Under the pieces are notes generated by a model, which saw only the letters and a program-made list of their open reading frames with translations, made no database searches and was not told where the DNA came from. Positions 1 to 64,000 of a DNA stretch of 64,000 nucleotides are shown here, in pieces. The DNA lies in NCBI GenBank assembly GCA_002721305.1, contig PBKA01000015.1, positions 1 through 64,000 on the forward strand, written 5' to 3'. Within the stretch, counting starts at the first letter, position 1, and each line of letters starts with the position of its first letter. Both the position numbers and the translations under genes were made by a program. Source of the DNA: Acidimicrobiaceae bacterium. Its GTDB lineage: Bacteria; Actinomycetota; Acidimicrobiia; Acidimicrobiales; Poriferisodalaceae.

Positions 1-1
1 A

Positions 2-1012
2 ATGGACGGTTTTGAGGCCACTGAAGGCATAGTGATGATGGCGGCGACCAACCGACCGGACATCTTGGACCCTGCCCTTCTTCGTCCCGGCAGATTTGAT
101 CGCCAAGTCGTAGTGCCTCTTCCTGAATTCGAAGAGCGAAGCGCAATCTTGGCAGTCCACGCGAAAGATAAGAGCATTGACCCGAACATTGATCTGGAGA
201 CCGTCGCTAAGGGCACCCCGGGTATGAGTGGTGCTGATCTCGCAAACCTTGTCAATGAGGCTGCCCTCAACGCTGTGCGGATGGACCGGGAGTCGATAAC
301 GCAGGAAGATTTTGAAGCGGCGAGAGATCGCGTACTAATGGGACAGCGCCGCGAATCTGTCGCGATGACAGATCGAGAAAAAGAAGTCACCGCATATCAC
401 GAAGGCGGACATGCCCTCATCGCGACCCTCTTTGCGAACGCCGACCCAGTGCACAAGGTGACTATTTTGCCGACCGGCCAGGCACTTGGTGTCACCATGC
501 AGTTACCCGAAGAACGTCACTCTTACTCTCAGGATTACATTGAAGATCGGCTGGCAGTTCTGTTCGGTGGTCGCATGGCCGAGGATACGGTTTTCGGAGT
601 CACATCAACCGGCGCCGCTAACGATCTAATTCAGGGAACAGAGCTGGCGCGAAGAATGGTGACTGAGTGGGGAATGAGCGACCGCGTCGGTCCGATGGCG
701 TGGGGTTCTGACAATCAGGTTTTCCTAGGTGAAGGCCTGGTAAGCGGCCGCGACTACAGCGACGACACGGCGAGAGTCATCGACGAGGAAGTAGAAAGGA
801 TCCTACGAACTCAGGAGGGTCGCGCTCGTCAGGCACTGATTGAACATAGAGGTGCCCTTGATCGCATCGCTGCGGCACTGCTTGACAAGGAAACCATCAC
901 CGGTGAGCAAGTCGCTCAGTTAATCCCAGAAGCAACCGAGCCAGACATAGAGGGAGAGCCGTTGCCGGAGACAGCGAAGCCACCTCCGATCGGTCAGTCC
1001 GGATCCGACTAG
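2..1012 (+). CDS. ftsH: ATP-dependent zinc metalloprotease FtsH, C-terminal part (cut by window edge)
   Basis: Membrane-anchored AAA+ protease that unfolds and degrades membrane and unstable cytosolic proteins. 336 residues are visible; the first ATG is internal to the AAA domain, so the real start lies upstream of the window. Visible are the end of the AAA module with the second region of homology RPGRFDR (residues 28-34), the helical lid, and the peptidase domain with zinc motif HEGGH at 133-137 (usually HEAGH) and the likely third zinc ligand D208 in TGAANDL. The acidic, proline-rich tail is normal for actinobacterial FtsH. The gene ends tail-to-tail with the next gene, sharing 4 bases. 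Family assignment is certain; transmembrane segments and Walker motifs are outside the window. Confidence 0.97.
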   Translation: MDGFEATEGIVMMAATNRPDILDPALLRPGRFDRQVVVPLPEFEERSAILAVHAKDKSIDPNIDLETVAKGTPGMSGADLANLVNEAALNAVRMDRESITQEDFEAARDRVLMGQRRESVAMTDREKEVTAYHEGGHALIATLFANADPVHKVTILPTGQALGVTMQLPEERHSYSQDYIEDRLAVLFGGRMAEDTVFGVTSTGAANDLIQGTELARRMVTEWGMSDRVGPMAWGSDNQVFLGEGLVSGRDYSDDTARVIDEEVERILRTQEGRARQALIEHRGALDRIAAALLDKETITGEQVAQLIPEATEPDIEGEPLPETAKPPPIGQSGSD

Positions 1013-1416
1013 GCGATCTCTGCGAGGGCCGTGGTGAATTCGCTCAAGTCAACGCGACCTGTCCATCCTGCGATAACGGTGCCTTGCTTGTCGACCACCA
1101 CCGTTGTGGGAACAGTGTCGATATTGAATCTGCGGTGGAGGTCTGGCTGAGCGCCATATTCCACATCGGCGACAGGTAATCCAGCGCCGGCTGGACCTCG
1201 AATGAGCCGCATAACGTCCTGGCAACTATGACAGCTAGCCTCGGTGAAAATTACTATGGCCGGACCCTCTGCTAACCCGACTTCAACGGCTGGCACCCGC
1301 GTGGGTAAGGAATTGCGCCGCACAGAAATACTCGTCGTCGTTCCGCTTCGATTCAACACAACAGCTACGGCGGACACCATGCCGCCGAGGCTGAGAGCAA
1401 CCAGCAGGCGAATCAT
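1009..1416 (-). CDS. Membrane-anchored thioredoxin-like protein (CHSC)
   Basis: 135 residues with an N-terminal hydrophobic segment (about residues 2-21) that would act as a signal anchor, followed by a small thioredoxin fold. The redox motif is C62-H-S-C65 after IFTEA, and the cis-proline loop is VPTT (P103). It probably reduces or exchanges disulfides on the outer face of the membrane; the substrate is unknown. Its ATG overlaps the stop of the upstream DUF5719 gene (ATGA), so the two are translationally coupled and belong to the same envelope operon. It is a cysteine-containing counterpart to the TGA-containing thioredoxin-like gene near 57 kb, although the two are not close in sequence. 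Confidence 0.8.
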   Translation of the reverse strand: MIRLLVALSLGGMVSAVAVVLNRSGTTTSISVRRNSLPTRVPAVEVGLAEGPAIVIFTEASCHSCQDVMRLIRGPAGAGLPVADVEYGAQPDLHRRFNIDTVPTTVVVDKQGTVIAGWTGRVDLSEFTTALAEIA

Positions 1417-2933
1417 TCTTCATCCTCGGCGAACCTGATTCCCAGAATCGAATTTAGACCTGCTCCGTTCGCTTCTTGATGTAGTGCCGTAACCGCAATA
1501 GCAGAATCACTTCTGATCTCTAGGGTGTTTCCGGCAGCGACGCGGTAGTAGTGAATTCCGAATCCTGCGAGTTTTACCTCGTATCGTCCGCGACTGCCAT
1601 AACGAGAGATAAGCGCCTTAGCGTCAGATTGCTCTGCATTTTGAATGGCGACCAGCACCTCACCCTCGAGTTGAGGGAGTGCTAATAGCCAATGACGAGA
1701 TCCGTTGGGTATTCCTGGGCTTACAGAAAGTCCACTGATCCGACCCACGGGAAGTTCTACCTGCTCTAGCGCTACGCGAATAGGCAGCAACTCAGCCTCT
1801 GGACTCTCCTTACCGGGCGATCCATCTGGTCCCGATGCAAGCTCAACGCCTGAGATAACAGGCACACCGTTTGACGATCGGACGAGAAGTCCGAAAACAG
1901 TCGCTGACGTGAACACGGTGTTGGCGACTAATCGTTCTTGTGTCTTCGGAAGGACTTCTATTCGGGTCAGATCATAAGGGCCCACGCTCGCCACTACAGC
2001 TTCGACCACACCCTCGCCGGTCACTACAGCAACCTCTATATCAGCTACCACATCAGTCGGATTAGAGACCACAACAGAAACGTTTGCCGCTTGCCCTAAC
2101 TTGGCCACGGGGTGGTACCAAGAGGTAGCGATTGTCGCACTAGCGAGATGGGTCGAGAAGCCGACACGACCGCTCGAGCCGTCGAAAACTTGGAGATGAT
2201 CAACAACTACTCGGCCCAATCGCGCTCGTAGGGTTGCGCTGACTACATCGCGACGTCGCACATGTTCGCCAATGTCTATCGACAACGAACTCGCTGCAGG
2301 TACCACTAACCCACCGAGGTCTCTAGGCGTGTAGGAGCCAGCCTCCAATTCACTGGCAAAACTGAGGTCGATAACAGCATCGACCGGAAGCGGGTTGAAG
2401 ACGACTAGGTGGCTAGTCGCGTCGGCCTGAGTGTCGGATGAAACCACGTACCACTCTTCTGCAACGACTGATGAACAAGGTGCCACTTCGGAACCGAAGA
2501 GGGAATGCAATCTGCGAGCGGCCACAAGACCCGCTGTCGGTGCTTCCACCAATGCGGACACAAATTCGTCGGCGGTGTGGTCATCCAGTCGCAGCGAGCG
2601 ACTAGTTAAGCCAGGGATCTCCAAGTGAACTAACCGTTGAGGGCTCGTCGGACTTATTAGGTAGACGCTGGCCCTGGTTGGCTCAGCCGCTGTATTCGTC
2701 AGCAGAAGGTCAATTCGAGCTTCGACTCCAGCTTCGGGCAGTTCTCGACTATGGGCAGTCGGACAGTACCAAGTGGAAGTCAGCGATTGGCCACCAGGGA
2801 CCATGCTTTCTGTATCCAAAACAACTATTGCCGGCTTATCAGCATCTGATTCTTCAAAACGCCCATCGACAGCCAAGCCGACGATCAAGGCAAGCGGCAA
2901 AGCCGATCGGGCGATCCATAGCAACACCGTCAT
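1413..2933 (-). CDS. DUF5719 family envelope protein
   Basis: 506 residues from the ATG at 2933, which overlaps the stop of the upstream glycosyltransferase (ATGA). An in-frame start 66 bases upstream exists but would lengthen the overlap. The N-terminus (LLWIARSALPLALIVGL) is a signal peptide or membrane anchor; the rest is beta-rich and extracytoplasmic. Recognisable DUF5719 features are the early STWYCP segment, a second cysteine in APCSS, and the central block LVVFNPLPVDAVIDLSF followed by VRRRDVVSATLRARLGRVVVD. The family is restricted to actinobacteria and usually sits just downstream of a giant GT2 membrane protein, as here. Function is unknown; the context suggests surface polysaccharide or glycoprotein work. 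Confidence 0.75.
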   Translation of the reverse strand: MTVLLWIARSALPLALIVGLAVDGRFEESDADKPAIVVLDTESMVPGGQSLTSTWYCPTAHSRELPEAGVEARIDLLLTNTAAEPTRASVYLISPTSPQRLVHLEIPGLTSRSLRLDDHTADEFVSALVEAPTAGLVAARRLHSLFGSEVAPCSSVVAEEWYVVSSDTQADATSHLVVFNPLPVDAVIDLSFASELEAGSYTPRDLGGLVVPAASSLSIDIGEHVRRRDVVSATLRARLGRVVVDHLQVFDGSSGRVGFSTHLASATIATSWYHPVAKLGQAANVSVVVSNPTDVVADIEVAVVTGEGVVEAVVASVGPYDLTRIEVLPKTQERLVANTVFTSATVFGLLVRSSNGVPVISGVELASGPDGSPGKESPEAELLPIRVALEQVELPVGRISGLSVSPGIPNGSRHWLLALPQLEGEVLVAIQNAEQSDAKALISRYGSRGRYEVKLAGFGIHYYRVAAGNTLEIRSDSAIAVTALHQEANGAGLNSILGIRFAEDEE

Positions 2934-5900
2934 GTTCGGGGGCCGACTTCGCTCATCCGTCGTCGGTCCACTGCGGCAAACCGCGCAATAACAGCCCACA
3001 AAACGATCTGCACAACGGCGCGATCAGCAACCTGATCGGGTCGGATGTGCCAGAGCACAGCGGGACCTTCAACCGGACTATTGAAACGCATGGCCCAACC
3101 AAACGATGGCGCCGGCATAATCACTCGATCGTCGACTAGGAGTCTCCAGTTACCATCGAAGGCCTCAGCGACGAGTACCTCACCCACTCCTACAAATCCG
3201 CGTTGTTCCCGACCAGTTCGCCGGTCCGTTAAAACCGGAATACCCAATGTGAGGTCTGTCACAACGAGTTCGCCGGGTTCGTCAAGGCCAGCTAAGCGCA
3301 CCGGGTCCGCGAATTGCGCTCTGCTGGACATCCACGATTCATTGAGCAAAACACTTACTGACGGGTCTGCGGCGAGCGGTCGAAGGTCAAGTTGTGAACC
3401 GAGTGCCTGTCGAACACGCGGCCCGACTGAACGGTCGATACCAGTCGAAAATGAAGGCGTTGAGCGTTCGACTACCGCTACATATCTGATCCCAAATGGA
3501 GCAAGTAGTCGCCCCATCCTCGTCGTGTTGCCCGATAAACCGATTTCCACTGCGTTAAGGAGTTGCGCCTGAGCGTCAGTCGTGGCACCCGCCCATTGGT
3601 GTCTGATATCCGGATGACCTCTCACCGAGGTCCCTGCATATAACCCATCTTCGCCGACTGGCCAGCCCGTTAACGGCAACACCTCTGGTGCCCCGAGCCA
3701 CAAGACTCGATAGGACGGACCGATATCGCGATCGTCCAACAACGAAAGTGAAACTCTCAGGTCATTGGTCGGTGACCCCCACCTCCCGTCAGCACTTTCG
3801 ATCAACAACACACTGGTAGTCACTATTAAAGACCCCGCGCCTACAAGCACCGCTCCACGGCGAACCGCTGAAACGGTGCGACTGCTGTCGAGTCGAAGGG
3901 CAGACGGGCCCACAGCCGCGCACCAACAAACTCCTACAGCGGCCAACACCAACGAGCCGTCACTTACCAACACGTCTTGCCCTGTTAAGTCGGTCAACCA
4001 ACCTTTGTCCGAACTCCACGCAAGACTAAAGCTGACGAGTGCCACGCAACCCGCTGTCAGCGCCAGCCTAAAACGTTCGCCCCGACCCACCAACAGTGGT
4101 ACTAGCGCAACAAACAGCGGGCACCAACTCGTCCAAGCAGCCCCGTACAAGTCAGGTGCGAAGCGGAGTAAATCAGCGAATCCGTCAAAGTCCTGCGCTG
4201 GGGAACGAACAAGGAGATGGCCCAACACCGCGTCACGGTCTCCTAGGACCGCTACCCACGGAAAGTGCATCAACGATCCGACAGCAAGAGACATAGCAAC
4301 GACTGCAACACCCCTGCAGCTGTCACGCGCAGAAATAGACCCGATAGATGCGATAAACACAGCCACAAAGATGGCCACCACAAGAACAAGAATCAGCGGC
4401 TCAAACGCCGCGACCACACCAATAAGAAGGCCTAACGCAGTCGTCTGACCCAGAACACCTTGATTTCGCTGGTCATAGATAGGCGCACGAAATGCTTCGG
4501 CAACCCGACGAACGGCGAAGGGTACAGCCGCCACCAGAAGAAGCGTTCCCCAACGTCCATTCGCAAGAGCGTTGTAAGGAAGAGGTAACGCGGCATATAA
4601 CAGCATTCCGACGATCCGCCCCCACAGTGAGTCAATCGGCTTAAGCAATCGCCACATACCCAGTAACCCAACTGGCAGGAGGCCAAGTATCAGAACCTCT
4701 CGCAGAAACGCCGTAGCCCCGAAAGTCAACCAACCAGCAGCGCCTAAGAGTCCCAGCGCAGCAGGTCCAATGCCAGTCACACCTACACCGATTTCACGCC
4801 AACCGCTCCAATACCCGGAAAGCAGCAACGTGGGATCCGGAAAAATCGCAAATTGTCCGTACGCCGGGACACCCTGTGTAAGTAAGTGACGACTACCAAA
4901 TGCCAATATCGCAGCGAGACAACCACAAGCTAGTAAGAGTGTTCGACGCGGCCCCGGGGAAAAACTCCCTATTACGTGGCGTCCGGCGCGTCCGCGGATC
5001 GACTGGAGCGCTATGTCTCCTCCGATCCGTCCTTGCAAGAATCCTCGCAGTCGAGATGAACCTGCAACTTGGCGGCGACGGATCTCTCGATCGCGAGTCT
5101 CTCTTACACGAGCTATCTGACGACGCGACTTCAAGACATTCCGAACTTGCAACAGGTTCCATCCCCAAGCCCAAACGACATCGCGAGCATGGTGGAAACG
5201 CAGTACGAGCAAGCTGTATGTCATCTCAAGCACCGAGAGCACCATGGCGGCCAACAAGATCGGCACCAGATACACCCAGCCGTAGCACTTAGCCACAATA
5301 TGGTGGCGGTACCTCAACCTAAGTCGGCGATGATTCTCGTCAATTTCTGTCGAAGCCCGGTCCAAGGAATGAACCATCGCTGCGGGAACAACCAAGATTC
5401 GACCGCCTGCTATTTGCGCTCTCCAACAGAGGTCCAGGCTTTCTTCAAAGCTGCTAATGCGCGGGTCAAATCCTCCAATCGTCGTAAACAAGTCAGACCG
5501 AACTAATAATGCGTGATCGCTAACGACGAACACTTCACGCACCCGATCGTGCTGCTGTTGATCTAGTTCTCCTGGTTCAACTATCGGAGTTGATACCCCA
5601 AACGCATCAACGACGGAACCCATGGAAAGAATGAGCGAGGGATCGTTCCAATCCAAAATCTTTGGGCCCACCACTCCCGCATTCGATTCCAATGCCTCCT
5701 CCACCAAGCAGCTAATAGCGTCAGGACCTAGCGCCGTATCGTCGCGGATAAACAGGTAGAAAGCCGCTCCCTCAACCAAATCTCGAACTTGGTTGGCTGC
5801 CTCACCGAAGCTCGAGGCTTCCGGTGCGTGGCTTACTAATGCGCTGGGGATCTTCTCGAGTACAAGATCCGCCGTCGACACAGGCCCTCTATTGATTACA

Positions 5901-6025
5901 AGTACTTGATAGTTCTCGTAATCCTGCTCAATTAAGTCATCGAGTACTCGACCAAACCACTCCCCCGGTGTATCAGCCACAAGCACTGCGACTACTGGTG
6001 GGGCGAGCTTGGATTCGGTAGTCAC
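2930..6025 (-). CDS. Giant GT2 glycosyltransferase / multi-spanning membrane protein
   Basis: About 1031 residues. A GT-A (family 2) domain occupies roughly the first 250 residues, with the acidic pair in FIRDDTALG and the acceptor-side motif GGFDPRISSFEESLD. About a dozen hydrophobic segments follow (first YLVPILLAAMVLSVLEMTYSLLVL region), then a long extracytoplasmic part with one more hydrophobic stretch near the C-terminus. This architecture is common in actinobacteria directly upstream of DUF5719, as seen here. It probably transfers a sugar to a lipid carrier or exported glycan. The start is uncertain: GTG at 6025 gives a natural beginning, GTG at 6055 is an alternative, and neither has a clear Shine-Dalgarno sequence. 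Confidence 0.8.
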   Translation of the reverse strand: MTTESKLAPPVVAVLVADTPGEWFGRVLDDLIEQDYENYQVLVINRGPVSTADLVLEKIPSALVSHAPEASSFGEAANQVRDLVEGAAFYLFIRDDTALGPDAISCLVEEALESNAGVVGPKILDWNDPSLILSMGSVVDAFGVSTPIVEPGELDQQQHDRVREVFVVSDHALLVRSDLFTTIGGFDPRISSFEESLDLCWRAQIAGGRILVVPAAMVHSLDRASTEIDENHRRLRLRYRHHIVAKCYGWVYLVPILLAAMVLSVLEMTYSLLVLRFHHARDVVWAWGWNLLQVRNVLKSRRQIARVRETRDREIRRRQVAGSSRLRGFLQGRIGGDIALQSIRGRAGRHVIGSFSPGPRRTLLLACGCLAAILAFGSRHLLTQGVPAYGQFAIFPDPTLLLSGYWSGWREIGVGVTGIGPAALGLLGAAGWLTFGATAFLREVLILGLLPVGLLGMWRLLKPIDSLWGRIVGMLLYAALPLPYNALANGRWGTLLLVAAVPFAVRRVAEAFRAPIYDQRNQGVLGQTTALGLLIGVVAAFEPLILVLVVAIFVAVFIASIGSISARDSCRGVAVVAMSLAVGSLMHFPWVAVLGDRDAVLGHLLVRSPAQDFDGFADLLRFAPDLYGAAWTSWCPLFVALVPLLVGRGERFRLALTAGCVALVSFSLAWSSDKGWLTDLTGQDVLVSDGSLVLAAVGVCWCAAVGPSALRLDSSRTVSAVRRGAVLVGAGSLIVTTSVLLIESADGRWGSPTNDLRVSLSLLDDRDIGPSYRVLWLGAPEVLPLTGWPVGEDGLYAGTSVRGHPDIRHQWAGATTDAQAQLLNAVEIGLSGNTTRMGRLLAPFGIRYVAVVERSTPSFSTGIDRSVGPRVRQALGSQLDLRPLAADPSVSVLLNESWMSSRAQFADPVRLAGLDEPGELVVTDLTLGIPVLTDRRTGREQRGFVGVGEVLVAEAFDGNWRLLVDDRVIMPAPSFGWAMRFNSPVEGPAVLWHIRPDQVADRAVVQIVLWAVIARFAAVDRRRMSEVGPRT

Positions 6026-6080
6026 GTCGGTCCGAGAATACTCGGATCGGCACACGCGGCTTGATCACCCACTATGAAGA

Positions 6081-8144
6081 TTAGGGAACGACCTCTATAG
6101 CTACGACAGTTAGTTTGGCAACACTACTTCGAAAATCCGGTGCGTCCCCAAAGGGAAAACTAGTTCCATCGTCCCAAACCAGCCAGTAGCCATCATTGGT
6201 GTTGGTAACAGCCATGCCAGCAGTGGCTCGCCGATTCTTGTCACCGCCTCGAGATCCAAAGAATTCAACCGACCCGAAAGCAAAGACCCCTCCGTCAGAT
6301 GCGACGAACCAATAGCCCCGTCCATCTCGCGCAGCTGTCATCGAAGTGATCGGCTTGTTGAGCACAATGTCGCCCGTTGAGCCATAGAAGCCTGCGTCAC
6401 CAAAGCTGAAAATTCCTCCATCCGATGCCACCAGCCAATACCCATTGCCACTCCTAGTGGTCTCCATGCCAACTACGGGCTTATTAAGCGCGATACCGGC
6501 CATGGAGCCATGAAAGGCCGCGTTGCCAAACGAAAAGACGCCTCCGTCCTCTGTAGCCAGCCAGTAGCCGTTCCCACTCGGGTGGGCAGTCATAGCGACA
6601 ACGGCTTGGTTCAGGGTCTCGCCGCGGAGATCCCCGTGGTGCACCGCGTCACCGTATGCAAACACTTCTCCAGCATCAGAGACCAGCCAGTAACCCTCAG
6701 TTCCATAGGGTGCCGCCAGATCAACAATTGGGCCCGTACGGTCCGCTTGTTTGGCGTCGCCGTAATGTTTAGCTGTACCAACAGCTAAAACACCCCCATT
6801 GCTTTTGGCAAGCCAAAAGCCGGGCTCACTGTATTCAGGAAACTGAGGAAACCGGTACCAATCGGATTTAAGCCCTAGTCCTTTGCGAAACGGGTCTTCG
6901 GCCCAGTTCGCAATGTCCACGGTGGTGTTGGTGTTCGTGCCCCGCAAAAGAAGTTGTCTTGTTCGTCCTCCCCACTCTCCTAATCCATTTCTGAGGGGTA
7001 CTTTGATCTCTTTCAGTTGACCGATTTCCGGGTACATGGATTCAACGTCAATGCGACGGATAGTTTTTTCCCACAAATGGTGTGGGTTGTTCTGTACGTC
7101 GTCGCCCTCGTCTACGACCGCAGGGAACGCGGACAACTCTGACTGTGGGGTAGTCCAGCCGCCACTACTCGAACCAAACTCCGCCAGCGGGATCGACCCG
7201 TCATGAAGGACTCTGATCATGCCCGCCGTGTCGTTGACCGCTGCCGTGGTAGTCCAAAAGTCGTTGCCAAAATCGAGAGGTGTGCCGTTCGCACTAGCGC
7301 CGAGATAGACCTGACACCCGGCGGTGTCACAGGTGTCCGTCATATATCCCTTGGCTTTGCGGCGTTGCGATATGGCTTCTAGATACGTCCGCGCTGCTAC
7401 AGCTTGTGCTCGAAGCGCTTGCATACCCATTCCTCCACCCATTGTTCCCCAAGAGGACGGGGTTTCCTGGGGCACCACCCCACGGAGATATTGTTCCCTG
7501 AGCACTCGGTTGAAGGTGTATTGACCATTCTGTTCGATCAGCCCTAGCGATCCTCGGTAGTGCCTTCGCGATACCTCCAAATTCGGGTTAGTTCGGGCGC
7601 AAGTAATAAGTTGCAACAGTTGGCTGAGATCATCTACGGCCTGATAAGCGCCGACCGGGCGCGCCTCAACAAATGACCTCCCACTGCCGTCCAACTGACC
7701 CGGATGACCGATATACACCGCATACCCCGGATCAGCACAACCACTTGAATGAGCGATAGTGAAATTGTGGGGTCCGTTAGCAGATAGTCGAGCTATCTGG
7801 CCGCCCCAGAATTGAATGCCTTCAACAGTGAAGGGCATCGCGGAAGTGACCAAAAGGTCCATCTCGTTGTTGCGAGTGATGTGAACTTTGATTTCTCGGT
7901 CATTCACATAAGAGTTCACCGTGTTGGAGTAATAGTGCTGAAGTATCTGTTCATACGACCAGAAGTGATCGATCGCATAGCCGAGCGCTCCCCACTGCTG
8001 AAGCCCGCGTCCGTGTCCCCATCCCCGGCCTTGCACCGTGATGTTGTCCGGCGCTAATGCATGCGTTGCCGGAAGCCAAAACGCTATCTGGCTGACTAAA
8101 CAGATAGTCAGCGAAACAGCGATTCTCCGCACGTTCTTTACCAT
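6081..8144 (-). CDS. Secreted SpoIID/LytB-domain protein with six C-terminal propeller-like repeats
   Basis: 687 residues. The signal peptide (AVSLTICLVSQIAFWLPATHA) is followed at once by the SpoIID/LytB hallmark GRGWGHGRGLQQWGA. The core motif VLREQYLRGVVPQETPSSW and the block ALRAQAVAARTYL follow near residues 215-260. Members of this family bind or cleave peptidoglycan glycan strands. From about residue 435 there are six units of about 40 residues of the type GYWLVASDGGIFSFGDAxFxGS, probably one six-bladed propeller or a wall-binding array. The start overlaps the stop of the upstream subtilase by 7 bases (ATGGTAA), so both secreted enzymes are made from one message and carry the same C-terminal module. 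Confidence 0.88.
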   Translation of the reverse strand: MVKNVRRIAVSLTICLVSQIAFWLPATHALAPDNITVQGRGWGHGRGLQQWGALGYAIDHFWSYEQILQHYYSNTVNSYVNDREIKVHITRNNEMDLLVTSAMPFTVEGIQFWGGQIARLSANGPHNFTIAHSSGCADPGYAVYIGHPGQLDGSGRSFVEARPVGAYQAVDDLSQLLQLITCARTNPNLEVSRRHYRGSLGLIEQNGQYTFNRVLREQYLRGVVPQETPSSWGTMGGGMGMQALRAQAVAARTYLEAISQRRKAKGYMTDTCDTAGCQVYLGASANGTPLDFGNDFWTTTAAVNDTAGMIRVLHDGSIPLAEFGSSSGGWTTPQSELSAFPAVVDEGDDVQNNPHHLWEKTIRRIDVESMYPEIGQLKEIKVPLRNGLGEWGGRTRQLLLRGTNTNTTVDIANWAEDPFRKGLGLKSDWYRFPQFPEYSEPGFWLAKSNGGVLAVGTAKHYGDAKQADRTGPIVDLAAPYGTEGYWLVSDAGEVFAYGDAVHHGDLRGETLNQAVVAMTAHPSGNGYWLATEDGGVFSFGNAAFHGSMAGIALNKPVVGMETTRSGNGYWLVASDGGIFSFGDAGFYGSTGDIVLNKPITSMTAARDGRGYWFVASDGGVFAFGSVEFFGSRGGDKNRRATAGMAVTNTNDGYWLVWDDGTSFPFGDAPDFRSSVAKLTVVAIEVVP

Positions 8145-9751
8145 CGACCCACCCGGCTCGTCGCATCCACAACGTGATAATTCTGAGTCGGCGATACCCC
8201 GCTTCCTATGAATGGGGAGTTGAAGTTGAAGACACCACCGTCTTCCGCCACCAGGTCGTATCCGAGACGAGTTTGAACCACTGATGTGATCGGCTCATTG
8301 AGGGTCATCGCGCCCGTCGAACCATGGAACTGCGCGTCACCAAATGAGAAGATCCCTCCGTCAGAAGCCACCAGCCAATAACCATTACCAGAAGGAGTGG
8401 TTGCCATATCAACAATCGGCTCATTGAGGGTCATCGCGCCCGTCGAACCATGGAACTGCGCGTCACCAAATGAGAAGATCCCTCCGTCAGAAGCCACCAG
8501 CCAATAGCCATTACCAGAAGGAGTGGTTGCCATATCAACAATCGGCTCATTCAAAACGATGTTTCTAAGATCTCCAAAATTCAGCGCATCGCCGAAAGCA
8601 GTCACCTCCCCACCGGTCCGGGCAATCCAATAGCCCAAGCCAGTCAGATTTGCCGAAATCGCGATCACATCTCGTCTGGCAGATTCCGTGGCAAGGTCCC
8701 CAAAGTGTTCTGATTCTCCTAGCGCTATTACCCGCCCAGTTCTGGTGATCTGCCAATGACTGCGGTAAGGCAGCTTCAATGCTTGTTCAATATCCAATAT
8801 TCGATATGAGGAGCCGGTGACACTACCTGTGTGCAGCCGAGCGCTGCGTACAAGTTGATTCGAAATCTGACTAGCGTCGAAGTACGGAAACTTGGCTTTG
8901 ACGAGTGAAGCCCCTGCAGCAACCATCGGCGCTGCGAAGGACGACCCCTGTCCTAGTCGCACGCCGTTGCTTAGTCCTGTTCCGAGTGATAAGAGATTCT
9001 CGCCTGGTGCCATCAAATCGATCCAGGTCCCTCGGGTACTGAACGAAGCGATGTCGAGCACCTGATTTAGCGCGCCAACACTCAGTACGCCTTCAGCGGC
9101 TGCCGGGAATCTTTGACGTTCATGGCCGTCATTTCCCGCAGCAGCTATCACTATGGCACCCGCTGTTTGGGCACTAGAAATTGCTTCCCGCAGGAGAGGT
9201 GACAGCTGGGTCCCTTGCTGTACAAAAGACAAGGTAATGATGTCGGCACCATTGGCCGCGGCGCACTTTATCCCTGCCGCTATATCGCTAGTGCTTCCGT
9301 TGGCTCCATTCATAACTCTGACATCGAGTATTTGGGTTTTCCAATCTAGGCCAGCACTCGCTATGGAGTTGTTTGCCGTGGCCCCTATCAACCCGGCTAT
9401 AAAAGTCCCGTGACTGGTGTCAGACGCTCCAGGTAATCCCAGACCGCACCCTGGAACACGGGTGATTCTTCCGACAAGATCGGGGTGTTGGTCATTAATG
9501 CCCGTATCGACCACAGCGACGACCACGTCTTCTGAGCCTTGAGTTATCTCCCAAGCAGCGGACGCGCCCAGGGCCTCAAAATGCCAAGGAACCTCATATG
9601 GTGCACAGCCGGCAATGCAGGGGTCGTTCGGATTCGAAGTGGTAAGCGAGCTCTCAACGCCTTGTGTGACTACGTCAAATGCCCAAACATGGGATGGAGA
9701 CCAAACGATGGTCACAAGAACGATGAGCGCCACAGCTTTGTTAATTCGCAC
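8138..9751 (-). CDS. Secreted subtilisin-family (S8) serine protease with C-terminal repeats
   Basis: 537 residues with a signal peptide (ALIVLVTIVWSPSHVWA). The S8 catalytic triad is complete: D82 in VVDTGIN, H114 in SHGTFIAG and S271 in GSSFAAP, with the oxyanion asparagine N207 in AAGNDG. The catalytic domain spans about residues 60-320. About five repeats of the GYWLVASDGGIFSFGD type follow, two of them identical in protein sequence because of a 126-bp tandem duplication in the DNA. It probably processes proteins at the cell surface. It is coupled to the SpoIID-domain gene downstream by a 7-base overlap, and shares its repeat domain. Confidence 0.93.
   Translation of the reverse strand: MRINKAVALIVLVTIVWSPSHVWAFDVVTQGVESSLTTSNPNDPCIAGCAPYEVPWHFEALGASAAWEITQGSEDVVVAVVDTGINDQHPDLVGRITRVPGCGLGLPGASDTSHGTFIAGLIGATANNSIASAGLDWKTQILDVRVMNGANGSTSDIAAGIKCAAANGADIITLSFVQQGTQLSPLLREAISSAQTAGAIVIAAAGNDGHERQRFPAAAEGVLSVGALNQVLDIASFSTRGTWIDLMAPGENLLSLGTGLSNGVRLGQGSSFAAPMVAAGASLVKAKFPYFDASQISNQLVRSARLHTGSVTGSSYRILDIEQALKLPYRSHWQITRTGRVIALGESEHFGDLATESARRDVIAISANLTGLGYWIARTGGEVTAFGDALNFGDLRNIVLNEPIVDMATTPSGNGYWLVASDGGIFSFGDAQFHGSTGAMTLNEPIVDMATTPSGNGYWLVASDGGIFSFGDAQFHGSTGAMTLNEPITSVVQTRLGYDLVAEDGGVFNFNSPFIGSGVSPTQNYHVVDATSRVGRW
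8289..8540 (-). repeat. 126-bp perfect-length tandem duplication inside the subtilase gene
   Basis: Two adjacent copies (8289-8414 and 8415-8540) encode one 42-residue propeller-like unit each. On reading them against each other I find one difference, a at 8381 versus g at 8507, which is a synonymous change in a glycine codon. The flanking repeats of the same family are far more diverged, so this is a recent in-frame duplication of a whole repeat unit. Confidence 0.93.
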
Positions 9752-9824
9752 TAAGTAGCTTCCGACAGGGGTTCCATAACGAGAGTACCGAGCACTAGGG
9801 GCATCTTGGGTTCGCCAAATTTGG

Positions 9825-10805
9825 TTAAGAAAGTTTTTGTTGCTCTAATCGGAGATCGTGCTCAACCATCATCGTCACAAGGTCCGGGAACGATACGCCT
9901 GGTTGCCAGCCCAACTGGGTTCGCGCTTTGGTCGCATCACCAACGAGAAGATCTACCTCCGCAGGCCGAAAAAATCGCTGATCAATACGAACATGTGATT
10001 CCCAGTCATCAATGCCCACCGCTGAGAATGCCAAGGAGACAAACTCGCTTACCGCGTGAGTCTCCCCGGTTGCCACCACAAAATCATCTGGTTCGTCTTG
10101 CTGGAGCATCAAGTACATAGCCCTGACGTAGTCACCCGCGAAACCCCAGTCTCGTTTAGCGTCGAGATTGCCCAACGCCACGTGGTCCTGTAATCCAAGT
10201 TTGATTCGGGCGACGGCATTGGTGACTTTACGAGTCACGAATTCAATTCCCCGCCGGGGTGACTCGTGATTGAAAAGAATGCCACTGCACGCATACAGGC
10301 CGTAACTCTCGCGATAGTTCACGGTTGTGTGATGCCCAAATACTTTGGCAGATCCATATGGACTGCGCGGATGCAAAGGTGTGAGTTCCGTCTGAGGTGT
10401 CTCGCGCACCTTGCCAAACATCTCACTTGACGACGCTTGGTAAAAACGGATCGGGTTATTTTCTCCTCCAACGAGTCGGATCGCCTCAAGAAGTCGAAGT
10501 ACTCCTAACCCCGTGATGTTGGCAGTCAATTCAGCTTGTTTAAACGAGAGAGCTACAAAAGAGATGGCACCGAGGTTGTACACCTCATGGGGTTGCGTGT
10601 ATTCCAGTGCAGCGATGAGCGACGAAAGGTCCTGCAGGTCTCCCTCAACAAGTTCGACGAACGGAAACTCACTAGTAATCATCTCAGCTTTCGGGTTTCG
10701 CTGTCCTTTGATCAGACCGTAAACCTTGTACCCCTCTTCGTGAAGGACTTCTGCCAAGTACTGGCCATCTTGACCGGTGATACCTGTGATTAGGGCGGTA
10801 CGCAA
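9825..10805 (-). CDS. gmd: GDP-mannose 4,6-dehydratase
   Basis: 326-residue extended short-chain dehydrogenase converting GDP-mannose to GDP-4-keto-6-deoxymannose, the precursor of GDP-rhamnose, GDP-fucose and related sugars. The nucleotide-binding motif is TGITGQDG (residues 7-14), the catalytic YxxxK is in SPYGSAK, and the substrate-binding motif NHESPRRG is characteristic of Gmd. Full length. No epimerase/reductase (fcl) or reductase (rmd) gene is adjacent, so the final sugar cannot be named from this window. The GDP-mannose donor would come from the guanylyltransferase at about 18 kb. A 10-bp palindrome (CCAAATTTGG) lies directly after its stop codon. Confidence 0.93.
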
Positions 10806-10902
10806 TCGAAACTCTTCTCGTTATCGGGTGCAACGTCGCAAGCCTACGACGGACAAGTATCTAATTTGTGTACCCCTTGGAAGTATGCAGTCGCCACACT
10901 GC

Positions 10903-11973
10903 TCAGGCTAGTGAGGTATAGAGATCGATCATTCCTTGCGCACTGTTGCTCCAATTGAACTTTCTTGAGCGGTTCAAGCCAGCAGAAATGAGTGTGTTCC
11001 GAGACCTCTCGTCATTAAGCAGTTCCAGAAGCGCTGCAGCCAGAGCTTCTACTTGGCCGGGGGCCACAGTTAAGGCGGCATCTCCCACTACCTCGGGGAT
11101 TGCCCCCCCGGTGGTGGTGACGACCGGAGTACCCATCGACATGGCTTCAATGACCGGCAGACCAAAACCTTCGTAGTAGCTGGGGTGGGCAAGGATCATC
11201 GCGTCAGCAATTAGGCGATCTCTCTCTTGTCGGTCTACATAGCCAACGCGGTGCACGCGGGATTGAATCTCTAGGGGAAGCCTATTGATGCAGTCAACAA
11301 CTTGTGATTCGGAGTCTCCGGGTGGTCCCACGATTTGAAGTTCGGCTTCTTTGTGGTGATTGGCGAGGATCTCGAAGGCTTTTACCAACTCTGTAATGCC
11401 CTTTCGTTGCTGCGTCGTTCCGACCGCAACGATCATCGGGATCGTGGATGTTGACCGTGTCGAGCTTTGAGAAATTCCGGGATAGACAACTCTCACATCC
11501 GTCGCCCCGTACTTGTCTCTAATCTCTTCGCCAACAAAGTTTGAGATTGTGTGAATGGTGGCACCAGATTCGACTGCTTTTCGTACCGAAAGGTGAAGTC
11601 GCCGGTTGAACCGCCCCGCTCCCGGGTAGTCGCCCAGAAAAGATAAGTCATGGATCGTGAGTACGCGCGGACAGGTCGATGGTGGAACAACAAAGTTGGT
11701 TCCGTGAACCACATCCACCTTGCCTAGGAATCTTTCGATCTTTGGCGCGTTCAATAATCGCCACAGAACCGGAGCTTGAGCGGCCGGTATGGGTACCCAG
11801 GTACCACGAGTCTGGCCGCGCATACGGGCGCGAAGCGACAGCGTATATTCCGCCATTTCGACTCTATTTTCTCGATCCTCCATTTCCCGAATGGAATGAA
11901 GTAATCCCTCTACAAAAACACCGATGCCAGTACGAATACCGATCAGTGGCGTAGCGTCAATAGCAACCCGCAT
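10903..11973 (-). CDS. GT4-family glycosyltransferase
   Basis: 356-residue GT-B enzyme. The N-terminal half starts MRVAIDATPLIGIRTGIGVF, with the glycine-rich acceptor loop typical of GT4 enzymes. The donor-binding half has VAVGTTQQRKG and the E-x7-E motif YEGFGLPVIEAMSMG. It transfers a sugar from a nucleotide donor to a growing glycan at the cytoplasmic face. It lies upstream of gmd on the same strand with a gap of about 100 bases, and is divergent from the operon beginning at 12035. Donor and acceptor cannot be read from sequence. Confidence 0.88.
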   Translation of the reverse strand: MRVAIDATPLIGIRTGIGVFVEGLLHSIREMEDRENRVEMAEYTLSLRARMRGQTRGTWVPIPAAQAPVLWRLLNAPKIERFLGKVDVVHGTNFVVPPSTCPRVLTIHDLSFLGDYPGAGRFNRRLHLSVRKAVESGATIHTISNFVGEEIRDKYGATDVRVVYPGISQSSTRSTSTIPMIVAVGTTQQRKGITELVKAFEILANHHKEAELQIVGPPGDSESQVVDCINRLPLEIQSRVHRVGYVDRQERDRLIADAMILAHPSYYEGFGLPVIEAMSMGTPVVTTTGGAIPEVVGDAALTVAPGQVEALAAALLELLNDERSRNTLISAGLNRSRKFNWSNSAQGMIDLYTSLA

Positions 11974-12034
11974 GTCCCAGCTACGCTATCGACTCGTCAC
12001 GCCGCCGGTGGGCCAGCCTCTGGAGGACTAGATA

Positions 12035-13006
12035 ATGAGTGATTCTCAGTCTGATACCGACTACTTCCAGGAAATAGTCGCCGAAATAGAAACTGAAGCT
12101 CGGAACCGGGCCGCAACGGGCGAGTACCCGAGGGCTTTGCTCCGGAGTCTCGAGGAGGAATTCCGCCGCTGGATACCTGACGCAAGCCTTGAAAACGGTG
12201 TCGAAGACACCATTAGAGGCATAGAGGCCGCATCCTATGTGGATGCTTCGGTCCCGCTTGAGTCAAGGTCATCCGTAGGTAGCTTCGTTAAGTGGGTGGT
12301 TCGCCGCTTGACGTACTTCTATCACCGACACATGGCCCAACAAGTCACTGCTTTGGGGATACACGTTACCCGACCTCTTCGTTTGCTCGATGCGATGCTG
12401 AAGAACATCGATCGCAGAGTCTCGGCTATAGAAGACCAGTTAGATGTTGGGGCCGCGGCGCGCTCGGAATTGATCGCGGGAATTGCGAATACGTGCGTGC
12501 CCGAAGAATTCAAGGAAATCCTCTTGGAGCATTTGACTGACGCTCCCGGTCGGGTTGTATTCGGGGATCTGTTCCAGCCTGAACTACTCCGTTTTTTGAG
12601 TCGACAAAGTGTTGACATTTATGGGGTCTCACCCACAGGAGACACCATTGAGGCTGTTGATGTTCGTCAAGAGCAGTTACTTGACCACCTCAATCATCTC
12701 GAAAGCGACGTGCTTGGAGGTTTTGTCTTATGTGGTGTTACTGATCGAGGTTCGCTAAATGAGCAACTGCGCGTCCTCCGTCTTCTTTTGCTCCGCTCTA
12801 AGCCGGGAGCACCAGTAGCGGTAATTGTCGCTCACCCCGAAAGCTTGTCCAGCCGGTTCGGACCCGTTGCGACTGACTTATTACACGGGCGTCCACTACA
12901 TCCCGAAACTTGGTGCTATTTGCTGTCCCGTGAGCACGCCTCCGACCTCACCGTTACCGAAGCTTCAGATTCCACTTGCTCACTTATAACAGCGAAGCTT
13001 CAATGA
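12035..13006 (+). CDS. Uncharacterised protein leading a glycosyltransferase operon
   Basis: 323 residues, acidic N-terminus, no signal peptide and no clear membrane segment. The start is fixed by a strong ribosome binding site (GGAGG at 12022-12026, 8 bases before ATG). The first half is helical and charged (EIVAEIETEARNRAATGEY). The second half has alternating strands and helices (GRVVFGDLFQPELLRFL, then LLRSKPGAPVAVIVAHPESL) that recall the back half of a class I methyltransferase fold, but no glycine-rich SAM motif is visible, so I do not assign an activity. It heads a run of genes joined by ATGA/GTGA overlaps: three glycosyltransferases follow directly, then cofD and cofE. Confidence 0.75.
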   Translation: MSDSQSDTDYFQEIVAEIETEARNRAATGEYPRALLRSLEEEFRRWIPDASLENGVEDTIRGIEAASYVDASVPLESRSSVGSFVKWVVRRLTYFYHRHMAQQVTALGIHVTRPLRLLDAMLKNIDRRVSAIEDQLDVGAAARSELIAGIANTCVPEEFKEILLEHLTDAPGRVVFGDLFQPELLRFLSRQSVDIYGVSPTGDTIEAVDVRQEQLLDHLNHLESDVLGGFVLCGVTDRGSLNEQLRVLRLLLLRSKPGAPVAVIVAHPESLSSRFGPVATDLLHGRPLHPETWCYLLSREHASDLTVTEASDSTCSLITAKLQ

Positions 13007-14070
13007 CTAGCGTTCATCAGCTTGTACCTACGATTTCTCCTCGTGACGCAGTTGGCAATCACACTCTTGCTCTGAGAGAAATCCTCAGAAGCTCAGGGTT
13101 TGAGAGCGAAATATTTTCTATGTTCCGACACTCAGACCTAATGGCTGACACACATTACGTTGACGATCTTCCCGGCGACGCAGACGCAGTGATCTATCAG
13201 TTCTCCATCGGGAGCCCTGTTGCTGACCGATGGGCGCGACACCCTGCTTTCAAGATCGCTAACTATCACAACATCACACCCGCTTCGCTCGTTGGTAGGT
13301 GGGACGGTCTATTAGCCGCTGAGGTTCAACTTGGAAGAGATCAAATGGCCAGATACGCGAAAATTTGCGACCACGCTATCTGTGACTCCGATTTCAACAA
13401 GTTTGAACTTGACGTTCTCGGGTATGGATCAACGGAGACAATTCCAGTGCTTTTCGACCCTCTCCTCGCTGCGCCAAATCAGGGGGTTCTGACCCGCTTG
13501 AAACGCGCGCGCCGAGGGACTCAGGTGCTATTTGTCGGCAGAGTCGCTCCCAACAAAGCACACCACGATCTGGTCGCCGCTGTGAAGACCCTCAGAGAGA
13601 CATGTGATGATGACGCTCATCTTCACTTTGTCGGTACGGATGGACCGCCCGGTTACAGAAGCGCCTTGAACACCATCATCAATCACGCTGGAATGCGAGA
13701 CCACGTCACGTTCCATGGCTCAGTTCCTCCAGAACAGCTTGTATCTCATTACTTGGCAGCGGACGTATTTTGTTGTCTTAGCGATCACGAAGGATTTTGT
13801 GTCCCAGTAATTGAGTCCATGAACCACGGTTTGCCAGTTGTTGCGTTTAGCTGTACGGCCGTAGCAGAGACCGTTGGGAGTGGTGGTTTGCTGTTGGCTG
13901 ATAAAAGTCCCTTAGTCGTCGCTTCGGCTCTTCACCGAGTCAGCCAAGACGCCAGCCTCGCAAATCGTCTCCGCGACGCTGGCCACCGACGAGCAAAATG
14001 TTTCGACCGTAGTGTCGTCGAACAACAATTTCGAAGTCAGATATCAAGTCGCCTTCTGGAATCACTGTGA
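13003..14070 (+). CDS. GT4-family glycosyltransferase (first of a tandem pair)
   Basis: 355 residues from the ATG at 13003, which overlaps the preceding stop (ATGA); a longer in-frame start at 12976 is less likely. GT-B fold: the C-terminal donor domain shows LFVGRVAPNKAHHDL and the motif HEGFCVPVIESMNHG. The N-terminal HQLVPTISPRDAVGNHTLALRE closely matches the next gene (HQFVPMLAHGDAIGSHVMWIRE), as do the internal blocks HNITPASLVGRWD and HAICDSDFN, so the two arose by tandem duplication and then diverged. Probably transfers hexoses onto a surface glycan; exact specificity unknown. Confidence 0.88.
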   Translation: MTSVHQLVPTISPRDAVGNHTLALREILRSSGFESEIFSMFRHSDLMADTHYVDDLPGDADAVIYQFSIGSPVADRWARHPAFKIANYHNITPASLVGRWDGLLAAEVQLGRDQMARYAKICDHAICDSDFNKFELDVLGYGSTETIPVLFDPLLAAPNQGVLTRLKRARRGTQVLFVGRVAPNKAHHDLVAAVKTLRETCDDDAHLHFVGTDGPPGYRSALNTIINHAGMRDHVTFHGSVPPEQLVSHYLAADVFCCLSDHEGFCVPVIESMNHGLPVVAFSCTAVAETVGSGGLLLADKSPLVVASALHRVSQDASLANRLRDAGHRRAKCFDRSVVEQQFRSQISSRLLESL

Positions 14071-15122
14071 GGTGGAAAGCCGTTCATCAATTCGTCCCAA
14101 TGCTGGCTCACGGGGACGCCATAGGCAGTCACGTTATGTGGATCAGAGAGCACCTTCGCTCCCGCGGTTGCCATTCAGAAATCTTTGTCGGCGACGAAAA
14201 TTCAGCCACAACAAAGGAATCATTCAATCTTGACGAGGTTGACCGCCACATCCATTCACATAGCGACACACTGTTGCTCTATCACGTAGCACAAGCGTCG
14301 CCGTGCGCAGACTTTCTTGCGACCCGTCAGGAGTCCTTAGGATTGATTTTCCACAACTTCACTCCTCCTGAACTTTTGATCCGATGGGATCCTGACACTG
14401 CCTTCGAAATACTTAATGCACAAGATCAGCTGGCCGAGTTGATAGGGAAAAGCCAATTTGCCATATGTGACAGTCAGTTCAATTCCGAAGTTTTAGCGGG
14501 CTTCGGAAAAGTCAAAAGTTTCGTCGTTCCGCTTCCCCTTCGCGAAATAGCCGTCGTCAAAGCCAAGGCTGACGAACCGCCCGTCATTTTGTTTGTTGGC
14601 CGAGTTGCTCCGAATAAAGCAATTCACGACCTAATCGCCAGCATGGCTGTTCTTCACCAGGTATTTCCTGATGCAAAGCTCCGAATCGTGGGATCCTCAA
14701 CTGTAGATCCTTACGATGCCGCCCTAGAGGGATTGATCGCCGCCCTTGGTCTTAAAGACGTTGTGACCCTGACGGGTTGGGTTACCGAGGATGAATTGGA
14801 ACTCGAATATCAGAGTGCGTCCATTTTCTGCACATTGAGCGATCACGAGGGCTTTGGGGTCCCCATAGTGGAGGCGATGGCTCGAGGGATTCCTGTGGTG
14901 GCCTACGAAAACACGGCTGTAGGTGAAACAGTCGGCGAAGCGGGGCTGTTGCTTACTTCAAAGGCTCCAACCGTTGTTGCCACTGCTCTCGAAAGAGTCC
15001 TATCAGATACAGAGTTATTCGATCGACTCGCCGCTAGTGGGCATCGCCGAAGCAGAGTTTTTTCTGGCGCATTGGTGGCCGATGGGTTAGATAAGGCTTT
15101 GTCGTGGGACGAGTCCCTATGA
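14067..15122 (+). CDS. GT4-family glycosyltransferase (second of a tandem pair)
   Basis: 351 residues starting at a GTG that overlaps the previous stop (GTGA). The donor domain is marked by LFVGRVAPNKAIHDL and HEGFGVPIVEAMARG; the N-terminal domain carries HNFTPPELLIRWD and FAICDSQFN, mirrored in the paralogue just upstream. The pair may add successive residues of the same or similar sugars. Its stop overlaps the start of the next glycosyltransferase (ATGA), so four genes from 12035 are translationally chained. Confidence 0.88.
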   Translation: MRWKAVHQFVPMLAHGDAIGSHVMWIREHLRSRGCHSEIFVGDENSATTKESFNLDEVDRHIHSHSDTLLLYHVAQASPCADFLATRQESLGLIFHNFTPPELLIRWDPDTAFEILNAQDQLAELIGKSQFAICDSQFNSEVLAGFGKVKSFVVPLPLREIAVVKAKADEPPVILFVGRVAPNKAIHDLIASMAVLHQVFPDAKLRIVGSSTVDPYDAALEGLIAALGLKDVVTLTGWVTEDELELEYQSASIFCTLSDHEGFGVPIVEAMARGIPVVAYENTAVGETVGEAGLLLTSKAPTVVATALERVLSDTELFDRLAASGHRRSRVFSGALVADGLDKALSWDESL

Positions 15123-16282
15123 AAGTCGATTTTGTCACTCCGCGATATGGGCCCGTTGGGGGCGCGGAGAACGCTGTCGGGGCACTCGCGAGGAGATTAG
15201 CCCGTCAAGCCGGGTGGACAGTAGGTCTTCACACCACCTGTGCTAACTCATCCAATTCGTGGGCAAATGAACATGCCCCCGGGACGACTGTTGCCGATTC
15301 GTTGATGATCCATCGGCATCTCGTTGATTCGGGCCGTAATGACGCTTGGTCGCCATTAGAGCGTCGAATTCAGTTAGGTCCGTCTAGCGTCGATCCGACG
15401 ACACAAGATCAATTCTTTTTCCATCAGGGACCAGTCAGTGAGGGCCTTGCGGACGCGGTCCAACAATCGGTGGCGGACCTGGTGCTATTTGCGCCTTATC
15501 TCTTTTGGCCGACAATCGCGATCGCCCCACAGTTGGCTAGTCGCGGAGTAATCATCCCCGCGGCACACGACGAGCCATTTTTACGATTGTCTCGAGTCGG
15601 CGAAATGTTAGAGAAAAGCCGCGGCCTCATCTACGGGTCTTTAGCCGAGCAGCACTTGTTGCAACGAACTCATTCTGTAGCTCATTTGCCAAGCGTCGTT
15701 TTGGGATGGGGAATTGAAGAACCTCTCAAGGATGACCCTTCTGCACTAAGCAAACTCGGTCTATCCGATAAGCCTTATGTGATCTGTGTTGGACGGATAG
15801 AACACGCCAAAGGAACTTTGGCTCTCGTTGACTTCTGGCGAACCCATAAGTCTCGTTCGAAGAGCGATCACCAGCTTGTTCTATTAGGCGAACCCAGTGT
15901 GGCTATCGATAGTCACGATGATGTATTGGTCGTCCGAGGTGCCGACGATGTAACCAAGTGGTCCTTGTTGAGAGGGGCCGACTTTCTAATTAATCCCTCT
16001 GCTTTGGAATCTTTTTCGCTTGTGCTGTTTGAGGCATGGGCTGCTGGCATTCCAGTTCTCGTGAACGGTCATTGTGAGACGACCCGCACACATGTGGCTC
16101 GGGGTATGGGTGGTTTGTGGTATCGGAGTTATCCAGAATTTGAGATTGCTGTACATCGCTTGACTTCAGATAGACCTCTAAGAACCCAACTAGCGACCAA
16201 CGGCCACAATTTCGGAGAAACCTTTTACAGCTGGGACAAAATCGTCCAACGGTTCATAGAATTTTGTGATCACATCACCTGA
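15119..16282 (+). CDS. GT4-family glycosyltransferase
   Basis: 387 residues from ATG at 15119 (ATGA overlap with the gene before; an upstream start at 15104 is less natural). The N-terminus MKVDFVTPRYGPVGGAENAV is the classic acceptor-domain glycine-rich loop. The donor domain has YVICVGRIEHAKGTLALVDF and the motif ALESFSLVLFEAWAAG in place of EGFGxPxxEAM. It is unlike the tandem pair upstream, so it probably adds a different linkage. It is the last glycosyltransferase before cofD. Confidence 0.86.
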   Translation: MKVDFVTPRYGPVGGAENAVGALARRLARQAGWTVGLHTTCANSSNSWANEHAPGTTVADSLMIHRHLVDSGRNDAWSPLERRIQLGPSSVDPTTQDQFFFHQGPVSEGLADAVQQSVADLVLFAPYLFWPTIAIAPQLASRGVIIPAAHDEPFLRLSRVGEMLEKSRGLIYGSLAEQHLLQRTHSVAHLPSVVLGWGIEEPLKDDPSALSKLGLSDKPYVICVGRIEHAKGTLALVDFWRTHKSRSKSDHQLVLLGEPSVAIDSHDDVLVVRGADDVTKWSLLRGADFLINPSALESFSLVLFEAWAAGIPVLVNGHCETTRTHVARGMGGLWYRSYPEFEIAVHRLTSDRPLRTQLATNGHNFGETFYSWDKIVQRFIEFCDHIT

Positions 16283-16309
16283 TCGTGGAAACTTTCTCCG
16301 GTCGGTGTG

Positions 16310-17272
16310 ATGGTGACATTAGGCTCCGAGGTTGTGTCTGGAGATCGTCGAGTTACCGTCATAGCTGGTGGCGTTGGCGCCGCGAAGTTCCTACGTGGCT
16401 TACTTTATTTTCACCCAAATGATTCAGTTACTGCCTTGGTGAACGTAGCTGATGACTTTCATCTTCATGGACTGTCCATCAGCCCTGATCTTGACACTGT
16501 GACATACACCTTAGGTGGCTTGGTAAATCCTGAGACCGGCTGGGGGCGGGCCGAAGAGACATGGCGCGTAAGGCAAGAACTTGCGCGACTCGGCGGAGAG
16601 ACCTGGTTCAATTTGGGCGACCTTGACCTGGCACTTCATCTATACAGAACACAGCGGCTCAGCAATGGAGCCACATTGACTGAGGTAACGAAGGAGATAA
16701 GCACCAAATTAGGTATAGAAGCTCGTTTATTGCCGGCGAGCGATCAACAGATCCGCACTCAACTGAAGGTCCAAGACCAGGGTTGGGTCGATTTCCAGAA
16801 CTATTTTGTCGCACAACAACATGATGTGGCTATCGAAGCACTGCGTTTCGAGGGCATTGAACAAGCACTTCCAGGACCTGAGGTGATCACTTCTCTCAGA
16901 GAGGCCGACATAATAATTATTGCTCCGTCGAATCCTTTTGTCTCGGTTATGCCCGTCCTAGAAATAACTGGTATTTCCGAGACGGTCAAAGAACGAAAAG
17001 ACGACGTCATCGCTGTCTCCCCGATTGTTGGCGGGGCTGCACTAAAGGGACCTGCGTCAAGAATGCTCCAAGAACTTGGCTTCGAAAGCAGCGTTGTTGG
17101 AATCGCTTCCTTGTACAGAGAGTTAGCTGGAGCGTTAGTAATCGACCATCTTGACTCCGGTTTGTCTTCAAAGGTTGAGTCTGAAGGCTTGCGGCCCGTG
17201 ATCACTGACACCATCATGAGTGACCCAAAGCGCGCAGCCGCCTTAGCCAAGGCAGTCTTGGAAGAAATTTAG
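16310..17272 (+). CDS. cofD: 2-phospho-L-lactate transferase (CofD/FbiA)
   Basis: About 320 residues. Transfers the phospholactyl or phosphoenolpyruvyl group from the guanosine-activated intermediate to the deazaflavin Fo, giving F420-0 or dehydro-F420-0. Family hallmarks are VTVIAGGVGAAKFLRGL near the N-terminus and the block SPDLDTVTYTLGGLVNPETG around residue 65. Further on come NLGDLDLALHLYR and PSNPFVSVMPVLEI. The start is uncertain between GTG 16307, ATG 16310 and GTG 16334. It follows the glycosyltransferase run after about 25 bases and is followed by cofE, matching the mycobacterial order fbiA-fbiB. Confidence 0.94.
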   Translation: MVTLGSEVVSGDRRVTVIAGGVGAAKFLRGLLYFHPNDSVTALVNVADDFHLHGLSISPDLDTVTYTLGGLVNPETGWGRAEETWRVRQELARLGGETWFNLGDLDLALHLYRTQRLSNGATLTEVTKEISTKLGIEARLLPASDQQIRTQLKVQDQGWVDFQNYFVAQQHDVAIEALRFEGIEQALPGPEVITSLREADIIIIAPSNPFVSVMPVLEITGISETVKERKDDVIAVSPIVGGAALKGPASRMLQELGFESSVVGIASLYRELAGALVIDHLDSGLSSKVESEGLRPVITDTIMSDPKRAAALAKAVLEEI

Positions 17273-17290
17273 TTACGGAGAAGAAGCAAC

Positions 17291-18001
17291 GTGAGCTTGA
17301 CTATTCATCCAGTCACTGGAATTCCAGAAGTTACCGAAGGCACTGACCTCGGTGTCCTTATCGGTGATGTCTGCTCTTCGGGCGAGTTTGGGCTTGCAAA
17401 CGGCGATGTCTTGGTTGTGACTCAGAAGATTGTTTCGAAAGCCGAAGGCGCGATAGTTGAGATTGACCAAAGCGACCCCCTTTCTCATAAACCACTGGTT
17501 GAACGCGAAGCGGTTCGAATACTCCGCCGACGGGGTGACCTAATCATCACGGAAACAAAACACGGATTTGTGTGTGCTAACGCGGGCATCGACCTGTCGA
17601 ATGTAGCTCGAGGGCATGCCGCTCTCCTTCCTGATGACAGCGACCGGTCCGCTAGCAGGATCCGGGAACGCATCCGCCATAACCACGGAGTTGTTGTTGG
17701 AGTAATTGTCTCCGACACCTTTGGTCGCCCCTGGCGCCGCGGGGTCACCGATGTAGCTATTGGTTGTGCAGGCATTGGAGCGGTCGTGGATCTTCGCGGA
17801 ACCGAAGATGCTCTCGGTCGAGAACTACTAGTGACGGAGGTCTGTATCGCAGATGAGCTGGCGGCGGCGGCGGACTTAGTGTGTGGAAAGGCCGAAGGCA
17901 TCCCTGTTGCTTTGATCCGCGGAGTTAATCCTGGGTGGTTGAGAGAAAGCTCGGTTCAAGAAGAGATCATTCGTAGCCCATCGGAGGACTTATTTCGTTA
18001 G
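17291..18001 (+). CDS. cofE: Coenzyme F420-0:L-glutamate ligase (CofE), single-domain
   Basis: 236 residues with a GTG start behind a purine-rich ribosome binding site. Adds gamma-linked glutamates to F420-0 using GTP. Family motifs are VLVVTQKIVSKAEG near the N-terminus and SDTFGRPWRRGVTDVAIGCAG around residues 141-161, which includes the metal and GTP site. Mycobacterial FbiB carries a second, C-terminal FMN-binding nitroreductase-like domain that reduces dehydro-F420-0; it is absent here and the gene stops at the archaeal-type length. It converges on the guanylyltransferase gene with a 4-base shared end. Confidence 0.94.
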   Translation: MSLTIHPVTGIPEVTEGTDLGVLIGDVCSSGEFGLANGDVLVVTQKIVSKAEGAIVEIDQSDPLSHKPLVEREAVRILRRRGDLIITETKHGFVCANAGIDLSNVARGHAALLPDDSDRSASRIRERIRHNHGVVVGVIVSDTFGRPWRRGVTDVAIGCAGIGAVVDLRGTEDALGRELLVTEVCIADELAAAADLVCGKAEGIPVALIRGVNPGWLRESSVQEEIIRSPSEDLFR

Positions 18002-18999
18002 ATCGAGTCTTGGTCCGGCCGGCGCTCCCCTATCAAGATTTCTCCGGGTTCAATACGTTGCCCGAATCCAATTACGCAGCTCTCTAGCCGGGCCCCTTCA
18101 CCTACTCGGACTTCGTCGGAGAGAACAGAGTCAACGACCGTACTCTTGGAGCCGATCTGGCAGCCGTTGAGTAATACCGATCTTTCGATCGTCGCATCGA
18201 CTCCTACCGTGCTCCCCGTTCCAATTACTGACTCGGTGATGATGGAACTTTGATGGAAGTTTGCAATCGGCAGTGGTGGTCGCTTGTTTCGTTTTCCTTT
18301 CAAGACGTCCAGATTCGCTTGGATGAACTGTTGGGGAGTGCCTGTATCGAGCCAATATGTGGACGAAGGCGAGGCGAACAGGGCTCCTTCAGCGGCTAAT
18401 TTGGGGAACGTTTCTCTTTCAATTGAGACTTGTCGACCCGCGGGAATTTGTTCAATTACTGAGGGTTCAAGAACGTAAGTTCCCGCGTTGATGTTGTTAG
18501 AAGGAGCGAAACTCTGTTCGGGCTTTTCAATGAATTCTTTGACCTGGCCATCACGATTTGTGGTGACGACCCCAAAACTCGATGGATCATCAACGGGTTG
18601 TAGAGCGATTGTGGCTGCCGCTCCACGGTCATGATGGAATCGGACCAAACTCCCAATGTCCAGGTCCGTCAGCACATCACCATTGAGTACTAGAAATGTT
18701 TCTTCAGTTTGGAAGTGTTCGACAGCAAATCTCACCGCACCAGCAGTCCCAAGCGGCTCGTTTTCTACCGCTACTTGATAGGGAATTTCGGCTATCCGCC
18801 CATCGGGGTAAGCGTCCACGAATGCATCGGGACGGTAGCCCATAGCAAGTCCGACCTTCTGTACTCCGTGATCCGCTAGGTGACCGATGACCCACTCAAT
18901 CATCGGAATTCCACAAACCGGCAACATCTGTTTGGGGGCGTGCTCAGTAAGTGGCCGAAGACGGGTGCCGAAGCCGCCGACAAGCACTATCGCGAACAT
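17998..18999 (-). CDS. manC: Mannose-1-phosphate guanylyltransferase-type nucleotidyltransferase
   Basis: 333 residues. The N-terminal nucleotidyltransferase domain starts VLVGGFGTRLRPLTEHAPK, with the catalytic NGDVLTD motif near residue 105. The C-terminal part (from about 245) is a left-handed beta-helix with hexapeptide-like turns (IGTGSTVGVDATIERSVLLN). The length and arrangement match actinobacterial GDP-mannose pyrophosphorylase of the Rv3264c type better than RmlA or GalU; a glucose-1-phosphate activity cannot be excluded. GDP-mannose made here would feed gmd and mannosyltransferases. Next to cofD-cofE, as in mycobacteria. Confidence 0.82.
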   Translation of the reverse strand: MFAIVLVGGFGTRLRPLTEHAPKQMLPVCGIPMIEWVIGHLADHGVQKVGLAMGYRPDAFVDAYPDGRIAEIPYQVAVENEPLGTAGAVRFAVEHFQTEETFLVLNGDVLTDLDIGSLVRFHHDRGAAATIALQPVDDPSSFGVVTTNRDGQVKEFIEKPEQSFAPSNNINAGTYVLEPSVIEQIPAGRQVSIERETFPKLAAEGALFASPSSTYWLDTGTPQQFIQANLDVLKGKRNKRPPLPIANFHQSSIITESVIGTGSTVGVDATIERSVLLNGCQIGSKSTVVDSVLSDEVRVGEGARLESCVIGFGQRIEPGEILIGERRPDQDSI

Positions 19000-19005
19000 T
19001 TCGAC

Positions 19006-19794
19006 TCAGCCGTCGTTGGGCTCGCCCGACTCGGGTACTTCCGTAGCCGGTTCCTCTGTTTCGAACGGTTCGATGGTCGCTGGCAGCGACGGACCGGTTT
19101 CTCCGCCGTCTCCTTCACCTAAAGGCTGTTGTTCTGCCGGCAAGCCCAAATATTGGCGGAGATACGAATCGTCAGGTCGAGGAATCTGGGAGTTATCGTA
19201 ACTTTCGCCGACTACCGCAAACATCAATAGTTGACCATCTTGGTTGAGTCGCACGTCGCGCAAGTCTTCCGTGAATATCACCGGCTTTTCTGCTGTTAAC
19301 TGATTCCATTTGAATACGCGAATTTCGACGGCTTCACCATCACATGAAAATTCATCTTCTGAAATTAGGGACCCGTTCGGCAACTCGAATTGTTGGTCGT
19401 CGAATGCGGTCTCATTTTCGTTAAAGAAGGCTCCGAGGGTGGCATATTGACCGGTTACGGTGCTGACAAATGGGTGGATGTGAATAAGCCCGTCGCCGTG
19501 AGTGTGTATGCCAGTTCGATCGTCTTCTGAATCGTTGGCGAACGACGTCGGGTCAAGACCATCACAAATATAAATTTCATACGCGCTGTGCCAATGATCT
19601 TCTAGTCCTGGGTCTCCGGCGGGAGCGAGATCTGCCCGCTGGTTTCGGGCTACTAGCACCAACACAACGCCGAGAACAGCGACGAGAACCATTGCCGCCG
19701 GGAACAAAATTTTTCGTTCCGAACCAGCGCCTTTGCCGCCCGCTCCTGTACTGGCTGCTTTGGCTACTTTTTTTGCTGCTGCTGATCTCGCCAT
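19006..19794 (-). CDS. Membrane-anchored histidine-rich protein of unknown function
   Basis: 262 residues from ATG at 19794 (an ATG 12 bases earlier is possible). A lysine/alanine-rich cytoplasmic tail precedes a single transmembrane segment (LFPAAMVLVAVLGVVLVLVA). The external part begins with a cluster of histidines and acidic residues: DHWHSAYEIYICD, then GIHTHGDGLIHIHPF, giving six histidines within about 40 residues (71, 73, 101, 103, 109, 111 in the longer frame). This suggests a metal site, perhaps copper or zinc; one cysteine sits beside it and another further on (EFSCDGE). The C-terminus is an acidic, proline-rich tail. It lies upstream of manC on the same strand with a 6-base gap. 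I recognise no named family. Confidence 0.75.
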   Translation of the reverse strand: MARSAAAKKVAKAASTGAGGKGAGSERKILFPAAMVLVAVLGVVLVLVARNQRADLAPAGDPGLEDHWHSAYEIYICDGLDPTSFANDSEDDRTGIHTHGDGLIHIHPFVSTVTGQYATLGAFFNENETAFDDQQFELPNGSLISEDEFSCDGEAVEIRVFKWNQLTAEKPVIFTEDLRDVRLNQDGQLLMFAVVGESYDNSQIPRPDDSYLRQYLGLPAEQQPLGEGDGGETGPSLPATIEPFETEEPATEVPESGEPNDG

Positions 19795-19836
19795 ACCGTT
19801 CGCCAAGTTACCGCCTATACGGCTCGGTTACGCGCT

Positions 19837-21072
19837 CTACGACCTCATCCCTTGATCTCGGAGGACAAAGAATAGTTCGTTGTATGTCTCGGCAACAGCC
19901 TTAGCTGACAGCCATTCTTCAGCGAATCGACGTGCCTGCAGCCCAGCGGCAGCCCGGCCGGTGGGGTCGTCAACGAGTGCCCCTAGGGCAGCGATAAATT
20001 CTTCGGTGTCCCCCGCCGCGACACTTCGGCCTGCACCGGATTGTGTGACAACCAGATCTACTTCTGTTCCTGGGTTGACACTGGCAAGTACTGGTCGGCC
20101 AGCCGCGAGGATGGAATAAAGTTTTGAGGGCACGCTGATTGAACCAAGACCGGGTTTGAGCGGGATTAGATGAATGTCGCCAGCGGCGAGGACTTCATTG
20201 AGTCGTGAACTTGGTTGGTAGTTCATGAAGGTTACGTTGGGCATTTCTTCCGCTGCGTTTTCGAAGTGGGTTCTTCGCGATCCGTTTCCGTTGATTACAA
20301 AGATGATGTCATCTCGATGAGCAAAATGTCGGGCTGCTTCGAGGACAATCTCTAAGGGTTGCGAAAAGCCTACGTTGCCTGCGTACATCACTACGGTTTC
20401 GTTTGTCACCCCGAGTTCGAGTCGATAATCATTGTTTCGTTCTCCCGGACAGATACGTTCAGTGTCTACGAAATTGGGGATGACCAATAGTTTGCTTTCA
20501 TCGTCAACTCGTGTTGAGAGCCGTGCTCGTAGGTCCTCGGATAAGACTGTGATCGCGTCCGCGTGCCGGTAGCCGCTGATTTCAAGGCGCCTTAGCAGTC
20601 GAATGACGCGGTCGTCAGTGACAGTTCCAGTTTCTACGGCAGCGTCGGGGTGAACATCTTGGATATTGAGGACAAGTGGAATCCTGTGTCTTTTTGCTGC
20701 AATCCAGCCAGCCGGTGCCAAAGTGAGTGGTGGGCTCATCGTTAATATGAGTTCGGTTCGTCGGCTAGTGGTGGCAACTACAGCGGCGACGAAACTGAAT
20801 AAGGCAAAGGCAACTGCCCGGGCTAGGAGGTTGGTTCGCTTGTTGGAAATGAACGGGTGGATCCTGGTGATGCGACCCCAACTAGTTTTTTCTCTCGAAA
20901 TCAGCCGCCCTGTCCAGCCTGCTTCAACTGAATGGTTGCGGTACCAGGGAAGAGATGTAACTACGTGAATATGGTGGCCAAGGCCATATAGCTCACTGAC
21001 GATCTCCGTGATGACTTCGCCTGTTGGCGCCGTGTCCGGGGCAAAGTGGGGACAAATGACTGTGATATTCAT
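19837..21072 (-). CDS. WbuB-like GT4 glycosyltransferase
   Basis: 411 residues. The N-terminus VICPHFAPDTAPTGEVITEIV and the block NIQDVHPDAAVETG mark the WbuB/WcaI-like subgroup of GT4, often N-acetyl-aminosugar transferases. A hydrophobic segment around residues 85-105 (AVAFALFSFVAAVVATT) probably contacts the membrane, as usual for this subgroup. The donor domain has VMYAGNVGFSQPLEIVLEAA and ends PSKLYSILAAGRPVLASV. It sits at the downstream end of three consecutive GT4 genes on this strand, probably one transcription unit from 23270 down. Confidence 0.87.
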   Translation of the reverse strand: MNITVICPHFAPDTAPTGEVITEIVSELYGLGHHIHVVTSLPWYRNHSVEAGWTGRLISREKTSWGRITRIHPFISNKRTNLLARAVAFALFSFVAAVVATTSRRTELILTMSPPLTLAPAGWIAAKRHRIPLVLNIQDVHPDAAVETGTVTDDRVIRLLRRLEISGYRHADAITVLSEDLRARLSTRVDDESKLLVIPNFVDTERICPGERNNDYRLELGVTNETVVMYAGNVGFSQPLEIVLEAARHFAHRDDIIFVINGNGSRRTHFENAAEEMPNVTFMNYQPSSRLNEVLAAGDIHLIPLKPGLGSISVPSKLYSILAAGRPVLASVNPGTEVDLVVTQSGAGRSVAAGDTEEFIAALGALVDDPTGRAAAGLQARRFAEEWLSAKAVAETYNELFFVLRDQGMRS

Positions 21073-21084
21073 ACCGTCACTCCC

Positions 21085-22161
21085 TCACCGGCCCAGGAGT
21101 TCGTTGTAAACACCTACTTGGGTCGCGGCGGCTCGGTCGTTAGAAAAGTCGGCCGCGCGTCTCAATCCGTTCTCCACCCATTTCTGTCGTTCACGCGATT
21201 GGCGGATCATGTTCACAGCGTCGACCCAGAGATCGACATCCATAGGGACTGTAATCCCACCCGTTCCCACTGTTTCAGGCAATGCCCCGCCCCGGCTCGA
21301 GATCACTGGGCATCCCCTTGCCATCGCTTCAATGACCGGTTGACCAAAACCTTCATATTGAGACGGGAACGCGGTGCAAAGTGCTTGCCGGTATAGAACA
21401 TCAAGTTTCTTTTGATCCACAACTCCTAGGTGAACGATCCGGTCTGCTGCCGGCGAACCCTTTATCGCTCTAAGGACATCATCGTGGAGCGGACCGCGGG
21501 CTCCCACAAAGACAAGCTCAAGGTCTTGGATGTGCTCCACAACTTTGATTAGAAACTTATGTTCTTTGTGCGGCCAGGTGACCGCTGGGTAAAAGAGGTA
21601 CCCACCTTTCTCGTTGTGTTGGGTTTTGCTGATCGTGACCGCCTCTATAGCAGGTGGCACTATTTTGCATCTCTCTTTTGGGTAGCCAAAGTGCTGTTCT
21701 AGGGAGCCAGCGCTGAATTCGCTCATGACGCAGACTGCGTCCGCCCTGTTAAGGGTGCGCTGAACCGCTAGATCTAGGTAGCGTCGCTTAATCCCAGAAA
21801 AATTTTGGGGATAGTCGCGGTATTGGATGTCATAGATAGTGACAACGCATTGACCGTCGTGTTGGCGTTTGGGGATTGTGCCACCTAAGTGATGGGTTAA
21901 CTGAGCACTTTCGTTATCAGCGAATAGTCTATTTTCTAGCCATACCCGACCCCCGCGGCCGAGTGCAGGGTTGTGTTGATTGACCGTGAAGTGGGTTTCC
22001 AAGAAGGGGTGGGCTTGGGTGGTCGCGGACGAGGCGAATATCTCGATAGACGGCGCGTTCGGGTCCCGGCCGAGAGCTTGGAGTAAGCGAACTGCGTAAG
22101 TTTCTGAGCCGCCAACTTGTCCCGGACGCAACCAAAGCAGGTTGATGGCTACGCCGTTCAC
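21085..22161 (-). CDS. GT4-family glycosyltransferase
   Basis: 358 residues from GTG at 22161, which overlaps the upstream gene's stop (GTGA); an ATG at 22209 would overlap the neighbour by 52 bases and adds an unlikely basic tail. The acceptor loop is LLWLRPGQVGGSETYAV, the donor-binding block FYPAVTWPHKEHKFLIKV, and the signature QYEGFGQPVIEAMARG. Similar in plan to the gene directly upstream but not a close duplicate. Probably adds one sugar to the same glycan. Confidence 0.88.
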   Translation of the reverse strand: MNGVAINLLWLRPGQVGGSETYAVRLLQALGRDPNAPSIEIFASSATTQAHPFLETHFTVNQHNPALGRGGRVWLENRLFADNESAQLTHHLGGTIPKRQHDGQCVVTIYDIQYRDYPQNFSGIKRRYLDLAVQRTLNRADAVCVMSEFSAGSLEQHFGYPKERCKIVPPAIEAVTISKTQHNEKGGYLFYPAVTWPHKEHKFLIKVVEHIQDLELVFVGARGPLHDDVLRAIKGSPAADRIVHLGVVDQKKLDVLYRQALCTAFPSQYEGFGQPVIEAMARGCPVISSRGGALPETVGTGGITVPMDVDLWVDAVNMIRQSRERQKWVENGLRRAADFSNDRAAATQVGVYNELLGR

Positions 22162-23270
22162 AACAGTTTCCTGTAGACGTCGATGGTAGCGGCGGCTGTT
22201 GTGTCCCATCGGAACAATTTGCTTCGTTCGTAGCCGCGGTTCGCTAGTTCTCGGGCCTCGATTTCGTCGGTTAGAAGGAATTTTAAGGCATCGCTAACCT
22301 CGTTAACCGAGGTGGGATCAACCTTGAGAGCGGCCTCTCCGACAACTTCTTCTGTGGCGGTTCCTTTCGATGTGACAACTGGGGTGCCGTATGACATGGC
22401 TTCTAAGACCGGCAAGCCAAATCCTTCGAGGAGGCTTGGGTAACAGAAGGCAGAGGCTTCGGTGTATAGCGCTGCGAGTTGGGGTGCCGTGACTTCTCCA
22501 ATGATTCGAACCCGTTTTTTGGTCCGTTCATCCAGGGGTTTCAGTAGTTCTTCGGGGGTAATTCCCCATCCAGTGGGGCCAGCAAGCACGAGTTGTTCGT
22601 CACTGATCGACGCGATGTTGTTGAATGCCTCAATCAAAGTCGGAATATTTTTCCGAGGTTCCAGAGTGCCCGCAGCAAGAATGAATCCACCCTTTAGGCC
22701 GAATTGTTGCCTTACCTTTTCAGCAGCTTCAGCGGTTACGGCGAGCGGATCATGTCCCAACGGAACGAGATGAAGGCGGTGAGCGTCGAGTCCGGCGGCT
22801 AGCAGATCGGCAGACGTAGCGGCTGACGGACATAGAACCGCGTCAGCGCGTTCCAACACTCGCTGCCACGCGCGTTCAAATAAGCGACGGGAGCGCTTGG
22901 GGAAACGTTCGGGGAATCGACGGAAGGCTAGGTCGTGGACGTTCACCACCAATGGGGCTGCACTTGAGGGCGGCGCAACGATGGTGGTTGAATGAACTAT
23001 GTGATGCTCTGTTGCGTTGAGCCGCGGCATGGGGCTACGAGTCCATGCTTCATATAACAGTGGTCGTGGTAAGGGGAGCTTTCGAACGTCGATGGAGGGC
23101 TGGTAGTTGACCGAGGGTTGGCTGAGATGCCATGCAGAAATCCCTTCAACCTCAATGTCATCGCGTCGTGATAATGCAGCGGCTAGATCGACCGCTACTC
23201 GTCCAGTCCCTCCGGGGAGACGATGCCACGCTGCCTCCATCGTGATGAGGACACGCAGTTCAGTTGTCAT
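22158..23270 (-). CDS. GT4-family glycosyltransferase
   Basis: 370 residues starting MTTELRVLITMEAAWHRLPG, with GGTGRVAVDLAAAL forming the acceptor loop. The donor domain shows ILAAGTLEPRKNIPTLIEAF and LLEGFGLPVLEAMSYGTPVV. A typical mannosyl/rhamnosyl-type GT4 enzyme; donor unknown. It heads a three-gene run (22158, 21085, 19837), coupled to the next gene by a GTGA overlap. It is separated from ugd by about 40 bases with no obvious terminator. Confidence 0.88.
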   Translation of the reverse strand: MTTELRVLITMEAAWHRLPGGTGRVAVDLAAALSRRDDIEVEGISAWHLSQPSVNYQPSIDVRKLPLPRPLLYEAWTRSPMPRLNATEHHIVHSTTIVAPPSSAAPLVVNVHDLAFRRFPERFPKRSRRLFERAWQRVLERADAVLCPSAATSADLLAAGLDAHRLHLVPLGHDPLAVTAEAAEKVRQQFGLKGGFILAAGTLEPRKNIPTLIEAFNNIASISDEQLVLAGPTGWGITPEELLKPLDERTKKRVRIIGEVTAPQLAALYTEASAFCYPSLLEGFGLPVLEAMSYGTPVVTSKGTATEEVVGEAALKVDPTSVNEVSDALKFLLTDEIEARELANRGYERSKLFRWDTTAAATIDVYRKLL

Positions 23271-23312
23271 TCGGAGACTCGTGCGGGTGATTGCATCATA
23301 AGGTGGATGCCT

Positions 23313-24593
23313 TCATGTTCTGCCTAGATCGTCATATTGGAAACCGAGTTCCACCATCGCACTTCGATCGAGAGCGTTGCGGGCATCAAGCACTCGGGGA
23401 ACGGTCATAGAGTCACGTAGAGCTCCCCAGTTGGCTCTCGTAAATTCTGGCCATTCAGTCAAAATGAGTGTCAGATCCGACCGTGCTACGGCCTGTTCTG
23501 TGGTCCGCACCAAGTTGATCTCTTCGGGTAGTCCCGCAGGGCTTTCGACCATCGGGTCGTACGCGGTGAGCTTGGCCCCTTTCGCGATTAGGAGGTTAGC
23601 AATCTCGATCGCTGGTGAATTTCTGAGATCGTCCGTGTGGGCTTTGAAGGTCAAGCCGAGCAAGGTTACGTTGACACCCTCGAGACTGCCGTCGATCAAC
23701 TGTTCGGCCTTCGCCACAATCCGTTCGAATTGTTGTTCGTTTGCTTCGATGACAGCACGCAATAGATCGAATTGGTAGCCCGCATCGGTAGCCATTCGCA
23801 CCAAGGCCTGCATGTCCTTTGGAAAACAGGATCCCCCCCAGCCAGGGCCGGGCTGCAAGAAACGTGAGCCGATGCGTTGATCCGCTCCGAGTCCTCGCGT
23901 AACTGATTCGATATCCGCGCCCACGGCTTCGCACACAGCGGCTAGGGCGTTTACGAATGACACCTTGGTGGCCAGAAAGGAATTGGTTGCATATTTGATT
24001 GTTTCCGCTGAGGGTGGGTCAACGTTGACGATGGGCGCGTCGATTGAGTCATAGAGACTGATGACTCTTTGCGCTGCTTCGGGATCGGTTGCGCCAATCA
24101 CGATTCTGTCTGGCTGCAAGAAGTCGGTTACCGCTACGCCTTCGCGAAGGAACTCTGGGTTTGAAACTACTGCGACGTCATCGCGTTGGAGGGATGATTG
24201 TATGGAGGCGTTGGTGCCAACAGGTGTCGTGGACTTATTAACGATGGTGCTTCCTGGGGGGATGACTTCCCGAATTTCCTCGATAACTGTTGAGATAGCT
24301 GAAATATCAACTCGCCCATCATCGCCTTGTGGGGTGGGGAGGCAAAGGAACACGAATTCGCTTGCTGTAACGGCTTGGCTAGCTCCGACGACAAACTTGA
24401 GAACTTGTTTGGACAGTCCGTCTTGTAAGAGTTCGGGTAAACGTGCTTCGTGGATTGGCACTTGGCCATTGTTCAGTTGACCGACTTTGGCTTCGTCGAT
24501 ATCGACGCATGTGACGGTGTGGCCTAGGTGGGCTAGGCATGTTGCTGTGGTCAGACCTACGTAGCCAGCTCCAATGACCGTGACGTTGCTCAT
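23313..24593 (-). CDS. ugd: UDP-glucose 6-dehydrogenase
   Basis: 426 residues from ATG at 24593, which places the Rossmann motif VTVIGAGYVGL at the start; a longer frame from 24638 adds 15 unlikely residues. Oxidises UDP-glucose to UDP-glucuronate with two NAD. The catalytic cysteine is in GPGWGGSCFPKD (C256 from this start) and the middle and C-terminal domains (TIKYATNSFLATKVSFVN, LGLTFKAHTDDLRNSP) are complete. UDP-glucuronate could be a direct donor for a glycosyltransferase nearby or a precursor of other acidic sugars. GDP-mannose dehydrogenase is a less likely alternative. Confidence 0.92.
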   Translation of the reverse strand: MSNVTVIGAGYVGLTTATCLAHLGHTVTCVDIDEAKVGQLNNGQVPIHEARLPELLQDGLSKQVLKFVVGASQAVTASEFVFLCLPTPQGDDGRVDISAISTVIEEIREVIPPGSTIVNKSTTPVGTNASIQSSLQRDDVAVVSNPEFLREGVAVTDFLQPDRIVIGATDPEAAQRVISLYDSIDAPIVNVDPPSAETIKYATNSFLATKVSFVNALAAVCEAVGADIESVTRGLGADQRIGSRFLQPGPGWGGSCFPKDMQALVRMATDAGYQFDLLRAVIEANEQQFERIVAKAEQLIDGSLEGVNVTLLGLTFKAHTDDLRNSPAIEIANLLIAKGAKLTAYDPMVESPAGLPEEINLVRTTEQAVARSDLTLILTEWPEFTRANWGALRDSMTVPRVLDARNALDRSAMVELGFQYDDLGRT

Positions 24594-24731
24594 CGGGAGG
24601 GTCTTCGGCTGTTGGGTTCGTGATGTATCAGGTTGCACACAAGTGTGATGCTAACGAGGTCGAGGCAGTTCAACGGCGCGGCTCGAGCTTCTGAGCGTTG
24701 TTCTCGGCTTATCTACTGAATTTCTGGGCTT

Positions 24732-26276
24732 TCAGCCGCACACTCCTAGCGTTCGGGGGGGCGGTGGAACAGTGTTCGTTGCGGTTATAGCTAGGGCTTG
24801 GGGCGGGTTGACCGCCCTGTAACCGACCATGACTGATGGCGGATCGGTCGTGATTTCAAGCCGTATCTGATTCCCCAAGAGTGAGGGGTCGGGAAGCATC
24901 TCGACAGTTTGTCTCAGTCTGGCTGCGAGCAGGACTGCGGCCTTGTCTCCTCCCGCTCCATATCTGATGCGGTTAGTGGTACTGGGTGGCGCTTCTTGCT
25001 GAGTGGCTTTGAATCCTGCGCCCCGGAGCCTGGAGGCTAGTGACAGCGAGTTAGGGCCGCTTACTGTCACCTCGACTCGTTCTCCGATGACGTCGTTCCA
25101 CCCGATGCCTCGAAAGATTTGAATAACGCGTTGATTGTGGTCGTTGTCGACAATTTCTAAGCCTGCTTGACCGTTCACTGTTACGTCGACGAGTTGAAGC
25201 GCGTAACGTTCGAGATCGTTTTCTACGTCGAGACCTTTGAATCGCCGCGCGAGTTTCAGCCCGTCATCGAAGACGCTCAGTGTATTGGAGGTGCGGAGAT
25301 CGGTTGCGACGATACTGAGGAGGCGTTGGAGGGTACGTGGGTTTCCTACCGCCCGGTCGAAGGCCTGATCTAACGCTTGGAAGATGAACTGTTGTTGTCG
25401 ACTGTTTCTTTCAAGGTCGTTCCACACTCCGAGCCTGACCCATTGACCGTCTTGTTGTTGAGTGAGTAAACGCCGACTGCGAACAAAAGCTAGGGCTTGG
25501 TCCCCGTTTAGATGGGTCCATCCTTTTCCTACGGTGAAGCCGGTGCCTCCTTGCGTGGGATCGCCACTGTCTTGGATTGTTCGGTCTCGCGTGGGCCGGT
25601 TGAAGCAGATGGAGACTCCCCCAATTGCGTCAACCAGTCTTCGAAAGCCGTCAAGGTCGACTTCTACGAAGTGTTGGAGCCCAATGTTGAAGTGGGCTTC
25701 AACTGTTTCTATGAGTCGTGCTGCTCTGGTCTGGGCCGATGAGTCCAAGTTGTATGCGCTGTTGATTTTGGCGATTGAATCAGTGCTGGCTATGGGGACG
25801 AGGAGGTCGCGGGGTACCGAAACTACCGCTGCTGTTCCGTCATTTCGTAACCGAAGAATCATTATTGTGTCAGCGAGGTGATTCCCGACGGCGTGGCTTC
25901 TGCCGGTCATGATGGCGTCGTCGGCTGAGATACCTTCGACGCTGTCTGAACCCACGAGAAGGTAATTTTCTGCTTGGGCTACTGGGTCACGAATCGCTGG
26001 AGGAAGCAGGATCTCTTCTGTTGTTTCAACAGTGGCCTTGTTTACTTCTTCTTTGTTTTCGGTATTTAGTCGAAGTAGGTCTGAGGCCGTGACGGGTTCG
26101 CTCGTCGGAGCGGTGAGGACATCGTTTACCTCGAATCGTTCGACTTGGTCTAGTTGCCATACCGCGTATCCGAGGCTGAACGTTGCCACGAATCCGACCC
26201 CAGTGGCTGCCCCAAGTGTTGCCAGGAGCAACTTTTCTATTGGTCGACGGTTCCGACGGGGGCGGTCTCGGGTCAT
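24732..26276 (-). CDS. LytR-CpsA-Psr (LCP) family wall glycopolymer ligase
   Basis: 514 residues. A short basic cytoplasmic start is followed by one transmembrane segment (about 17-38) and the LCP domain from about residue 105 (YLLVGSDS, VSVPRDLLVP, KINSAYNLD, GDQALAFVRSRR). The domain keeps the conserved arginines and aspartates that bind the polyprenyl pyrophosphate head. The C-terminal part (about 390-500) resembles the LytR_C domain. LCP proteins move glycopolymers from a lipid carrier to peptidoglycan. Next to rhamnose genes and many glycosyltransferases, this is the likely attachment enzyme for the polysaccharide encoded here. Confidence 0.93.
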   Translation of the reverse strand: MTRDRPRRNRRPIEKLLLATLGAATGVGFVATFSLGYAVWQLDQVERFEVNDVLTAPTSEPVTASDLLRLNTENKEEVNKATVETTEEILLPPAIRDPVAQAENYLLVGSDSVEGISADDAIMTGRSHAVGNHLADTIMILRLRNDGTAAVVSVPRDLLVPIASTDSIAKINSAYNLDSSAQTRAARLIETVEAHFNIGLQHFVEVDLDGFRRLVDAIGGVSICFNRPTRDRTIQDSGDPTQGGTGFTVGKGWTHLNGDQALAFVRSRRLLTQQQDGQWVRLGVWNDLERNSRQQQFIFQALDQAFDRAVGNPRTLQRLLSIVATDLRTSNTLSVFDDGLKLARRFKGLDVENDLERYALQLVDVTVNGQAGLEIVDNDHNQRVIQIFRGIGWNDVIGERVEVTVSGPNSLSLASRLRGAGFKATQQEAPPSTTNRIRYGAGGDKAAVLLAARLRQTVEMLPDPSLLGNQIRLEITTDPPSVMVGYRAVNPPQALAITATNTVPPPPRTLGVCG

Positions 26277-26307
26277 GCTCAGCGAACGTATCGCGGGAAA
26301 CGTTGTT

Positions 26308-27216
26308 TCATTGGTCGCGCTTTCGTATGGCGCGTTCGAGGCTTGCTTTTCGCAGGGGGCCTAGGTCCTTGAGGCTGATTGTGTGATCCCGAAGTTTTAG
26401 ATTGCCGTCGGTGTATTGCGAGGTTCTCCATTGATGTGCCTGTCCAAGTCTTTGGGACCATCGTTTGTACGCCGGCAGGTCACTGAATTGTTCGAGTTCG
26501 GGTGTCCCGGTTCGTGTCGTCAGAAGTAGCGCTCGCACTACTCGTTGCCAGTTAGCTGTGGCGATAGATTTGCGCGCTTCGAATCCCAGACGGCTTCGCT
26601 CCTGGGCGTTTGTAGCTAGCGTTTCTGCTGCGGCACAGATCTGGGATCGTTGCGTGAGAAGGTAGCCATTGGTGTCGTGAACAATGGTGTCCTTCGCTGC
26701 CTCATTGGTATGCATTGCGATAACAACTTTTTCTTGGCTCATGGCTGCTCTGAGCGGTTCCACGAAGCCTAGGGAGGTTGATGGGTCAATAATGATCCCC
26801 ACATCAGGGTCGTCTATTTCGAAGATCCGCATGGAGGCAGCTTCCAGGGTCGTTCTGAGGGCTTTGTGGTTTCCGGCGTCGACTATTCCTATTCCAGATT
26901 TTGGTGGTGATATCGAAACTGGGGCGCTGATTGGCAATGGCGCCACGATAGGGGTGGCGGTTCCGCGGCCTACAGCCTCCCGTAATAGATGTCGGGCAGC
27001 CACAACCGTCCATGGGTTTGCTTGGCTCATGTGTTGGGTTATGTATCTCCGGACCTGCGCTTTGGGCGGAGTGGGTTCGTCGTCGACCGCTACGACAAGG
27101 TTGTATGCCGAGGAGTCGATCTCTGGTGAAAGGATGTGGGCTTCGAGATCCGCTCGTTGGGAGAGCGCTGTGTGGATTGCTGTTGCGAATCTGCCTGGGG
27201 CGACGCCTACTTTCAT
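26308..27216 (-). CDS. Glycosyltransferase-like protein, reduced GT-B fold
   Basis: 302 residues, short for GT-B. The N-terminus MKVGVAPGRFATAIHTAL and the later block SLGFVEPLRAAMSQEKVVIAM, then KDTIVHDTNGYLL, match the C-terminal donor half of GT4 enzymes, with S-LGFVEPLRAAM in the place of EGFGxPxxEAM. The acceptor domain seems shortened. A basic C-terminal tail may contact membrane or a partner. It lies 2 bases after the coiled-coil gene upstream and 31 bases before the LCP gene, in one apparent operon. Activity is plausible but not proven by motif. Confidence 0.68.
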   Translation of the reverse strand: MKVGVAPGRFATAIHTALSQRADLEAHILSPEIDSSAYNLVVAVDDEPTPPKAQVRRYITQHMSQANPWTVVAARHLLREAVGRGTATPIVAPLPISAPVSISPPKSGIGIVDAGNHKALRTTLEAASMRIFEIDDPDVGIIIDPSTSLGFVEPLRAAMSQEKVVIAMHTNEAAKDTIVHDTNGYLLTQRSQICAAAETLATNAQERSRLGFEARKSIATANWQRVVRALLLTTRTGTPELEQFSDLPAYKRWSQRLGQAHQWRTSQYTDGNLKLRDHTISLKDLGPLRKASLERAIRKRDQ

Positions 27217-27218
27217 CG

Positions 27219-27611
27219 CTATTGGTCCTGGTCGAGTTGGGATCGTAGAAGGTCGTGTTGGCGCTCGAGTCGGATTAGTTGAATTTGCGCTGTCTCGATT
27301 GCTGCACCGAGATCGTCTATGAGTTGTTCGTCTCCGGCGGTTACGAGTTCGAGACGGTTGATGGCATTCTCCAGTTGTTGTGTTCGTTCTAGTTCTGTCG
27401 CGAGTGTTGAGTTGATGAGGTCTATGGCTGCAGGGAGTGCTGAGTTGATGAGGTCGATGGCTGCAGCGAGCTCGTCGGTGACTTTGTCAATGGTCGTTAC
27501 AAGGTTTCGGGTCCTAAATATCGGTGGCATTTTGCGTGAACTGAGCCGGTGTCCTAGCTGTCGGGCTGTTGCTAGGTGGGCGGATGCTTGAGAAAGTGCG
27601 TCGTCTGTCAT
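27219..27611 (-). CDS. Small coiled-coil protein in polysaccharide operon
   Basis: 130 residues, no signal peptide or membrane segment. The middle and C-terminal parts are almost continuous heptad-like helix (TQQLENAINRLELV, then LGAAIETAQIQLIRLERQHDLLRSQ). A duplicated 11-residue unit (AAIDLINSALP / AAIDLINSTLA) reflects a 33-bp tandem repeat in the DNA at 27409-27474. It sits between a GT2 gene and a glycosyltransferase-like gene with gaps of a few bases, so it is cotranscribed with them. It may act as a scaffold or length-control rod for the glycan machinery; no family recognised. Confidence 0.7.
   Translation of the reverse strand: MTDDALSQASAHLATARQLGHRLSSRKMPPIFRTRNLVTTIDKVTDELAAAIDLINSALPAAIDLINSTLATELERTQQLENAINRLELVTAGDEQLIDDLGAAIETAQIQLIRLERQHDLLRSQLDQDQ
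27409..27474 (-). repeat. 33-bp tandem repeat (two copies) in coiled-coil gene
   Basis: Copies start at 27409 and 27442 and share GAGTTGATGAGGTC, one variable base, then ATGGCTGCAG with a few differences toward the end. They encode the doubled AAIDLINS unit, adding in-frame helix length. Confidence 0.8.
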
Positions 27612-27615
27612 TGGT

Positions 27616-28671
27616 TCACCATCTTCGTGATCTGGTGGCGGTTATTTTGGAGAATCGGGGTCGGGGTGGTGTGGTGCTCGCGTGGATGCCGGCTCTCTTG
27701 AGGGCGTTTGGGAGGCCATCTGGGGTGGTTACTTCGGCTCGGGGGGCTATGCGGTTTACCTCGGCGTGGGCACTTCGGACGACAATGACGTCGTCGCGGT
27801 TATTTCGGTGGCGAAGTTGGTCAATGTTTTCGAGGACGACAACTGAAATATTGTGTTGTTGTAGGGCGTTGACTAGGTCTGGGTGGTCCCCGACGATGGC
27901 TACTCGGCCATGAGTGATGGTGGCTTCTCCGTCCCAAGCCGCGTATGAACTGCCTCTGTAAAGCCAATGCCAACGCGTTTCGCTGCGGGCATGGTTGCGA
28001 TGGGAAAGACGATGTGCCTCTCCGGGTTGGAAAGATCCACCCACGCGGTGAATGACTCTCGATTCACCGACTACCACGACCGCGCGTCTTTCCGATCTGC
28101 AAACGTTGACGAGGTCTAGGTCTTCGTAATATCCGAGTCCGTAGGCGGAGTCGAACCCCCCGAGTGACTCAAATGATTGTCTTTGGATTGCCCAGCAGGC
28201 AGCGGAGACATGGTCAACAGGCTTGACTCCAGACACTGGGGTCTGAGATGTGTGGACATGGCCGTCGGCGGTGACGGACGCTCCGCTTTCAGTGATGTTG
28301 CCTTGTTCATCGGTGAATATGGGAGCTGCGATTGTTGCTCTATTGGACTCGACAGGGAGCAGTAGTGGTGTGAGCCAGTTAGGTGTGACCTGTAGATCCG
28401 AGTTCATTATCACGATGCTTGGGGAGTTGGCTTGACGAACTCCAAGGTTGACTCCGCCGCCGTAGCCGAGGTTGCTAGGAGCTTGGATTACTTGAGGTTG
28501 CGTTCGGTGTCGTGCCATCCGCTCAGCCGTGTCATCGGGAGAGGCGTTGTCGACAACAACGACTTCATGTGGTTCAGGTGTGTGTTCGGCGATGGAATCG
28601 AGGAGAGCTTCGGTCAAGGCCGGTTGCCCATAGGCAACAATAACGAGAGTGGCCTTTGATGTTTGGGTCAT
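27616..28671 (-). CDS. GT2-family glycosyltransferase, rhamnosyltransferase-like
   Basis: 351 residues. GT-A fold of the WbbL/rhamnosyltransferase group: LVIVAYGQPALTEALLDSI at the N-terminus, VVVDNASPDDT, the metal-binding equivalent IMNSDLQV, and the acceptor motif GGFDSAYGLGYYEDLDLV. A C-terminal extension of about 100 residues (WDGEATITHGRVAIVGDHPDLV onward) is unusual for WbbL and of unknown role. With rmlD two genes upstream, it is a good candidate for transferring rhamnose from dTDP-rhamnose, as WbbL does in mycobacterial wall linker synthesis. Specificity is inferred. Confidence 0.82.
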   Translation of the reverse strand: MTQTSKATLVIVAYGQPALTEALLDSIAEHTPEPHEVVVVDNASPDDTAERMARHRTQPQVIQAPSNLGYGGGVNLGVRQANSPSIVIMNSDLQVTPNWLTPLLLPVESNRATIAAPIFTDEQGNITESGASVTADGHVHTSQTPVSGVKPVDHVSAACWAIQRQSFESLGGFDSAYGLGYYEDLDLVNVCRSERRAVVVVGESRVIHRVGGSFQPGEAHRLSHRNHARSETRWHWLYRGSSYAAWDGEATITHGRVAIVGDHPDLVNALQQHNISVVVLENIDQLRHRNNRDDVIVVRSAHAEVNRIAPRAEVTTPDGLPNALKRAGIHASTTPPRPRFSKITATRSRRW

Positions 28672-29285
28672 GGGTTCGGGTCCATGATTTCCATGTCTGC
28701 TTGGTAGCGAGACCTGAGGAGGGCGTGGGTGTCGGTGAGGGCCTCAAGTTCGGTAGTGACGGATTGGAGCATGTTTGCTAGTCGTCGCGGGCTTTGGGAT
28801 CCAACACTCTTGATGATGTCGTCAATTTGTTTGAGGGCCCACTTTTGAGCTAGTTCAAGCAGTTCTATGGTTCGCTGGTCCTCGCGTTTTGAAGCGTTCA
28901 GAGTTTCACTTAGAGCGACTCCTGAGGGGGTAGAAGCGGTAAAGCTACTCGCTGTGAACATCAGGCCCGCTGCCCACCATGAGTCGAGCTTTGCAGGGAG
29001 GTTCCAGTCGCCGTCGAGGTTTTCTACTATATGGATTTCGGCTTCGTCGCTGTAGGTTGCGCTTCGTCCTGCATCTCCGAGTCGTTCCTTTCTATCTGAG
29101 CCAAGTCTAAGAAGTCCGCCAGCAGCGTCTGGTGCTGGTCTGCACACGAACTCGCCGCTTTGGCCAATTGTGACCCTGGCATAGGGGGCGGCCCATTCGA
29201 GTGCCAACAGGGCCGCTACCGCGAGTACCTGAGCGGTTGGATCATCGTCTGTTGGGATCACCACTATGTCCAGTTGATCGGTCAC
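28668..29285 (-). CDS. Uncharacterised protein between rmlD and a GT2 gene
   Basis: 205 residues. The GTG start at 29285 is supported by a strong ribosome binding site (AAGGAG a few bases upstream) although it lies 44 bases inside the end of rmlD. The N-terminal half alternates strands and helices (LDIVVIPTDDDPTAQVLAVAAL); the C-terminal half is helical and probably coiled coil (LANMLQSVTTELEALTDTHALLRSRY). No signal peptide, no catalytic motif I can name. The stop overlaps the start of the GT2 gene. Like the coiled-coil proteins at 27219 and 39277 it seems to be an accessory to the glycan assembly machinery. Confidence 0.7.
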   Translation of the reverse strand: MTDQLDIVVIPTDDDPTAQVLAVAALLALEWAAPYARVTIGQSGEFVCRPAPDAAGGLLRLGSDRKERLGDAGRSATYSDEAEIHIVENLDGDWNLPAKLDSWWAAGLMFTASSFTASTPSGVALSETLNASKREDQRTIELLELAQKWALKQIDDIIKSVGSQSPRRLANMLQSVTTELEALTDTHALLRSRYQADMEIMDPNP

Positions 29286-30129
29286 ATAACTCCTTCAAAA
29301 GCAGCGGGAGGCTTTCGCGAAAGTCGGGTGGAGGGGTGAGTCCTATATCAACTAGTGCTTTGTTGTTGAGCACGGAGTTCGCTGGGCGAGAGGCGGGGCG
29401 AGGCGGATCTAGTTGTTCGGTCGTTATTGGAGTCACTTGACGGGATGGCCGTCCCATGAGCTCAAGGACGGTTTGAGCGAATTCGTACCAGCTGACGGGT
29501 CCCTGGTTGGTCACGTGGAAAGTACCTCGGGCTTCGATTTCAACTAGTTGCTTTATGGTGACAGCAATGTCTCTTGTGAACGACGGGTGCCCAACTTGGT
29601 CATTCACAAATTTCATGGGGTGACCGCTTTGGGCTAACCCAATTATCGTTTTGAGGATGTTTGAACCGTGTGACCCGCACAGCCAAGAGGTACGTACTAC
29701 GAGGTCTTGTTCGCGCATGGCTTGTTCGCCTTCGAGTTTGGTCCGACCGTAGGTTGACTGCGGGTTCGTGTCATCCGATTCGATGTACGGTCGCTCAAGG
29801 GTGCCGTCGAACACATAGTCCGTGGAGATTTGCAACACTCGAGCATTCGTTCGTTTGGCGGCGGCGACGAGATTTTCGGGACCACCTGAGTTGATGGATC
29901 GAGCCTCGGTTACATGATCTTCACATCTGTCTACGTCGGTGAATGCAGCTGTGTTTATGACCATGTTGGGCTTGTAGTGCTGGAGAGCGGCTTCGACATC
30001 GTGGAGCTGAGAGACATCAAGTTGTTCATGGCTGAGGGCGACAGCGTCGGCTTTGTTAAAGACTTGTGCCAGGTCGGTTGCCAGTTGTCCATGTCCTCCC
30101 GTGATGAGCACCTTTTGTCTGTTGCTCAC
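29242..30129 (-). CDS. rmlD: dTDP-4-dehydrorhamnose reductase
   Basis: 295 residues. Last step of dTDP-L-rhamnose synthesis, reducing dTDP-4-keto-L-rhamnose with NAD(P)H. Hallmarks are LITGGHGQLATDLA at the N-terminus, NTAAFTDVDRCE, ISTDYVFDGTLERPYIESD and the catalytic YGRTKLEGE. Full length. The other rhamnose genes lie elsewhere in the window (rmlB 42.7, rmlC 43.7, rmlA 47.1 kb), so the pathway is complete but split. Its start overlaps the stop of the quinone-reductase gene by 4 bases, and its end overlaps the next gene by 44. Confidence 0.95.
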   Translation of the reverse strand: MSNRQKVLITGGHGQLATDLAQVFNKADAVALSHEQLDVSQLHDVEAALQHYKPNMVINTAAFTDVDRCEDHVTEARSINSGGPENLVAAAKRTNARVLQISTDYVFDGTLERPYIESDDTNPQSTYGRTKLEGEQAMREQDLVVRTSWLCGSHGSNILKTIIGLAQSGHPMKFVNDQVGHPSFTRDIAVTIKQLVEIEARGTFHVTNQGPVSWYEFAQTVLELMGRPSRQVTPITTEQLDPPRPASRPANSVLNNKALVDIGLTPPPDFRESLPLLLKELCDRSTGHSGDPNRR

Positions 30130-31493
30130 TCTGCTGCCTCCAAGAGAGCTTCGCTAAGCGTTGGGTATACAAAGAGACTTTCGTGGATGTCTTGGACTTT
30201 CAGGTTGGCACTGACTGCTAGTGCAACGACTGAGATCAGTTCGGCCGCGTGTTGACCGACTATTGATCCGCCTAACACGTGCCCTGTGTTGGGATCCGAG
30301 ACGATCTTTACGAAACCGAGTGGGTCGTTGTTGATCAGTGCTTTAGCGTTTGATGAGAACGGGACCTTTGTCACTCGGATTTTCCGCCCGGTGGCGAAGG
30401 CTTCGGCTTCAGCGAGGCCGACATCAGCAATTTCTGGTTCGGTGAAAATGGCGGAGGCGGCTTTGTCGTAATCGAGGTGTCGGTGTTCGCGTCCTTCATG
30501 AAGACCCATTATGTGTTCGGCTATTTTTCGTCCCTGCATCGCAGCTACCGATGAGAGCGGGAGTTTCCCCGATAGGTCTCCTGCGGCGTAGATAGTGGGG
30601 ACGGACGATCTGAGGTTGTGATCGACTTGGATGTAGCCGCCTTCGTCCACTACTACTTCGGTGTTTTCTAGGCCTAGACCTTCGCTGTTTGGGTCGGAGC
30701 CGATAGCTAGGAGAGCGTGGGTGCCTTCAGCGATTCGTCCGTCTGAACAATGAACCTTTACTGAGCGTCCCTTTCGTAGAATTTCGGTTGCTCGCGCGCC
30801 CTTGAGTAGTTGGACTCCTCTGTCAAGAAAGTTCTGTTCGAGTAGAGCCGCTGCTTCGGGGTCTTTTTGAGGCAGCACTTGTTGACGACTGACGATGAGT
30901 GTGACTTCGGACCCTAGCGACGCAAACATGTGCACAAATTCGACGCCTGTCACGCCCGAACCTACGACTACCAGGTGCTCCGGAAGTTGCTCTGGCGGGT
31001 AGGCATCGCGGGTGGTCAGGACACGTTCGCGGTCAATCGGTGCCCATTCTGGAATTCGGGGTCGACTGCCTGTCGCGAGCACGATGGCGTCAGCCGTGAG
31101 TTCGACCACTCCATTGGAGGTGTCTACGCACACCTCATGGGGCCCTAGAAGTCGTCCAGTGCCTCGGTGGATGGTTACTCCTTGGCTGGTTAGTAGTTGT
31201 GTCACAGATTGTTCGAGTCGTTGTTCTATGCCTTGGATACGAGCGCGCAGATGTTCCGCGTCAACGCCTGTCTCTACATTTGCTAGTCCCATGCCGTCTA
31301 GCCGACGAGCGAATGAGAGTGCTCCTCCGGTTGCAATCATCGACTTTGAGGGCACGCAGTCTCGAAGGTGCGCTGCTCCTCCAACAATCTCGCGTTCGAT
31401 GAGCGTGACCTCGGCTCCAAATCTGGCTGCGTATGTCGCAGTATCGTGACCGGCCGGGCCGCCGCCTATGACCACGACGCGCTTGTTTGCCAT
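30126..31493 (-). CDS. lpdA: NAD(P)H-quinone reductase of the LpdA (Rv3303c) type
   Basis: 455-residue flavoprotein of the pyridine nucleotide-disulfide oxidoreductase family, with FAD motif VVVIGGGPAGHDTA and NAD motif VVGSGVTGVEF. The redox-active cysteine pair is broken: GGAAHLRDC keeps C46 but has alanine at 41 where dihydrolipoamide dehydrogenase has cysteine. The C-terminal catalytic histidine is replaced by tyrosine (VYPTLSE). The same changes occur in mycobacterial Rv3303c, which reduces quinones rather than lipoamide. So this is probably a quinone reductase, not an E3 subunit; the true E3 is at 55076. Confidence 0.83.
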   Translation of the reverse strand: MANKRVVVIGGGPAGHDTATYAARFGAEVTLIEREIVGGAAHLRDCVPSKSMIATGGALSFARRLDGMGLANVETGVDAEHLRARIQGIEQRLEQSVTQLLTSQGVTIHRGTGRLLGPHEVCVDTSNGVVELTADAIVLATGSRPRIPEWAPIDRERVLTTRDAYPPEQLPEHLVVVGSGVTGVEFVHMFASLGSEVTLIVSRQQVLPQKDPEAAALLEQNFLDRGVQLLKGARATEILRKGRSVKVHCSDGRIAEGTHALLAIGSDPNSEGLGLENTEVVVDEGGYIQVDHNLRSSVPTIYAAGDLSGKLPLSSVAAMQGRKIAEHIMGLHEGREHRHLDYDKAASAIFTEPEIADVGLAEAEAFATGRKIRVTKVPFSSNAKALINNDPLGFVKIVSDPNTGHVLGGSIVGQHAAELISVVALAVSANLKVQDIHESLFVYPTLSEALLEAAE

Positions 31494-31555
31494 GTGAGAA
31501 GTTTAGGGCGCAGGTTCCAAGTAGCCTTTTCAGGCCTCGTCTGAGGTTGAACGAC

Positions 31556-32719
31556 TTAGCTGAGTGCTGGCGAGCAGTATTGGTCGTATTCGACGATCTT
31601 TATCCGGTCGCGGTTGTCGTAGGTGACTGGGTTCTTGGGGTCACGATGGATTTTATACTCGCGAAAGCTCATATCTAGTGCGTCGAAGGCCAGGAGTCTT
31701 CCGATGAGGGAGTCACCCAACTGGAGGACGAGCTTTATGGTTTCCAGTGCTTGCAGGCTCCCGATGACCCCGGGGAGGACGCCAAGTACCCCTGCTTCAG
31801 CACATGATGGTGCTAATTCAGGTGGCGGTGGTACTGGGACGTAGTCGCGGTAGGTGGGTCCGTTGACTGGATCAAAGACTGTGACTTGACCTTCGAATCG
31901 GAAAATCGAACCGTGAACTACCGGGATTCCAAGTTTCACCGAAGCATCGTTTAGTAGGTAACGGCTTGGGAAATTGTCGGCTCCGTCCACAATCGCGTGC
32001 CATCCGTTCAGCAGATCGAGGACATTGTCAGCGCCGAGACGGGTGTCGTAGGTCTTGATTTGGATGTCGGGGTTGAGAGCCGAGATCGTTTGCTTCGCTG
32101 ACTCTACTTTGGATTGTCCGAGGCGACCGGTGTTGTGGATCACCTGCCGTTGAAGATTGGATTCATCTACCACGTCCATATCGACCACTCCGAGTGTTCC
32201 TACACCGGCCGCCGCGAGGTACATAGCCGCAGGAGAACCTAAACCGCCCGCTCCGAGTATGAGAACCTTGGAACCAAATAACTCTCGTTGGCCCTCTTCT
32301 CCTACTTCGGGCAGAAGAAGATGCCGTTGGTATCGGTTTCTCTGATGCCGGGTGAGGGTTTCGGGCATTGACCACTCTCGGCCTTCAGACTTCCATTTGG
32401 TGAAACCGCCGTCCATTGACACAACTTGTGTGTATCCGAGTTCGACCAGGGTCTTGGCCGCGAACGCTGACCGCGCTCCTGCTGCGCAATAGACCACTAT
32501 TTTGGTGTCGCGGTCGGGAAATCGTTGCTCGATTTGGCTTTCGAGATGACCTCGCGGGATATGGGTTGCATCAACTAAGGCACCCTGATCAAACTCCTCA
32601 GGTTCACGGACATCAAGAGATATATGACCGTCGTTCACCAACCGGGCAGCTTCGTTGGTGCTGACTTCTCGTATTTGTTGTCTCGTGGCCGCGAGTAAGT
32701 CTCCGTAGCTAGTCATCAC
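31556..32719 (-). CDS. moeZ: MoeZ/MoeB-like adenylyltransferase with N-terminal rhodanese domain
   Basis: 387 residues. The N-terminal rhodanese domain (about 15-118) has its catalytic cysteine C78 in YCAAGARS. The C-terminal ThiF/MoeB domain has the ATP-binding loop LILGAGGLGSPAAMYLA and the catalytic-loop region SCAEAGVLGVLPGV. The zinc CxxC of E. coli MoeB is missing (PTYRDYVPVPPPP where CYRCL would be), as in actinobacterial MoeZ. It adenylates and thiocarboxylates ubiquitin-like sulfur carriers such as MoaD, ThiS or CysO. In mycobacterial MoeZ the rhodanese is C-terminal; here the domain order is reversed. No sulfur-carrier gene is next to it. Confidence 0.86.
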   Translation of the reverse strand: MMTSYGDLLAATRQQIREVSTNEAARLVNDGHISLDVREPEEFDQGALVDATHIPRGHLESQIEQRFPDRDTKIVVYCAAGARSAFAAKTLVELGYTQVVSMDGGFTKWKSEGREWSMPETLTRHQRNRYQRHLLLPEVGEEGQRELFGSKVLILGAGGLGSPAAMYLAAAGVGTLGVVDMDVVDESNLQRQVIHNTGRLGQSKVESAKQTISALNPDIQIKTYDTRLGADNVLDLLNGWHAIVDGADNFPSRYLLNDASVKLGIPVVHGSIFRFEGQVTVFDPVNGPTYRDYVPVPPPPELAPSCAEAGVLGVLPGVIGSLQALETIKLVLQLGDSLIGRLLAFDALDMSFREYKIHRDPKNPVTYDNRDRIKIVEYDQYCSPALS

Positions 32720-32784
32720 TTTTCTCTTTGAGGGTCGACATTGACGGTTTGTCCTGTCAATTCTACCGGTTGTGTCCTAGGCGA

Positions 32785-33606
32785 TTACTTGGGGCTCGAC
32801 ACCTCTTCATTGTCGTCTTCTTCAGGAAGGTTCGTTGCGCCTCCGACAGCAATGGGGAGAACTTGGCTTATGGACTCCCGAATTATGAGATCTGCTAGGT
32901 GGTCCATCTCCGTCGGTTCGGCGTTCACGATCGCTATTTTCGCTCCAACTCTTTGAGCTGCTGGAACCACAGCAGCTATTGGATATACCGCCAGCGTGGT
33001 ACCGATTGCAATCATGAGGTCGCAATTTTGAGCTGCGGCCTCGGCTTTGAGTAAATCTTTTTGAACCAGTGATTGGCCGAAGGAGATCGTGGCACTTTTT
33101 AGGATTCCTCCGCATTCGGGACAGTCGAGGTCTTCTTCGCCCTGGCGAACGCGGTCGAGCGCTATTTGCATGTCATCTCGATAGGTGCATTCAAGGCAGG
33201 CAACTTCTCTGAGTGTCCCATGCACTTCAATGACTTTCGTCGCTGAGGACCCCGCTGCGTGGTGGAGTCCGTCAACATTCTGGGTGAGGAGAGCTACTAG
33301 TTTGTTTCGTTTTTCCAGCTGGACGAGTGCTCTGTGACCGTCGTTGGGGTCCGCTGACCAGGCTCTGTTGTCGAGACGGTCACGCCACGAAGCTTTGCGG
33401 ATCTCTGGGTCTGAGACAAAGTTCTGGATGTTTGAAGCTTTTTCAGCTTTTGGGTTTTTCGTCCATATGCCGTTTGGTCCGCGGAAATCGGGGATGCCTG
33501 AGTCTGTGGAGATCCCTGCTCCGGTGAGCACCGTGATCCGCTCACTCTCGTCAATCCATCGCGTGAGCATTCGAACGTTTGGGTTCTGGGAGAGGTCTGA
33601 GGGCAT
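32785..33606 (-). CDS. cobB: NAD-dependent protein deacylase, Sir2 family
   Basis: 273 residues. The NAD-binding motifs are VLTGAGISTDSGIPDFRG and LLTQNVDGLHHAAGS; the catalytic histidine is in EVHGTLREV. Two zinc-binding CxxC pairs flank the insert (CLEC and CPEC), so the structural zinc site is intact. Removes acetyl or longer acyl groups from lysines, with NAD as co-substrate, in the cytoplasm. The C-terminus is acidic (EEDDNEEVSS). It lies between leucyl aminopeptidase and the MoeZ-like gene on the same strand, with gaps of 65-80 bases. Confidence 0.94.
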   Translation of the reverse strand: MPSDLSQNPNVRMLTRWIDESERITVLTGAGISTDSGIPDFRGPNGIWTKNPKAEKASNIQNFVSDPEIRKASWRDRLDNRAWSADPNDGHRALVQLEKRNKLVALLTQNVDGLHHAAGSSATKVIEVHGTLREVACLECTYRDDMQIALDRVRQGEEDLDCPECGGILKSATISFGQSLVQKDLLKAEAAAQNCDLMIAIGTTLAVYPIAAVVPAAQRVGAKIAIVNAEPTEMDHLADLIIRESISQVLPIAVGGATNLPEEDDNEEVSSPK

Positions 33607-33686
33607 GGTGAGCGTCCAGTCTGTTTCTATGGCGATTGGTTAGTCGGGCTGTCTTTATAGATCTTGCTGCGGGTGCTGTTGATTTC

Positions 33687-35138
33687 TTACCAGTTATTGA
33701 CAATTTCGATCAGGGTTCGGACGCCGAAACCTGTTGCTCCTTTGGGGAACTCCGCTTCCGGTTCTTCGGTTGTCACCGGACCGGCAATGTCTAGATGCAC
33801 CCAGGGTGTTTCATCCACAAATTCTTGGAGAAATAGGCCGGCTACTAGGGTCCCGCCAAACCTTCCCGAACCGATGTTGCGCAAGTCCGCTACGTCGGAG
33901 TCCAGTTGTTTTCGGTATTCATCTGGTAGTGGTAGGTGCCATAAACGCTCTCCGGCTTTATTTGCCGCTGCTCTAACTCGGTCGATTGCGTTGTCGTTGT
34001 TGCCCATGAGACCTGCATATTGCGAACCTAGTGCGACGAGGCAGGCTCCCGTGAGTGTGGCGAGGTCAACCACGAGGTCTGGTTCTTCCTCCGCTGCTAG
34101 TGAGAGTCCGTCTGCTAGGACCAGTCGGCCCTCGGCATCGGTGTTCAACACTTCTACTGTCTTGCCGTTGCGTATGTTGAGTACATCCCCAGGTTTCGTA
34201 GCAGTTGGGCTGGGCTGATTATCCGTACAGCAGCAGGTTCCTATGACTGTGAGGTCGGGGCTATGGGCTGCTATGGCGGCCATGGCTCCGATCACAGCAG
34301 CTGCTCCTCCCATGTCGATTTTCATTTCTTTCATCCCCTCGAATGACTTGAGGTTGAGGCCCCCCGTGTCGAAGGTGATGCCTTTACCTACGAAATGGAT
34401 GGTTCCGCGGCTTTCTCCCTTGGGTCGCCAGGTGAGTCGCACCAGTCGGGGTTCTTCGGTGGATCCGGCGTTGACTCCGAGGATGCCACCACATCGTTCT
34501 TCTGTTAGCCGTTCTCGGTCCCAGACCTCAACGTCCAACCCGGTCCTGTCGGCGGCGTTGACGGCTTCGTCGGCTAGCTGAGTCGCAGATAGCGACCCTC
34601 CGGGGCGGTTGACGAGGTCCCGGGTGAGCGCGATGGCGTTGGCGACTGCTTCTGCTTTTGCTAGAACTGCGTCGCTCTCGATGCCGTCCGGGACAACGAG
34701 TGTTACTTGTTCGAGAACAGAAGCTTCTTCTGGAGTTCCTTTCAACTCGTCGTATCGGTAGGAGGCAAGGAGCATTCCTTCAACGGTGGCTTGGAGTGCT
34801 ACCTCAGCACCCAGTTCGGTTGCTGTCGTTAACGGCAGGAGCGAGGTAACTGACTTGAGGTGTTTGGCCGCTCTCCATACAGACGCGGCAGCGGATCGCA
34901 CGGCTGGTTCAGTGACTTCCGGTCCACCCAGCCCAACTGCGATCACTACCGGATCTTGTTCAGGCAGCAATGTTGTTTGGCCGAGTTTTCCTTCGAATGC
35001 GCTGGCGGCACGAAAGCTGTCTCCGACTCCTAGCGTTTCGAGCTGGTCTTCCCTGATCGGTCGATCTGTTGCGACAGTGCCTTCACCTGTCCCAGCGAGG
35101 ACAACATTGATGGAGGCAATTGCTAGTTGATTCGGCAT
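33687..35138 (-). CDS. pepA: Leucyl aminopeptidase (M17)
   Basis: 483 residues, normal length for the family. The C-terminal catalytic domain carries the two-metal signature NTDAEGRLVLADGL and the metal-binding block VGKGITFDTGGLNLKS, with the conserved KIDMGG region (MKIDMGGAAAV). The N-terminal macro-like domain is more variable, as usual. Cytoplasmic hexameric exopeptidase that removes N-terminal amino acids during peptide turnover. It is downstream of the cobalamin adenosyltransferase gene by 27 bases and probably cotranscribed. Confidence 0.95.
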   Translation of the reverse strand: MPNQLAIASINVVLAGTGEGTVATDRPIREDQLETLGVGDSFRAASAFEGKLGQTTLLPEQDPVVIAVGLGGPEVTEPAVRSAAASVWRAAKHLKSVTSLLPLTTATELGAEVALQATVEGMLLASYRYDELKGTPEEASVLEQVTLVVPDGIESDAVLAKAEAVANAIALTRDLVNRPGGSLSATQLADEAVNAADRTGLDVEVWDRERLTEERCGGILGVNAGSTEEPRLVRLTWRPKGESRGTIHFVGKGITFDTGGLNLKSFEGMKEMKIDMGGAAAVIGAMAAIAAHSPDLTVIGTCCCTDNQPSPTATKPGDVLNIRNGKTVEVLNTDAEGRLVLADGLSLAAEEEPDLVVDLATLTGACLVALGSQYAGLMGNNDNAIDRVRAAANKAGERLWHLPLPDEYRKQLDSDVADLRNIGSGRFGGTLVAGLFLQEFVDETPWVHLDIAGPVTTEEPEAEFPKGATGFGVRTLIEIVNNW

Positions 35139-35165
35139 GGGCTTTCTTTCGTCAGTTGTAGGTGG

Positions 35166-35699
35166 TTAGGGGTCTCTGCTGTAAAGGGTTTCGCCCTCCT
35201 GCCAGCGGGCCAAAGTCCAGAGAAGGTCCGAAAGTCGGTTGAGGTACGGCAAAACTTGGGATCCCGGTTGGCACACGGTGATGCTTTCTCGCTCGGCTCG
35301 CCGGACCATCACTCTTGCCCAATCAAGCCGTGCTGAGATTTCTGTTTGACCGGGAATAGTGAATTCGGTTGGAGCTTCAAACCGGGCGTCAGCGGTATCT
35401 ATCGACTGTTCGAGGACTTCGACCATTTCGGTGGTTACTGAGGTTGTCCCTGGTTCAAGTTTGCTGCGATTTTCGGGAAGTGTGGCCAGTTCGGCCATCG
35501 CTACATACAAATCACGACAAACAAGTGTCAGAACTTCGTTGAGCTCCACGTCTTCCACAGCGGCGCGCGCTAGGCCGATGGCCGCTTGGGCTTCGTCTAT
35601 GGCACCGTAGGCCCTTGGCAACGCAGAGTCTTTGTTTACCCTTCCGCCATAGAAAAGCCCTGTGGTGCCATCGTCGCCGGTCTTTGTGTAGATCTTCAT
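35166..35699 (-). CDS. cobO: Cob(I)alamin adenosyltransferase, PduO type
   Basis: 177 residues. The N-terminus KIYTKTGDDGTTGLFYGGRV is the ATP-binding segment of PduO-type ATP:cob(I)alamin adenosyltransferases, and SALPRAYGAIDEAQAAIG and the C-terminal RVMVRRAERESI / LPYLNRLSDLLWTLAR are the other conserved blocks. Makes adenosylcobalamin for mutases and reductases. The symbol is used loosely; it belongs to the PduO rather than CobA family. Divergent from the repeat protein gene at 35763. Confidence 0.92.
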   Translation of the reverse strand: MKIYTKTGDDGTTGLFYGGRVNKDSALPRAYGAIDEAQAAIGLARAAVEDVELNEVLTLVCRDLYVAMAELATLPENRSKLEPGTTSVTTEMVEVLEQSIDTADARFEAPTEFTIPGQTEISARLDWARVMVRRAERESITVCQPGSQVLPYLNRLSDLLWTLARWQEGETLYSRDP

Positions 35700-35762
35700 T
35701 AGTCACTCAAACTAGCCGGAGCCTGACCCAGACCAAAGACCTGTCTGACATAGGCTCGGCGA

Positions 35763-36500
35763 GTGGCGTTGCACGGCTATTGGATTCTGACTTCAAATCA
35801 TCGTTTGTTTCATTTCGCTGATGAGGTAAGCGAGGTCGAAGTGGGGCTTCCGTCCCCTCCAATTTCATTGGCTATGACTCGTGATGGACAAGGTTGTTTA
35901 GTGCTCGGTTCAGGTGGCCACGTACAGGCCCATGGCACCGCGAGGGCGCTTGGGGATCTGGCCGGGTTGGACCTGGTGGCTCCTCCCGTCGATATCGCCG
36001 CCTCCCCGACCGGAGTTGGCTATTGGGTTATTGATTCGGAGGGCAGTGTGTTTAGTTTCGGGAACGCTCCATTTCTAGAGGGCATCCCTCAGGTAGCTCG
36101 CAGCTCGACTCAAGCTGTGCGTATCGAGCCGACGGCTGACGGCAATGGCTACTGGATTGTCGACAATCGCGGTGGTGTTCATTGTTTCGGTTCGGCACCC
36201 TTTCACGGTTCGTTGGCGGGCAGCGCTGAGTTGGACGGTTTGCGTGTAGTTGATTTCGCTGGGGGGTCCGGGGACGAGGGGTACTTGTTCTTGGATTCTG
36301 ACGGCCGGGTACATGCCGTTGGCGATGTGGCGCACTTTGGTTCACCGACGGGCTTGGGCAGGATCAACGCGGTGGGGTTGATTAGTCGACCGGGTGGCTA
36401 TCTGGTGGCCGACTCCCGTGGTGCTTTGGTTGCTTTCGGTGATGTGGCGAACTTCGGTTCGACGGTCGGGTCGGGTTTAGGTGTGTTGGCTGTGGCCTAG
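35763..36500 (+). CDS. Stand-alone six-repeat propeller-like protein
   Basis: 245 residues consisting almost only of six units of about 40 residues of the type GYWVIDSEGSVFSFGNAPF, the same family as the C-terminal domains of the SpoIID-like and subtilase proteins at 6-10 kb. Six units in all suggest one closed six-bladed propeller. Here no signal peptide and no enzyme domain is attached; the predicted GTG start has the first repeat starting at residue 4 (HGYWILTSN). Either the protein is cytosolic, or the true start and export signal are missing. It converges on the glycosyltransferase at 36497 with 4 shared bases. Confidence 0.7.
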   Translation: MALHGYWILTSNHRLFHFADEVSEVEVGLPSPPISLAMTRDGQGCLVLGSGGHVQAHGTARALGDLAGLDLVAPPVDIAASPTGVGYWVIDSEGSVFSFGNAPFLEGIPQVARSSTQAVRIEPTADGNGYWIVDNRGGVHCFGSAPFHGSLAGSAELDGLRVVDFAGGSGDEGYLFLDSDGRVHAVGDVAHFGSPTGLGRINAVGLISRPGGYLVADSRGALVAFGDVANFGSTVGSGLGVLAVA

Positions 36501-39280
36501 GTTGATGCGAGAGGATGCCCGCGTGGCAGCCAGACCTGTTTGACTTCGTCGTGAAAGTAATACTGGGCATGTCGGGAAAGTCTCGGGTTGTAGTACGGGT
36601 CGTCCTGTTCCAGCGGATCACCCCACCGCTTTTGGAAGAAATCTTCGTCTTCGCTTGGATGCAACGAGCCTCTAAGAGCCGATTCTTGGTGGAGGAGATT
36701 GGTGTTGGGTTGGTAGATGAGGTCGTATCCCAATTGGTGGATGCGCATCGTGAGGTCGACGTCGTTAAATGCCACCCGGAGTCGTTCTTCGAATCCGCCG
36801 ACTTCCCAAAAGACCTCGGGGCGAATCATTAGACAGGCAGCAGTAAGCGCCCAGCAATTGCGCACCAGATTGCCGATGCTGAAGTAGCCACGGGAGTTGG
36901 TGTTCACCGCTACGCCGCCCACTCCAACTGTGATTCCTTCATGTTGGACCCGTCCATCCGGAAAGCTCAATTTGGCGCCCACGGCCCCGACCCGCCGTTG
37001 TTGTGCGTGGCCGATCATGGCCTGAAGCCAGTCCGGTTTGACGATGGTGATGTCTCAGTTGAGAAAAAGCAGAAGATCACAGTTGATCTGCTCTGCTGCC
37101 ATGTTCATCATTCGGGCGTACGAAAATTGGTGCGGGAAATCGATAACAGGACCGGGGTGGGTGTCCATCCAGGAAAGAGTGGCAGGGGCTGAGCTTTCGT
37201 TGTTGACCACCAAAACTTCGGTTTCTGACCAGGATGTGACCTCACTTATCCCTGTCACACATTGTGATATGAGTTCGAATCTGTCTCGGGTAGGGATGAT
37301 GATTCCTACTTTGGGCAGGCCCTTTATTTGGTACTTGATGTTGTAAGTGCCGGGATCTAGTCCTTCTTCTGCTTTTCCTTTAATGCCTCTTCTGTGGAGT
37401 GCTTCTTCGAGTGCACGTTGTCCTGCTGCCCAAGCATCGGTCTTTTCGTTCACTCCGGCGGCCGTAGAACCCGGGAGTATTCGCCAGTGGTACAGGTTGC
37501 GGGGAATATGGACTATTTCGTCGGTGTTTTCGGTGGCCCGCAATGCGAGGTCGTAGTCCTGCGCTCCGTCAAAGCCTGTTCGCCATCCGCCGATGCGTTC
37601 GATGAGGTCGCGGCTGAAGACTGCGAAGTGACAGACGTAGTTGTAGGACAAATGCAGATCAGGTGACCAACCTGATTTGGCGTAGCTGTGGTCATAGGAG
37701 CCGTCGGCAAACAGTTTGTCTTCATCTGAGTAGACAAATTCCACCGTGGGAAATCTGTTGATGGATCGAACCACTTCGATGAGAGCGTCTGCTCGGAGAA
37801 GGTCATCATGGTCGAGTAGCGCCAAGTAGTCGCCTTTCGCTACTTGGAGGGCCGTGTTCGAAGCCTCTGCTATGCCACCATTTGTTGTTCGTTTGACAAA
37901 ATCTATTCTTGGGTCCAGTGCGGCAAGCTGCTCGCACACCGATCCGGGACCATCATCGGTAGAGCAGTCGTCGACGAGACATAGCTGCCAATTTTCATAA
38001 GTTTGCGTTCGTACGGATTCAATCGTTGCTTCTAGCACTTCCAGGGGTGTGTTGTATACGGGCGTGAGTATCGAGATGAGGGGCCGGTTTTTGAGACTTG
38101 TCCCTGGATCAGGGTCAGGGTCGTTGACTTGTTCTCTTTCTGAACGCCGGTATTGTTTGAGGTCCATTCGGTGACGTTTGCCTGACTGTTGGGTGTAAAG
38201 CCAGTCGGTGATCTCTGATTCTGTGTCCGCGGGTTCAATTCCAAGGGCCGATATTGCGTCGCTGATTCCTGTGTCGTTGAGGGCGGGTCGGGGAGGCGGA
38301 CGACGTCGTGTGGCTGCTCGGAGCATGGCAGTGGCGATTTCGGGACGTTCGACAATTTCTAGGTCCCATTGAGTCGGGTTGTCGATGTGGTGGGCGGCCT
38401 GCTTTGTTGCTACCACCGGAATTCCGAAAGCGCGCGCCGCTAGCAGGTGCGTCCATGCTGTGGGTCCGGTTTGCCTGAGTGAGACAAGCATCGATGCTTG
38501 TTGGAGGAAGTCGCTGAGTGGCTTATTTCGTTCGATGTGTTCGAGATTTGATAGTCCGCGGCGCCATGGAACGAATTCGCGTTCGGTGATGAGAAGTGGC
38601 GGAGGGATTGTCGTGTCGAGCTTCGGCGCGATGTGCTCATTGAAGTGCTGCGTTGATTCTAGGTCGGGTTCCCCGAACTCACGATGGGGAGCAGCTAGGA
38701 GCAGTGGTCTCGTGCCCTGGGACTGGTCGAGGGTGAGGTTGGGTGGGTGAACTATTTTGATGTTGACGTCCACACCCAGGGCTTCGATTTCATTGCACTG
38801 CGATTGCGAGCACACCCATACGTCATTTACAAGACTCAGTAGTTCTCGATCGCGTTGGCGACGGAGACTGGCGACGGTGTCGCGACCAGCTCTTTCGTCA
38901 TCCGCTAGGAGGTCGTCGTGTAGGTCGTTTCGTTGAATCGTAAGGAGATTGGATCCGTCGATTACAAGTCGGGCATCAGGATTATGGGTTCGACACATGG
39001 ACGCCGTTCTGTAGCCAGCTCCATTTCCGCATATGACGAAGGTGTCGCTGCTGTTTGCTCTCCACCATTCACTGGAGTCGACGCCGAGGCTCTCGGTGGT
39101 TGTGCCGTACAGCTGGGTGTGTTCGTCTGAGGGTCCGTTGATCGCCAGCCTTGTGTTTGCGGTGCTTGCAAGCAGTTCCTTGCAGATCTGTTCGGTTCTC
39201 CAACCTGTCGGATCCGCTCCGGGTCTGGGAACTGCGTCTAGAACAATGGTGACGTTCTTGTGTTGTGGTCGGGCGTTCAT
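36497..39280 (-). pseudogene. Three-module glycosyltransferase interrupted by one in-frame TGA at 37055-37057
   Basis: Read through, this is one 927-codon gene starting at ATG 39280 (ATGA overlap with the gene before). Module 1 (about 1-370) is GT4-like. Module 2 (about 395-620) is a complete GT2 domain with VDDCSTDD and LLDHDDLL. Module 3 is a second GT2 domain broken in its metal-binding motif: LLLFLN, TGA, DITIVKPDWLQAM. The part after the stop is intact (GAVGAKLSFPDGRVQHEG, TAACLMIRP, AFNDVDLTMRI), and could be translated alone from ATG 37018. The missing residue is at a variable place in the motif FLNxD, so a single base change from TCA or CGA would restore it. It may be a genuine nonsense mutation, a sequencing error, or a population variant. 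Confidence 0.8.
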
Positions 39281-40521
39281 CCGCGCCCAAGTTGGCTTCG
39301 CAACCATCGAAGTACTCTGAGTGCGTCGCGTTCAATTTGCGCTACGACGCTATGCCAGTCGACGCTTCGCTGCAGACGGGCCGGTCCTTGGTCTCGACGA
39401 GCGATCTCGGTTTCTAGCTGGTTTAGTCGATTGTGTTGCGCGCGCAGGGCTTGTCGGGTGTTGTCCGCGTCATCTCTCGCGACGTCAAGTTCTTTCTGCA
39501 GTTGAAGGAGTTCTTGTCGCAGTGCGTCGATCGACTGGTGGGCGCGGCGGCGCTGTTGTCTCCAATGAATTGACTGTTGTTCGTGCAGTTGTCGAGACTG
39601 TTCGCCGCGTTCTCTTTCTTGGGATGCCGAGCGGCTAGTAATAGTCCGATTCAGGCGGAGTAGGGCAGTCTGTTCAACGATTTCCGCGAGTCGGGATACT
39701 CGTTCTTCGAGGGTGCGGTCCGACTCAAGGATCGCTATGTTTGAGGCCGCTGACCAAAGAGCTCGTTGTAGTTCCTTGTTGTCTGAAGTGTCGCCGACGA
39801 GCACTGATCGTCCGTGCAAGGCGTTTGCCAGTTGGTGAAGCGCTGGGTCGCTGGTGACGATTACTGCCGCGTATTGTACGACTGCACCGAATTCTTCGGG
39901 ATCTAGGTCGTTGTCAAGAGCGGTCGAAGTTTGGTTGTGGTCCTTTAACTTCGTCGCGAAGCGCGTTTGATTGTCAGGTGGACCGATCAGGGTGATTGGA
40001 AGTTCTCTCGAGCGAGCGTGTCGCGCAACCTCTGCAGCGACCGTGTCTGACGTGTCATCGTCGATGTCAACCAGTATCGACTCTTTGAGCGCAGGCGCTG
40101 GATGGGTTGCATCGGACGGATCGGGCTGTAGGTAACGGCGCAGCAGTCCTGTTGCATCGTGCAGGGTTAAGTCGACTGATGTCGGGTCTACAACAAATTC
40201 TGATGTGGTTTTCGCAAGTTCGAATCCGACGAGAACATCTACATCGTGTTCGAGTTCGTCGAGGTTTTCTGGCAGTCGACTGATGTTGAGTGAAGCGTCG
40301 TCCGTCCATCGAGAAGTTGCGGTTTGGGGAACAAACCATTGGAGTTCTGCGGGAGCGTTACGCCATTCAATTTCGGTTCCCAGCGCCCGGGTCGCGAGCC
40401 AGCCAACCGGGTGACGCTCTTCGCTAGGGAGAACTATTCCAATGTTTAGGGTTTCTCTGCCGTTCGACGGCGGGTTCGCTGCCGTGTCGTTTTTGACTGT
40501 CGTTGATTCGGTTGAATTCAC
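39277..40521 (-). CDS. Uncharacterised protein with C-terminal coiled coil, glycan cluster
   Basis: 414 residues, GTG start at 40521 behind a good ribosome binding site (TGGAGG). Residues 25-290 look like a degenerate GT-B or Rossmann pair (NIGIVLPSEERHPVGWL, PITLIGPPDNQ, AAVIVTSDPALHQLANALHG). This would be a glycosyltransferase-like fold without the E-x7-E signature. Residues about 300-385 are a long charged coiled coil (QSRQLHEQQSIHWRQQRRRAHQSIDALRQ in outline), and the end is basic and amphipathic (ALRVLRWLRSQLGRG), which could touch the membrane. It may serve as a scaffold or chain-length ruler for the adjacent polymerising glycosyltransferase, with which it is translationally coupled. 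No named family recognised. Confidence 0.72.
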   Translation of the reverse strand: MNSTESTTVKNDTAANPPSNGRETLNIGIVLPSEERHPVGWLATRALGTEIEWRNAPAELQWFVPQTATSRWTDDASLNISRLPENLDELEHDVDVLVGFELAKTTSEFVVDPTSVDLTLHDATGLLRRYLQPDPSDATHPAPALKESILVDIDDDTSDTVAAEVARHARSRELPITLIGPPDNQTRFATKLKDHNQTSTALDNDLDPEEFGAVVQYAAVIVTSDPALHQLANALHGRSVLVGDTSDNKELQRALWSAASNIAILESDRTLEERVSRLAEIVEQTALLRLNRTITSRSASQERERGEQSRQLHEQQSIHWRQQRRRAHQSIDALRQELLQLQKELDVARDDADNTRQALRAQHNRLNQLETEIARRDQGPARLQRSVDWHSVVAQIERDALRVLRWLRSQLGRG

Positions 40522-40558
40522 TAATGCGGCCTCCAGAGATCAATGCAACAGCTCGCGG

Positions 40559-40588
40559 CAAGCGCGTAGTCAATTGTACGCGGGCTTG
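40559..40588. terminator. Hairpin between wzt and the coiled-coil gene
   Basis: Inverted repeat CAAGC-GCGTA / TACGC-(GG)-GCTTG around an 8-base loop: two 5-bp stems separated by a 2-base bulge on one side. It lies in the 91-base gap on the minus-strand run. There is no T-tract, so this would be a weak or Rho-assisted terminator, or an RNA-processing hairpin. It may separate expression of the exporter from the downstream glycosyltransferases. Confidence 0.4.
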
Positions 40589-40612
40589 CAGGTTCGTTGG
40601 CCGCGCCTCGGC

Positions 40613-41890
40613 TCAGCGATTCGGGTGCCCGGGAGAGCCCTTTTGGTGCGGTACCGGAGGTTGCCACTTTCCTTTGAGGTCGGTGAGGCCTTCTCTTTCA
40701 GTAGATGAGCCTGGAACGATTCGTAGCGCATGGGATCGTTCCCAAGCGTCATGCACGTGCATTCGATCTCGGTCGGTCACCGAGGTGGAAAGCAGATAGT
40801 CACCCGGAAGGAGGGAGAGTTCGTCGATGATGAAATCAACATATCCCCGCCCTTGGCCAATCGATCCGGTTTGAAGTTGCTGCAGCGCGCTATTCGGTGA
40901 CGCTAGGTGAACACCCGTCGCGTGGTGGAGCTTCAAGGAGAAAACGGGATCTTCGACCAAAGTTTCGGATTCGTACCAAAGGCGGATGATGAGAGTGTCA
41001 CCTGAGCTTGGCAGCGGGTTAGCTAGCCACTGTTTGTCCAAATAATCGATATGGAAAATACGTAGCTCTCCACTTCCTCGCCGCACCTCTATTTCGGTTA
41101 ACGACGTGTCGGTGTGAATTTGTTCGTCATCTCCATCTCGAAGTTTTTGTGCTTCTTCGGCGTTGACCGCATCGAGGTAGGCCCAGCAGACTTCCGTTGC
41201 GTCACCGGCTTGCATGAGTTGGCCGTGATCAAGCCATCCCACCTCGTCGCAGAGCCCTTCTACGAGGGGAAGCGAGTGCGATACAAGGACGATGGTGGTG
41301 CCCCCACGGCGAAGTTCGTAGAGATGTTCGAGGCATTTGCGTTGAAAGGCTTCGTCCCCAACTGCGATGACTTCGTCAATAAGAAGTATCTCCGGGGCGA
41401 CATGCACAGCTACGGCGAAACCGAGTCGAACATACATTCCACTCGAGAGAATCTTGACCGGAGCGTCGATGAATTCCCCGATGTCGCTGAATTCGATGAT
41501 TTCGTCGACCGCTAGATCCATTTCTTTTCGGCTAAGACCCAGGATGGCACCGTTGAGATAAATATTTTCTCGCCCACTTAACTCCGGGTGAAATCCGGAT
41601 CCGAGTTCTAAGAGCGCCGACACCCGGCCGTTCACCTCCATAGTTCCGCTGGTCGGTTGATGAATACCGGCCATCAGCTTAAGCAACGTCGTCTTGCCTG
41701 AACCGTTGTGACCGATGAGTCCGTAAAAGGAGCCGGGGGCAATATCTATCGAGATGTTTCTTAGGGCCCAAAATTCGCTGTTGGATGAGTTTCTTCTTCG
41801 CCGGACAACGGCTTCTTTAAGTGAGTCTGGTCGATCTCGTTGTACTCGGTACCGCTTCGATATCGCCTGCGCTGAGATGATGGACTTCAC
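40613..41890 (-). CDS. wzt: ABC transporter ATP-binding protein, polysaccharide export (Wzt type)
   Basis: 425 residues. ATPase domain with Walker A GHNGSGKT (60-67), the degenerate signature LSSGM (about 149-153) typical of the Wzt/TagH group, and Walker B ILLIDEV (168-174). The C-terminal 180 residues (from about 245) form the beta-rich Wzt_C carbohydrate-binding domain, with GELRIFHIDYLD, then DTLIIRLWYES and YLLSTSVTD. Such domains recognise the finished end of the polymer, linking chain termination to export. Cytoplasmic partner of the permease whose gene overlaps it (4 bases). Confidence 0.93.
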   Translation of the reverse strand: MKSIISAQAISKRYRVQRDRPDSLKEAVVRRRRNSSNSEFWALRNISIDIAPGSFYGLIGHNGSGKTTLLKLMAGIHQPTSGTMEVNGRVSALLELGSGFHPELSGRENIYLNGAILGLSRKEMDLAVDEIIEFSDIGEFIDAPVKILSSGMYVRLGFAVAVHVAPEILLIDEVIAVGDEAFQRKCLEHLYELRRGGTTIVLVSHSLPLVEGLCDEVGWLDHGQLMQAGDATEVCWAYLDAVNAEEAQKLRDGDDEQIHTDTSLTEIEVRRGSGELRIFHIDYLDKQWLANPLPSSGDTLIIRLWYESETLVEDPVFSLKLHHATGVHLASPNSALQQLQTGSIGQGRGYVDFIIDELSLLPGDYLLSTSVTDRDRMHVHDAWERSHALRIVPGSSTEREGLTDLKGKWQPPVPHQKGSPGHPNR

Positions 41891-42702
41891 ATGTCCTCAC
41901 TCAGCAACATCGATCGTTTAGAGAAAAATCGCCAGCCCAAGGCAAACACGGCAAACGAATACAAGAAGAGAGCGCACCATCTGGTCACGCTAGGCCATTG
42001 CAACAGGTAAGCCGACTCTCTCGCTGCGGTCACAAATTGGTTGATCGGGTTCCATTCAACGATCTTTCTTATCGGCAACCCCCAGTGTTGTTCGGGGATA
42101 ATCCCTATCGGGTAGACAATTGGCACAAGAAAGAACAAGGCGTTCAAGACAATTCCGACCAAGTATTGGACATCTCGATAGTGGGTGTTCAACACGCAGA
42201 CGAAGAATCCGATGCCCAGACCGAAGATTCCTGCGAGCACGAGGATCAAAGGAAACAACAGTGTGCTGAGCCCGACGTTACCTATCAGCACCATCACCAC
42301 GAGTAAGACCCCGGCTTCAATTGCTGATTGAACCGCTAAGGCCAGCGCGCTACCAAATATCGCTGTTTCAGGTGGAAAGAACACTTTTCGACGAAGGTCA
42401 CCTATAGCTCCTAGCCAACCCATGGAGCCGTTGATCATGCCTGCAAACAACAGCCAGACAACGAGTCCTGTGAACAAGAAAAGTGCGAAGTTTTCGGATC
42501 CGTTTCCTGCGGCAGGTGGAGCAGCCCTGAAGAACACTGAGAAGACCAGGCTGTACACGAGGATCGTGGATAGGGGGCTGAGTAAAGACCACGTCCAGCC
42601 CAAGAAGCTTCGTTTGTAACGTGATTTGAGTTCTCGCCTAGCGAAATTTCGAACCAGAGGCGTGTACTTGCTGGCCGATGCGATCAGGTTCTCTGGTGTC
42701 AC
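41887..42702 (-). CDS. wzm: ABC-2 type polysaccharide export permease (Wzm type)
   Basis: 271 residues from GTG at 42702, which overlaps the rmlB stop (GTGA); a longer frame from ATG 42732 is less likely. The N-terminus has the amphipathic interface region RELKSRYKRSFLGWTWSLLSPL, characteristic of Wzm/TagG permeases. Six hydrophobic segments follow (for example ILVYSLVFSVFF, LFLFTGLVVWLLFAGMI, LLVVMVLIG). It flips undecaprenyl-linked polysaccharide across the membrane with the Wzt ATPase. Direct coupling to rmlB supports a rhamnose-containing cargo. Confidence 0.93.
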   Translation of the reverse strand: MTPENLIASASKYTPLVRNFARRELKSRYKRSFLGWTWSLLSPLSTILVYSLVFSVFFRAAPPAAGNGSENFALFLFTGLVVWLLFAGMINGSMGWLGAIGDLRRKVFFPPETAIFGSALALAVQSAIEAGVLLVVMVLIGNVGLSTLLFPLILVLAGIFGLGIGFFVCVLNTHYRDVQYLVGIVLNALFFLVPIVYPIGIIPEQHWGLPIRKIVEWNPINQFVTAARESAYLLQWPSVTRWCALFLYSFAVFALGWRFFSKRSMLLSEDM

Positions 42703-43661
42703 GTTTGCGCAGCCTTCTTGGGCCTCCACCATGGTTCGTTGTTTCGATACCAGTCGACGGTTGTGACGAGACCGGCTTCAAGATCGATTCGGGGGCTCCA
42801 ACCGAGATTGCGTACTCTGGCAGAGTCGATGGAGTAGCGAAAATCGTGTCCCGGCCGATCATCAACATTGACGATTGCAGATTCGTCTCGCTCGCATAAG
42901 GCAAGCAGCATTTGGGTCAGCTCAAAGTTGGAAATTTCATTTCCAGCTCCGATGTTGTAGATCTCGCCAACTTCACCAGTTTGAAGAACTTGATGTATGG
43001 CCGCGCAGTTGTCTTCGACATGAATCCAGTCCCTGACGTTTGCTCCCTCGCCGTAGAGGGGAACCTGCAAGCCGTCAAGCAGGTTGGTGACGAATAGGGG
43101 TATGAGCTTCTCGGGGAACTGGAAGGGTCCATAGTTGTTGGACGAACGCGTGATGATGACCGGCACACCGTGGGTCACGTGATGTCCCAAGGCAATCAAG
43201 TCAGATGCTGCTTTAGACGCTGAGTACGGACTGCTTGGTTCAAGCTTGTCGTTTTCGGTGAAGGAACCTCGGTCCAGCGACCCATAGGTTTCATCGGTGG
43301 ATATGTGCACGAAGCGCTCAATTTCCATGTCGCTGGCCAGATCACACAGCGTGTTTGTCCCAACACAGTTTGTGGTTACAAAACGTTCGGATCCTTCGAT
43401 CGACCGGTCAACATGACTTTCGGCTGCGAAGTGAACAACAGCCTGATGATCCTTCATGGCAAATGCCACTGTCTCGCGGTCGCAGATGTCCCCTTCGATG
43501 AACGCAACACGAGGATCATCTACGAAGTCCTGGACGGTATCTCGACTTCCGGCATAAGTGAGTGAGTCAAGGATAGTGATCTCGTCATCACTGTTCGCGA
43601 GGTGAAATCTTACGAAGTTGGAGCCAATGAAGCCAGCGCCACCGGTGATGAGAACTTTCAT
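42699..43661 (-). CDS. rmlB: dTDP-glucose 4,6-dehydratase
   Basis: 320 residues. Extended short-chain dehydrogenase with VLITGGAGFIGSNFVR at the N-terminus, HFAAESHVDRSI, the catalytic THR-type segment ISTDETYGSL and the active-site PYSASKAASD. NNYGPFQFPEKLIP is the diagnostic RmlB block. Second step of dTDP-rhamnose synthesis, making dTDP-4-keto-6-deoxyglucose. It lies 7 bases after rmlC and overlaps wzm. Confidence 0.96.
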   Translation of the reverse strand: MKVLITGGAGFIGSNFVRFHLANSDDEITILDSLTYAGSRDTVQDFVDDPRVAFIEGDICDRETVAFAMKDHQAVVHFAAESHVDRSIEGSERFVTTNCVGTNTLCDLASDMEIERFVHISTDETYGSLDRGSFTENDKLEPSSPYSASKAASDLIALGHHVTHGVPVIITRSSNNYGPFQFPEKLIPLFVTNLLDGLQVPLYGEGANVRDWIHVEDNCAAIHQVLQTGEVGEIYNIGAGNEISNFELTQMLLALCERDESAIVNVDDRPGHDFRYSIDSARVRNLGWSPRIDLEAGLVTTVDWYRNNEPWWRPKKAAQT

Positions 43662-43668
43662 AGCTGGG

Positions 43669-44223
43669 TCAGTTCCTGAGTCCGTACCGCGGTCTGTCCA
43701 CTTCGGGAATGTCTGCTTTGAGCGGGTTCGATTGATCTCGTTCGGACAGGGTCGGTTCGTCCACTCCCCAATCAGCGGCTATTTGGGGATCATCCCATGC
43801 CACGCCGAGTTCGTCGGAGGGGTTGTAGTAGTTATCAACCAGGTAGGTGATGGTCGCGTCGGTAAGGGTTGCAAAGCCGTGAGCTACGCCGGGCGGTATG
43901 TAGATGCCTCGGTGGTCGGTGCCCGTGAGATCAGTTTGTTGGGTCGCTCCTTCGGTCGGTGAACCTTCTCTCAGGTCGTGAAGCACGACCCGAACAGTCC
44001 CAAATGGCACGTACCAGTAGTCAGCCTGGTGCAGGTGATAGTGCAGTCCCACAATGCAGCCGCTCTGTCGGTCTCCTCGGTTTGCTTGAACCATTTCTCG
44101 TGAAGCTTCAGGAATCCATTCGCGTCGGTAGGTTTCGACGAAAAATCCGCGTTGGTCTGGATAGACGTCGGGGGTCACGACGTGGACACCTTGGATATGT
44201 TCGGACGAGACGACTTCAGCCAT
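43669..44223 (-). CDS. rmlC: dTDP-4-dehydrorhamnose 3,5-epimerase
   Basis: 184 residues, cupin fold. Diagnostic motifs are PDQRGFFVETYR, the active-site GLHYHLHQADYWYV (usually GLHYQ) with the catalytic histidine, IYIPPGVAHGF and the later YLVDNYYNPSDE. Third step of the dTDP-L-rhamnose pathway. The C-terminal segment DDPQIAADWG is also typical. Begins the minus-strand rmlC-rmlB-wzm-wzt run, 35 bases downstream of birA. Confidence 0.95.
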   Translation of the reverse strand: MAEVVSSEHIQGVHVVTPDVYPDQRGFFVETYRREWIPEASREMVQANRGDRQSGCIVGLHYHLHQADYWYVPFGTVRVVLHDLREGSPTEGATQQTDLTGTDHRGIYIPPGVAHGFATLTDATITYLVDNYYNPSDELGVAWDDPQIAADWGVDEPTLSERDQSNPLKADIPEVDRPRYGLRN

Positions 44224-44258
44224 GTGGTTCTAGGGTATTGCTTTGTTGGGGTCTGCGG

Positions 44259-45101
44259 TCAGCGGGCGTCAAGTCGTAAATGTTCGACGTCTCCCGTGGA
44301 AATGACCCGAGAATCGTTGTTGTCGGTTTCTACTATGAGTCGGCCGCATTCATCGAGGTCAACGGCGCGCCCTCTAATTATCTGGCTTTTCGGCGTTGCA
44401 CCCATGTGCACCTGCACCTGTTTCCCAAGGGTATTTGAGTGTTTGCGGACCTTGTGAAGTAACTGTTGGCTTCCGTGTGGGGTTAATAGTGCGGTGTATT
44501 CGGTTTCAAAATTCTGCAGGATCTTGAACGCTACAGCGTTTCGGTCGATAGCTGACTTTGCCAGTACATCAAGACTTGTTGCGACCGATTGAAGCTCTGG
44601 CGGTACCTCTCCCCAGCCGGTGTTCAGTCCTATGCCGATTACCACGGCTTCGATCGCCGCGTCACTGATGAGCGTTTCGGTCAAGATGCCGGCAACTTTC
44701 CTGTATCCCGGATCTGGGTCAAGTAATTGGTCAATGGGAGTGTCGATGACCAGATCATTAGGCCATTTGATCTCCAAGTGGATGTTCGTGAGTTCGAGAA
44801 TCGCGGTGCGAGCCGATAGCGCTAGTGCTGATGTGGTGAGCGACGCGTTATTCGGTGAGAGAGCGTCACTTGATGGGCGAAGAAGCATCGACATCATCAG
44901 CGAAGTTCCTGCCGGAGCGGTCCACTCTCGTCCTCTCCGTCCTCGCCCTTGGGTTTGTAGGTCGGCGACAATTACTTCTCCTTCTTGACCTCCGTTGCGA
45001 GCGCGCTCTAGTAGCGCTGTGTTGGTCGAAGGAATTTCGGCTACCCAAGTAACGTTGTTGAACCGAGTTTCGTCGACTGAATCAAACTTGGCGATTTCCA
45101 C
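44259..45101 (-). CDS. birA: Biotin-[acetyl-CoA-carboxylase] ligase, no DNA-binding domain
   Basis: 280 residues. Biotin protein ligase core: ST-N at the start (EIPSTNTALLERA), the biotinyl-AMP loop GRGRRGREW (residues 52-60), the catalytic IKWPNDLV motif and KVAGILTET. There is no N-terminal winged helix, so unlike E. coli BirA it cannot act as a repressor. It modifies biotin carrier domains, the obvious partner being the carboxylase subunit encoded divergently 122 bases away. Confidence 0.93.
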   Translation of the reverse strand: MEIAKFDSVDETRFNNVTWVAEIPSTNTALLERARNGGQEGEVIVADLQTQGRGRRGREWTAPAGTSLMMSMLLRPSSDALSPNNASLTTSALALSARTAILELTNIHLEIKWPNDLVIDTPIDQLLDPDPGYRKVAGILTETLISDAAIEAVVIGIGLNTGWGEVPPELQSVATSLDVLAKSAIDRNAVAFKILQNFETEYTALLTPHGSQQLLHKVRKHSNTLGKQVQVHMGATPKSQIIRGRAVDLDECGRLIVETDNNDSRVISTGDVEHLRLDAR

Positions 45102-45223
45102 ATTCCTGAGACTACTTAGTCATTTGTCAAATTATTTGAGAAAGAAAATTGGTCAAATGAGGGAAAAGGGTTCGATTGTGGCACGATTGCAGATCGTACG
45201 TTTGCGCTTGGAAGGCTGAATTG
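45102..45223. promoter_or_regulatory. birA-accA divergent promoter region with palindrome TCAAATTATTTGA
   Basis: The 122-base gap contains a perfect 6-bp inverted repeat with one central base (TCAAAT-T-ATTTGA, 45127-45139), then a further half site TCAAAT at 45153-45158, 26 bases after the first. Because this BirA lacks a helix-turn-helix, such a site would have to be read by another regulator, for example a TetR- or GntR-type fatty acid or biotin regulator. No clean -35/-10 pair is visible. The site is a pattern only; no regulator is known here. Confidence 0.4.
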
Positions 45224-46975
45224 GTGTTCTCAAAGATCTTGATCGCTAACCGCGGAGAAATCGCTGTTCGGGTGATTAGAGCGTGCCGCGAGCTGGGTAT
45301 CACCAGCGTGGCTGTTTATAGCGAACTTGACCGCAACGCCTTGCATGTTCGCTTAGCCGATGAGGCGTACGCTTTGGGGGGCGAAACAGCCGCTGATTCC
45401 TATTTGAATACTGCAGCGATTCTTGACGCTATCGAACAGAGTGGTGCTGAAGCTGTTCACCCTGGATACGGCTTCTATAGCGAAAATGCTGACTTTGCTC
45501 GCGCGATTACCGACCGGGGCGTGACGTTCATCGGTCCGCCACCGGCCGCTATCGAAGTGATGGGTGACAAGATTTCTGCTCGACGTGCGGCTGAGAAGGT
45601 CGGCGTAAATGGGGTTCCGGGAACTACCGAAATTATTCAAGACCCTGACGAAGTTCGGAGATTCGGTGAGGAACACGGGTATCCGGTAGCGATCAAGGCG
45701 GCGTACGGCGGCGGTGGCCGGGGCATGAAAGTGGTTGGGTCCGCTGAAGAAGTTGACGCTGCGTTGGAGTCCGCTCAGCGAGAAGCTGAGAGTTTTTTTG
45801 GTCGTAGCGAGTGCTACATAGAGCGGTATCTGACGTGGCCGCGGCATATTGAGATGCAAATCATTGCTGACCAGCATGGGAAAACTGTCTGGTTGGGTGA
45901 ACGTGACTGTTCGGCGCAACGCCGGCATCAAAAACTGGTTGAGGAGAGCCCAGCGCCAAATTTTCCCGATGAAGTTCGGCAAGCCATGGGCGAGGCGGCA
46001 GTTGCCGTGGCCGAGGGCTGCGACTACACGAACGCCGGAACTGTCGAGTTTCTATTTCAAGACGGAGAGTTTTACTACTTGGAAATGAACACAAGACTGC
46101 AGGTGGAGCACCCGGTCAGCGAATTGGTGTCCGGAATCGACCTTGTTCGGGAGCAGATACGTATAGCGGCTGGCGAGGAGTTGTCGTTTGATCAGAGCGA
46201 CGTCAAGCAAGATGGTCACGCTATTGAGGTGCGCATCAATGCCGAAGACCCGGCGGGCGGCAGGTTTCTTCCTTCGCCGGGGACGATAAGTGAATTACGT
46301 GTGCCCGACGGATTTGGCGTCCGTTGGGATGGCGGTTATGAAGCCGGCGACGCCGTTTCTCAGTTTTACGACAATTTGGTTGGCAAGCTTGTGGTTTGGG
46401 GTGCTGATAGAGACACGGCAATATCTCGCATGCGCAGTGCACTCGCCGAATTTGAGGTACTCGGCATTGCGACAACCGCTGCTGCTCATAGTGTTATTTT
46501 GGCGGACCCAGATTTTCAAGCAGGAGAGCACAGCACCAAATGGGTCGAGGAGTCCCTTGATCTGAGTGATGTTTCTGGATCATCAGATGGTTCGGGTGAA
46601 ATTGTTGATGATGAACCGCTGACACGAAAAGACGTAGTCCTTGAAGTCAACGGTAAGCGTTTCGAAGTCGCCGCTTGGGTGCCAGAGACCGTTGGTGCTG
46701 CTCACAAGGCCAAGGGCGGCAAGCCTCGAAGGTCGGCTTCCAACTCCGCAGGTTCCACGGGTTCTGGTCAGATAGCTGTGCCGATGCAGGGAACCATCGT
46801 CAAGGTTCTCGTTGAAGTCGGTCAAGAAGTGACCGAAGGAGAGGCCGTGGTGGTGTTGGAAGCCATGAAGATGGAGAACAACATCAACGCCGATAAATCG
46901 GGAACGGTCGCCGAAGTGAAGGTCGGTCCCGGCGACACCGTCGGAGCAGGCGACGTTGTCGTAATCATCGAGTAG
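45224..46975 (+). CDS. accA3: Acetyl/propionyl-CoA carboxylase alpha subunit (biotin carboxylase + biotin carrier)
   Basis: 583 residues from GTG at 45224 (TTG 45221 is the alternative; GGAAGG upstream is a plausible ribosome binding site). The biotin carboxylase domain starts FSKILIANRGEIAVR and includes the ATP-grasp part (AAYGGGGRGMKVV) and EMNTRLQVEHPVSE. The C-terminal biotinyl domain carries VLEAMKMENNI with the biotinylated lysine at 549. Makes malonyl- or methylmalonyl-CoA together with a separate beta subunit, which is not in this window. Actinobacterial AccA3/PccA type; which acyl-CoA is used depends on the beta subunit. Confidence 0.94.
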   Translation: MFSKILIANRGEIAVRVIRACRELGITSVAVYSELDRNALHVRLADEAYALGGETAADSYLNTAAILDAIEQSGAEAVHPGYGFYSENADFARAITDRGVTFIGPPPAAIEVMGDKISARRAAEKVGVNGVPGTTEIIQDPDEVRRFGEEHGYPVAIKAAYGGGGRGMKVVGSAEEVDAALESAQREAESFFGRSECYIERYLTWPRHIEMQIIADQHGKTVWLGERDCSAQRRHQKLVEESPAPNFPDEVRQAMGEAAVAVAEGCDYTNAGTVEFLFQDGEFYYLEMNTRLQVEHPVSELVSGIDLVREQIRIAAGEELSFDQSDVKQDGHAIEVRINAEDPAGGRFLPSPGTISELRVPDGFGVRWDGGYEAGDAVSQFYDNLVGKLVVWGADRDTAISRMRSALAEFEVLGIATTAAAHSVILADPDFQAGEHSTKWVEESLDLSDVSGSSDGSGEIVDDEPLTRKDVVLEVNGKRFEVAAWVPETVGAAHKAKGGKPRRSASNSAGSTGSGQIAVPMQGTIVKVLVEVGQEVTEGEAVVVLEAMKMENNINADKSGTVAEVKVGPGDTVGAGDVVVIIE

Positions 46976-47031
46976 TGGTCGCGACCAACGATTGCTTGAA
47001 CCCTGCGAGACTGGTGACAATGATGACTGAG
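46976..47031 (+). promoter_or_regulatory. Palindrome and candidate promoter upstream of rmlA
   Basis: A perfect 12-bp palindrome TGGTCGCGACCA (46976-46987) directly follows the carboxylase stop. Then TTGAAC (46996-47001), 17 bases, and AATGAT (47019-47024) form a weak -35/-10 pair (four matches of six each). The rmlA ATG follows with an AGGAG ribosome binding site at 47039-47043. The palindrome may be an operator or a transcription-end hairpin without loop; both readings are tentative. Confidence 0.3.
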
Positions 47032-47051
47032 GGCGTTCAGGAGCGGCATCT

Positions 47052-47912
47052 ATGCGTGGCATGATTCTCGCTGGTGGCGCTGGGACACGTTTATTTCCTT
47101 TAAATCAGGTTTCCAGCAAGCAACTCCAAGCGGTTTATGACAAGCCGATGATCTATTACCCGCTGGAAACCTTGATGACCGCCGGGGTCAGAGAAGTTCA
47201 TCTGATTAGCACCCCACATGATTTGCCTGTTTTCCAGCGAGTATTGGGCGACGGGCACCAGTGGGGTATCGATCTTTCTTATGGAGTGCAGCCAGAACCC
47301 GGTGGAATCGCGCAGGCGGTAACAATCGGAGAAAGCTTTACTCGAGAACAGCCGTTTACTCTCATTCTTGGAGACAACATTTTCTTCGGTCCAATCGGCT
47401 TGGCGAATCAAGTGTCGGCATTTGGTGGGGGGGCTGTCATTTGGGGTTACCCGGTGAAGGATCCTCAGCGTTACGGGGTGATAGAACTCGATCCTTCGGG
47501 CGCGGTTGTGTCAATTGAGGAAAAGCCCAGCGACCCCAAAAGCGCGTTGGCTGTACCTGGGCTGTACATGTATGACGGCACCGCGGTGTCTCGAGCTAAA
47601 GAACTTGCTCCGAGTGCTAGGGGCGAGTTGGAGATCACGGATTTGAACTTGAACTTTCTTGATGATGGTCAACTGCGCGCTGTTGAGTTTGGGAAAGACA
47701 TCACTTGGATGGATTCAGGTACACACGAGAGTCTCCTTGAGAGTTCAAACTTCATCGCCGCGGTCGAAACGAAGAACGGATACAAGGTCGCCTGCCTAGA
47801 AGAGGTTGCATACAACATGGGTTTTGTGTCTCTCGAGGAGATCGCTGGGACCATTGAGGCGATGCCCATGTCGCCGTATAGAAGCTATTGCGAAAGGGCG
47901 ATTTTGGGGTGA
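47052..47912 (+). CDS. rmlA: Glucose-1-phosphate thymidylyltransferase
   Basis: 286 residues, standard RmlA length. Nucleotide-binding start MRGMILAGGAGTRLFPL, then QLQAVYDKPMIYYPLE, the catalytic LGDNIFFG, and the C-terminal ITWMDSGTHESLLES. First step of dTDP-L-rhamnose synthesis. It is preceded by a good ribosome binding site and followed, with a GTGA overlap, by the YfhO-like membrane protein. Confidence 0.96.
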   Translation: MRGMILAGGAGTRLFPLNQVSSKQLQAVYDKPMIYYPLETLMTAGVREVHLISTPHDLPVFQRVLGDGHQWGIDLSYGVQPEPGGIAQAVTIGESFTREQPFTLILGDNIFFGPIGLANQVSAFGGGAVIWGYPVKDPQRYGVIELDPSGAVVSIEEKPSDPKSALAVPGLYMYDGTAVSRAKELAPSARGELEITDLNLNFLDDGQLRAVEFGKDITWMDSGTHESLLESSNFIAAVETKNGYKVACLEEVAYNMGFVSLEEIAGTIEAMPMSPYRSYCERAILG

Positions 47913-50659
47913 GGGGTCGACGGGTCGACAGCGCAACTCGTTGGACCCTCGGCATAGTTGTTGTAACGATCATCTTCAGTTTGGGATTGTCGCTGATCGG
48001 TTCGCGGACGTTCTTGCGATCCGACACTGTTTTGCGCTGGGCGCCGTGGAATGAGAGTCAACCCATCGATCTCGAATTGACGTCGATTCCGGTGGCCGAT
48101 CCTGTGGATTCAGGATTCCCCGCGCAAGAACTGTTTCACCGCCGACTACTAGACGGCGATTTCGCCATGTGGAACCCGTACCCGGCAGGAGGAACCCCTC
48201 TCGCCTCAGTTCCTCATCAGGGTTTCTTTGATCCTCTGAATTTGCCCTTCCTATTTCTGCCAGATCGAGTGGCGCCTGCTTGGGTGAAGCTAATTGAGCT
48301 TTCTGTTGCGCTCACCGGGGTCTTTTTGTTGCTCCGGAACTTGGGAGTCTCGCGGACCCCCTCGCTTGTAGCCGGATTTATTTATGCTTTCAGCGGCTTT
48401 CAAACGATGTGGACGAATTGGCCGCAAAGCCACGTAGGCGCTTATTTACCTTGGCTTTTGTGGGCGTCGGAACGCCTTTTGCGTCGGCGAGACATGTCCT
48501 CGTGTTTGGCGATTGCGCTTGTGACTTGTTCAATGCTTCTTGCAGGATTCCCCGCATTGACGGCATGGGGCGTGGCATTGATGTTGCTGTGGCTCGTTTT
48601 GCGCTCCCGCACAGGGTTTGGAGACCAAGGCAGGACGGCGACCTTAGTTGCCTCTGCTACAGCGTCTGTGGCGCTAGGCGCTGGGCTCGCGGCGTGGCAA
48701 CTCTTTCCTTTCATTCATCAGTTACGAGCCACTGATTTAGCTCATCGAGGGCAAACTGTTGCTGATCATCTGTCCTCTTCATTGATGGCGACGGCTGCTA
48801 TTCCGACTGCGTTCGGTTCCCATGCGCAGGGATTTTTTTATGGTGATCGCAATTACATCGAGAGCTGTGCTTTTCTAGGCGCGGGAGCATTGGTAATCGT
48901 GGCTGGTGCGCTCGTTTTGCGTCCTTCCGCCTCTGTTTCTAGGTCTTCTACAGCGGTGATCGCCGGTTTGTTGACCGTCACGACATTGCTGATTTTCGGC
49001 GGAAGCCCCGTCTTGGCCTTAGCTCAAAAGTTTCCAGTTTTCGATTCGAATTTCGTGGGTCGAATGCGCTCAATTTGGCTGCTGTTACTTTCTTTGTTAG
49101 TTGGTCTGGGGATCGAAGCGCTCACCTCGGGCGGGGATGACCGCTCGGTCGGATTGGATGTGCGACGGCGACGGTTTCAGGTCGCTGGCTTTTCGACCGT
49201 ATTGCTTGTCGCGATTTTCGGTGTTGTTTATCTGTTGCGCCGAGCGTCCCAGGAGGGACATCTATTTGATGTCGGTCGAGCAATAGTTATTGCCGGGGTC
49301 GCCGCGGGAGTTGTGATCTGTGCAGTCATATTGCGCGGTCGATTGGGAGACTTTTTTCCTGTCGTTGTTGCGGGGGTGGCCGCAGTGGAAATTCTTCTAT
49401 TTGTCACTCCGTTTTGGCCTAGTGAGGTTCCAGAGCGTCACTACCCGATGACTCCTGCTCATGAGTTTCTCGCTGAGGAAGCGACTGGCGATCGCATAGC
49501 TACTCACGACTTGGCGTTTTATGCGGGGACGACCACCCACTATGGGATTCGAACTGTGACTGGTCATGTCTTCCATCAACCAACGTGGAGGGATTTGTTG
49601 GTCGCGATTGATCCAGAGGCTTTTGAGCGGTCGTACACGTTTTCTTTTCTTGAGTTCCGCGACGTAAACCGCTTGGAGTCACCGGTGTTGGACCGGATGG
49701 CGGTGCGGTGGTTCGTTACTCAAGTTGATTTTCCTTTGCCGGGCAAGCCGGTCGTTATGTCCGAAGGCAATGCTGCGCGGGGGCTCGAACGGGGAGCGTT
49801 TCTTGAGGTGAGGGTTGACTCGCGACCGATTCGCGGCGTTGAGTTAGACGTAGTTGAGGATTTGATTACGAGTGATCTTGCAGGTCGCCTGCGAATCGAG
49901 ATTGTTGCGTCAGATGGCACGGTTCGCACTGGCCGAAGGCATGTTCGTGGGTTGTTGCCTGCAGGTCGTCATTGGGTTCCCGTTGCTGCAGAAGACCTAC
50001 CTGTCGGTGGTGAAGTATTGGTACGAGTCAGGCTTGATGCTGATGACGGTGTTTTGAAGCTGCGGACAGATCGGTTTGGATCTCCCGCGTTAAACGGGAT
50101 GGAGCCGGCAGGAGGCGCGCTGCGTTTGGCTTATGCCGATGACGTCGCTATTTGGGAGAATTTGAATGTCTTGGAGCGGGTCAGGTTTGCGTCTGAGGGG
50201 GTCGTCGTGCCTGATGGAGGCGACAGGGTTCAGATGTTGCAGACCCCTCTTCCTTCTGAGGTGGTGGTGCTTTCACAACAGTCCACTCATCTGACTGGCC
50301 CTTTGGGAGCTAGGGCGGTGATCGAGGAAGTGGACGATCAGTTGGATCATCTAAGCATTTCATTAACTGCTTCAAATCCGGGGTGGTTGGTGGTGGCTGA
50401 TGCGATGCAAAGTGGTTGGGTTGCAACGGTTAACGGCGTTTCTCAGCCGTTGGTTGCGGCTGATCATGCTCTGGTAGCGGTGCCGATTCCGGAGGGATCG
50501 AGCATTGTGCGAGTCGAGTACCGACCTGCTGGTTTACGGGCGGGGGTGCCTATTTCTGTTGTGTCGGTGGCACTTGTGTTGTCGTTGATTTGGGGCGTTA
50601 CCCGTAAGAAGCGAGCTATTCACGCTTCTGGATCTGATTCTTCGTCGGTGTTGCTGTAG
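47909..50659 (+). CDS. YfhO-like multi-spanning membrane protein
   Basis: 916 residues from GTG at 47909, which overlaps the rmlA stop (GTGA); an upstream ATG at 47888 is less natural. After one N-terminal membrane segment comes an external loop with the YfhO-type sequence DGDFAMWNPYPAGGTPL. Then about ten hydrophobic segments follow, and a large extracytoplasmic C-terminal region ending in a last membrane segment (LRAGVPISVVSVALVLSLIW). The YfhO family is related to GT-C glycosyltransferases and assists glycosylation of lipoteichoic acid and other surface polymers in Firmicutes. Here it is coupled to rmlA. Its end overlaps the convergent GT2 gene by 40 bases. Confidence 0.82.
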   Translation: MRGRRVDSATRWTLGIVVVTIIFSLGLSLIGSRTFLRSDTVLRWAPWNESQPIDLELTSIPVADPVDSGFPAQELFHRRLLDGDFAMWNPYPAGGTPLASVPHQGFFDPLNLPFLFLPDRVAPAWVKLIELSVALTGVFLLLRNLGVSRTPSLVAGFIYAFSGFQTMWTNWPQSHVGAYLPWLLWASERLLRRRDMSSCLAIALVTCSMLLAGFPALTAWGVALMLLWLVLRSRTGFGDQGRTATLVASATASVALGAGLAAWQLFPFIHQLRATDLAHRGQTVADHLSSSLMATAAIPTAFGSHAQGFFYGDRNYIESCAFLGAGALVIVAGALVLRPSASVSRSSTAVIAGLLTVTTLLIFGGSPVLALAQKFPVFDSNFVGRMRSIWLLLLSLLVGLGIEALTSGGDDRSVGLDVRRRRFQVAGFSTVLLVAIFGVVYLLRRASQEGHLFDVGRAIVIAGVAAGVVICAVILRGRLGDFFPVVVAGVAAVEILLFVTPFWPSEVPERHYPMTPAHEFLAEEATGDRIATHDLAFYAGTTTHYGIRTVTGHVFHQPTWRDLLVAIDPEAFERSYTFSFLEFRDVNRLESPVLDRMAVRWFVTQVDFPLPGKPVVMSEGNAARGLERGAFLEVRVDSRPIRGVELDVVEDLITSDLAGRLRIEIVASDGTVRTGRRHVRGLLPAGRHWVPVAAEDLPVGGEVLVRVRLDADDGVLKLRTDRFGSPALNGMEPAGGALRLAYADDVAIWENLNVLERVRFASEGVVVPDGGDRVQMLQTPLPSEVVVLSQQSTHLTGPLGARAVIEEVDDQLDHLSISLTASNPGWLVVADAMQSGWVATVNGVSQPLVAADHALVAVPIPEGSSIVRVEYRPAGLRAGVPISVVSVALVLSLIWGVTRKKRAIHASGSDSSSVLL

Positions 50660-51654
50660 TTACCGATGGTGAGTTCGATATTTCGGACTCTGCGAAGGAC
50701 GCGTTCGGTGATCACTCGATTCGATCGAAGTAGGTCTGCGAGTAATCCGAGCATCAGCATTTGCACTGCTACGAGTAGGCAGACCGCGCCGACTATGAGC
50801 GACTGGATATGTCCTTCTCCCCCAGCGGTCAGGTAATACCAGCCAAATCGTCCGAAGAGTATTAGGCCAGCCGCTGCGAAGATGGCAGCTGGAATGTTGA
50901 AGAAGCGAAGCGGTTTGTGCATTGCGTATACCCGAGAAATAGTTCCTGCTGATCTTCGAACGTACTGGCGTTTTGAACGGAAAAGGCGTGAGGGGCGAGT
51001 TGTTGGATTTACTCCAATGGGCACGTCAGCGACTATCAGGTCGGAACGACCGGCTTGGATGAGGGTCTCTAGCGTATATGTGAATTGTGAGACGACGTTG
51101 ACTTGTAGAGCTGCATCCTTGGAGTACGCCCTAAACCCTGAGGTTACGTCGGAGACATGGGTGGCAGATGCCTGTCGCACCACCCAAGATCCGACTCTTT
51201 GTAACCATTTCTTCAATGGGGAGAATTCTTGGTGGTTCGCTATGTCTCTGGTCCCGACTACAAGGTCGGCGTGGCCTTTACATATTGGTTCCACCAGACG
51301 AGGAATGTCGGCCGCCGAATACTGGTTGTCGGCATCTGTGTTGACAATCACATCAGCTCCGAGTTGCAGGGATGCGTCGAGACCAGCTTGAAAGGCAACC
51401 GCCAATCCTTTGTTGTTGCTCAACTTCACCACCACATCAACCCCGTGTGCTTGGGCGACTGCGGCTGTTTCGTCACTTGATCCGTCGTCTACAACTAACC
51501 AAAGGACCTCATCGAATCCGTTGACCGTTCTGGGTAAATCTCCCAGAGTGGTCGGTAGCGTCTCTGCTTCGTTGAAACAGGGAATCTGGATGACGAGTCG
51601 CACTTCCCCATTCTGGTGGACGAATGGACTAGACACATGGCGGTGATTATTCAT
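50620..51654 (-). CDS. Polyprenyl-phosphate sugar synthase-like GT2 with two membrane segments
   Basis: 344 residues. The GT-A domain resembles dolichyl-phosphate mannose synthase / ArnC-type enzymes: VIQIPCFNEAETL, VVDDGSSDET, VNTDADNQYSAADIPRLV and a HVSDVTSGFRAYSKDAAL acceptor block. The C-terminus has two hydrophobic segments (IPAAIFAAAGLILFGRFGWYYL and LIVGAVCLLVAVQMLMLGLL), as in two-TM polyprenyl-phosphate glycosyltransferases. It would make a lipid-linked monosaccharide donor for external glycosyltransferases such as YfhO- or GT-C-type proteins, which fits the neighbour it converges on. Confidence 0.87.
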   Translation of the reverse strand: MNNHRHVSSPFVHQNGEVRLVIQIPCFNEAETLPTTLGDLPRTVNGFDEVLWLVVDDGSSDETAAVAQAHGVDVVVKLSNNKGLAVAFQAGLDASLQLGADVIVNTDADNQYSAADIPRLVEPICKGHADLVVGTRDIANHQEFSPLKKWLQRVGSWVVRQASATHVSDVTSGFRAYSKDAALQVNVVSQFTYTLETLIQAGRSDLIVADVPIGVNPTTRPSRLFRSKRQYVRRSAGTISRVYAMHKPLRFFNIPAAIFAAAGLILFGRFGWYYLTAGGEGHIQSLIVGAVCLLVAVQMLMLGLLADLLRSNRVITERVLRRVRNIELTIGNYSNTDEESDPEA

Positions 51655-51692
51655 TTCCTGAAATGATTGAGCTAGGAGTTAGGGAAGAACCA

Positions 51693-52472
51693 ATGAGCGA
51701 CGAAGCTACATATGAGTTGGATGGGCATATTGCGACAATTACTTACAATCGTCCCGAGTCTCTGAATGCGATCAACGGAGCCATGCGCGAGTGTTTGAAC
51801 GCCGCATGGTTGGAGTTTTATAACGATCCGGAGGCGTGGGTTGCTGTGTTGACTGGATCGGGTCGGGCTTTCTGTGCGGGTGCTGATCTGCGGCCAGGGC
51901 AGGGCAATTCTGCTGGCACTTGGTCGGGCAGCTACTTCGAGATTCCTACCATTAATAGCTTTGAGAGTGGGTTGGAGTTGTGGAAGCCGACTATTGCCGC
52001 GGTGAATGGTGCTTGTATTGGCTATGGATTAACCGGTGCCATAGCAACTGATTTTCTTTTGGCGTCGGACCGTGCTGTGTTCGGGATGCCTGAGGTGAAG
52101 GTTGGAGTACCAACGATTGTCGGTTCCATGCGAATTCCATCGAAGCTGGCGTGGGCTGACGCTATGGAGATTTTGTTGACGGGTGACAACATCGATGCTG
52201 AACAAGCAGCCGATATCGGGTTGGCCTGGCGAGTGGTACCTCACGATGATCTGCTGGACGAGGCCTATGCACTAGCGGATCGTTTATGTCAGGGTGCGCC
52301 ACTTGCGGTGCGGGCGGTTAAGGAAGTTGCGACTCGCTCTCAGCGGATGGGTTGGATAGAGGCGGTTCGTATGGGTGAAAGTATTCGACGGATTGTGGGA
52401 GCAAGTGAGGATGCTCAAGAAGGGGTGGACGCTTTTCGGGAAAAGCGCTCGCCAGAATGGAAGGGTCGTTAG
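51693..52472 (+). CDS. Enoyl-CoA hydratase/isomerase family protein
   Basis: 259 residues from ATG at 51693. Crotonase fold with the two oxyanion-hole segments GSGRAFCAGADLR and NGACIGYGLTGAIATD and the later FGMPEVKVGVP containing the glutamate that corresponds to the second catalytic acid of bacterial hydratases. The first catalytic glutamate position seems replaced (GLTGAIA), so hydratase activity is not guaranteed; isomerase or other crotonase chemistry is possible. Single gene between two minus-strand genes. Confidence 0.85.
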   Translation: MSDEATYELDGHIATITYNRPESLNAINGAMRECLNAAWLEFYNDPEAWVAVLTGSGRAFCAGADLRPGQGNSAGTWSGSYFEIPTINSFESGLELWKPTIAAVNGACIGYGLTGAIATDFLLASDRAVFGMPEVKVGVPTIVGSMRIPSKLAWADAMEILLTGDNIDAEQAADIGLAWRVVPHDDLLDEAYALADRLCQGAPLAVRAVKEVATRSQRMGWIEAVRMGESIRRIVGASEDAQEGVDAFREKRSPEWKGR

Positions 52473-52511
52473 GTGTTAACTTTCTTGTCTCGGTTGGGCG
52501 GCCCTGAGCAT

Positions 52512-53333
52512 TTAGGTTTCGAGAACGAGACGTGCGACGACGTCGGTGCCGAACGCGGTCAAAATCGCTAGGTAGAGAAGCCCCGTGGCTGCCATGACTG
52601 CCGCATATTGACGTTCACGTAACGCGGCGCGGGTGGCAAGCACCAGTGCTCCAGTGGTCAGGGCGCACGCAACCCAGAACCATCCAAGCATTCCTCCGTA
52701 GCTATCGTCTATTTCGCCGGAGAGAACCGAGAACATGCCGGTTGGGATTAGTAAGAGACCGACCTCGATGGGCCAGAGTTTTCCAAGCCAAGAGACTTGT
52801 TCGATGAGAGGTTCTCTTCGGAGTCCGGGTTGAACTAAGTACCAGTGTCCCAAGAGCATGGCATCGGTGACCGAACCCAAGAAAGCTGCGCCGATCAAAA
52901 CTCGAGCTGTCTGTAGCAACTCGTTTCCTCCGCCTCCGAGTCCCGCCGCTATGAGACCCACCAGACCAGCGATGGGGGCGGCGAGATCCCATTGCGGGTC
53001 ATACCTGCGATGCGTTTGTTGTGGCTGAGGTGATTGGCTTGCCTCCTTCGTGGGTCGCCCGGTTATCGATAGCAACAGTGTGCCTGCGGCAGTGACTGCG
53101 ACCACAACAGCCGCTACATCTCGAATGGGTTCCGAAGCCCACCCGAAGCCCGCTACCGCTGCCAAAACGGCAATGGCTGCATAGGTCGATCTCAGGAGCC
53201 ATCCATAGCCGGGACCAACTTCTTTACGACGGGTGGTGACCCACAAAAATAGGAGTCCGCCGGTTGCCCATTGCAGCAACACTGTTGCGGCATCAAGCTG
53301 GGGACCGGCTGGCATCGTCGGAAGTGTAGTCAC
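52512..53333 (-). CDS. Multi-spanning membrane protein of unknown function
   Basis: 273 residues with about eight hydrophobic segments, for example VLLQWATGGLLFLWVTT, STYAAIAVLAAVAGFGWA, VAAVVVAVTAAGTLLLSI and a final AAVMAATGLLYLAILTAFG. A short polar loop (KEASQSPQPQQTHRRYDPQWD) divides it in the middle, suggesting two similar halves. No catalytic or transport motif recognised. It starts 14 bases after the lipB-lipA fusion gene on the same strand and is probably in its operon. Confidence 0.72.
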   Translation of the reverse strand: MTTLPTMPAGPQLDAATVLLQWATGGLLFLWVTTRRKEVGPGYGWLLRSTYAAIAVLAAVAGFGWASEPIRDVAAVVVAVTAAGTLLLSITGRPTKEASQSPQPQQTHRRYDPQWDLAAPIAGLVGLIAAGLGGGGNELLQTARVLIGAAFLGSVTDAMLLGHWYLVQPGLRREPLIEQVSWLGKLWPIEVGLLLIPTGMFSVLSGEIDDSYGGMLGWFWVACALTTGALVLATRAALRERQYAAVMAATGLLYLAILTAFGTDVVARLVLET

Positions 53334-53346
53334 CGGGTGGTGAAAG

Positions 53347-55023
53347 TTAGACCGTGGTGGTGATCGATTGAAGACCCCGGGCCGCCTTGTGGCTCGAACG
53401 AGTGAGCGGCCCGGCTTCTACGTGTTGTATGCCGAGTTCGCGGGCGTGGCCGGCTAGGACTTCGAATGTTTTGGGATCCACCCATCGTTGGACTGGCAAG
53501 TGTTTGCTAGTTGGTCGGAGATATTGGCCTATTGTCACGATGCTGACACCAACAGCCGATAAGTCTCCTAGCGCGGAAACCAGTTCGTCGTCGGTTTCGC
53601 CTAGTCCTGTCATGATCCCTGATTTTGTTATGGAGCCGTGCCCGTGTGCCCGAGCCAATAGGGTGAGGCTTCGGGCGTAGCTGGAGTTGGTTCTGACGGC
53701 ACGTTGGAGTCTCGCGACGGTTTCTAGGTTGTGGTTGACCACGTCGGGCTGCGCTGCGAGCACTGCCTCTAAAGGGCTTGTTTTCCCTGCAAAGTCGGGA
53801 ATAAGAGTCTCGATCGTGGTGTGGGGGGTCTTGGCGCGGATTGCTTTCAAAGTTTCTACAAATCCGCCGGCGCCTCCGTCTTCTAGGTCGTCGCGGGCTA
53901 CCGCTGTGATGACGACGTGACTCAGACCCATTTTGACAATTGCTTCTGCGACTCGGTGCGGTTCTTCTTTGTCCAGGGGCTCGGGTTGTTGGGTATCTAC
54001 CAGACAGAAACCGCAGGCACGAGTGCAGCGGCTTCCGTTGATCATGAAGGTTGCGGTGCCCTCACCCCAGCATTCGTAAATGTTGGGGCATCCGGCTTCT
54101 TCGCACACCGTTGTTAGTTCGAGGTTGCGCAATGTTGACCGCACTCGTCGGTATCCGTCGTTGAGTTCGACGCGGGTTTTCATCCATTCGGGTTTTCGCT
54201 CCGTGATCGATAGTCCCTCTGAGAGACCTGTTGCATCAAGCCTTCGTTGTCGTCCTTTGGTCGGTTTACGATCTCGTAAAAGGACTTTTACTTCACCCCT
54301 TTGGGTGGTCGTTCCACTGTCGGGGGGTTGAAATGTGTCCACCTTCTTCGTGCGTTGCGGAAACGCAGTTACTGCTATATCAGATCCTTCGTTTCCCCAG
54401 GTCTCAATCGCTCTAGCGGATATTTTCTCGACGACTTCACGCATGGAGGCGTGTATGCCTTCGTTTCGTAAATTCGTGACTGATAGTTCCTTGATGCCGC
54501 ATGGCACTATGTGGTCGAACCATGACAGGTCTGTGGTGGCGTTAAGAGCGAAGCCATGCATGGTTCGACCTCGACTCAATCGGACCCCGATCGCCGCAAC
54601 TTTCCTTGGTCGTTTGCTGGTGGGGGCGACCCAGACGCCCGGGTATCGGGTCATTCGACCGCAGTTCTCGAGCCCTAGGTCGTTGAGTGCGTCAATAAGA
54701 ACTTGTTCGACCTGATGAACGTAGTCCCTAGTCTCAGCGAGTCCACCGCCTCTCCGACCGGGTAGCGACAACACTGGATAGCCGGTGACCTGTCCTGGTC
54801 CGTGGTAGGTGATGTCGCCGCCGCGGTTGGTCGACTCATAGGTGGCTCCCACTGTTGATGGGTCAATGAGAAGGTTCGAGAGGTCTGTATTGGGGCCGCC
54901 AGTGAAAACGTGTTGGTGCTCCATCAAGAGGAGGTGGTCGTCCTGGCTGGATTCGAAGAGTCGTTGCTGGAGGTCGCGCGCTTCTTGGTAATCAACGCGA
55001 CCCAACCATCGGACCCGAAGCAT
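53347..55023 (-). CDS. lipB-lipA: LipB-LipA fusion: octanoyltransferase + lipoyl synthase in one polypeptide
   Basis: 558 residues in one open frame. Residues 1-225 are LipB, which moves octanoyl from acyl carrier protein to target lysines; the catalytic pair is K141 (RKVAAIGVR) and C175 (IVPCGI). A basic linker of about 50 residues follows. Residues 280-558 are LipA, a radical-SAM enzyme that inserts two sulfurs. Its auxiliary cluster cysteines are C307, C312 and C318 (CEEAGCPNIYEC), the SAM-cluster cysteines C333, C337 and C340 (CTRACGFC), and the conserved RSS motif is at 542-544. Both halves have all the key residues, so a bifunctional lipoylation enzyme is likely. Dihydrolipoamide dehydrogenase is encoded 53 bases upstream in the same direction. 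Confidence 0.96.
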   Translation of the reverse strand: MLRVRWLGRVDYQEARDLQQRLFESSQDDHLLLMEHQHVFTGGPNTDLSNLLIDPSTVGATYESTNRGGDITYHGPGQVTGYPVLSLPGRRGGGLAETRDYVHQVEQVLIDALNDLGLENCGRMTRYPGVWVAPTSKRPRKVAAIGVRLSRGRTMHGFALNATTDLSWFDHIVPCGIKELSVTNLRNEGIHASMREVVEKISARAIETWGNEGSDIAVTAFPQRTKKVDTFQPPDSGTTTQRGEVKVLLRDRKPTKGRQRRLDATGLSEGLSITERKPEWMKTRVELNDGYRRVRSTLRNLELTTVCEEAGCPNIYECWGEGTATFMINGSRCTRACGFCLVDTQQPEPLDKEEPHRVAEAIVKMGLSHVVITAVARDDLEDGGAGGFVETLKAIRAKTPHTTIETLIPDFAGKTSPLEAVLAAQPDVVNHNLETVARLQRAVRTNSSYARSLTLLARAHGHGSITKSGIMTGLGETDDELVSALGDLSAVGVSIVTIGQYLRPTSKHLPVQRWVDPKTFEVLAGHARELGIQHVEAGPLTRSSHKAARGLQSITTTV

Positions 55024-55075
55024 TTAACTTGAGACCTTTGGGTGATTGATAGATGAGTTCATCGGAAACTGAGCT

Positions 55076-56479
55076 TCATCCGTGGAGGGTCCGACCTGCC
55101 ATCTCCAGGACCGCTTCACCGAAGAGCTCTGAGAGCGTGGGGTGGGGTTGGATGAATTCGGCAATTTCATCGATTTCGATTTCCCAGTTGACGGCTAAAT
55201 AACCTTGGCTCAGCTGCTCTGTGGCTCGGGGGCCGATGAGATGGACTCCTAGTAGCTGACCTGCTGTTCCATCGGAGCGGCGCTCGGCGACGAGTTTGAC
55301 AATGCCCTCAGTTTCATTGTGAATTAGCGCTCGTGCATTTCCAGCGAATCGGTGTTGCGTTGTGACGACGTCGTATCCGGCATGGGTTGCTTGTTCTTCG
55401 GTCATGCCGGCGTACGCGATTTCGGGATGACAGTAGATTGCCCACGCAACCCTCGAATAATTGGTGGGCTTCGGATTTTCGCCCAATATGTCGCGAACGG
55501 CCACCATGGCTTCGGCGAATCCGACGTGTGCTAACTGGGGTGTCGAAATCACATCTCCTATGGCGTAGACACCTTCGCAGTTGGTTCGACAGAGTTCGTC
55601 AACCACCACGAATCCGTCATCGTCGAGTCTTATTGCAGTATCCGCTAACCCAAGGTGGTCGGTATAAGGTCTTCTTCCAACACAGACGATGACTTTTTCG
55701 ACGTCTAGTTCTGTCTCGTCGGTCAGATGAACGACGGTGCCTTCTTGGTGTGGGCTGTGTCTGTCCGCCGAAACGCCTGTGACCACATCGATGCCTCTCT
55801 TTTTGAAGGAGCGCTCTAGAGATTTCGCTATGTCGATGTCGGTTCCGGGAACCAGTCCTTCGGTTGCTTCCAAAATGGTGACCTGTGTTCCCAAGTCGGA
55901 CAGCATGGAGGCAAATTCACAGCCGGTGGCTCCTCCACCAATGATGGCGGCACTGTTGGGCAAGCTTTTGAGTTCTAGCAATTCGTCAGACGCCAAAACG
56001 GTGTCGCCGTCAATGTCGAAACCCGGAAGGGTTTTGGGTTGAGAACCGGCGGCTACCACGACAAAGTTGCCAGTCAAGAGTTGTTTATTTCCGTCATTGA
56101 AAGTGACTTCAACATTTCGATCACCGGCCAACTTTCCGGTTCCCTCAAATACGTTGATGTCTTTGCTAGCTACTAGATGGGTTATCCCTTTGAATAGTCG
56201 GTCAACGACGGCCTGTTTTCGGGCTTGGGCTGCGGAGAAGTCGACAACTGGTTCATTGGTGTTGATCCCAAATTCTCCGGCTTGTGTAACGGTGCGGTGG
56301 ACTGCAGCTGTCTCTAAGAGTTCCTTAGCGGGTATGCATCCTCGATGCAGGCAAGTGCCACCAATGCGGTCCCGTTCGATCAGAGCGACATTTAGGTCCG
56401 ATGCCACTGCGGTAAAAGCGGCGGCGTAGCCGGCGGGTCCTCCCCCGATGACAACTAGATCAAAGTCGTTGGAAGTCAT
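55076..56479 (-). CDS. lpd: Dihydrolipoyl dehydrogenase (E3)
   Basis: 467 residues. FAD-binding GGGPAGYAAA, the redox disulfide C43/C48 in GGTCLHRGCIP, NAD-binding IGGGATGCEFA and the C-terminal catalytic HPTLSELFGE are all present, so this is a true E3. It regenerates the oxidised lipoyl group of 2-oxoacid dehydrogenase complexes and the glycine cleavage system. Placement just upstream of the LipB-LipA fusion makes a lipoate unit. A tiny membrane-peptide gene lies 66 bases before it on the same strand. Confidence 0.95.
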   Translation of the reverse strand: MTSNDFDLVVIGGGPAGYAAAFTAVASDLNVALIERDRIGGTCLHRGCIPAKELLETAAVHRTVTQAGEFGINTNEPVVDFSAAQARKQAVVDRLFKGITHLVASKDINVFEGTGKLAGDRNVEVTFNDGNKQLLTGNFVVVAAGSQPKTLPGFDIDGDTVLASDELLELKSLPNSAAIIGGGATGCEFASMLSDLGTQVTILEATEGLVPGTDIDIAKSLERSFKKRGIDVVTGVSADRHSPHQEGTVVHLTDETELDVEKVIVCVGRRPYTDHLGLADTAIRLDDDGFVVVDELCRTNCEGVYAIGDVISTPQLAHVGFAEAMVAVRDILGENPKPTNYSRVAWAIYCHPEIAYAGMTEEQATHAGYDVVTTQHRFAGNARALIHNETEGIVKLVAERRSDGTAGQLLGVHLIGPRATEQLSQGYLAVNWEIEIDEIAEFIQPHPTLSELFGEAVLEMAGRTLHG

Positions 56480-56545
56480 TCTGGAGTTATCCTAACGGAC
56501 GCAGTATTGAGTGTTGATGGGATTGCACAAGTAGCTGGGCAGCGC

Positions 56546-56635
56546 CTATACAGCGATGAGGACTTGCGCGGCGAACGCGACGAGTATGGCGAGGCCAGTT
56601 ACCAGTGCTGTGATGATCAGTGCTCTTGTGCTCAC
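56546..56635 (-). CDS. 29-residue single-span membrane peptide
   Basis: A GTG-started short frame with stop TAG at 56546-56548 encodes MSTRALIITALVTGLAILVA and then FAAQVLIAV, a basic start followed by one complete transmembrane segment. It lies upstream of lpd on the same strand and is divergent from the thioredoxin-like gene. No strong ribosome binding site is seen (GGACG well upstream). The all-hydrophobic composition and clean frame suggest a real small protein; its role is unknown. Confidence 0.5.
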   Translation of the reverse strand: MSTRALIITALVTGLAILVAFAAQVLIAV

Positions 56636-56685
56636 TGGATCTGAATTTAGCGTCCAACGACGTGCTGGCCCATAGCCTTTGGTCT

Positions 56686-57243
56686 GTGGGATCCGCATTT
56701 AGACAGAGCGCAATCGTTTTGGGGTTAGTTCTTCTGGTTTCTTGCGATACCGGTGGGGTTTCTGAAGGTTCCGTTGGTTCGACTATCCCGAGCACCACCA
56801 CCAGAACAGAGGTAACTATTGAGAATCCTGTCGCGGTGGAAAAGCTCGATGCGGGAGTGCCGGCGGCGCTCACCGTGTTGGAGCGTTCCACTGTTTTCGG
56901 AGAATTATTTGATCCGTCCTCCTTGGCCGGACACGAGGTCCTTTTGTGGTTTTGGGCGCCTTGGTGAGGGGCTTGCAACAATGAGGCAGCGGCGGTCGCC
57001 GCTCTAAGTAATCAGAGTGACATAGCTGTGGTCGGGTTGCCTGGGCGAGATGATTCCTCCGCTCATTTGGCTTTTGTTGAGCGTCACAACTTAGGTCATC
57101 TAGTTCACATTGAAGATACCGACGGAACACTTTGGAGCTATTTCGGAGTTTCTTCTCAGCCGACTTGGATATTCTTTCGCGCCGATGGCGCTGTGACTCG
57201 GGGACGGGGGGCTTTGTCCGCCGTGTTATTTGAATCTGGTTGA
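56686..57243 (+). CDS. Thioredoxin-fold lipoprotein (MPT53/TlpA-like) with in-frame TGA, probable selenocysteine
   Basis: 185 residues if the TGA at 56965-56967 is read through. The GTG start at 56686 gives a textbook lipoprotein signal ending in the lipobox LVSC (C20). The thioredoxin domain starts about residue 70 (FGELFDPSSLAGHEVLLWFWAPW). The active site reads W, TGA (94), G, A, C97, where relatives have W-C-x-x-C. After the TGA the frame stays open with helix and strand blocks (IAVVGLPGRDDSSAHL, DGTLWSYFGVSSQPTWIFF; cis-proline P159). A TGA exactly at the nucleophilic cysteine, plus a downstream hairpin, indicates selenocysteine insertion. A TGC-to-TGA nonsense change or a read error is the alternative. 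Expected role: thiol-disulfide exchange on exported proteins. Confidence 0.82.
56988..57003 (+). promoter_or_regulatory. Candidate bacterial SECIS hairpin
   Basis: AGCGGC (56988-56993), loop GGTC (56994-56997), GCCGCT (56998-57003): a perfect 6-bp stem with a GGUC loop, 26 bases after the TGA. The apical loop of the E. coli fdhF SECIS is also GGUC, and bacterial SECIS loops lie roughly 16-37 bases downstream of the UGA. No extended lower stem is obvious. Because the stem is made of alanine codons (GCA GCG GCG GTC GCC GCT), a hairpin could also form here by chance. Confidence 0.6.
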
Positions 57244-57278
57244 TCATTGAGTTGTTGGCCGCCAACTAGCTTCTAGGT

Positions 57279-57713
57279 ATGGCTCGTCGTGTCGTAAGTT
57301 GTGAACGACTCATATCTGCTGACGCTTCTGTGATCTTTGATGTGTTGACGGATCCGTCTCAACACGCGGCAATCGACGGATCGAACACAGTTCAAGGCCA
57401 TGTCGGTAAACAAGAGCGCTTATCGCTGGGAAGTACTTTCGCGATGAGGATGCGGTTAGGTGTTCCGTATCGCATCAAGAGCCGGGTGTTCGAGTTCGCG
57501 GAGAATCGGTTAATTGCATGGGGGCATTTTGGCGGGCACCGCTGGAGGTATGAGTTGCGGCCTGTCGAGGAGCGTACGTTGGTTGTGGAGTCTTTTGATT
57601 GGTCTACCTCGCGTGTGCCTCTGCTAATCGAACTGGTCGGCTACCCGCGCCGACATAAGAAGAACATGGAGCGCACGTTGTTCAGACTTGCCGGCTTGGT
57701 CGAGTCAAGTTGA
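57279..57713 (+). CDS. SRPBCC-fold (START/polyketide cyclase-like) protein
   Basis: 144 residues. Starts RRVVSCERLISADASVIFDVLTDPSQHAAIDGS, the usual beginning of the helix-grip ligand-binding fold, and ends in the long C-terminal helix (RRHKKNMERTLFRLAGLVES). Such proteins bind hydrophobic ligands or act as small hydrolases/cyclases; the ligand cannot be predicted. It begins 36 bases after the thioredoxin-like gene on the same strand and is followed at once by a lipoprotein gene. Confidence 0.83.
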   Translation: MARRVVSCERLISADASVIFDVLTDPSQHAAIDGSNTVQGHVGKQERLSLGSTFAMRMRLGVPYRIKSRVFEFAENRLIAWGHFGGHRWRYELRPVEERTLVVESFDWSTSRVPLLIELVGYPRRHKKNMERTLFRLAGLVESS

Positions 57714-57720
57714 CAGCGAA

Positions 57721-58188
57721 GTGAAATTTCTCTTTTGCCTACTTTTTCTTCTGCTTGTGGGCACGGGATGCGACACTAGCGAAGAGTTGTCGTTAGTTGA
57801 TGATTCAGTTCGAGGCCCATCGGGCGATATAGAAGTCGGGGGACGAGTTGGAGTTCTTCGTTTGACACCGGGTGATTGTTTCTTGCTCGGCCCTGATGAG
57901 ATCGAAGCCGTGGACGCCGTTCCTTGCGAACATGGCCACGTCGCTGAGGTGTTCGCTGTGTTCGATCTAGCGGAAAGCGATTGGCCGGGCGCTGCTGCAG
58001 TAGCTCAAATAGCGAAAAGTGGTTGCCTAGACCGGTTCCGAAATGCGACGGGCCATAAATTCGATCCGGTGCACATGGCCATCACCGGCTACGCACCGAA
58101 TGAACATTCTTGGAGTGATGACAGGAGGGTACTTTGTGTGGTGACCGCCCACGACTTGAGTTTCGTTAAGGGACGGGTAACCCGCTAG
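57721..58188 (+). CDS. Lipoprotein with septum-formation-like domain
   Basis: 155 residues from GTG at 57721 (an upstream in-frame start at 57688 lies inside the previous gene). The signal FLFCLLFLLLVGTGC has the lipobox VGTGC. The exported part includes LTPGDCFLLGPDE, VDAVPCEHGHVAEVFAVFDL and a later SGCLDRF and VLCVVTAHD, four cysteines that could pair. The spacing GDCF...VPCxxxHxxEVF is that of the actinobacterial septum-formation domain (PF13845-like). With several extracytoplasmic cysteines it could be a client of the redox protein encoded two genes upstream. Confidence 0.78.
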   Translation: MKFLFCLLFLLLVGTGCDTSEELSLVDDSVRGPSGDIEVGGRVGVLRLTPGDCFLLGPDEIEAVDAVPCEHGHVAEVFAVFDLAESDWPGAAAVAQIAKSGCLDRFRNATGHKFDPVHMAITGYAPNEHSWSDDRRVLCVVTAHDLSFVKGRVTR

Positions 58189-58201
58189 TTCTCCACACGT
58201 C

Positions 58202-59206
58202 TTAGTCGGGTTCGATGACCCATACGTCTTCTTCGAATTGGCGTTCAAGTTTTTTTTGTAGCTCCCCTAGCGTCCGATCTTTGGGGTTGCGAACGAGTAC
58301 GGCTTCATTGGCTAGTCGAATTATCGTGTCGTCGCGTCGACCCATCGCTTTTCCGAATTCGTTGCCGGTTTTTGGTGCCTCATCGTTGGCAATCGTGACG
58401 GATCGGGCCCCGGACAGCAGTTCGTGGAAACGTTTCTGTGTGGCGTCAGGCCAGCGTTCTTCCATGCCCTCGAATGCGAGGACGACCGCATAGGGAACTG
58501 CTGCGGCGGCCGCTGCTTCCGCTCCCAACATTTCGGCTCCTAAGCCAATGCCGGTTATTACCTGAAGGTCGGGATGCATTTCTACTTTCGCTCTGAGCAG
58601 ATCAATTATTCGTCGGCGCACCGAAAGGGTTGTCGAATTTTCTCCGTAGCCGCCAAGTTCTGGGGGCCGGTGTCCGAAGACTGCGACGCTGTGGGCTGTG
58701 TCTACGATTGCGTTATCTGCCGTGGAGGGCCGATCCCCTTGGAGGCCTCGGACGATTGCGTCCGTGAAAATTCCCCCGGATTGGCTTGCTTGTTGCGCTG
58801 CGGCGGTTGTCGCGAGCTGGTCGGCTGCCTCGTTGAGGCGGTGACCCGCGTGACCTTTTACCCAGACGAATTCAACGTCGCCTCGAGCGTTGACCAACTC
58901 AATGAACGGCTCCCATAGATCTCGGTTCGCTACTGGTTCTTTCTTCGAGTTCTTCCAGTCTCGCTTGAGCCACCCTTTCCACCACTCCTGGACAAAACAA
59001 TTGACCACGTATGTGGAGTCACTGTGAACCCGGAGGGAACCATCAAGGGTTTGCACCGCTGCGCTTGCGGCCATGAGTTCCATCCGCTGGTTCGTTGTGT
59101 GGGGGTCGAAGCCTGATGACCACAGGCCTTGGTCAACAACAAACGCCCAACCGCCAGGTCCGGGGTTACCCAGACAGGCTCCATCGGTATATACGTCGGT
59201 GGTCAT
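58202..59206 (-). CDS. rnhA: RNase HI fused to a YpsA-like SLOG domain
   Basis: 334 residues. Residues 1-135 are RNase HI with the catalytic acids D8 (YTDGACLGNPGPGG), E43 (RMELMAA), D63 (HSDSTYVVN) and D129 (NEAADQLA). Residues about 173-305 form a Rossmann-like domain with VAVFGHRPPELGGYG, VITGIGLGAEMLGAEAA, and DEAPKTGNEFGKAMGRRDDTIIRLAN. This matches the YpsA/DUF1273 branch of the SLOG superfamily, which is thought to sense or process nucleotide-derived ligands. RNase HI removes RNA from RNA-DNA hybrids. The combination suggests nucleotide-ligand control of, or cooperation with, R-loop processing. Both domains appear complete. Confidence 0.9.
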   Translation of the reverse strand: MTTDVYTDGACLGNPGPGGWAFVVDQGLWSSGFDPHTTNQRMELMAASAAVQTLDGSLRVHSDSTYVVNCFVQEWWKGWLKRDWKNSKKEPVANRDLWEPFIELVNARGDVEFVWVKGHAGHRLNEAADQLATTAAAQQASQSGGIFTDAIVRGLQGDRPSTADNAIVDTAHSVAVFGHRPPELGGYGENSTTLSVRRRIIDLLRAKVEMHPDLQVITGIGLGAEMLGAEAAAAAAVPYAVVLAFEGMEERWPDATQKRFHELLSGARSVTIANDEAPKTGNEFGKAMGRRDDTIIRLANEAVLVRNPKDRTLGELQKKLERQFEEDVWVIEPD

Positions 59207-59371
59207 TGCACTACTTCATACATTACTGACGTCACCGAAACACGCTCTTGACATCCACATACCTTTGACCGGCAAGATTAGATTCGCATCGCGGGTTCTG
59301 CCGCTTAGAGAAATAGGCGCATCCTGCGCAAGACTGTCCGTAGGTAATCATGTTCCCCTTCAACACCAAAA

Positions 59372-59938
59372 ATGCCTAGCTCTCTGCGTTTCACTGGTCA
59401 TCAGGATGCAGATGATCTGCTGAACGACAACCCTTTGGCGTTGCTGATCGGGATGCTGTTGGACCAGCAGTTTCCGATTGAGCGTGCCTTTCTCGCTCCT
59501 TATCTTTTGCGAGAACGACTACTGGGTGTGCATCTTGATGCGCAGGATCTAGCCGACATGGCTCCAAGTGCCTTAGTGGAGTTATTTTCGATAAAACCGG
59601 CATTGCACCGATTTCCAAAGGCGATGGCTGAGAGGGCTCACTCGTTATGCGTTTTTCTGGTTGAGCGCTACGAGGGGAATCCGGACAACATTTGGGCTGA
59701 TGTCTCCGACGCAGAGATTTTGCGCGAGAGGTTGTTGGCGTTGCCAGGTTTTGGTGACAAGAAAGTCAAAATTTTTATCGCGCTACTAGCGAAAAGATTC
59801 GGTGTAGCTCCTCAGGGGTGGGAGGTCGTGTGCGGTGTTTATTCTGCTCCCGGATTCAATTCGGTAGCGGACCTCGACTCTCCTGCCGCTCTAGCCCGTT
59901 TGAGAGAGCACAGAAGTGAAGCGAGGAGAAAGAAATGA
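59372..59938 (+). CDS. HhH-GPD family protein (base-excision repair-like)
   Basis: 188 residues. The helix-hairpin-helix region is ALPGFGDKKVKIFIALLAKRFGV near residue 120-145, and the N-terminal LLIGMLLDQQFPIERAF corresponds to the first conserved helix of the HhH-GPD fold. No iron-sulfur cysteines at the C-terminus. Family members include DNA glycosylases; this short version is common in actinobacteria and is of uncertain substrate. The end overlaps the MaoC-like gene (ATGA). Confidence 0.82.
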   Translation: MPSSLRFTGHQDADDLLNDNPLALLIGMLLDQQFPIERAFLAPYLLRERLLGVHLDAQDLADMAPSALVELFSIKPALHRFPKAMAERAHSLCVFLVERYEGNPDNIWADVSDAEILRERLLALPGFGDKKVKIFIALLAKRFGVAPQGWEVVCGVYSAPGFNSVADLDSPAALARLREHRSEARRKK

Positions 59939-60405
59939 CATCTGAGATTCCTGTGAAGGACCGCTACTACGAAGACTTCTCCGTGGGAGAGTCATTCACC
60001 TTGGGAAGTGTTGAAATGGTTGAGGAGGAGATGATCGAATTTGCCACCCAATTCGACCCTCAACGCTTTCACATTGATCCTGAAGCAGCTGCCCGAACCG
60101 TATACGGTGGCCTGATTGCCTCCGGGTGGCATACGGGGTCACTCATGATGCGTTTAGGCGCCGACTATTTCTTGGGTGAAAGCAGCCTCGGAGCAGCCGG
60201 AGCATCAGAGTTATCTTGGCCGGCACCTGTTCGGGCAGGCGACATCTTGACGTTGCAAATCGAGGTTTTGAGTATGCGAGAGAGCAACTCCCGACCAAAT
60301 TTAGGATTTCTGGAGCTCGCCATGGAACTCGTCAACCAGAACGAGGAAGCTGTAATTCGAGTAGTTCCAACAATGTTGATTGCCAAAAGGCAGGTTGCTG
60401 ATTAG
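59935..60405 (+). CDS. MaoC-like (R)-specific dehydratase
   Basis: 156 residues, single hot-dog domain. Starts YYEDFSVGESFTLGSVEMVEEE, with the hydratase 2 motif FDPQRFHIDPEAAARTVYGGLIASGWHTG that supplies the catalytic Asp/His pair. Acts on enoyl-CoA or hydroxyacyl substrates in fatty-acid or polyhydroxyalkanoate metabolism. Coupled to the HhH-GPD gene by an ATGA overlap and convergent with the hydrolase gene, sharing 4 bases. Confidence 0.9.
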   Translation: MTSEIPVKDRYYEDFSVGESFTLGSVEMVEEEMIEFATQFDPQRFHIDPEAAARTVYGGLIASGWHTGSLMMRLGADYFLGESSLGAAGASELSWPAPVRAGDILTLQIEVLSMRESNSRPNLGFLELAMELVNQNEEAVIRVVPTMLIAKRQVAD

Positions 60406-61196
60406 TCGACGCTCTCCACAGCTTGTCGTTCTAGCCACCCAAGCAAAACGGCTATCGCTCGAGGGTCGTGACGAATTCTGTGATCTGCACCATTCACAAG
60501 TCGAAGCTCAGGCGATTGGTGCGCCTCGGCCAAATGTCGGGCATCGTCGGCAGGAACTTGGCGATCGTTAGTGCCGTGCAATATGAGCAATGGACGAGAC
60601 CCTACGTCTTCGATCGAATCGATCGCTCGATGTTGTCGAAGTTCGTCGGCCCACTGGTTTACCGATGAGGGATAGTCCTCATCATCGATTACTCCGACGT
60701 TGCGACAGTGTTGTAAGAAACGACGCGGGTCAGACGCCCAATCATCGAAGTCCGCTCGGGGGGCCATTACCGCCACTCCGCGGATTTCAGGGTCGCGTGC
60801 TGCCGCCATGATCGCTAGCGATCCCCCGGTGGTGGATCCCACCAGCCATATTCGCTGGGATCCTTCGTCTCGAAGTTTTTGGATTGACCTTGCTACATCG
60901 TCTAGCCAACCGAGCATCGAAAATTGGCCTTCTGATTGACCGCAACCGCGAAGGCTCACAGCTAAGACTGTCCACCCTTGTTCTTCAGCCACCCGCTCCG
61001 CGAATTGTTCGTATGACCTGCTGGGGATACCTGGTCGTTGAGCTGATGGGAAGCCGTGGCACAGAAGCATCGATGGAGCGTCAAAGGCCGGGCGTTCAGG
61101 TCGAACGAGGAAGGCTTCTAGGTGTGGGGTGCCGTCTATGCGGGTTTCGGTGGTTGTGACTGGCAACGGGAACGCCGTCGTGTCTAGCGGCAGCAA
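60402..61196 (-). CDS. Alpha/beta hydrolase-fold protein with unusual nucleophile position
   Basis: 264 residues. Fold landmarks are LLCHGFPSAQRPG (oxyanion loop), LRGCGQSEG, LLILHGTNDRQVP (acid) and GADHRIR (catalytic histidine). The nucleophile elbow is VGSTTGG (G120-S-T122-T-G124), so the usual serine of GxSxG is threonine 122. It may be a poor hydrolase, or use a different reaction; alternatively serine 121 substitutes. Its start overlaps the end of the small gene before it by 13 bases. Confidence 0.82.
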   Translation of the reverse strand: MLPLDTTAFPLPVTTTETRIDGTPHLEAFLVRPERPAFDAPSMLLCHGFPSAQRPGIPSRSYEQFAERVAEEQGWTVLAVSLRGCGQSEGQFSMLGWLDDVARSIQKLRDEGSQRIWLVGSTTGGSLAIMAAARDPEIRGVAVMAPRADFDDWASDPRRFLQHCRNVGVIDDEDYPSSVNQWADELRQHRAIDSIEDVGSRPLLILHGTNDRQVPADDARHLAEAHQSPELRLVNGADHRIRHDPRAIAVLLGWLERQAVESVD

Positions 61197-61381
61197 GCCG
61201 CTGGCTTGTAGCCCCGATTTCGAGCTTCTCTCAACTCATCGGGTCCGAAAGTCGCGTATGTCCGAGCTGCACAAATATCTGTGATGGCATCTTGATTGGT
61301 GCATATCTCCAGGTCATGCACCCTCTGGATCCGTTTGTCTCCGATGAATCTGTGACCTTCTATTTCTTTAGGCGCTTCCAT
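61184..61381 (-). CDS. Small conserved-looking protein, 65 residues
   Basis: Begins MEAPKEIEGHRFIGDKRIQRVHD and ends PDELREARNRGYKPAACCR. The basic, strand-helix composition with the terminal CC and two more cysteines (EICTNQ, DICAAR) suggests a metal or RNA contact. The clean frame between two coding genes, with short gaps either side on the same strand, supports it as real. I recall similar short proteins in Acidimicrobiia but no function. Confidence 0.6.
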   Translation of the reverse strand: MEAPKEIEGHRFIGDKRIQRVHDLEICTNQDAITDICAARTYATFGPDELREARNRGYKPAACCR

Positions 61382-61396
61382 ATTGTCTATCTTGCC

Positions 61397-61807
61397 TCAC
61401 CGATGCGTCTTAGTTGCACCAAGCGCGCCAATGAGCTTCAGGTACTGCAGGTGCGCGGCCATGATTGCCTCGACCGTCGGTCGGCTAATTTCGATTTGTT
61501 TTGTCCGCGCGTAGCGGTACAAGTTTTGGAGCGCTGCCGAAGGATCAGTCAGTTCTTGGGATTCTTCTGATTCAGAGTTGAACTGCAACTGGTTGAGATG
61601 AATCCGGAGTAGTTCTCTTAGGGTGTCGGGATCGGTCTTCGCGGCAACCTCGAAGGGCAACTCTCCTTCGACGAATACTGCTGCTTCTTCGAGTCGCCAG
61701 ACAGGTTGTCGGGGCTGAAGACTAAGTCTTCGGGTTTCGCGTCCGATGAGACCGGCAGCGACGACGAAACCGACGACTAAAGAGACTGCAACTACTAGTC
61801 CGAGCAT
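61397..61807 (-). CDS. Membrane-anchored protein of unknown function
   Basis: 136 residues with one N-terminal transmembrane segment (LVVAVSLVVGFVVAAGLIG) and a soluble domain of helices (DTLRELLRIHLNQLQF, YARTKQIEISRPTVEAIMAAHLQYLKLIGAL). The region VFVEGELPFEVAAKTDPDTL may form a small folded unit. It is transcribed after the acyl-CoA dehydrogenase gene (36-base gap). No family recognised. Confidence 0.65.
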   Translation of the reverse strand: MLGLVVAVSLVVGFVVAAGLIGRETRRLSLQPRQPVWRLEEAAVFVEGELPFEVAAKTDPDTLRELLRIHLNQLQFNSESEESQELTDPSAALQNLYRYARTKQIEISRPTVEAIMAAHLQYLKLIGALGATKTHR

Positions 61808-61842
61808 GTCGAGTGAGGTCTTTCTGGGTCAGAAAGAAATGT

Positions 61843-62955
61843 TTAGAGCCCGATTCGTTGGGCCAATAATTCGCGGTGGTATGCCGGGTCACCGAACATC
61901 AATTCGGAGCTCTTTGCTCGTTTGAAGTACAGGTGAGCTGGATGCTCCCAGGTAAATCCGATACCTCCGTGAATCTGAATATTCTCAGCTGCGCAGTGGA
62001 AATACGCTTCGGAACAGTACGCCTTCGCCAACGAAGCAACTGACGGAAGTTCATCGTTCATTTCTGAGGCGCACCAGGCCGCGTAGTAGGCGGCTGATTT
62101 CGCTGATTCCACCTCCAACAGCATGTCCGCGCACTTGTGTTTGATGGCTTGGAATGAGCCGATTGGTCGTCCGAATTGGACACGATCCTTGGCGTATTGC
62201 ACCGCCATGTCCATGACAAACTGTGCTCCTCCGACCTGCTCGTTTGCGAGCGCTACTGCAGCTAGATCAAGCACTTGCGCGATATAGGCGAAGTTGTTCG
62301 TATCGCAGAGGTGAGTTGCTGGAGTGTTGTCGAAGGTAATTCGGGCCTGTTTCCGTGTCTGGTCCATAGTCGAGAGGTTCTCGCGGCTTAGACCCGAGGC
62401 ATCGCCATCGACGGTGTAGAGATGGATGCCTCCATCGGCGCGGGCTGCGACGACGAAAAGGTTCGCGGTGCCTCCATCGGTGACGAACATCTTCTCACCG
62501 GTGATCGTTGCTCCGTCGCCGGTTCCACTCGCCTCGACGGTGATACCTTCTGCATCCCATCGTCCGTTGGCTTCCGCTAATGCGAGAGTTGCGATGGTGC
62601 TTCCGTCAGCGATACCGGGCAAAAGTGTGGACTTTGCGTCTTCGTTGCCTGAGTGAATGATTGCGTTGCCCGCGAGGACCACAGTGCTGAAGAACGGTGC
62701 GCACAACAGGCTGCGGCCCATTTCTTCGAGGGCTATGCCCAGTTCGACGTATCCGAATCCTTGGCCTCCGTACTCTTCGGGGATGATCATGCTTTGCAGT
62801 CCGAGTTGTTCAGCCATCTGGCCCCAGACTGCTGCGTCGTAGCCGTCGTCTGTTTCCATCAGTTCCCGGACGGTCGCCTCAGCAGATTTTTCTTCCATGA
62901 AGGAGCGAATGAAGCTGCGGAGTTCTTCTTGTTCTTCTGTGAATGCAAAGTTCAC
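61843..62955 (-). CDS. Acyl-CoA dehydrogenase family protein
   Basis: 370 residues, shorter type. The N-terminal helical domain starts NFAFTEEQEELRSFIRSFM, followed by IPEEYGGQGFGYVELG. The middle beta-domain is around GATITGEKMFVTDGGTANLFVV, and the C-terminal part ends with IQIHGGIGFTWEHPAHLYFKRA. The usual catalytic Glu for short- and medium-chain enzymes is not certain in this subgroup, which includes steroid-side-chain and lipid dehydrogenases of actinobacteria. FAD enzyme for fatty acid or related CoA ester oxidation. Confidence 0.9.
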   Translation of the reverse strand: MNFAFTEEQEELRSFIRSFMEEKSAEATVRELMETDDGYDAAVWGQMAEQLGLQSMIIPEEYGGQGFGYVELGIALEEMGRSLLCAPFFSTVVLAGNAIIHSGNEDAKSTLLPGIADGSTIATLALAEANGRWDAEGITVEASGTGDGATITGEKMFVTDGGTANLFVVAARADGGIHLYTVDGDASGLSRENLSTMDQTRKQARITFDNTPATHLCDTNNFAYIAQVLDLAAVALANEQVGGAQFVMDMAVQYAKDRVQFGRPIGSFQAIKHKCADMLLEVESAKSAAYYAAWCASEMNDELPSVASLAKAYCSEAYFHCAAENIQIHGGIGFTWEHPAHLYFKRAKSSELMFGDPAYHRELLAQRIGL

Positions 62956-63026
62956 GGTGAGTACCTTTTCGATCGGTTGTTAGAGGCTTTGTTTTAGCTG
63001 GTCTGGTGTAACTTCAACAAATTGTC

Positions 63027-63047
63027 TGTGTACTGTTGTGTACACAA
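63027..63047 (+). promoter_or_regulatory. Operator of the Phd/PIN toxin-antitoxin operon
   Basis: A perfect 12-bp palindrome TTGTGTACACAA (63036-63047) contains the TGTACA core known from YefM and Phd operators. A second, imperfect copy (TGTGTACTGT, 63027-63036) sits exactly 10 bases before it, giving one helical turn between sites. The antitoxin ATG follows at 63072. This fits autorepression by the antitoxin. Confidence 0.7.
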
Positions 63048-63071
63048 TCAATTTTGGATTTGAGGTCCCGA

Positions 63072-63368
63072 ATGGCACTTTCCGCCACGGTCCAACATGT
63101 CGGTACTCGAGATCTTCGGGCCAACCTGGCCCACTATTTGCGGGCGGCCAGCTCAGGCCACACCATTTTTGTGACCCTCGATGGCCAGCCAGTCGCACAG
63201 TTGTGTCCCATCAGCAACCACGCCGACAGCACTTCTGTGGAGGCCTTGATCTCATCTGGCTTGGTTCAGGCACCCAACAACTCCGATCGCAACCCGTCAG
63301 TTGCGCCCTTCGAGCTTCCCGGCGGCTTGTCAAGTGACCGAGTGTTGCGAGAAATTCGGGGTCGGTGA
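63072..63368 (+). CDS. Phd/YefM-family antitoxin
   Basis: 98 residues from ATG at 63072 behind GAGG. The N-terminal DNA-binding domain VGTRDLRANLAHYLRAASSGHTIFVTLDGQPVAQL is the standard Phd/YefM fold. The acidic-proline C-terminus (about 60-98) would wrap the toxin. It overlaps the toxin gene (GTGATG junction) and is preceded by the palindromic operator. Confidence 0.93.
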   Translation: MALSATVQHVGTRDLRANLAHYLRAASSGHTIFVTLDGQPVAQLCPISNHADSTSVEALISSGLVQAPNNSDRNPSVAPFELPGGLSSDRVLREIRGR

Positions 63369-63793
63369 TGGCCGTAGCTCTAGATAGTTCTGCTTTGTTG
63401 AAGCGCTATTTGTTTGAACCCGGACACGAGTTAGTAAATGAGTACTTGAGGTCTGATTCGACTTGGTGTGCATCAGCGTTAGCTCGAACCGAAGTTCAGT
63501 TGGCCTTACACCGTGTCGCGTCGGATCTTGAGGAACAAAGGAGATTGTGGTCGACGTTCCGAGAGGATTGGGAGCGAATTGCGGTAGTTCCTACCGATCA
63601 ACGATGCTTAGCGAGGGCAGTCGAAATAGGCGCCACTTTTCTTTTAGGCACAATAGATGCCCTCCATCTGGCGGCCGCCGATCGGCTTCCTCGACCATTG
63701 ACTTATCTAACTTTTGATAGTCATCAAATTCCCGCGGCCCTCGACCTGGGCTTTGACGTGGTGTCATCTCAAGAGTTGACGCACCAGATCTGA
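63368..63793 (+). CDS. PIN-domain ribonuclease toxin (VapC-like)
   Basis: 141 residues from ATG 63368 (GTG 63365 possible), overlapping the antitoxin stop. PIN acidic residues: D5 in ALDSSALLKRYL, the glutamate in LARTEVQLALHR, the aspartate in GTIDALHLAAADR and the last one in LTFDSHQIPAA, so the nuclease site is complete. Cleaves RNA, likely tRNA or rRNA, when the antitoxin is lost. A Phd-type antitoxin with a PIN toxin is a mixed but well-known pairing. Confidence 0.92.
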   Translation: MAVALDSSALLKRYLFEPGHELVNEYLRSDSTWCASALARTEVQLALHRVASDLEEQRRLWSTFREDWERIAVVPTDQRCLARAVEIGATFLLGTIDALHLAAADRLPRPLTYLTFDSHQIPAALDLGFDVVSSQELTHQI

Positions 63794-63804
63794 AAGTTGC
63801 TTTC

Positions 63805-64000
63805 CTAGTCGTCACCGATCGAAGACTGGAGGTACCGCTCGATTCCGATGTCGTCGATCATGGAAAGTTGAGTTTCGATCCAATCAAGGTGTTCCTCTTC
63901 GCCTACAAGTAGGTGTTCGACCAGTTCTCGGCTACCGGGGTCAGATTCTGCGAGACAGATTTCGACACCTCGCCTATACCGTTCGACTGCCTCAATTTCG
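63805..64000 (-). CDS. bfr: Bacterioferritin, C-terminal 64 residues (cut by window edge)
   Basis: Reverse-strand open frame running off the window, ending at TAG 63805-63807. The visible sequence EIEAVERYRRGVEICLA and HLLVGEEEHLDWIETQL contains the ferroxidase ligands of the last helices (E and H in GEEEHLDW), and the end IGIERYLQSSIGDD is the usual bacterioferritin C-terminus. Heme-binding, iron-storing 24-mer. The N-terminal part is beyond the window. Convergent with the toxin gene. Confidence 0.93.
   Translation of the reverse strand, partial: EIEAVERYRRGVEICLAESDPGSRELVEHLLVGEEEHLDWIETQLSMIDDIGIERYLQSSIGDD

Follow-up and report, generated by a model that had tools for sequence, protein, structure and literature searches.

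A LipB-LipA fusion as a probable one-chain enzyme for de novo lipoylation in the class Acidimicrobiia

In the draft genome of an Acidimicrobiaceae bacterium, octanoyltransferase (LipB) and lipoyl synthase (LipA) are encoded by a single gene, here called lipBA. We consider it highly probable that the product is a bifunctional lipoate-assembly enzyme performing both steps of de novo lipoylation, which came from the fusion of adjacent genes early in Acidimicrobiia; the two activities themselves are very likely from what is known of the families. Since the same fusion occurs throughout the class, it is probably an old, stable, bifunctional enzyme and not a sequencing accident.

LipB and LipA both belong to textbook families, and their established chemistry consists of the transfer of an octanoyl group to a carrier followed by sulfur insertion. 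For the human enzymes, the order is octanoate transfer to a carrier protein first and sulfur insertion on this carrier second (PMC12246082). For lipBA, the LipB half would transfer octanoate from acyl carrier protein to a thioester at C175, with K141 assisting, and from there to the lysine that is modified on a lipoyl carrier protein; in this genome the glycine-cleavage H protein is the most likely carrier. The auxiliary iron-sulfur cluster of the LipA half would then provide two sulfurs, to be inserted into the same client by radical-SAM chemistry.

Automatic database annotation of LipB-LipA fused proteins probably exists, and for this reason our claim is limited to an undescribed variant: neither the architecture nor its spread over the class is described in the literature searched, and lipBA is a variant of known enzymes, not a new system. 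That literature, on LipA/LipB, fusion and Acidimicrobiia, did not describe a LipB-LipA fusion, and none is described in the passages on lipoylation enzymes of PMC10332631, which discusses LplA/LplB fusions and LipB distribution. lipBA is of interest because the complete path of de novo lipoylation would run on one naturally occurring chain that a bacterial class has retained, which makes the sharing of a client by LipB and LipA directly testable. The pre-joined enzyme would also be a useful part for one-pot lipoylation, and possession of the fusion can be used as a marker of Acidimicrobiia.

The fused gene and its two halves

The gene lies in the window, i.e. the whole stretch of 64,000 nucleotides that was analysed, and its features are collected in Table 1. 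It begins with ATG and runs on the minus strand for 558 codons without a stop, and the initial annotation of LipB and LipA in one chain of this length is borne out by this frame together with the scores against curated profiles. The LipB half reaches 173.8 bits against NF010925 (cut-off 155) and 133.2 bits against TIGR00214 (cut-off 83.55), the LipA half 342.1 bits against TIGR00510 (cut-off 310.25), and the Pfam families LplA-B_cat, LIAS_N and Radical_SAM are each matched above cut-off.

Table 1. Features of the lipBA region in the window
Feature	Coordinates	Strand	Evidence
273-aa hydrophobic protein	52512-53333	-	no NCBIfam or Pfam match
lipBA, fused octanoyltransferase-lipoyl synthase, 558 aa	53347-55023	-	one open frame; NCBIfam and Pfam matches to both families
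LipA half with N-terminal extension, residues 261-558	53350-54243	-	TIGR00510 at residues 272-548; 5exk fold
Linker, residues 211-260	54244-54393	-	residues 224-252 predicted disordered; poorly conserved
LipB half, residues 1-210, catalytic K141/C175	54394-55023	-	NF010925 at residues 2-206; 1w66 fold
lpd, dihydrolipoyl dehydrogenase	55076-56479	-	TIGR01350, 473.2 bits (cut-off 408.8)
RNase HI fused to YpsA/SLOG-family domain	58202-59206	-	PF00075, 126 bits; PF06908, 32.5 bits (cut-off 27.7)

Both halves had also been credited with complete catalytic residues, and these were found at the positions named, each of them invariant (100%) in 104 distinct fused proteins: the LipB pair K141 and C175, and in LipA the auxiliary-cluster cysteines C307, C312 and C318, the SAM-cluster cysteines C333, C337 and C340, and the motif R542-S543-S544. 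The proteins number 104 and not 109, the number of fused loci, because some contigs occur both among the named loci and among the whole-genome loci. Median identity of the fused relatives to the window's protein is 53% in LipB and 59% in LipA, and 14% in the linker. Judged from sequence, the LipB half thus has what is expected of an octanoyltransferase (curated-model scores, catalytic lysine and cysteine), and the LipA half what is expected of a lipoyl synthase (equivalog score, auxiliary cysteines, CxxxCxxC and RSS motif).

With stand-alone LipB (TIGR00214/NF010925; M. tuberculosis 1w66), lipBA has the catalytic domain, the lysine/cysteine pair and the fold in common, and with stand-alone LipA (TIGR00510; 5exk, 8v0j) the auxiliary and SAM-cluster cysteines, the RSS motif and the fold. 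The M. tuberculosis LipB is a separate enzyme, whereas the C-terminus of LipB in lipBA continues into LipA; likewise LipA 5exk and LIAS 8v0j are separate enzymes, whereas the N-terminus of LipA in lipBA is joined to LipB. The nearest described fusion is the model NF053790 (LplA_LipA_fuse, bifunctional lipoate-protein ligase/lipoyl synthase), which also has a lipoate-attachment enzyme N-terminal to LipA, but its first half is named LplA while that of lipBA is LipB. Membership of lipBA in this family was rejected: it reaches 348.4 bits where the cut-off is 800, and its match is confined to profile positions 330-605, the LipA part.

Spread and origin of the fusion in Acidimicrobiia

The window's genome (1.94 Mb, 31 contigs, 89% complete) contains lipBA as the sole match to either half, and the LipB half is the sole LplA/B-type catalytic domain found in it; a search for stand-alone lipA and lipB genes elsewhere in this 89% complete draft found none. 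The taxonomic spread of the domain pair turned out to be the whole class. Matches, mostly full-length and in a single frame, were found in 59 of 61 genomes (the own genome and 60 relatives), and a class-wide sample of good-quality Acidimicrobiia genomes gave 105 of 109. We re-read 160 loci, of which 109, including that of the window, are fused in one stop-free frame; among the Acidimicrobiia-type loci with both halves that were compared in detail, all 109 of 109 are fused in this way. The nearest named relative comes from a contig labelled 'Candidatus Microthrix sp. UBA6944' and is 77% identical. Viral copies of the fusion were searched for and none was found. In plasmid records, lipA and lipB are named, where annotated, only as separate genes, and the high-coverage matches there are each joined from two pieces.

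The comparison of fused and split loci covered Actinomycetota. In members outside the class (Dietzia, Rhodococcus, Streptomyces and others), one or two stops or a frame change lie between the halves, and some of these loci have just one half inside the fetched stretch. The pairs of Dietzia, Rhodococcus and Streptomyces thus share both the gene order and the two enzymes with lipBA, but their halves are separated by at least one stop or frame change where lipBA is one frame. Because lipB and lipA are usually neighbours in the unfused Actinomycetota, loss of the stop between them would be the simplest route to the fusion. A branch with support 89/70 has the fused proteins on one side in the LipB tree. 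The LipA tree needs two changes, since five unfused proteins, all from one other family, branch beside the Actinomarina-like fused group. A single origin is therefore likely but not firm, and adjacent lipB and lipA would have been joined in a single event, or in very few, early in the history of the class.

A few class members depart from the rule. One genome, 85% complete, has a frame with LipB only and no LipA was found in it (G148); three others are without the fusion and carry an LplA/LipM-like gene (G116, G120 and G200), which adjoins gcvH in G200; in G159, where LipA lies close to the end of a contig, gcvH has an LplA/LipM-like gene beside it; and in G155 an LplA/B-type match is found only below threshold. 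At loci L171 and L178, from class members in which no LipB-LipA fusion was found, gcvH is followed by an LplA/LipM-like gene, a pairing that perhaps represents an alternative lipoylation route. Genome G110 has the fusion and also, at locus L173, a further pair of lipB and lipA as separate genes next to an E2 gene; horizontal gain or contamination is suggested for this pair. A contig labelled Bifidobacterium breve (L100) carries an Acidimicrobiia-type fusion that falls inside Acidimicrobiia in the LipA tree, and it probably belongs to a mislabelled or contaminated assembly.

Linker, predicted structure and possible coupling of the halves

Across the fused relatives the linker varies from 12 to 72 residues in length and from -5 to +5 in net charge, with a median of 0. 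The linker of the window had been described as basic, which is right for this protein (+5), but as a defining trait the description is rejected and basicity is a local feature, given the range and the median among relatives. Conserved motifs flank the variable part, about D-L-x-x-F-x-R-G before it and R-L-x-x-A-G-V after it, ahead of R-K-P-x-W-M; the R-L-x-x-A-G-V motif coincides with the position of the LipA N-terminal extension in unfused relatives. A variable and mostly unconserved linker, seen at the sequence level, argues for a tether over a conserved tunnel made by the linker.

An AlphaFold2 model of lipBA built with 73 fused sequences has a pLDDT of 89.6 and a pTM of 0.89, with pLDDT below 50 solely at residues 224-252. 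The LipA half aligns with M. tuberculosis LipA 5exk over 300 residues at an rmsd of 2.1 (Z 42.5) and also matches human LIAS 8v0j (Z 40.8), and the LipB half aligns with M. tuberculosis LipB 1w66 over 199 residues at an rmsd of 1.8 (Z 29.4). By calculation, two well-folded but unplaced domains of such size are expected to give a pTM of about 0.53-0.61, so the model with its 0.89 claims a definite arrangement, and this pTM implies that the predicted placement of the halves relative to each other is confident. As a control, a read-through of the stop between the separate Dietzia genes had a pTM of 0.60; with its shallow alignment (27 rows) and a pLDDT of 73.3 it is not matched in depth, and so is no guide to whether such packing is special to the fusion. 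The fused halves may have a fixed arrangement, since AlphaFold2 places them with such confidence.

Whether there is one chain at all deserves attention, as an error of assembly or annotation (a missed stop or a frameshift), or an internal start yielding two proteins, could give the same appearance. The few in-frame GTG/ATG/TTG codons in the linker and the LipA N-terminus speak for an internal start. Starts with a Shine-Dalgarno-like site, however, occur in the linker of 31 of 103 loci against 41, 30 and 25 of 103 in control stretches, which is no enrichment across relatives, and the window has no convincing candidate. A missed stop or frameshift in the linker, named early on as a check on the fusion, is excluded because the same frame is open in 109 loci from independent assemblies, among them the single-contig genomes G038, G042 and G062. 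We regard any such artefact or internal start as extremely unlikely; that the chain also stays uncut in the cell is presumed with uncertainty.

Two further accounts are versions of the same bifunctional enzyme, so that the weight given to each is conditional on bifunctionality. The fusion would keep LipB and LipA at 1:1 and close together, which would make it more likely for one client to encounter the two sites, and a functional benefit from this proximity is plausible; a kinetic advantage, or the direct hand-over proposed in the initial annotation, is uncertain. One account takes the fusion as passive: a stop was lost between co-transcribed genes, and the link would only let the halves be co-expressed in equal amounts without coupling their functions. 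The prior adjacency of lipB and lipA in unfused Actinomycetota and the poor conservation of the linker agree with it, whereas no split Acidimicrobiia locus with both halves was seen, save the extra pair in G110, and the halves are predicted to pack confidently; we take it as moderately probable. In the other account the octanoylated carrier crosses directly from the site of LipB to that of LipA over a fixed interface and is not released on the way. The confident placement of the halves in the model, their staying joined across the class and the short motifs conserved on both sides of the linker point in this direction, but the linker length ranges widely and a client which is itself a folded protein could equally diffuse between the sites. 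Strict channelling from LipB to LipA is thus possible but unproven, and we judge it rather unlikely.

Probable operon partners and lipoyl acceptors

The initial annotation had put the gene directly after lpd, and this is so: lpd is the next gene upstream, 52 bp away and in the same orientation, and it is a probable operon partner of lipBA. An upstream lpd on the same strand was seen in 54 fused loci, and lpd lies upstream in 29 of 29 fused loci with at least 4.5 kb of upstream sequence. In 24 of these 29, E2, a dihydrolipoyl acyltransferase with an N-terminal lipoyl domain, stands directly upstream of lipBA with lpd before it, the usual order in fused loci being lpd - E2 - lipBA (e.g. L085 and L009). 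Of the five loci without E2, four are the closest relatives of the window and have lpd directly before lipBA.

The E2 catalytic domain PF00198 was absent in the window's genome and in 10 of 11 others from its own and two related genera, the exception being one fragmented genome (G001), and it is present in those genera whose operon has retained E2; the window's lineage seems to have lost all E2 proteins. One clear H protein was found in each of the 15 genomes tested, and the other biotin/lipoyl-type domains found in the window's genome sit in carboxylase or small carrier proteins. With PF00198 missing, the H protein present and the other domains so placed, the H protein would be the sole lipoyl acceptor found in the draft genomes of this lineage, which may then have about the simplest natural lipoylation system. 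That lipBA acts here as a fixed two-site machine handing the carrier from LipB to LipA, with the H protein as its single client after the loss of E2, we regard as quite improbable.

Two other genes occur around lipBA. Of the 91 fused loci examined, 51 have a homologue of the 273-residue hydrophobic protein near lipBA, and this protein is possibly a conserved, uncharacterised partner. Relatives of the protein joining RNase HI to a YpsA/SLOG-family domain also lie near lipBA in several fused loci.

Follow-up and report, generated by a model that had tools for sequence, protein, structure and literature searches.

The DNA analysed here, a stretch of 64,000 nucleotides referred to below as the window, is part of contig C15 of a metagenome-assembled genome (MAG) of an Acidimicrobiales bacterium, whose assembly of 1.94 Mb is 89% complete. 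The features at the locus and around it are the following:

53347-55023, minus strand: lipB (octanoyltransferase) and lipA (lipoyl synthase), apparently fused in a 558-aa ORF, named by eye
55076-56479, minus strand: dihydrolipoamide dehydrogenase-like gene (lpd), a conserved neighbour
56546-56698, minus strand: divergent 50-aa membrane ORF, matched beside the selenoprotein gene in every relative checked
56686-57243, plus strand: probable selenoprotein gene for an MPT53/TlpA-like lipoprotein of 185 aa, with a GTG start and a TGA stop at 57241-57243 (translation, homology, AlphaFold2 fold)
56686-56745, plus strand: signal peptide and lipobox LVSC, the codon of the predicted lipidated Cys20 being 56743-56745
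56965-56967, plus strand: in-frame TGA, probable Sec94, at the N-terminal nucleophile position of W-C-x-x-C (translation, alignment, scored loci)
56974-56976, plus strand: Cys97, the resolving cysteine of UGAC, invariant in the alignment
56988-57003, plus strand: hairpin of the SECIS type, AGCGGC-GGUC-GCCGCU, with its loop 26 nt downstream of the UGA and -10.0 kcal/mol when folded alone
57160-57162, plus strand: cis-Pro159 of the thioredoxin fold, in SSQPTW (translation, alignment)
57279-57713, plus strand: SRPBCC-like protein gene, a conserved downstream neighbour, named by eye

When the internal TGA is read as a residue, positions 56686-57243 give 185 residues with one internal and one terminal TGA, and the active site reads ...LLWFWAPW-U94-GAC97-N...; without read-through, the mechanical listing of open reading frames shows a stretch up to 56967 only, the ORF stopping after residue 93. 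The preliminary description of this DNA had recognised a single frame broken only by this TGA, which it placed at the first Cys of a W-C-x-x-C motif and followed by 91 further codons including the cis-proline block (SSQP159TW), and translation confirmed it on each of these points. Among 22 aligned relatives, WFWAPW, the Sec/Cys column, C97, N98, E100, P159 and W161 are invariant. The signal peptide ends in L-V-S-C20, a lipobox closing on Cys as in bacterial lipoproteins, and Cys20 is kept in all the aligned relatives that reach that column, which supports the earlier prediction of an exported, lipid-anchored protein; from these sequence features we infer export and lipid anchoring at Cys20.

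The order lipBA, lpd, small ORF, selenoprotein gene, SRPBCC-like gene, a lipoprotein gene and an RNase H-like gene is kept in nearly all the relatives checked (neighbour names by eye), and the lipoprotein gene is unmatched in the more distant ones. The start of the 50-aa ORF overlaps the GTG start of the selenoprotein gene by 13 nt, an overlap also found in some relatives. The 558-aa lipB-lipA ORF is matched as a single unit in close relatives too.

The encoded protein matches the Pfam families Redoxin, AhpC-TSA and Thioredoxin above cut-off, and the nearest solved sequences by phmmer are MPT53/DsbE (1lu4, 4e-22) and DsbF (3ios, 1.5e-21) of Mycobacterium tuberculosis. An AlphaFold2 model computed from the family alignment has a mean pLDDT of 78, exceeding 90 over most of the domain, and is a thioredoxin fold whose top PDB matches are 3ios (TM 0.80, on target) and 1lu4 (0.77), followed by ResA and CcmG. 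Fold, active-site motif, cis-Pro and sequence homology thus place the protein with the TlpA-like MPT53/DsbE-DsbF group; it falls outside TIGR00385 dsbE (CcmG), with 45.2 bits against a curated cut-off of 123, and a search of a phage collection returned remote DsbE matches only.

A selenoprotein calls for SelA, SelB, SelD and tRNA-Sec in one genome, the last with a UCA anticodon, as the preliminary description had pointed out, and all four were found together here. A search of the genome with the full selA model located selA at C26:16068-17183, with selB directly after it, from C26:17208 onwards, and selD lies at C22:5911-6852. The tRNA-Sec is above the Rfam gathering score, with the anticodon loop CUUCAAA (UCA), and its halves lie on facing contig ends (L001 and L002; G000 C1:1-88, minus strand, and C26:1-83, plus strand). 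Since these ends share about 81 nt (overlap counted by eye), they represent one selC gene cut by the assembly; the cut also accounts for the failure of ARAGORN to detect it, whereas Rfam recovers both halves. The model Se-cys_synth_N (PF12390) had no match in the genome, which reflects a weak model rather than absence of the gene, since the full selA model matched. selD (L020:1531) is itself a selenoprotein gene, with an in-frame TGA within HGAG-U-ACK and a SECIS-like hairpin of loop CGUGC 32 nt after its UGA.

A homologue at E ≤ 1e-8 was found in 65 of 99 relatives, the named close ones being Acidimicrobiales MAGs such as MedAcidi-G3. The alignment allowed 160 loci to be scored at the TGA column, with TGA in 96, TGC in 47, TGT in 17 and any other state in none; in terms of distinct homologues, 82 TGA forms and 65 Cys forms were compared. 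An in-frame UGA thus stands where homologues have Cys, as in known selenoproteins, and the alternation of TGA and Cys that had been anticipated for this column is exactly what the homologues display, with none of the random frame decay that would have spoken against it. The same TGA occurs in independent assemblies, single-contig genomes such as G044 included, at protein identities of 40-80%, and the 3' part of the frame is conserved among relatives. The interruption is therefore not due to chance, because frame and TGA column recur in 96 of 160 loci with a conserved protein downstream.

The two forms are distributed in relation to the Sec machinery. The close homologues that make up the window's own family all have TGA, and other classes in the phylum sample carry it too (18 of 20 fetched loci). 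Cys forms were found in Acidimicrobiales without selA and in some that possess it, as well as in Nonomuraea, Streptomyces, Mycolicibacterium and others. Every one of the 54 relatives carrying the TGA form also has selA, and none of the 22 selA-negative relatives has the TGA form (Fisher 7e-10, a value that ignores relatedness). The Sec/Cys label requires about 8 changes on a 127-protein tree, at least 5 of them forced by well-supported branches. Set against other Acidimicrobiales, three relatives that lack selA (G040, G043 and G082) have the Cys form, which suggests that Sec is exchanged for Cys when the Sec machinery is lost.

The hairpin downstream of the TGA conforms to the rules published for bacterial SECIS elements, namely a loop of 3-9 nt, a stem of 4-16 bp, G in the first two loop positions, a distance of 16-37 nt from the UGA and an MFE ≤ -7.5 (PMC13188914): the loop is GGUC, the stem has 6 bp, the spacing is 26 nt and the energy -10.0 kcal/mol. 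The single-sequence folding energy of the window hairpin is unremarkable (z 0.11) and hence uninformative; the evidence for the hairpin is comparative. In the deduplicated set, the GGUC loop at this proximal place is found in 59 of 64 TGA forms vs 9 of 63 Cys forms, and a 4-bp stem in 51 of 64 vs 2 of 63. In a set of 35 diverse sequences, 37 two-sided changes occur in the helix; its covariation is 0.459, compared to 0.095 ± 0.023 after shuffling, and it peaks at register 0 and drops at every slid register.

Most of the remaining TGA forms have another hairpin 8 nt further on, with a spacing of 34 nt and a loop that is mostly AGGUN or AGUUN; in 20 sequences this distal hairpin shows compensatory pairs, with 118 of 120 cells paired and at most 112 in shuffles. 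Sec loci with the distal hairpin and no proximal GGUC are L133, L146, L165, L166, L170-L173, L178, L199, L202, L204, L206, L208 and L210-L215. One or the other register is present in 77 of 82 TGA forms and in 2 of 65 Cys forms, the two registers having been chosen after inspection of the sequences, with a scan across all offsets as control. When all hairpins of at least 5 bp are counted regardless of position, TGA and Cys forms are poorly separated (p 0.05); only the fixed registers separate them well. On the tree, proximal and distal types swap at least 2 times, and G044 and G054 each hold both, so that a single SelB would need to work with either type. When the genome was searched with the SECIS model, no convincing second member appeared, the next match (E 0.12) covering the 3' part of the model only; the model is therefore specific to the MPT53-like selenoprotein family. 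Taken together, we think it reasonably probable that Sec-containing MPT53-like lipoproteins form a clade extending across the phylum, with a SECIS element in two registers, proximal (GGUC, 26 nt) and distal (mostly AG[G/U]UN, 34 nt), and that the element moved by 8 nt at least 2 times; as one genome can hold both types, one SelB would be required to read the two loops.

The Sec genes, the TGA/Cys column and the TGA-specific hairpin strongly support the original proposal that the TGA encodes selenocysteine in place of the nucleophilic Cys, and we consider it very highly probable, judging from sequence, that the gene is a genuine selenoprotein gene in which Sec would be inserted at 56965-56967; this confidence covers the selenoprotein claim and not the direction of electron flow. 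SelA and SelD would make Sec-tRNA-Sec, which SelB would bring to the UGA while attached to the hairpin with the GGUC loop at 56988-57003, so that translation would run on to the 185-residue product. The latter would be exported, anchored to lipid at Cys20 and folded as a thioredoxin of the MPT53/DsbE/ResA type with the active site U94-G-A-C97. Outside the membrane, Sec94 would attack disulfides of the substrate, or other oxidised groups, and Cys97 would resolve the selenosulfide; somewhat more probably than not, the enzyme would be a rapid reductase that a membrane carrier of the CcdA/DsbD type recharges.

The direction of electron flow, the partner and the substrate are inferred. Three residues after Cys97, the invariant Glu (E100) takes the place of Glu80 in ResA (C74/C77/E80 from PDB titles). 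The genome has a CcdA-like membrane gene at C16:64244, which scores 26.4, just below the Pfam cut-off of 27.1, and lies beside a Cys-type TlpA and not beside the selenoprotein gene. VKOR, a possible oxidising partner, was not found in the genome, an absence that means little in a MAG of this completeness. These three observations favour a reductase, and a Sec nucleophile in general favours reduction. The same selenoprotein could instead be an oxidant, donating disulfides in the manner of M. tuberculosis DsbE and DsbF: these closest solved relatives sustain oxidative folding of hirudin and do not reduce insulin (PMC3853704), and it is the in vitro behaviour of these nearest characterised relatives that keeps our preference moderate. 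Against the invariant Glu, the CcdA-like carrier and the chemistry of Sec, the oxidant appears possible but the less probable of the two, and a reductase recharged by a CcdA/DsbD-type carrier is the reading to which we incline.

The other explanations concern the TGA itself. Translation would terminate at UGA if Sec-tRNA were scarce, and the gene might thus yield mostly the truncated 93-residue product in selenium-poor conditions, with the UGA acting as a selenium-sensing switch; this appears very improbable, since the short form would lack most of the thioredoxin fold in the AlphaFold2 model and no conserved regulatory feature was seen. Still less credit can be given to a TGA that is reassigned or read through non-specifically, for instance as Trp: the frame would be open under any code in which TGA is a sense codon, but TGA terminates 28 of the 53 mechanical ORFs of at least 150 aa in the window, in line with the earlier remark that it is otherwise an ordinary stop here, the column alternates with Cys alone, and the TGA form tracks selA and carries a hairpin missing from the Cys forms, so that code reassignment was rejected. 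An error of sequencing or assembly was likewise rejected as hardly credible, as was a pseudogene carrying one nonsense mutation, even though TGA lies one base away from both TGC and TGT and the DNA comes from a MAG, since the TGA column is conserved in independent assemblies together with the 3' part of the frame and knows only the two states TGA and Cys. Selenocysteine at this codon remains the preferred reading.

Standard gene callers will end the gene at the TGA, so that marine Acidimicrobiia likely have a conserved redox enzyme at the cell surface that is overlooked or appears in annotations as a fragment. With about 80 SECIS variants from nature, Cys homologues to serve as controls and two registers within one protein family, SelB-SECIS recognition and the exchange of Cys and Sec become directly testable. 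The finding also suggests that an envelope redox function of free-living actinobacteria depends on selenium.

No paper on the Acidimicrobiia version of the protein was found by text searches of the open-access literature. Thiol-disulfide isomerase-like (UxxC) and Trx-like 1 Sec proteins have been described in Sargasso Sea and GOS data and in a 2026 catalogue (PMC1088965, PMC2398784, PMC13188914). The protein resembles the Sargasso Sea/GOS selenoproteins (cd02966 or COG0526), here likened by description, as a marine bacterial UxxC protein of the broad TlpA-like/thioredoxin class; the text searched contains no description of the lipoprotein clade, its genomic context or its host group. Sec-containing UxxC proteins of the TlpA-like type are therefore already known, and only the clade, its spread over Actinomycetota and the two SECIS registers look new. 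The ResA-like WAxxUGC protein of NF041054 (WAxxUGC_long) also contains Sec; unlike the present protein, it has a UGC motif and is longer, and the score obtained here was 24.7 bits against a curated cut-off of 300. With the ResA/CcmG/TlpA reductases the protein shares the fold and the invariant Glu three residues past the second Cys, whereas those enzymes have a Cys nucleophile and dedicated cytochrome c or Cu partners. The closest likeness is to MPT53/DsbE (1lu4) and DsbF (3ios) of M. tuberculosis, in fold, in domain length, in the WFWxPW-x-xx-C site and as an exported thiol-disulfide oxidoreductase; it differs from them in having UGA where they have the nucleophilic Cys, and they are reported to be oxidants (PMC3853704).

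Follow-up and report, generated by a model that had tools for sequence, protein, structure and literature searches.

A probable bacterial SECIS element with a conserved GGUC loop in a thioredoxin-like selenoprotein gene of Acidimicrobiales

A hairpin located directly downstream of an in-frame TGA in the window (the whole stretch of 64,000 nt that was analyzed) is very probably, as judged from sequence comparison, a real bacterial SECIS element of the ordinary kind, which would direct selenocysteine (Sec) into a thioredoxin-like redox protein. The computed results are that the UGA is conserved, that the hairpin is conserved and covaries, that the hairpin is lost in the homologues carrying cysteine (Cys), and that the Sec machinery is present. 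In the mechanism that we envisage, SelB carrying Sec-tRNA-Sec would bind the GGUC hairpin in the mRNA via its C-terminal winged-helix domain, and Sec would be delivered, in place of release, at the UGA lying 26 nt upstream of the loop. The product would be a thiol-disulfide oxidoreductase that is exported, probably carries a lipid anchor and uses Sec-x-x-Cys as its active site. The hairpin is an additional well-supported case of a known element type, and the main extra is a SECIS common to Acidimicrobiales that shapes the choice of codons and amino acids. The features are as follows.

56653..57243 (+): predicted selenoprotein gene for a TlpA/ResA/DsbE-like thioredoxin-fold lipoprotein, read through TGA (frame open apart from the TGA; Pfam matches; homologues run on both sides of it)
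56743..56745 (+): lipobox cysteine of LVLLVSC, predicted lipoprotein anchor, read from the translation
56965..56967 (+): in-frame TGA as the predicted Sec codon, first position of the UxxC active site WAPW-U-GAC
56974..56976 (+): TGC, predicted resolving cysteine, second position of UxxC (invariant alignment column)
56988..56993 (+): SECIS 5′ arm AGCGGC (sequence, folding, covariation)
56994..56997 (+): SECIS apical loop GGTC (GGUC), at the same offset in most homologues
56998..57003 (+): SECIS 3′ arm GCCGCT (sequence, folding, covariation)
57241-57243 (+): terminal TGA of the gene

When the TGA is translated as U, the frame 56653-57243 (+) gives a 197-codon stretch in which the active-site part reads WFWAPW-U-GAC-NNEAAAVAAL; the start codon is uncertain, GTG at 56620 or 56686 being the candidates. 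The protein matched the Pfam families Redoxin, AhpC-TSA and Thioredoxin (with similarity to PF08534/PF00578), and it has the thioredoxin-fold sequence with a UxxC active site by which TlpA/ResA/DsbE-like proteins are recognized. Since the NCBIfam scores were below the curated cut-offs for both dsbE (44.9 of 123 bits) and ResA (30.5 of 170 bits), the protein was placed in neither of these named subfamilies. Using a family profile, the closest solved structures were found to be Mycobacterium tuberculosis DsbF (3ios, E 1e-42) and DsbE/MPT53 (1lu4, E 2e-35), exported CxxC oxidoreductases to which the likeness is a profile match and which carry Cys where the protein here has Sec. The product is probably an exported TlpA/ResA/DsbE-like lipoprotein and would represent a Sec-containing counterpart of the DsbE/DsbF-ResA type of actinobacteria, with a redox role and lipid anchoring that the sequence suggests. 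The UxxC selenoproteins of the Redoxin, Prx-like and Trx-like kinds are a large known group, also in marine surveys (PMC2398784, PMC13188914). They share with the present protein the thioredoxin fold, the UxxC motif and the PF08534/PF00578 similarity, the comparison being with the group as a whole; the present gene belongs to a WFWAPWUxxC lineage of Acidimicrobiales.

The first-pass annotation had pointed out a perfect 6-bp stem, AGCGGC/GCCGCT, closing on GGTC 26 nt after the TGA, and this is exactly what positions 56965-57003 contain (TGA GGG GCT TGC AAC AAT GAG GCA GCG GCG GTC GCC GCT), the stem beginning 20 nt after the TGA. On the two strands of the 64 kb together, there is only this one case of a perfect 6-bp Watson-Crick stem closing on GGTC. 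When the same protein was recoded synonymously (same amino acids, codon usage drawn from the flanking codons), a 6-bp stem with GGTC appeared in 1.06% of the recodings, a figure that rose to 10.8% if the loop could be of any sequence. The two caveats raised at that stage, namely that the element is built from alanine codons and that no lower stem is evident, are both fair: the Ala-Val-Ala codons (GCN GTN GCN) force the two loop-adjacent pairs, while the third pair and the wobble bases of the loop are free of this constraint, and below the stem RNAfold adds just two pairs, across a bulged C. Folding gave a divided answer, in that the isolated 16-nt hairpin (− 10.0 kcal/mol) was equaled in none of 200 shuffles, whereas the 66-nt region was no more stable than its shuffles (z = − 0.28). 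Rfam gave no matches in the window. Taken alone, the hairpin is weak evidence, modestly beyond chance, and it is the comparison with homologues that decides.

A homologue at E ≤ 1e-6 was found in 181 of the 298 genomes of the order, and among the matches listed, most homologues have one in-frame TGA. Homologues whose active-site codon is TGA are found throughout the order and keep the sequence on both sides of it; the nearest named record, an Acidimicrobiales metagenome-assembled genome with 79% identity, has the same hairpin. The comparison covered 20 Cys homologues and 87 Sec loci, the latter giving 84 different stretches of 66 nt, with the TGA standing at the same codon in all the 84 and Cys in the others. 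Three features were found in this set, with synonymous recoding across homologues (pooled codon usage) as the null. One is that 80 of the 84 distinct Sec homologues have GGTC at TGA+29..32, as compared with 8.3 expected. Another is that TGA+26 and TGA+35, which are two third codon positions, are paired in 81 of the 84 (U-A 59, G-C 11, C-G 11), while 29.7 ± 4.4 were expected. The last is that the GGTC loop together with at least 4 bp is present in 69 of the 84 (2.4 ± 1.5 expected) and in none of the 20 Cys homologues. Thus, the pairing and loop conservation in the TGA homologues that the first-pass annotation had set as its check was obtained. The covariation score was 0.319 against 0.093 for shuffled data, a value reached in 0 of 500 shuffles, and slid partners gave at most 0.122; these shuffles ignore the kinship of the sequences, which counting on a tree partly corrects. 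On a protein tree from which the hairpin codons had been left out, TGA+26/+35 switched at least 8 times between standard pair types, and the four neighboring pairs that vary on both sides showed 5–8 switches each. The pattern is not uniform: in this register, seven of the 87 Sec loci form no stem, most relatives have a C·A or C·C mismatch at the fourth pair below the closing pair, and the free prediction by RNAalifold, weak on its own, gave a consensus of 3 bp only with little energy. When the genome was searched with a covariance model of the element, no further credible copy came up. Five weaker matches to that model were also examined, and none of them fits a selenoprotein frame.

These data bear on the possibility that the TGA is recoded to Sec by means of another signal and that the hairpin is a by-product of the Ala-Val-Ala codons. 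The two forced pairs are in keeping with it, and so is the window's own element, at a 1% chance under synonymous recoding. However, among the 84 homologues there is near-fixation or covariation at the loop's wobble bases (G and C) and at the pair between two wobble positions, the hairpin is not kept in the Cys homologues, and the synonymous null is unfavorable to it, so that we regard this explanation as very improbable. Moreover, the amino acids encoded in the arms follow the pairing (e.g., Gly-Ala-Val-Ala-Leu/Ser): where the 5′ arm encodes Gly (GGT), the 3′ arm of most such relatives encodes Leu, Ser or Arg, at a site that is Glu or Ala in the Pro-bearing relatives. The homologue comparison therefore overcomes the alanine-codon caveat, and the earlier suggestion that the hairpin independently supports UGA recoding holds, given its conservation, the compensatory changes at synonymous sites, its absence from the Cys homologues and the complete Sec machinery.

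This machinery was found in the source genome (1.94 Mb, 89% complete, draft in 31 contigs). The genes selA (398.6 bits), selB (286.6 bits) and selD (355 bits) all scored over the cut-offs, selA adjoins selB, and the SelB has a winged-helix domain, through which SelB reads SECIS elements. A tRNA-Sec with anticodon UCA (54.8 bits, Rfam) is located at the very end of contig C1 (locus L009, 1-90, minus strand); its 3′ end is cut there, and it was missed by ARAGORN. Among the genomes of the order, selA is present in 86 of the 87 with a TGA homologue and in 93 of the 211 others (Fisher p 7e-23), the former being taken from the matches listed and TGA genomes with weaker matches counting among the latter. 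The SelD of the genome is itself of the Sec type (HGAG-U-ACK), and 32 nt downstream of its UGA stands a 7-bp hairpin that is conserved among its relatives, with the loops CGTGC, CGTGT, GGTTC, GGTCG and similar at TGA+35..39. A G-U in the loop is common to the SelD and thioredoxin-like hairpins, which would fit the reading of both by one SelB.

Because the genome is a draft, one might take the TGA for a normal stop codon, a sequencing error or a mutation in a pseudogene; this explanation, which we consider extremely unlikely, is refuted by the recurrence of the same TGA, between conserved flanks, in dozens of independent genomes, and the Sec genes in the genome also speak against it. A changed genetic code with UGA read as another amino acid, for which the open frame and nothing beyond argues, has just as negligible a probability. 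It is refuted by the genes that end in UGA elsewhere in the genome (e.g., the neighbor 57279-57713 and selD); in addition, the UGA aligns here with the catalytic Cys, and a tRNA-Sec with a UCA anticodon is present.

The preferred reading, a SECIS element, also agrees with what is known of such elements. The bacterial model (bSECISearch) specifies an upper stem of 4–16 bp, 16–37 nt between the UGA and the apical loop, and a minimum free energy of at most − 7.5 kcal/mol (PMC13188914). The hairpin departs from this model in no stated point: it lies in the coding region directly downstream of the Sec UGA, and its loop of 4 nt (GGUC), its 6-bp stem, its spacing, which had earlier been called usual, and its energy as a 16-nt hairpin are all within these limits, although many relatives have the one mismatch described above. 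The likeness to the Escherichia coli fdhF element, also proposed at first, applies to the apical loop and not to the whole element. K-12 fdhF (NC_000913, codon 140) has GCA-GGTC-TGC at TGA+21, with a spacing of 18 nt from the UGA as against 26 nt here, and its GCA/UGC pairs are followed by a bulged U and then by a lower stem. The fdhF type is marked by an upper stem of 3 bp with a bulged U beneath it; here, six uninterrupted pairs occur and no bulged U was found, leaving GGUC as the sole feature in common. At the corresponding place, E. coli fdnG has GCAAGTCTTGC in place of GCAGGTCTGC.

Six relatives have the UxxU form (WFWAPWUPFU, followed by PTVV). In these, a pair of in-frame TGAs is spaced three codons apart, and a single GGTC hairpin lies at 26 nt from one UGA and 17 nt from the other, so that both may depend on one SECIS. 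Some genomes were also seen to carry several TlpA-like paralogues with Sec, a number of them near each other (e.g., on C253 of G171 and on C11 of G042 and of G107, and in G214). A broader reading, which we put forward tentatively and think somewhat less likely to be right than wrong, is that Acidimicrobiales have in common a SECIS class defined by a GGUC tetraloop, an unbulged or mismatched stem and a fixed 26-nt spacing, which would be strong enough to impose itself on the codons that follow the active site, and even on the amino acids there, and which in the UxxU paralogues would use one hairpin for two UGAs.

Standard gene callers cut the gene at the UGA, and its selenoprotein family extends through a whole order; literature searches of open-licence papers found no selenoprotein paper on that order. 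The natural stem variants on a fixed loop are useful for learning what SelB needs in a SECIS without the bulged U. Two further observations concern the surroundings of the gene. At 53347-55023 (−) of the window, LipB (octanoyltransferase) and LipA (lipoyl synthase) are fused in one ORF of 558 aa, each scoring over its NCBIfam cut-off, and at 58202-59206 (−), an N-terminal part of RNase HI is followed by a C-terminal part weakly similar to PRK13660.
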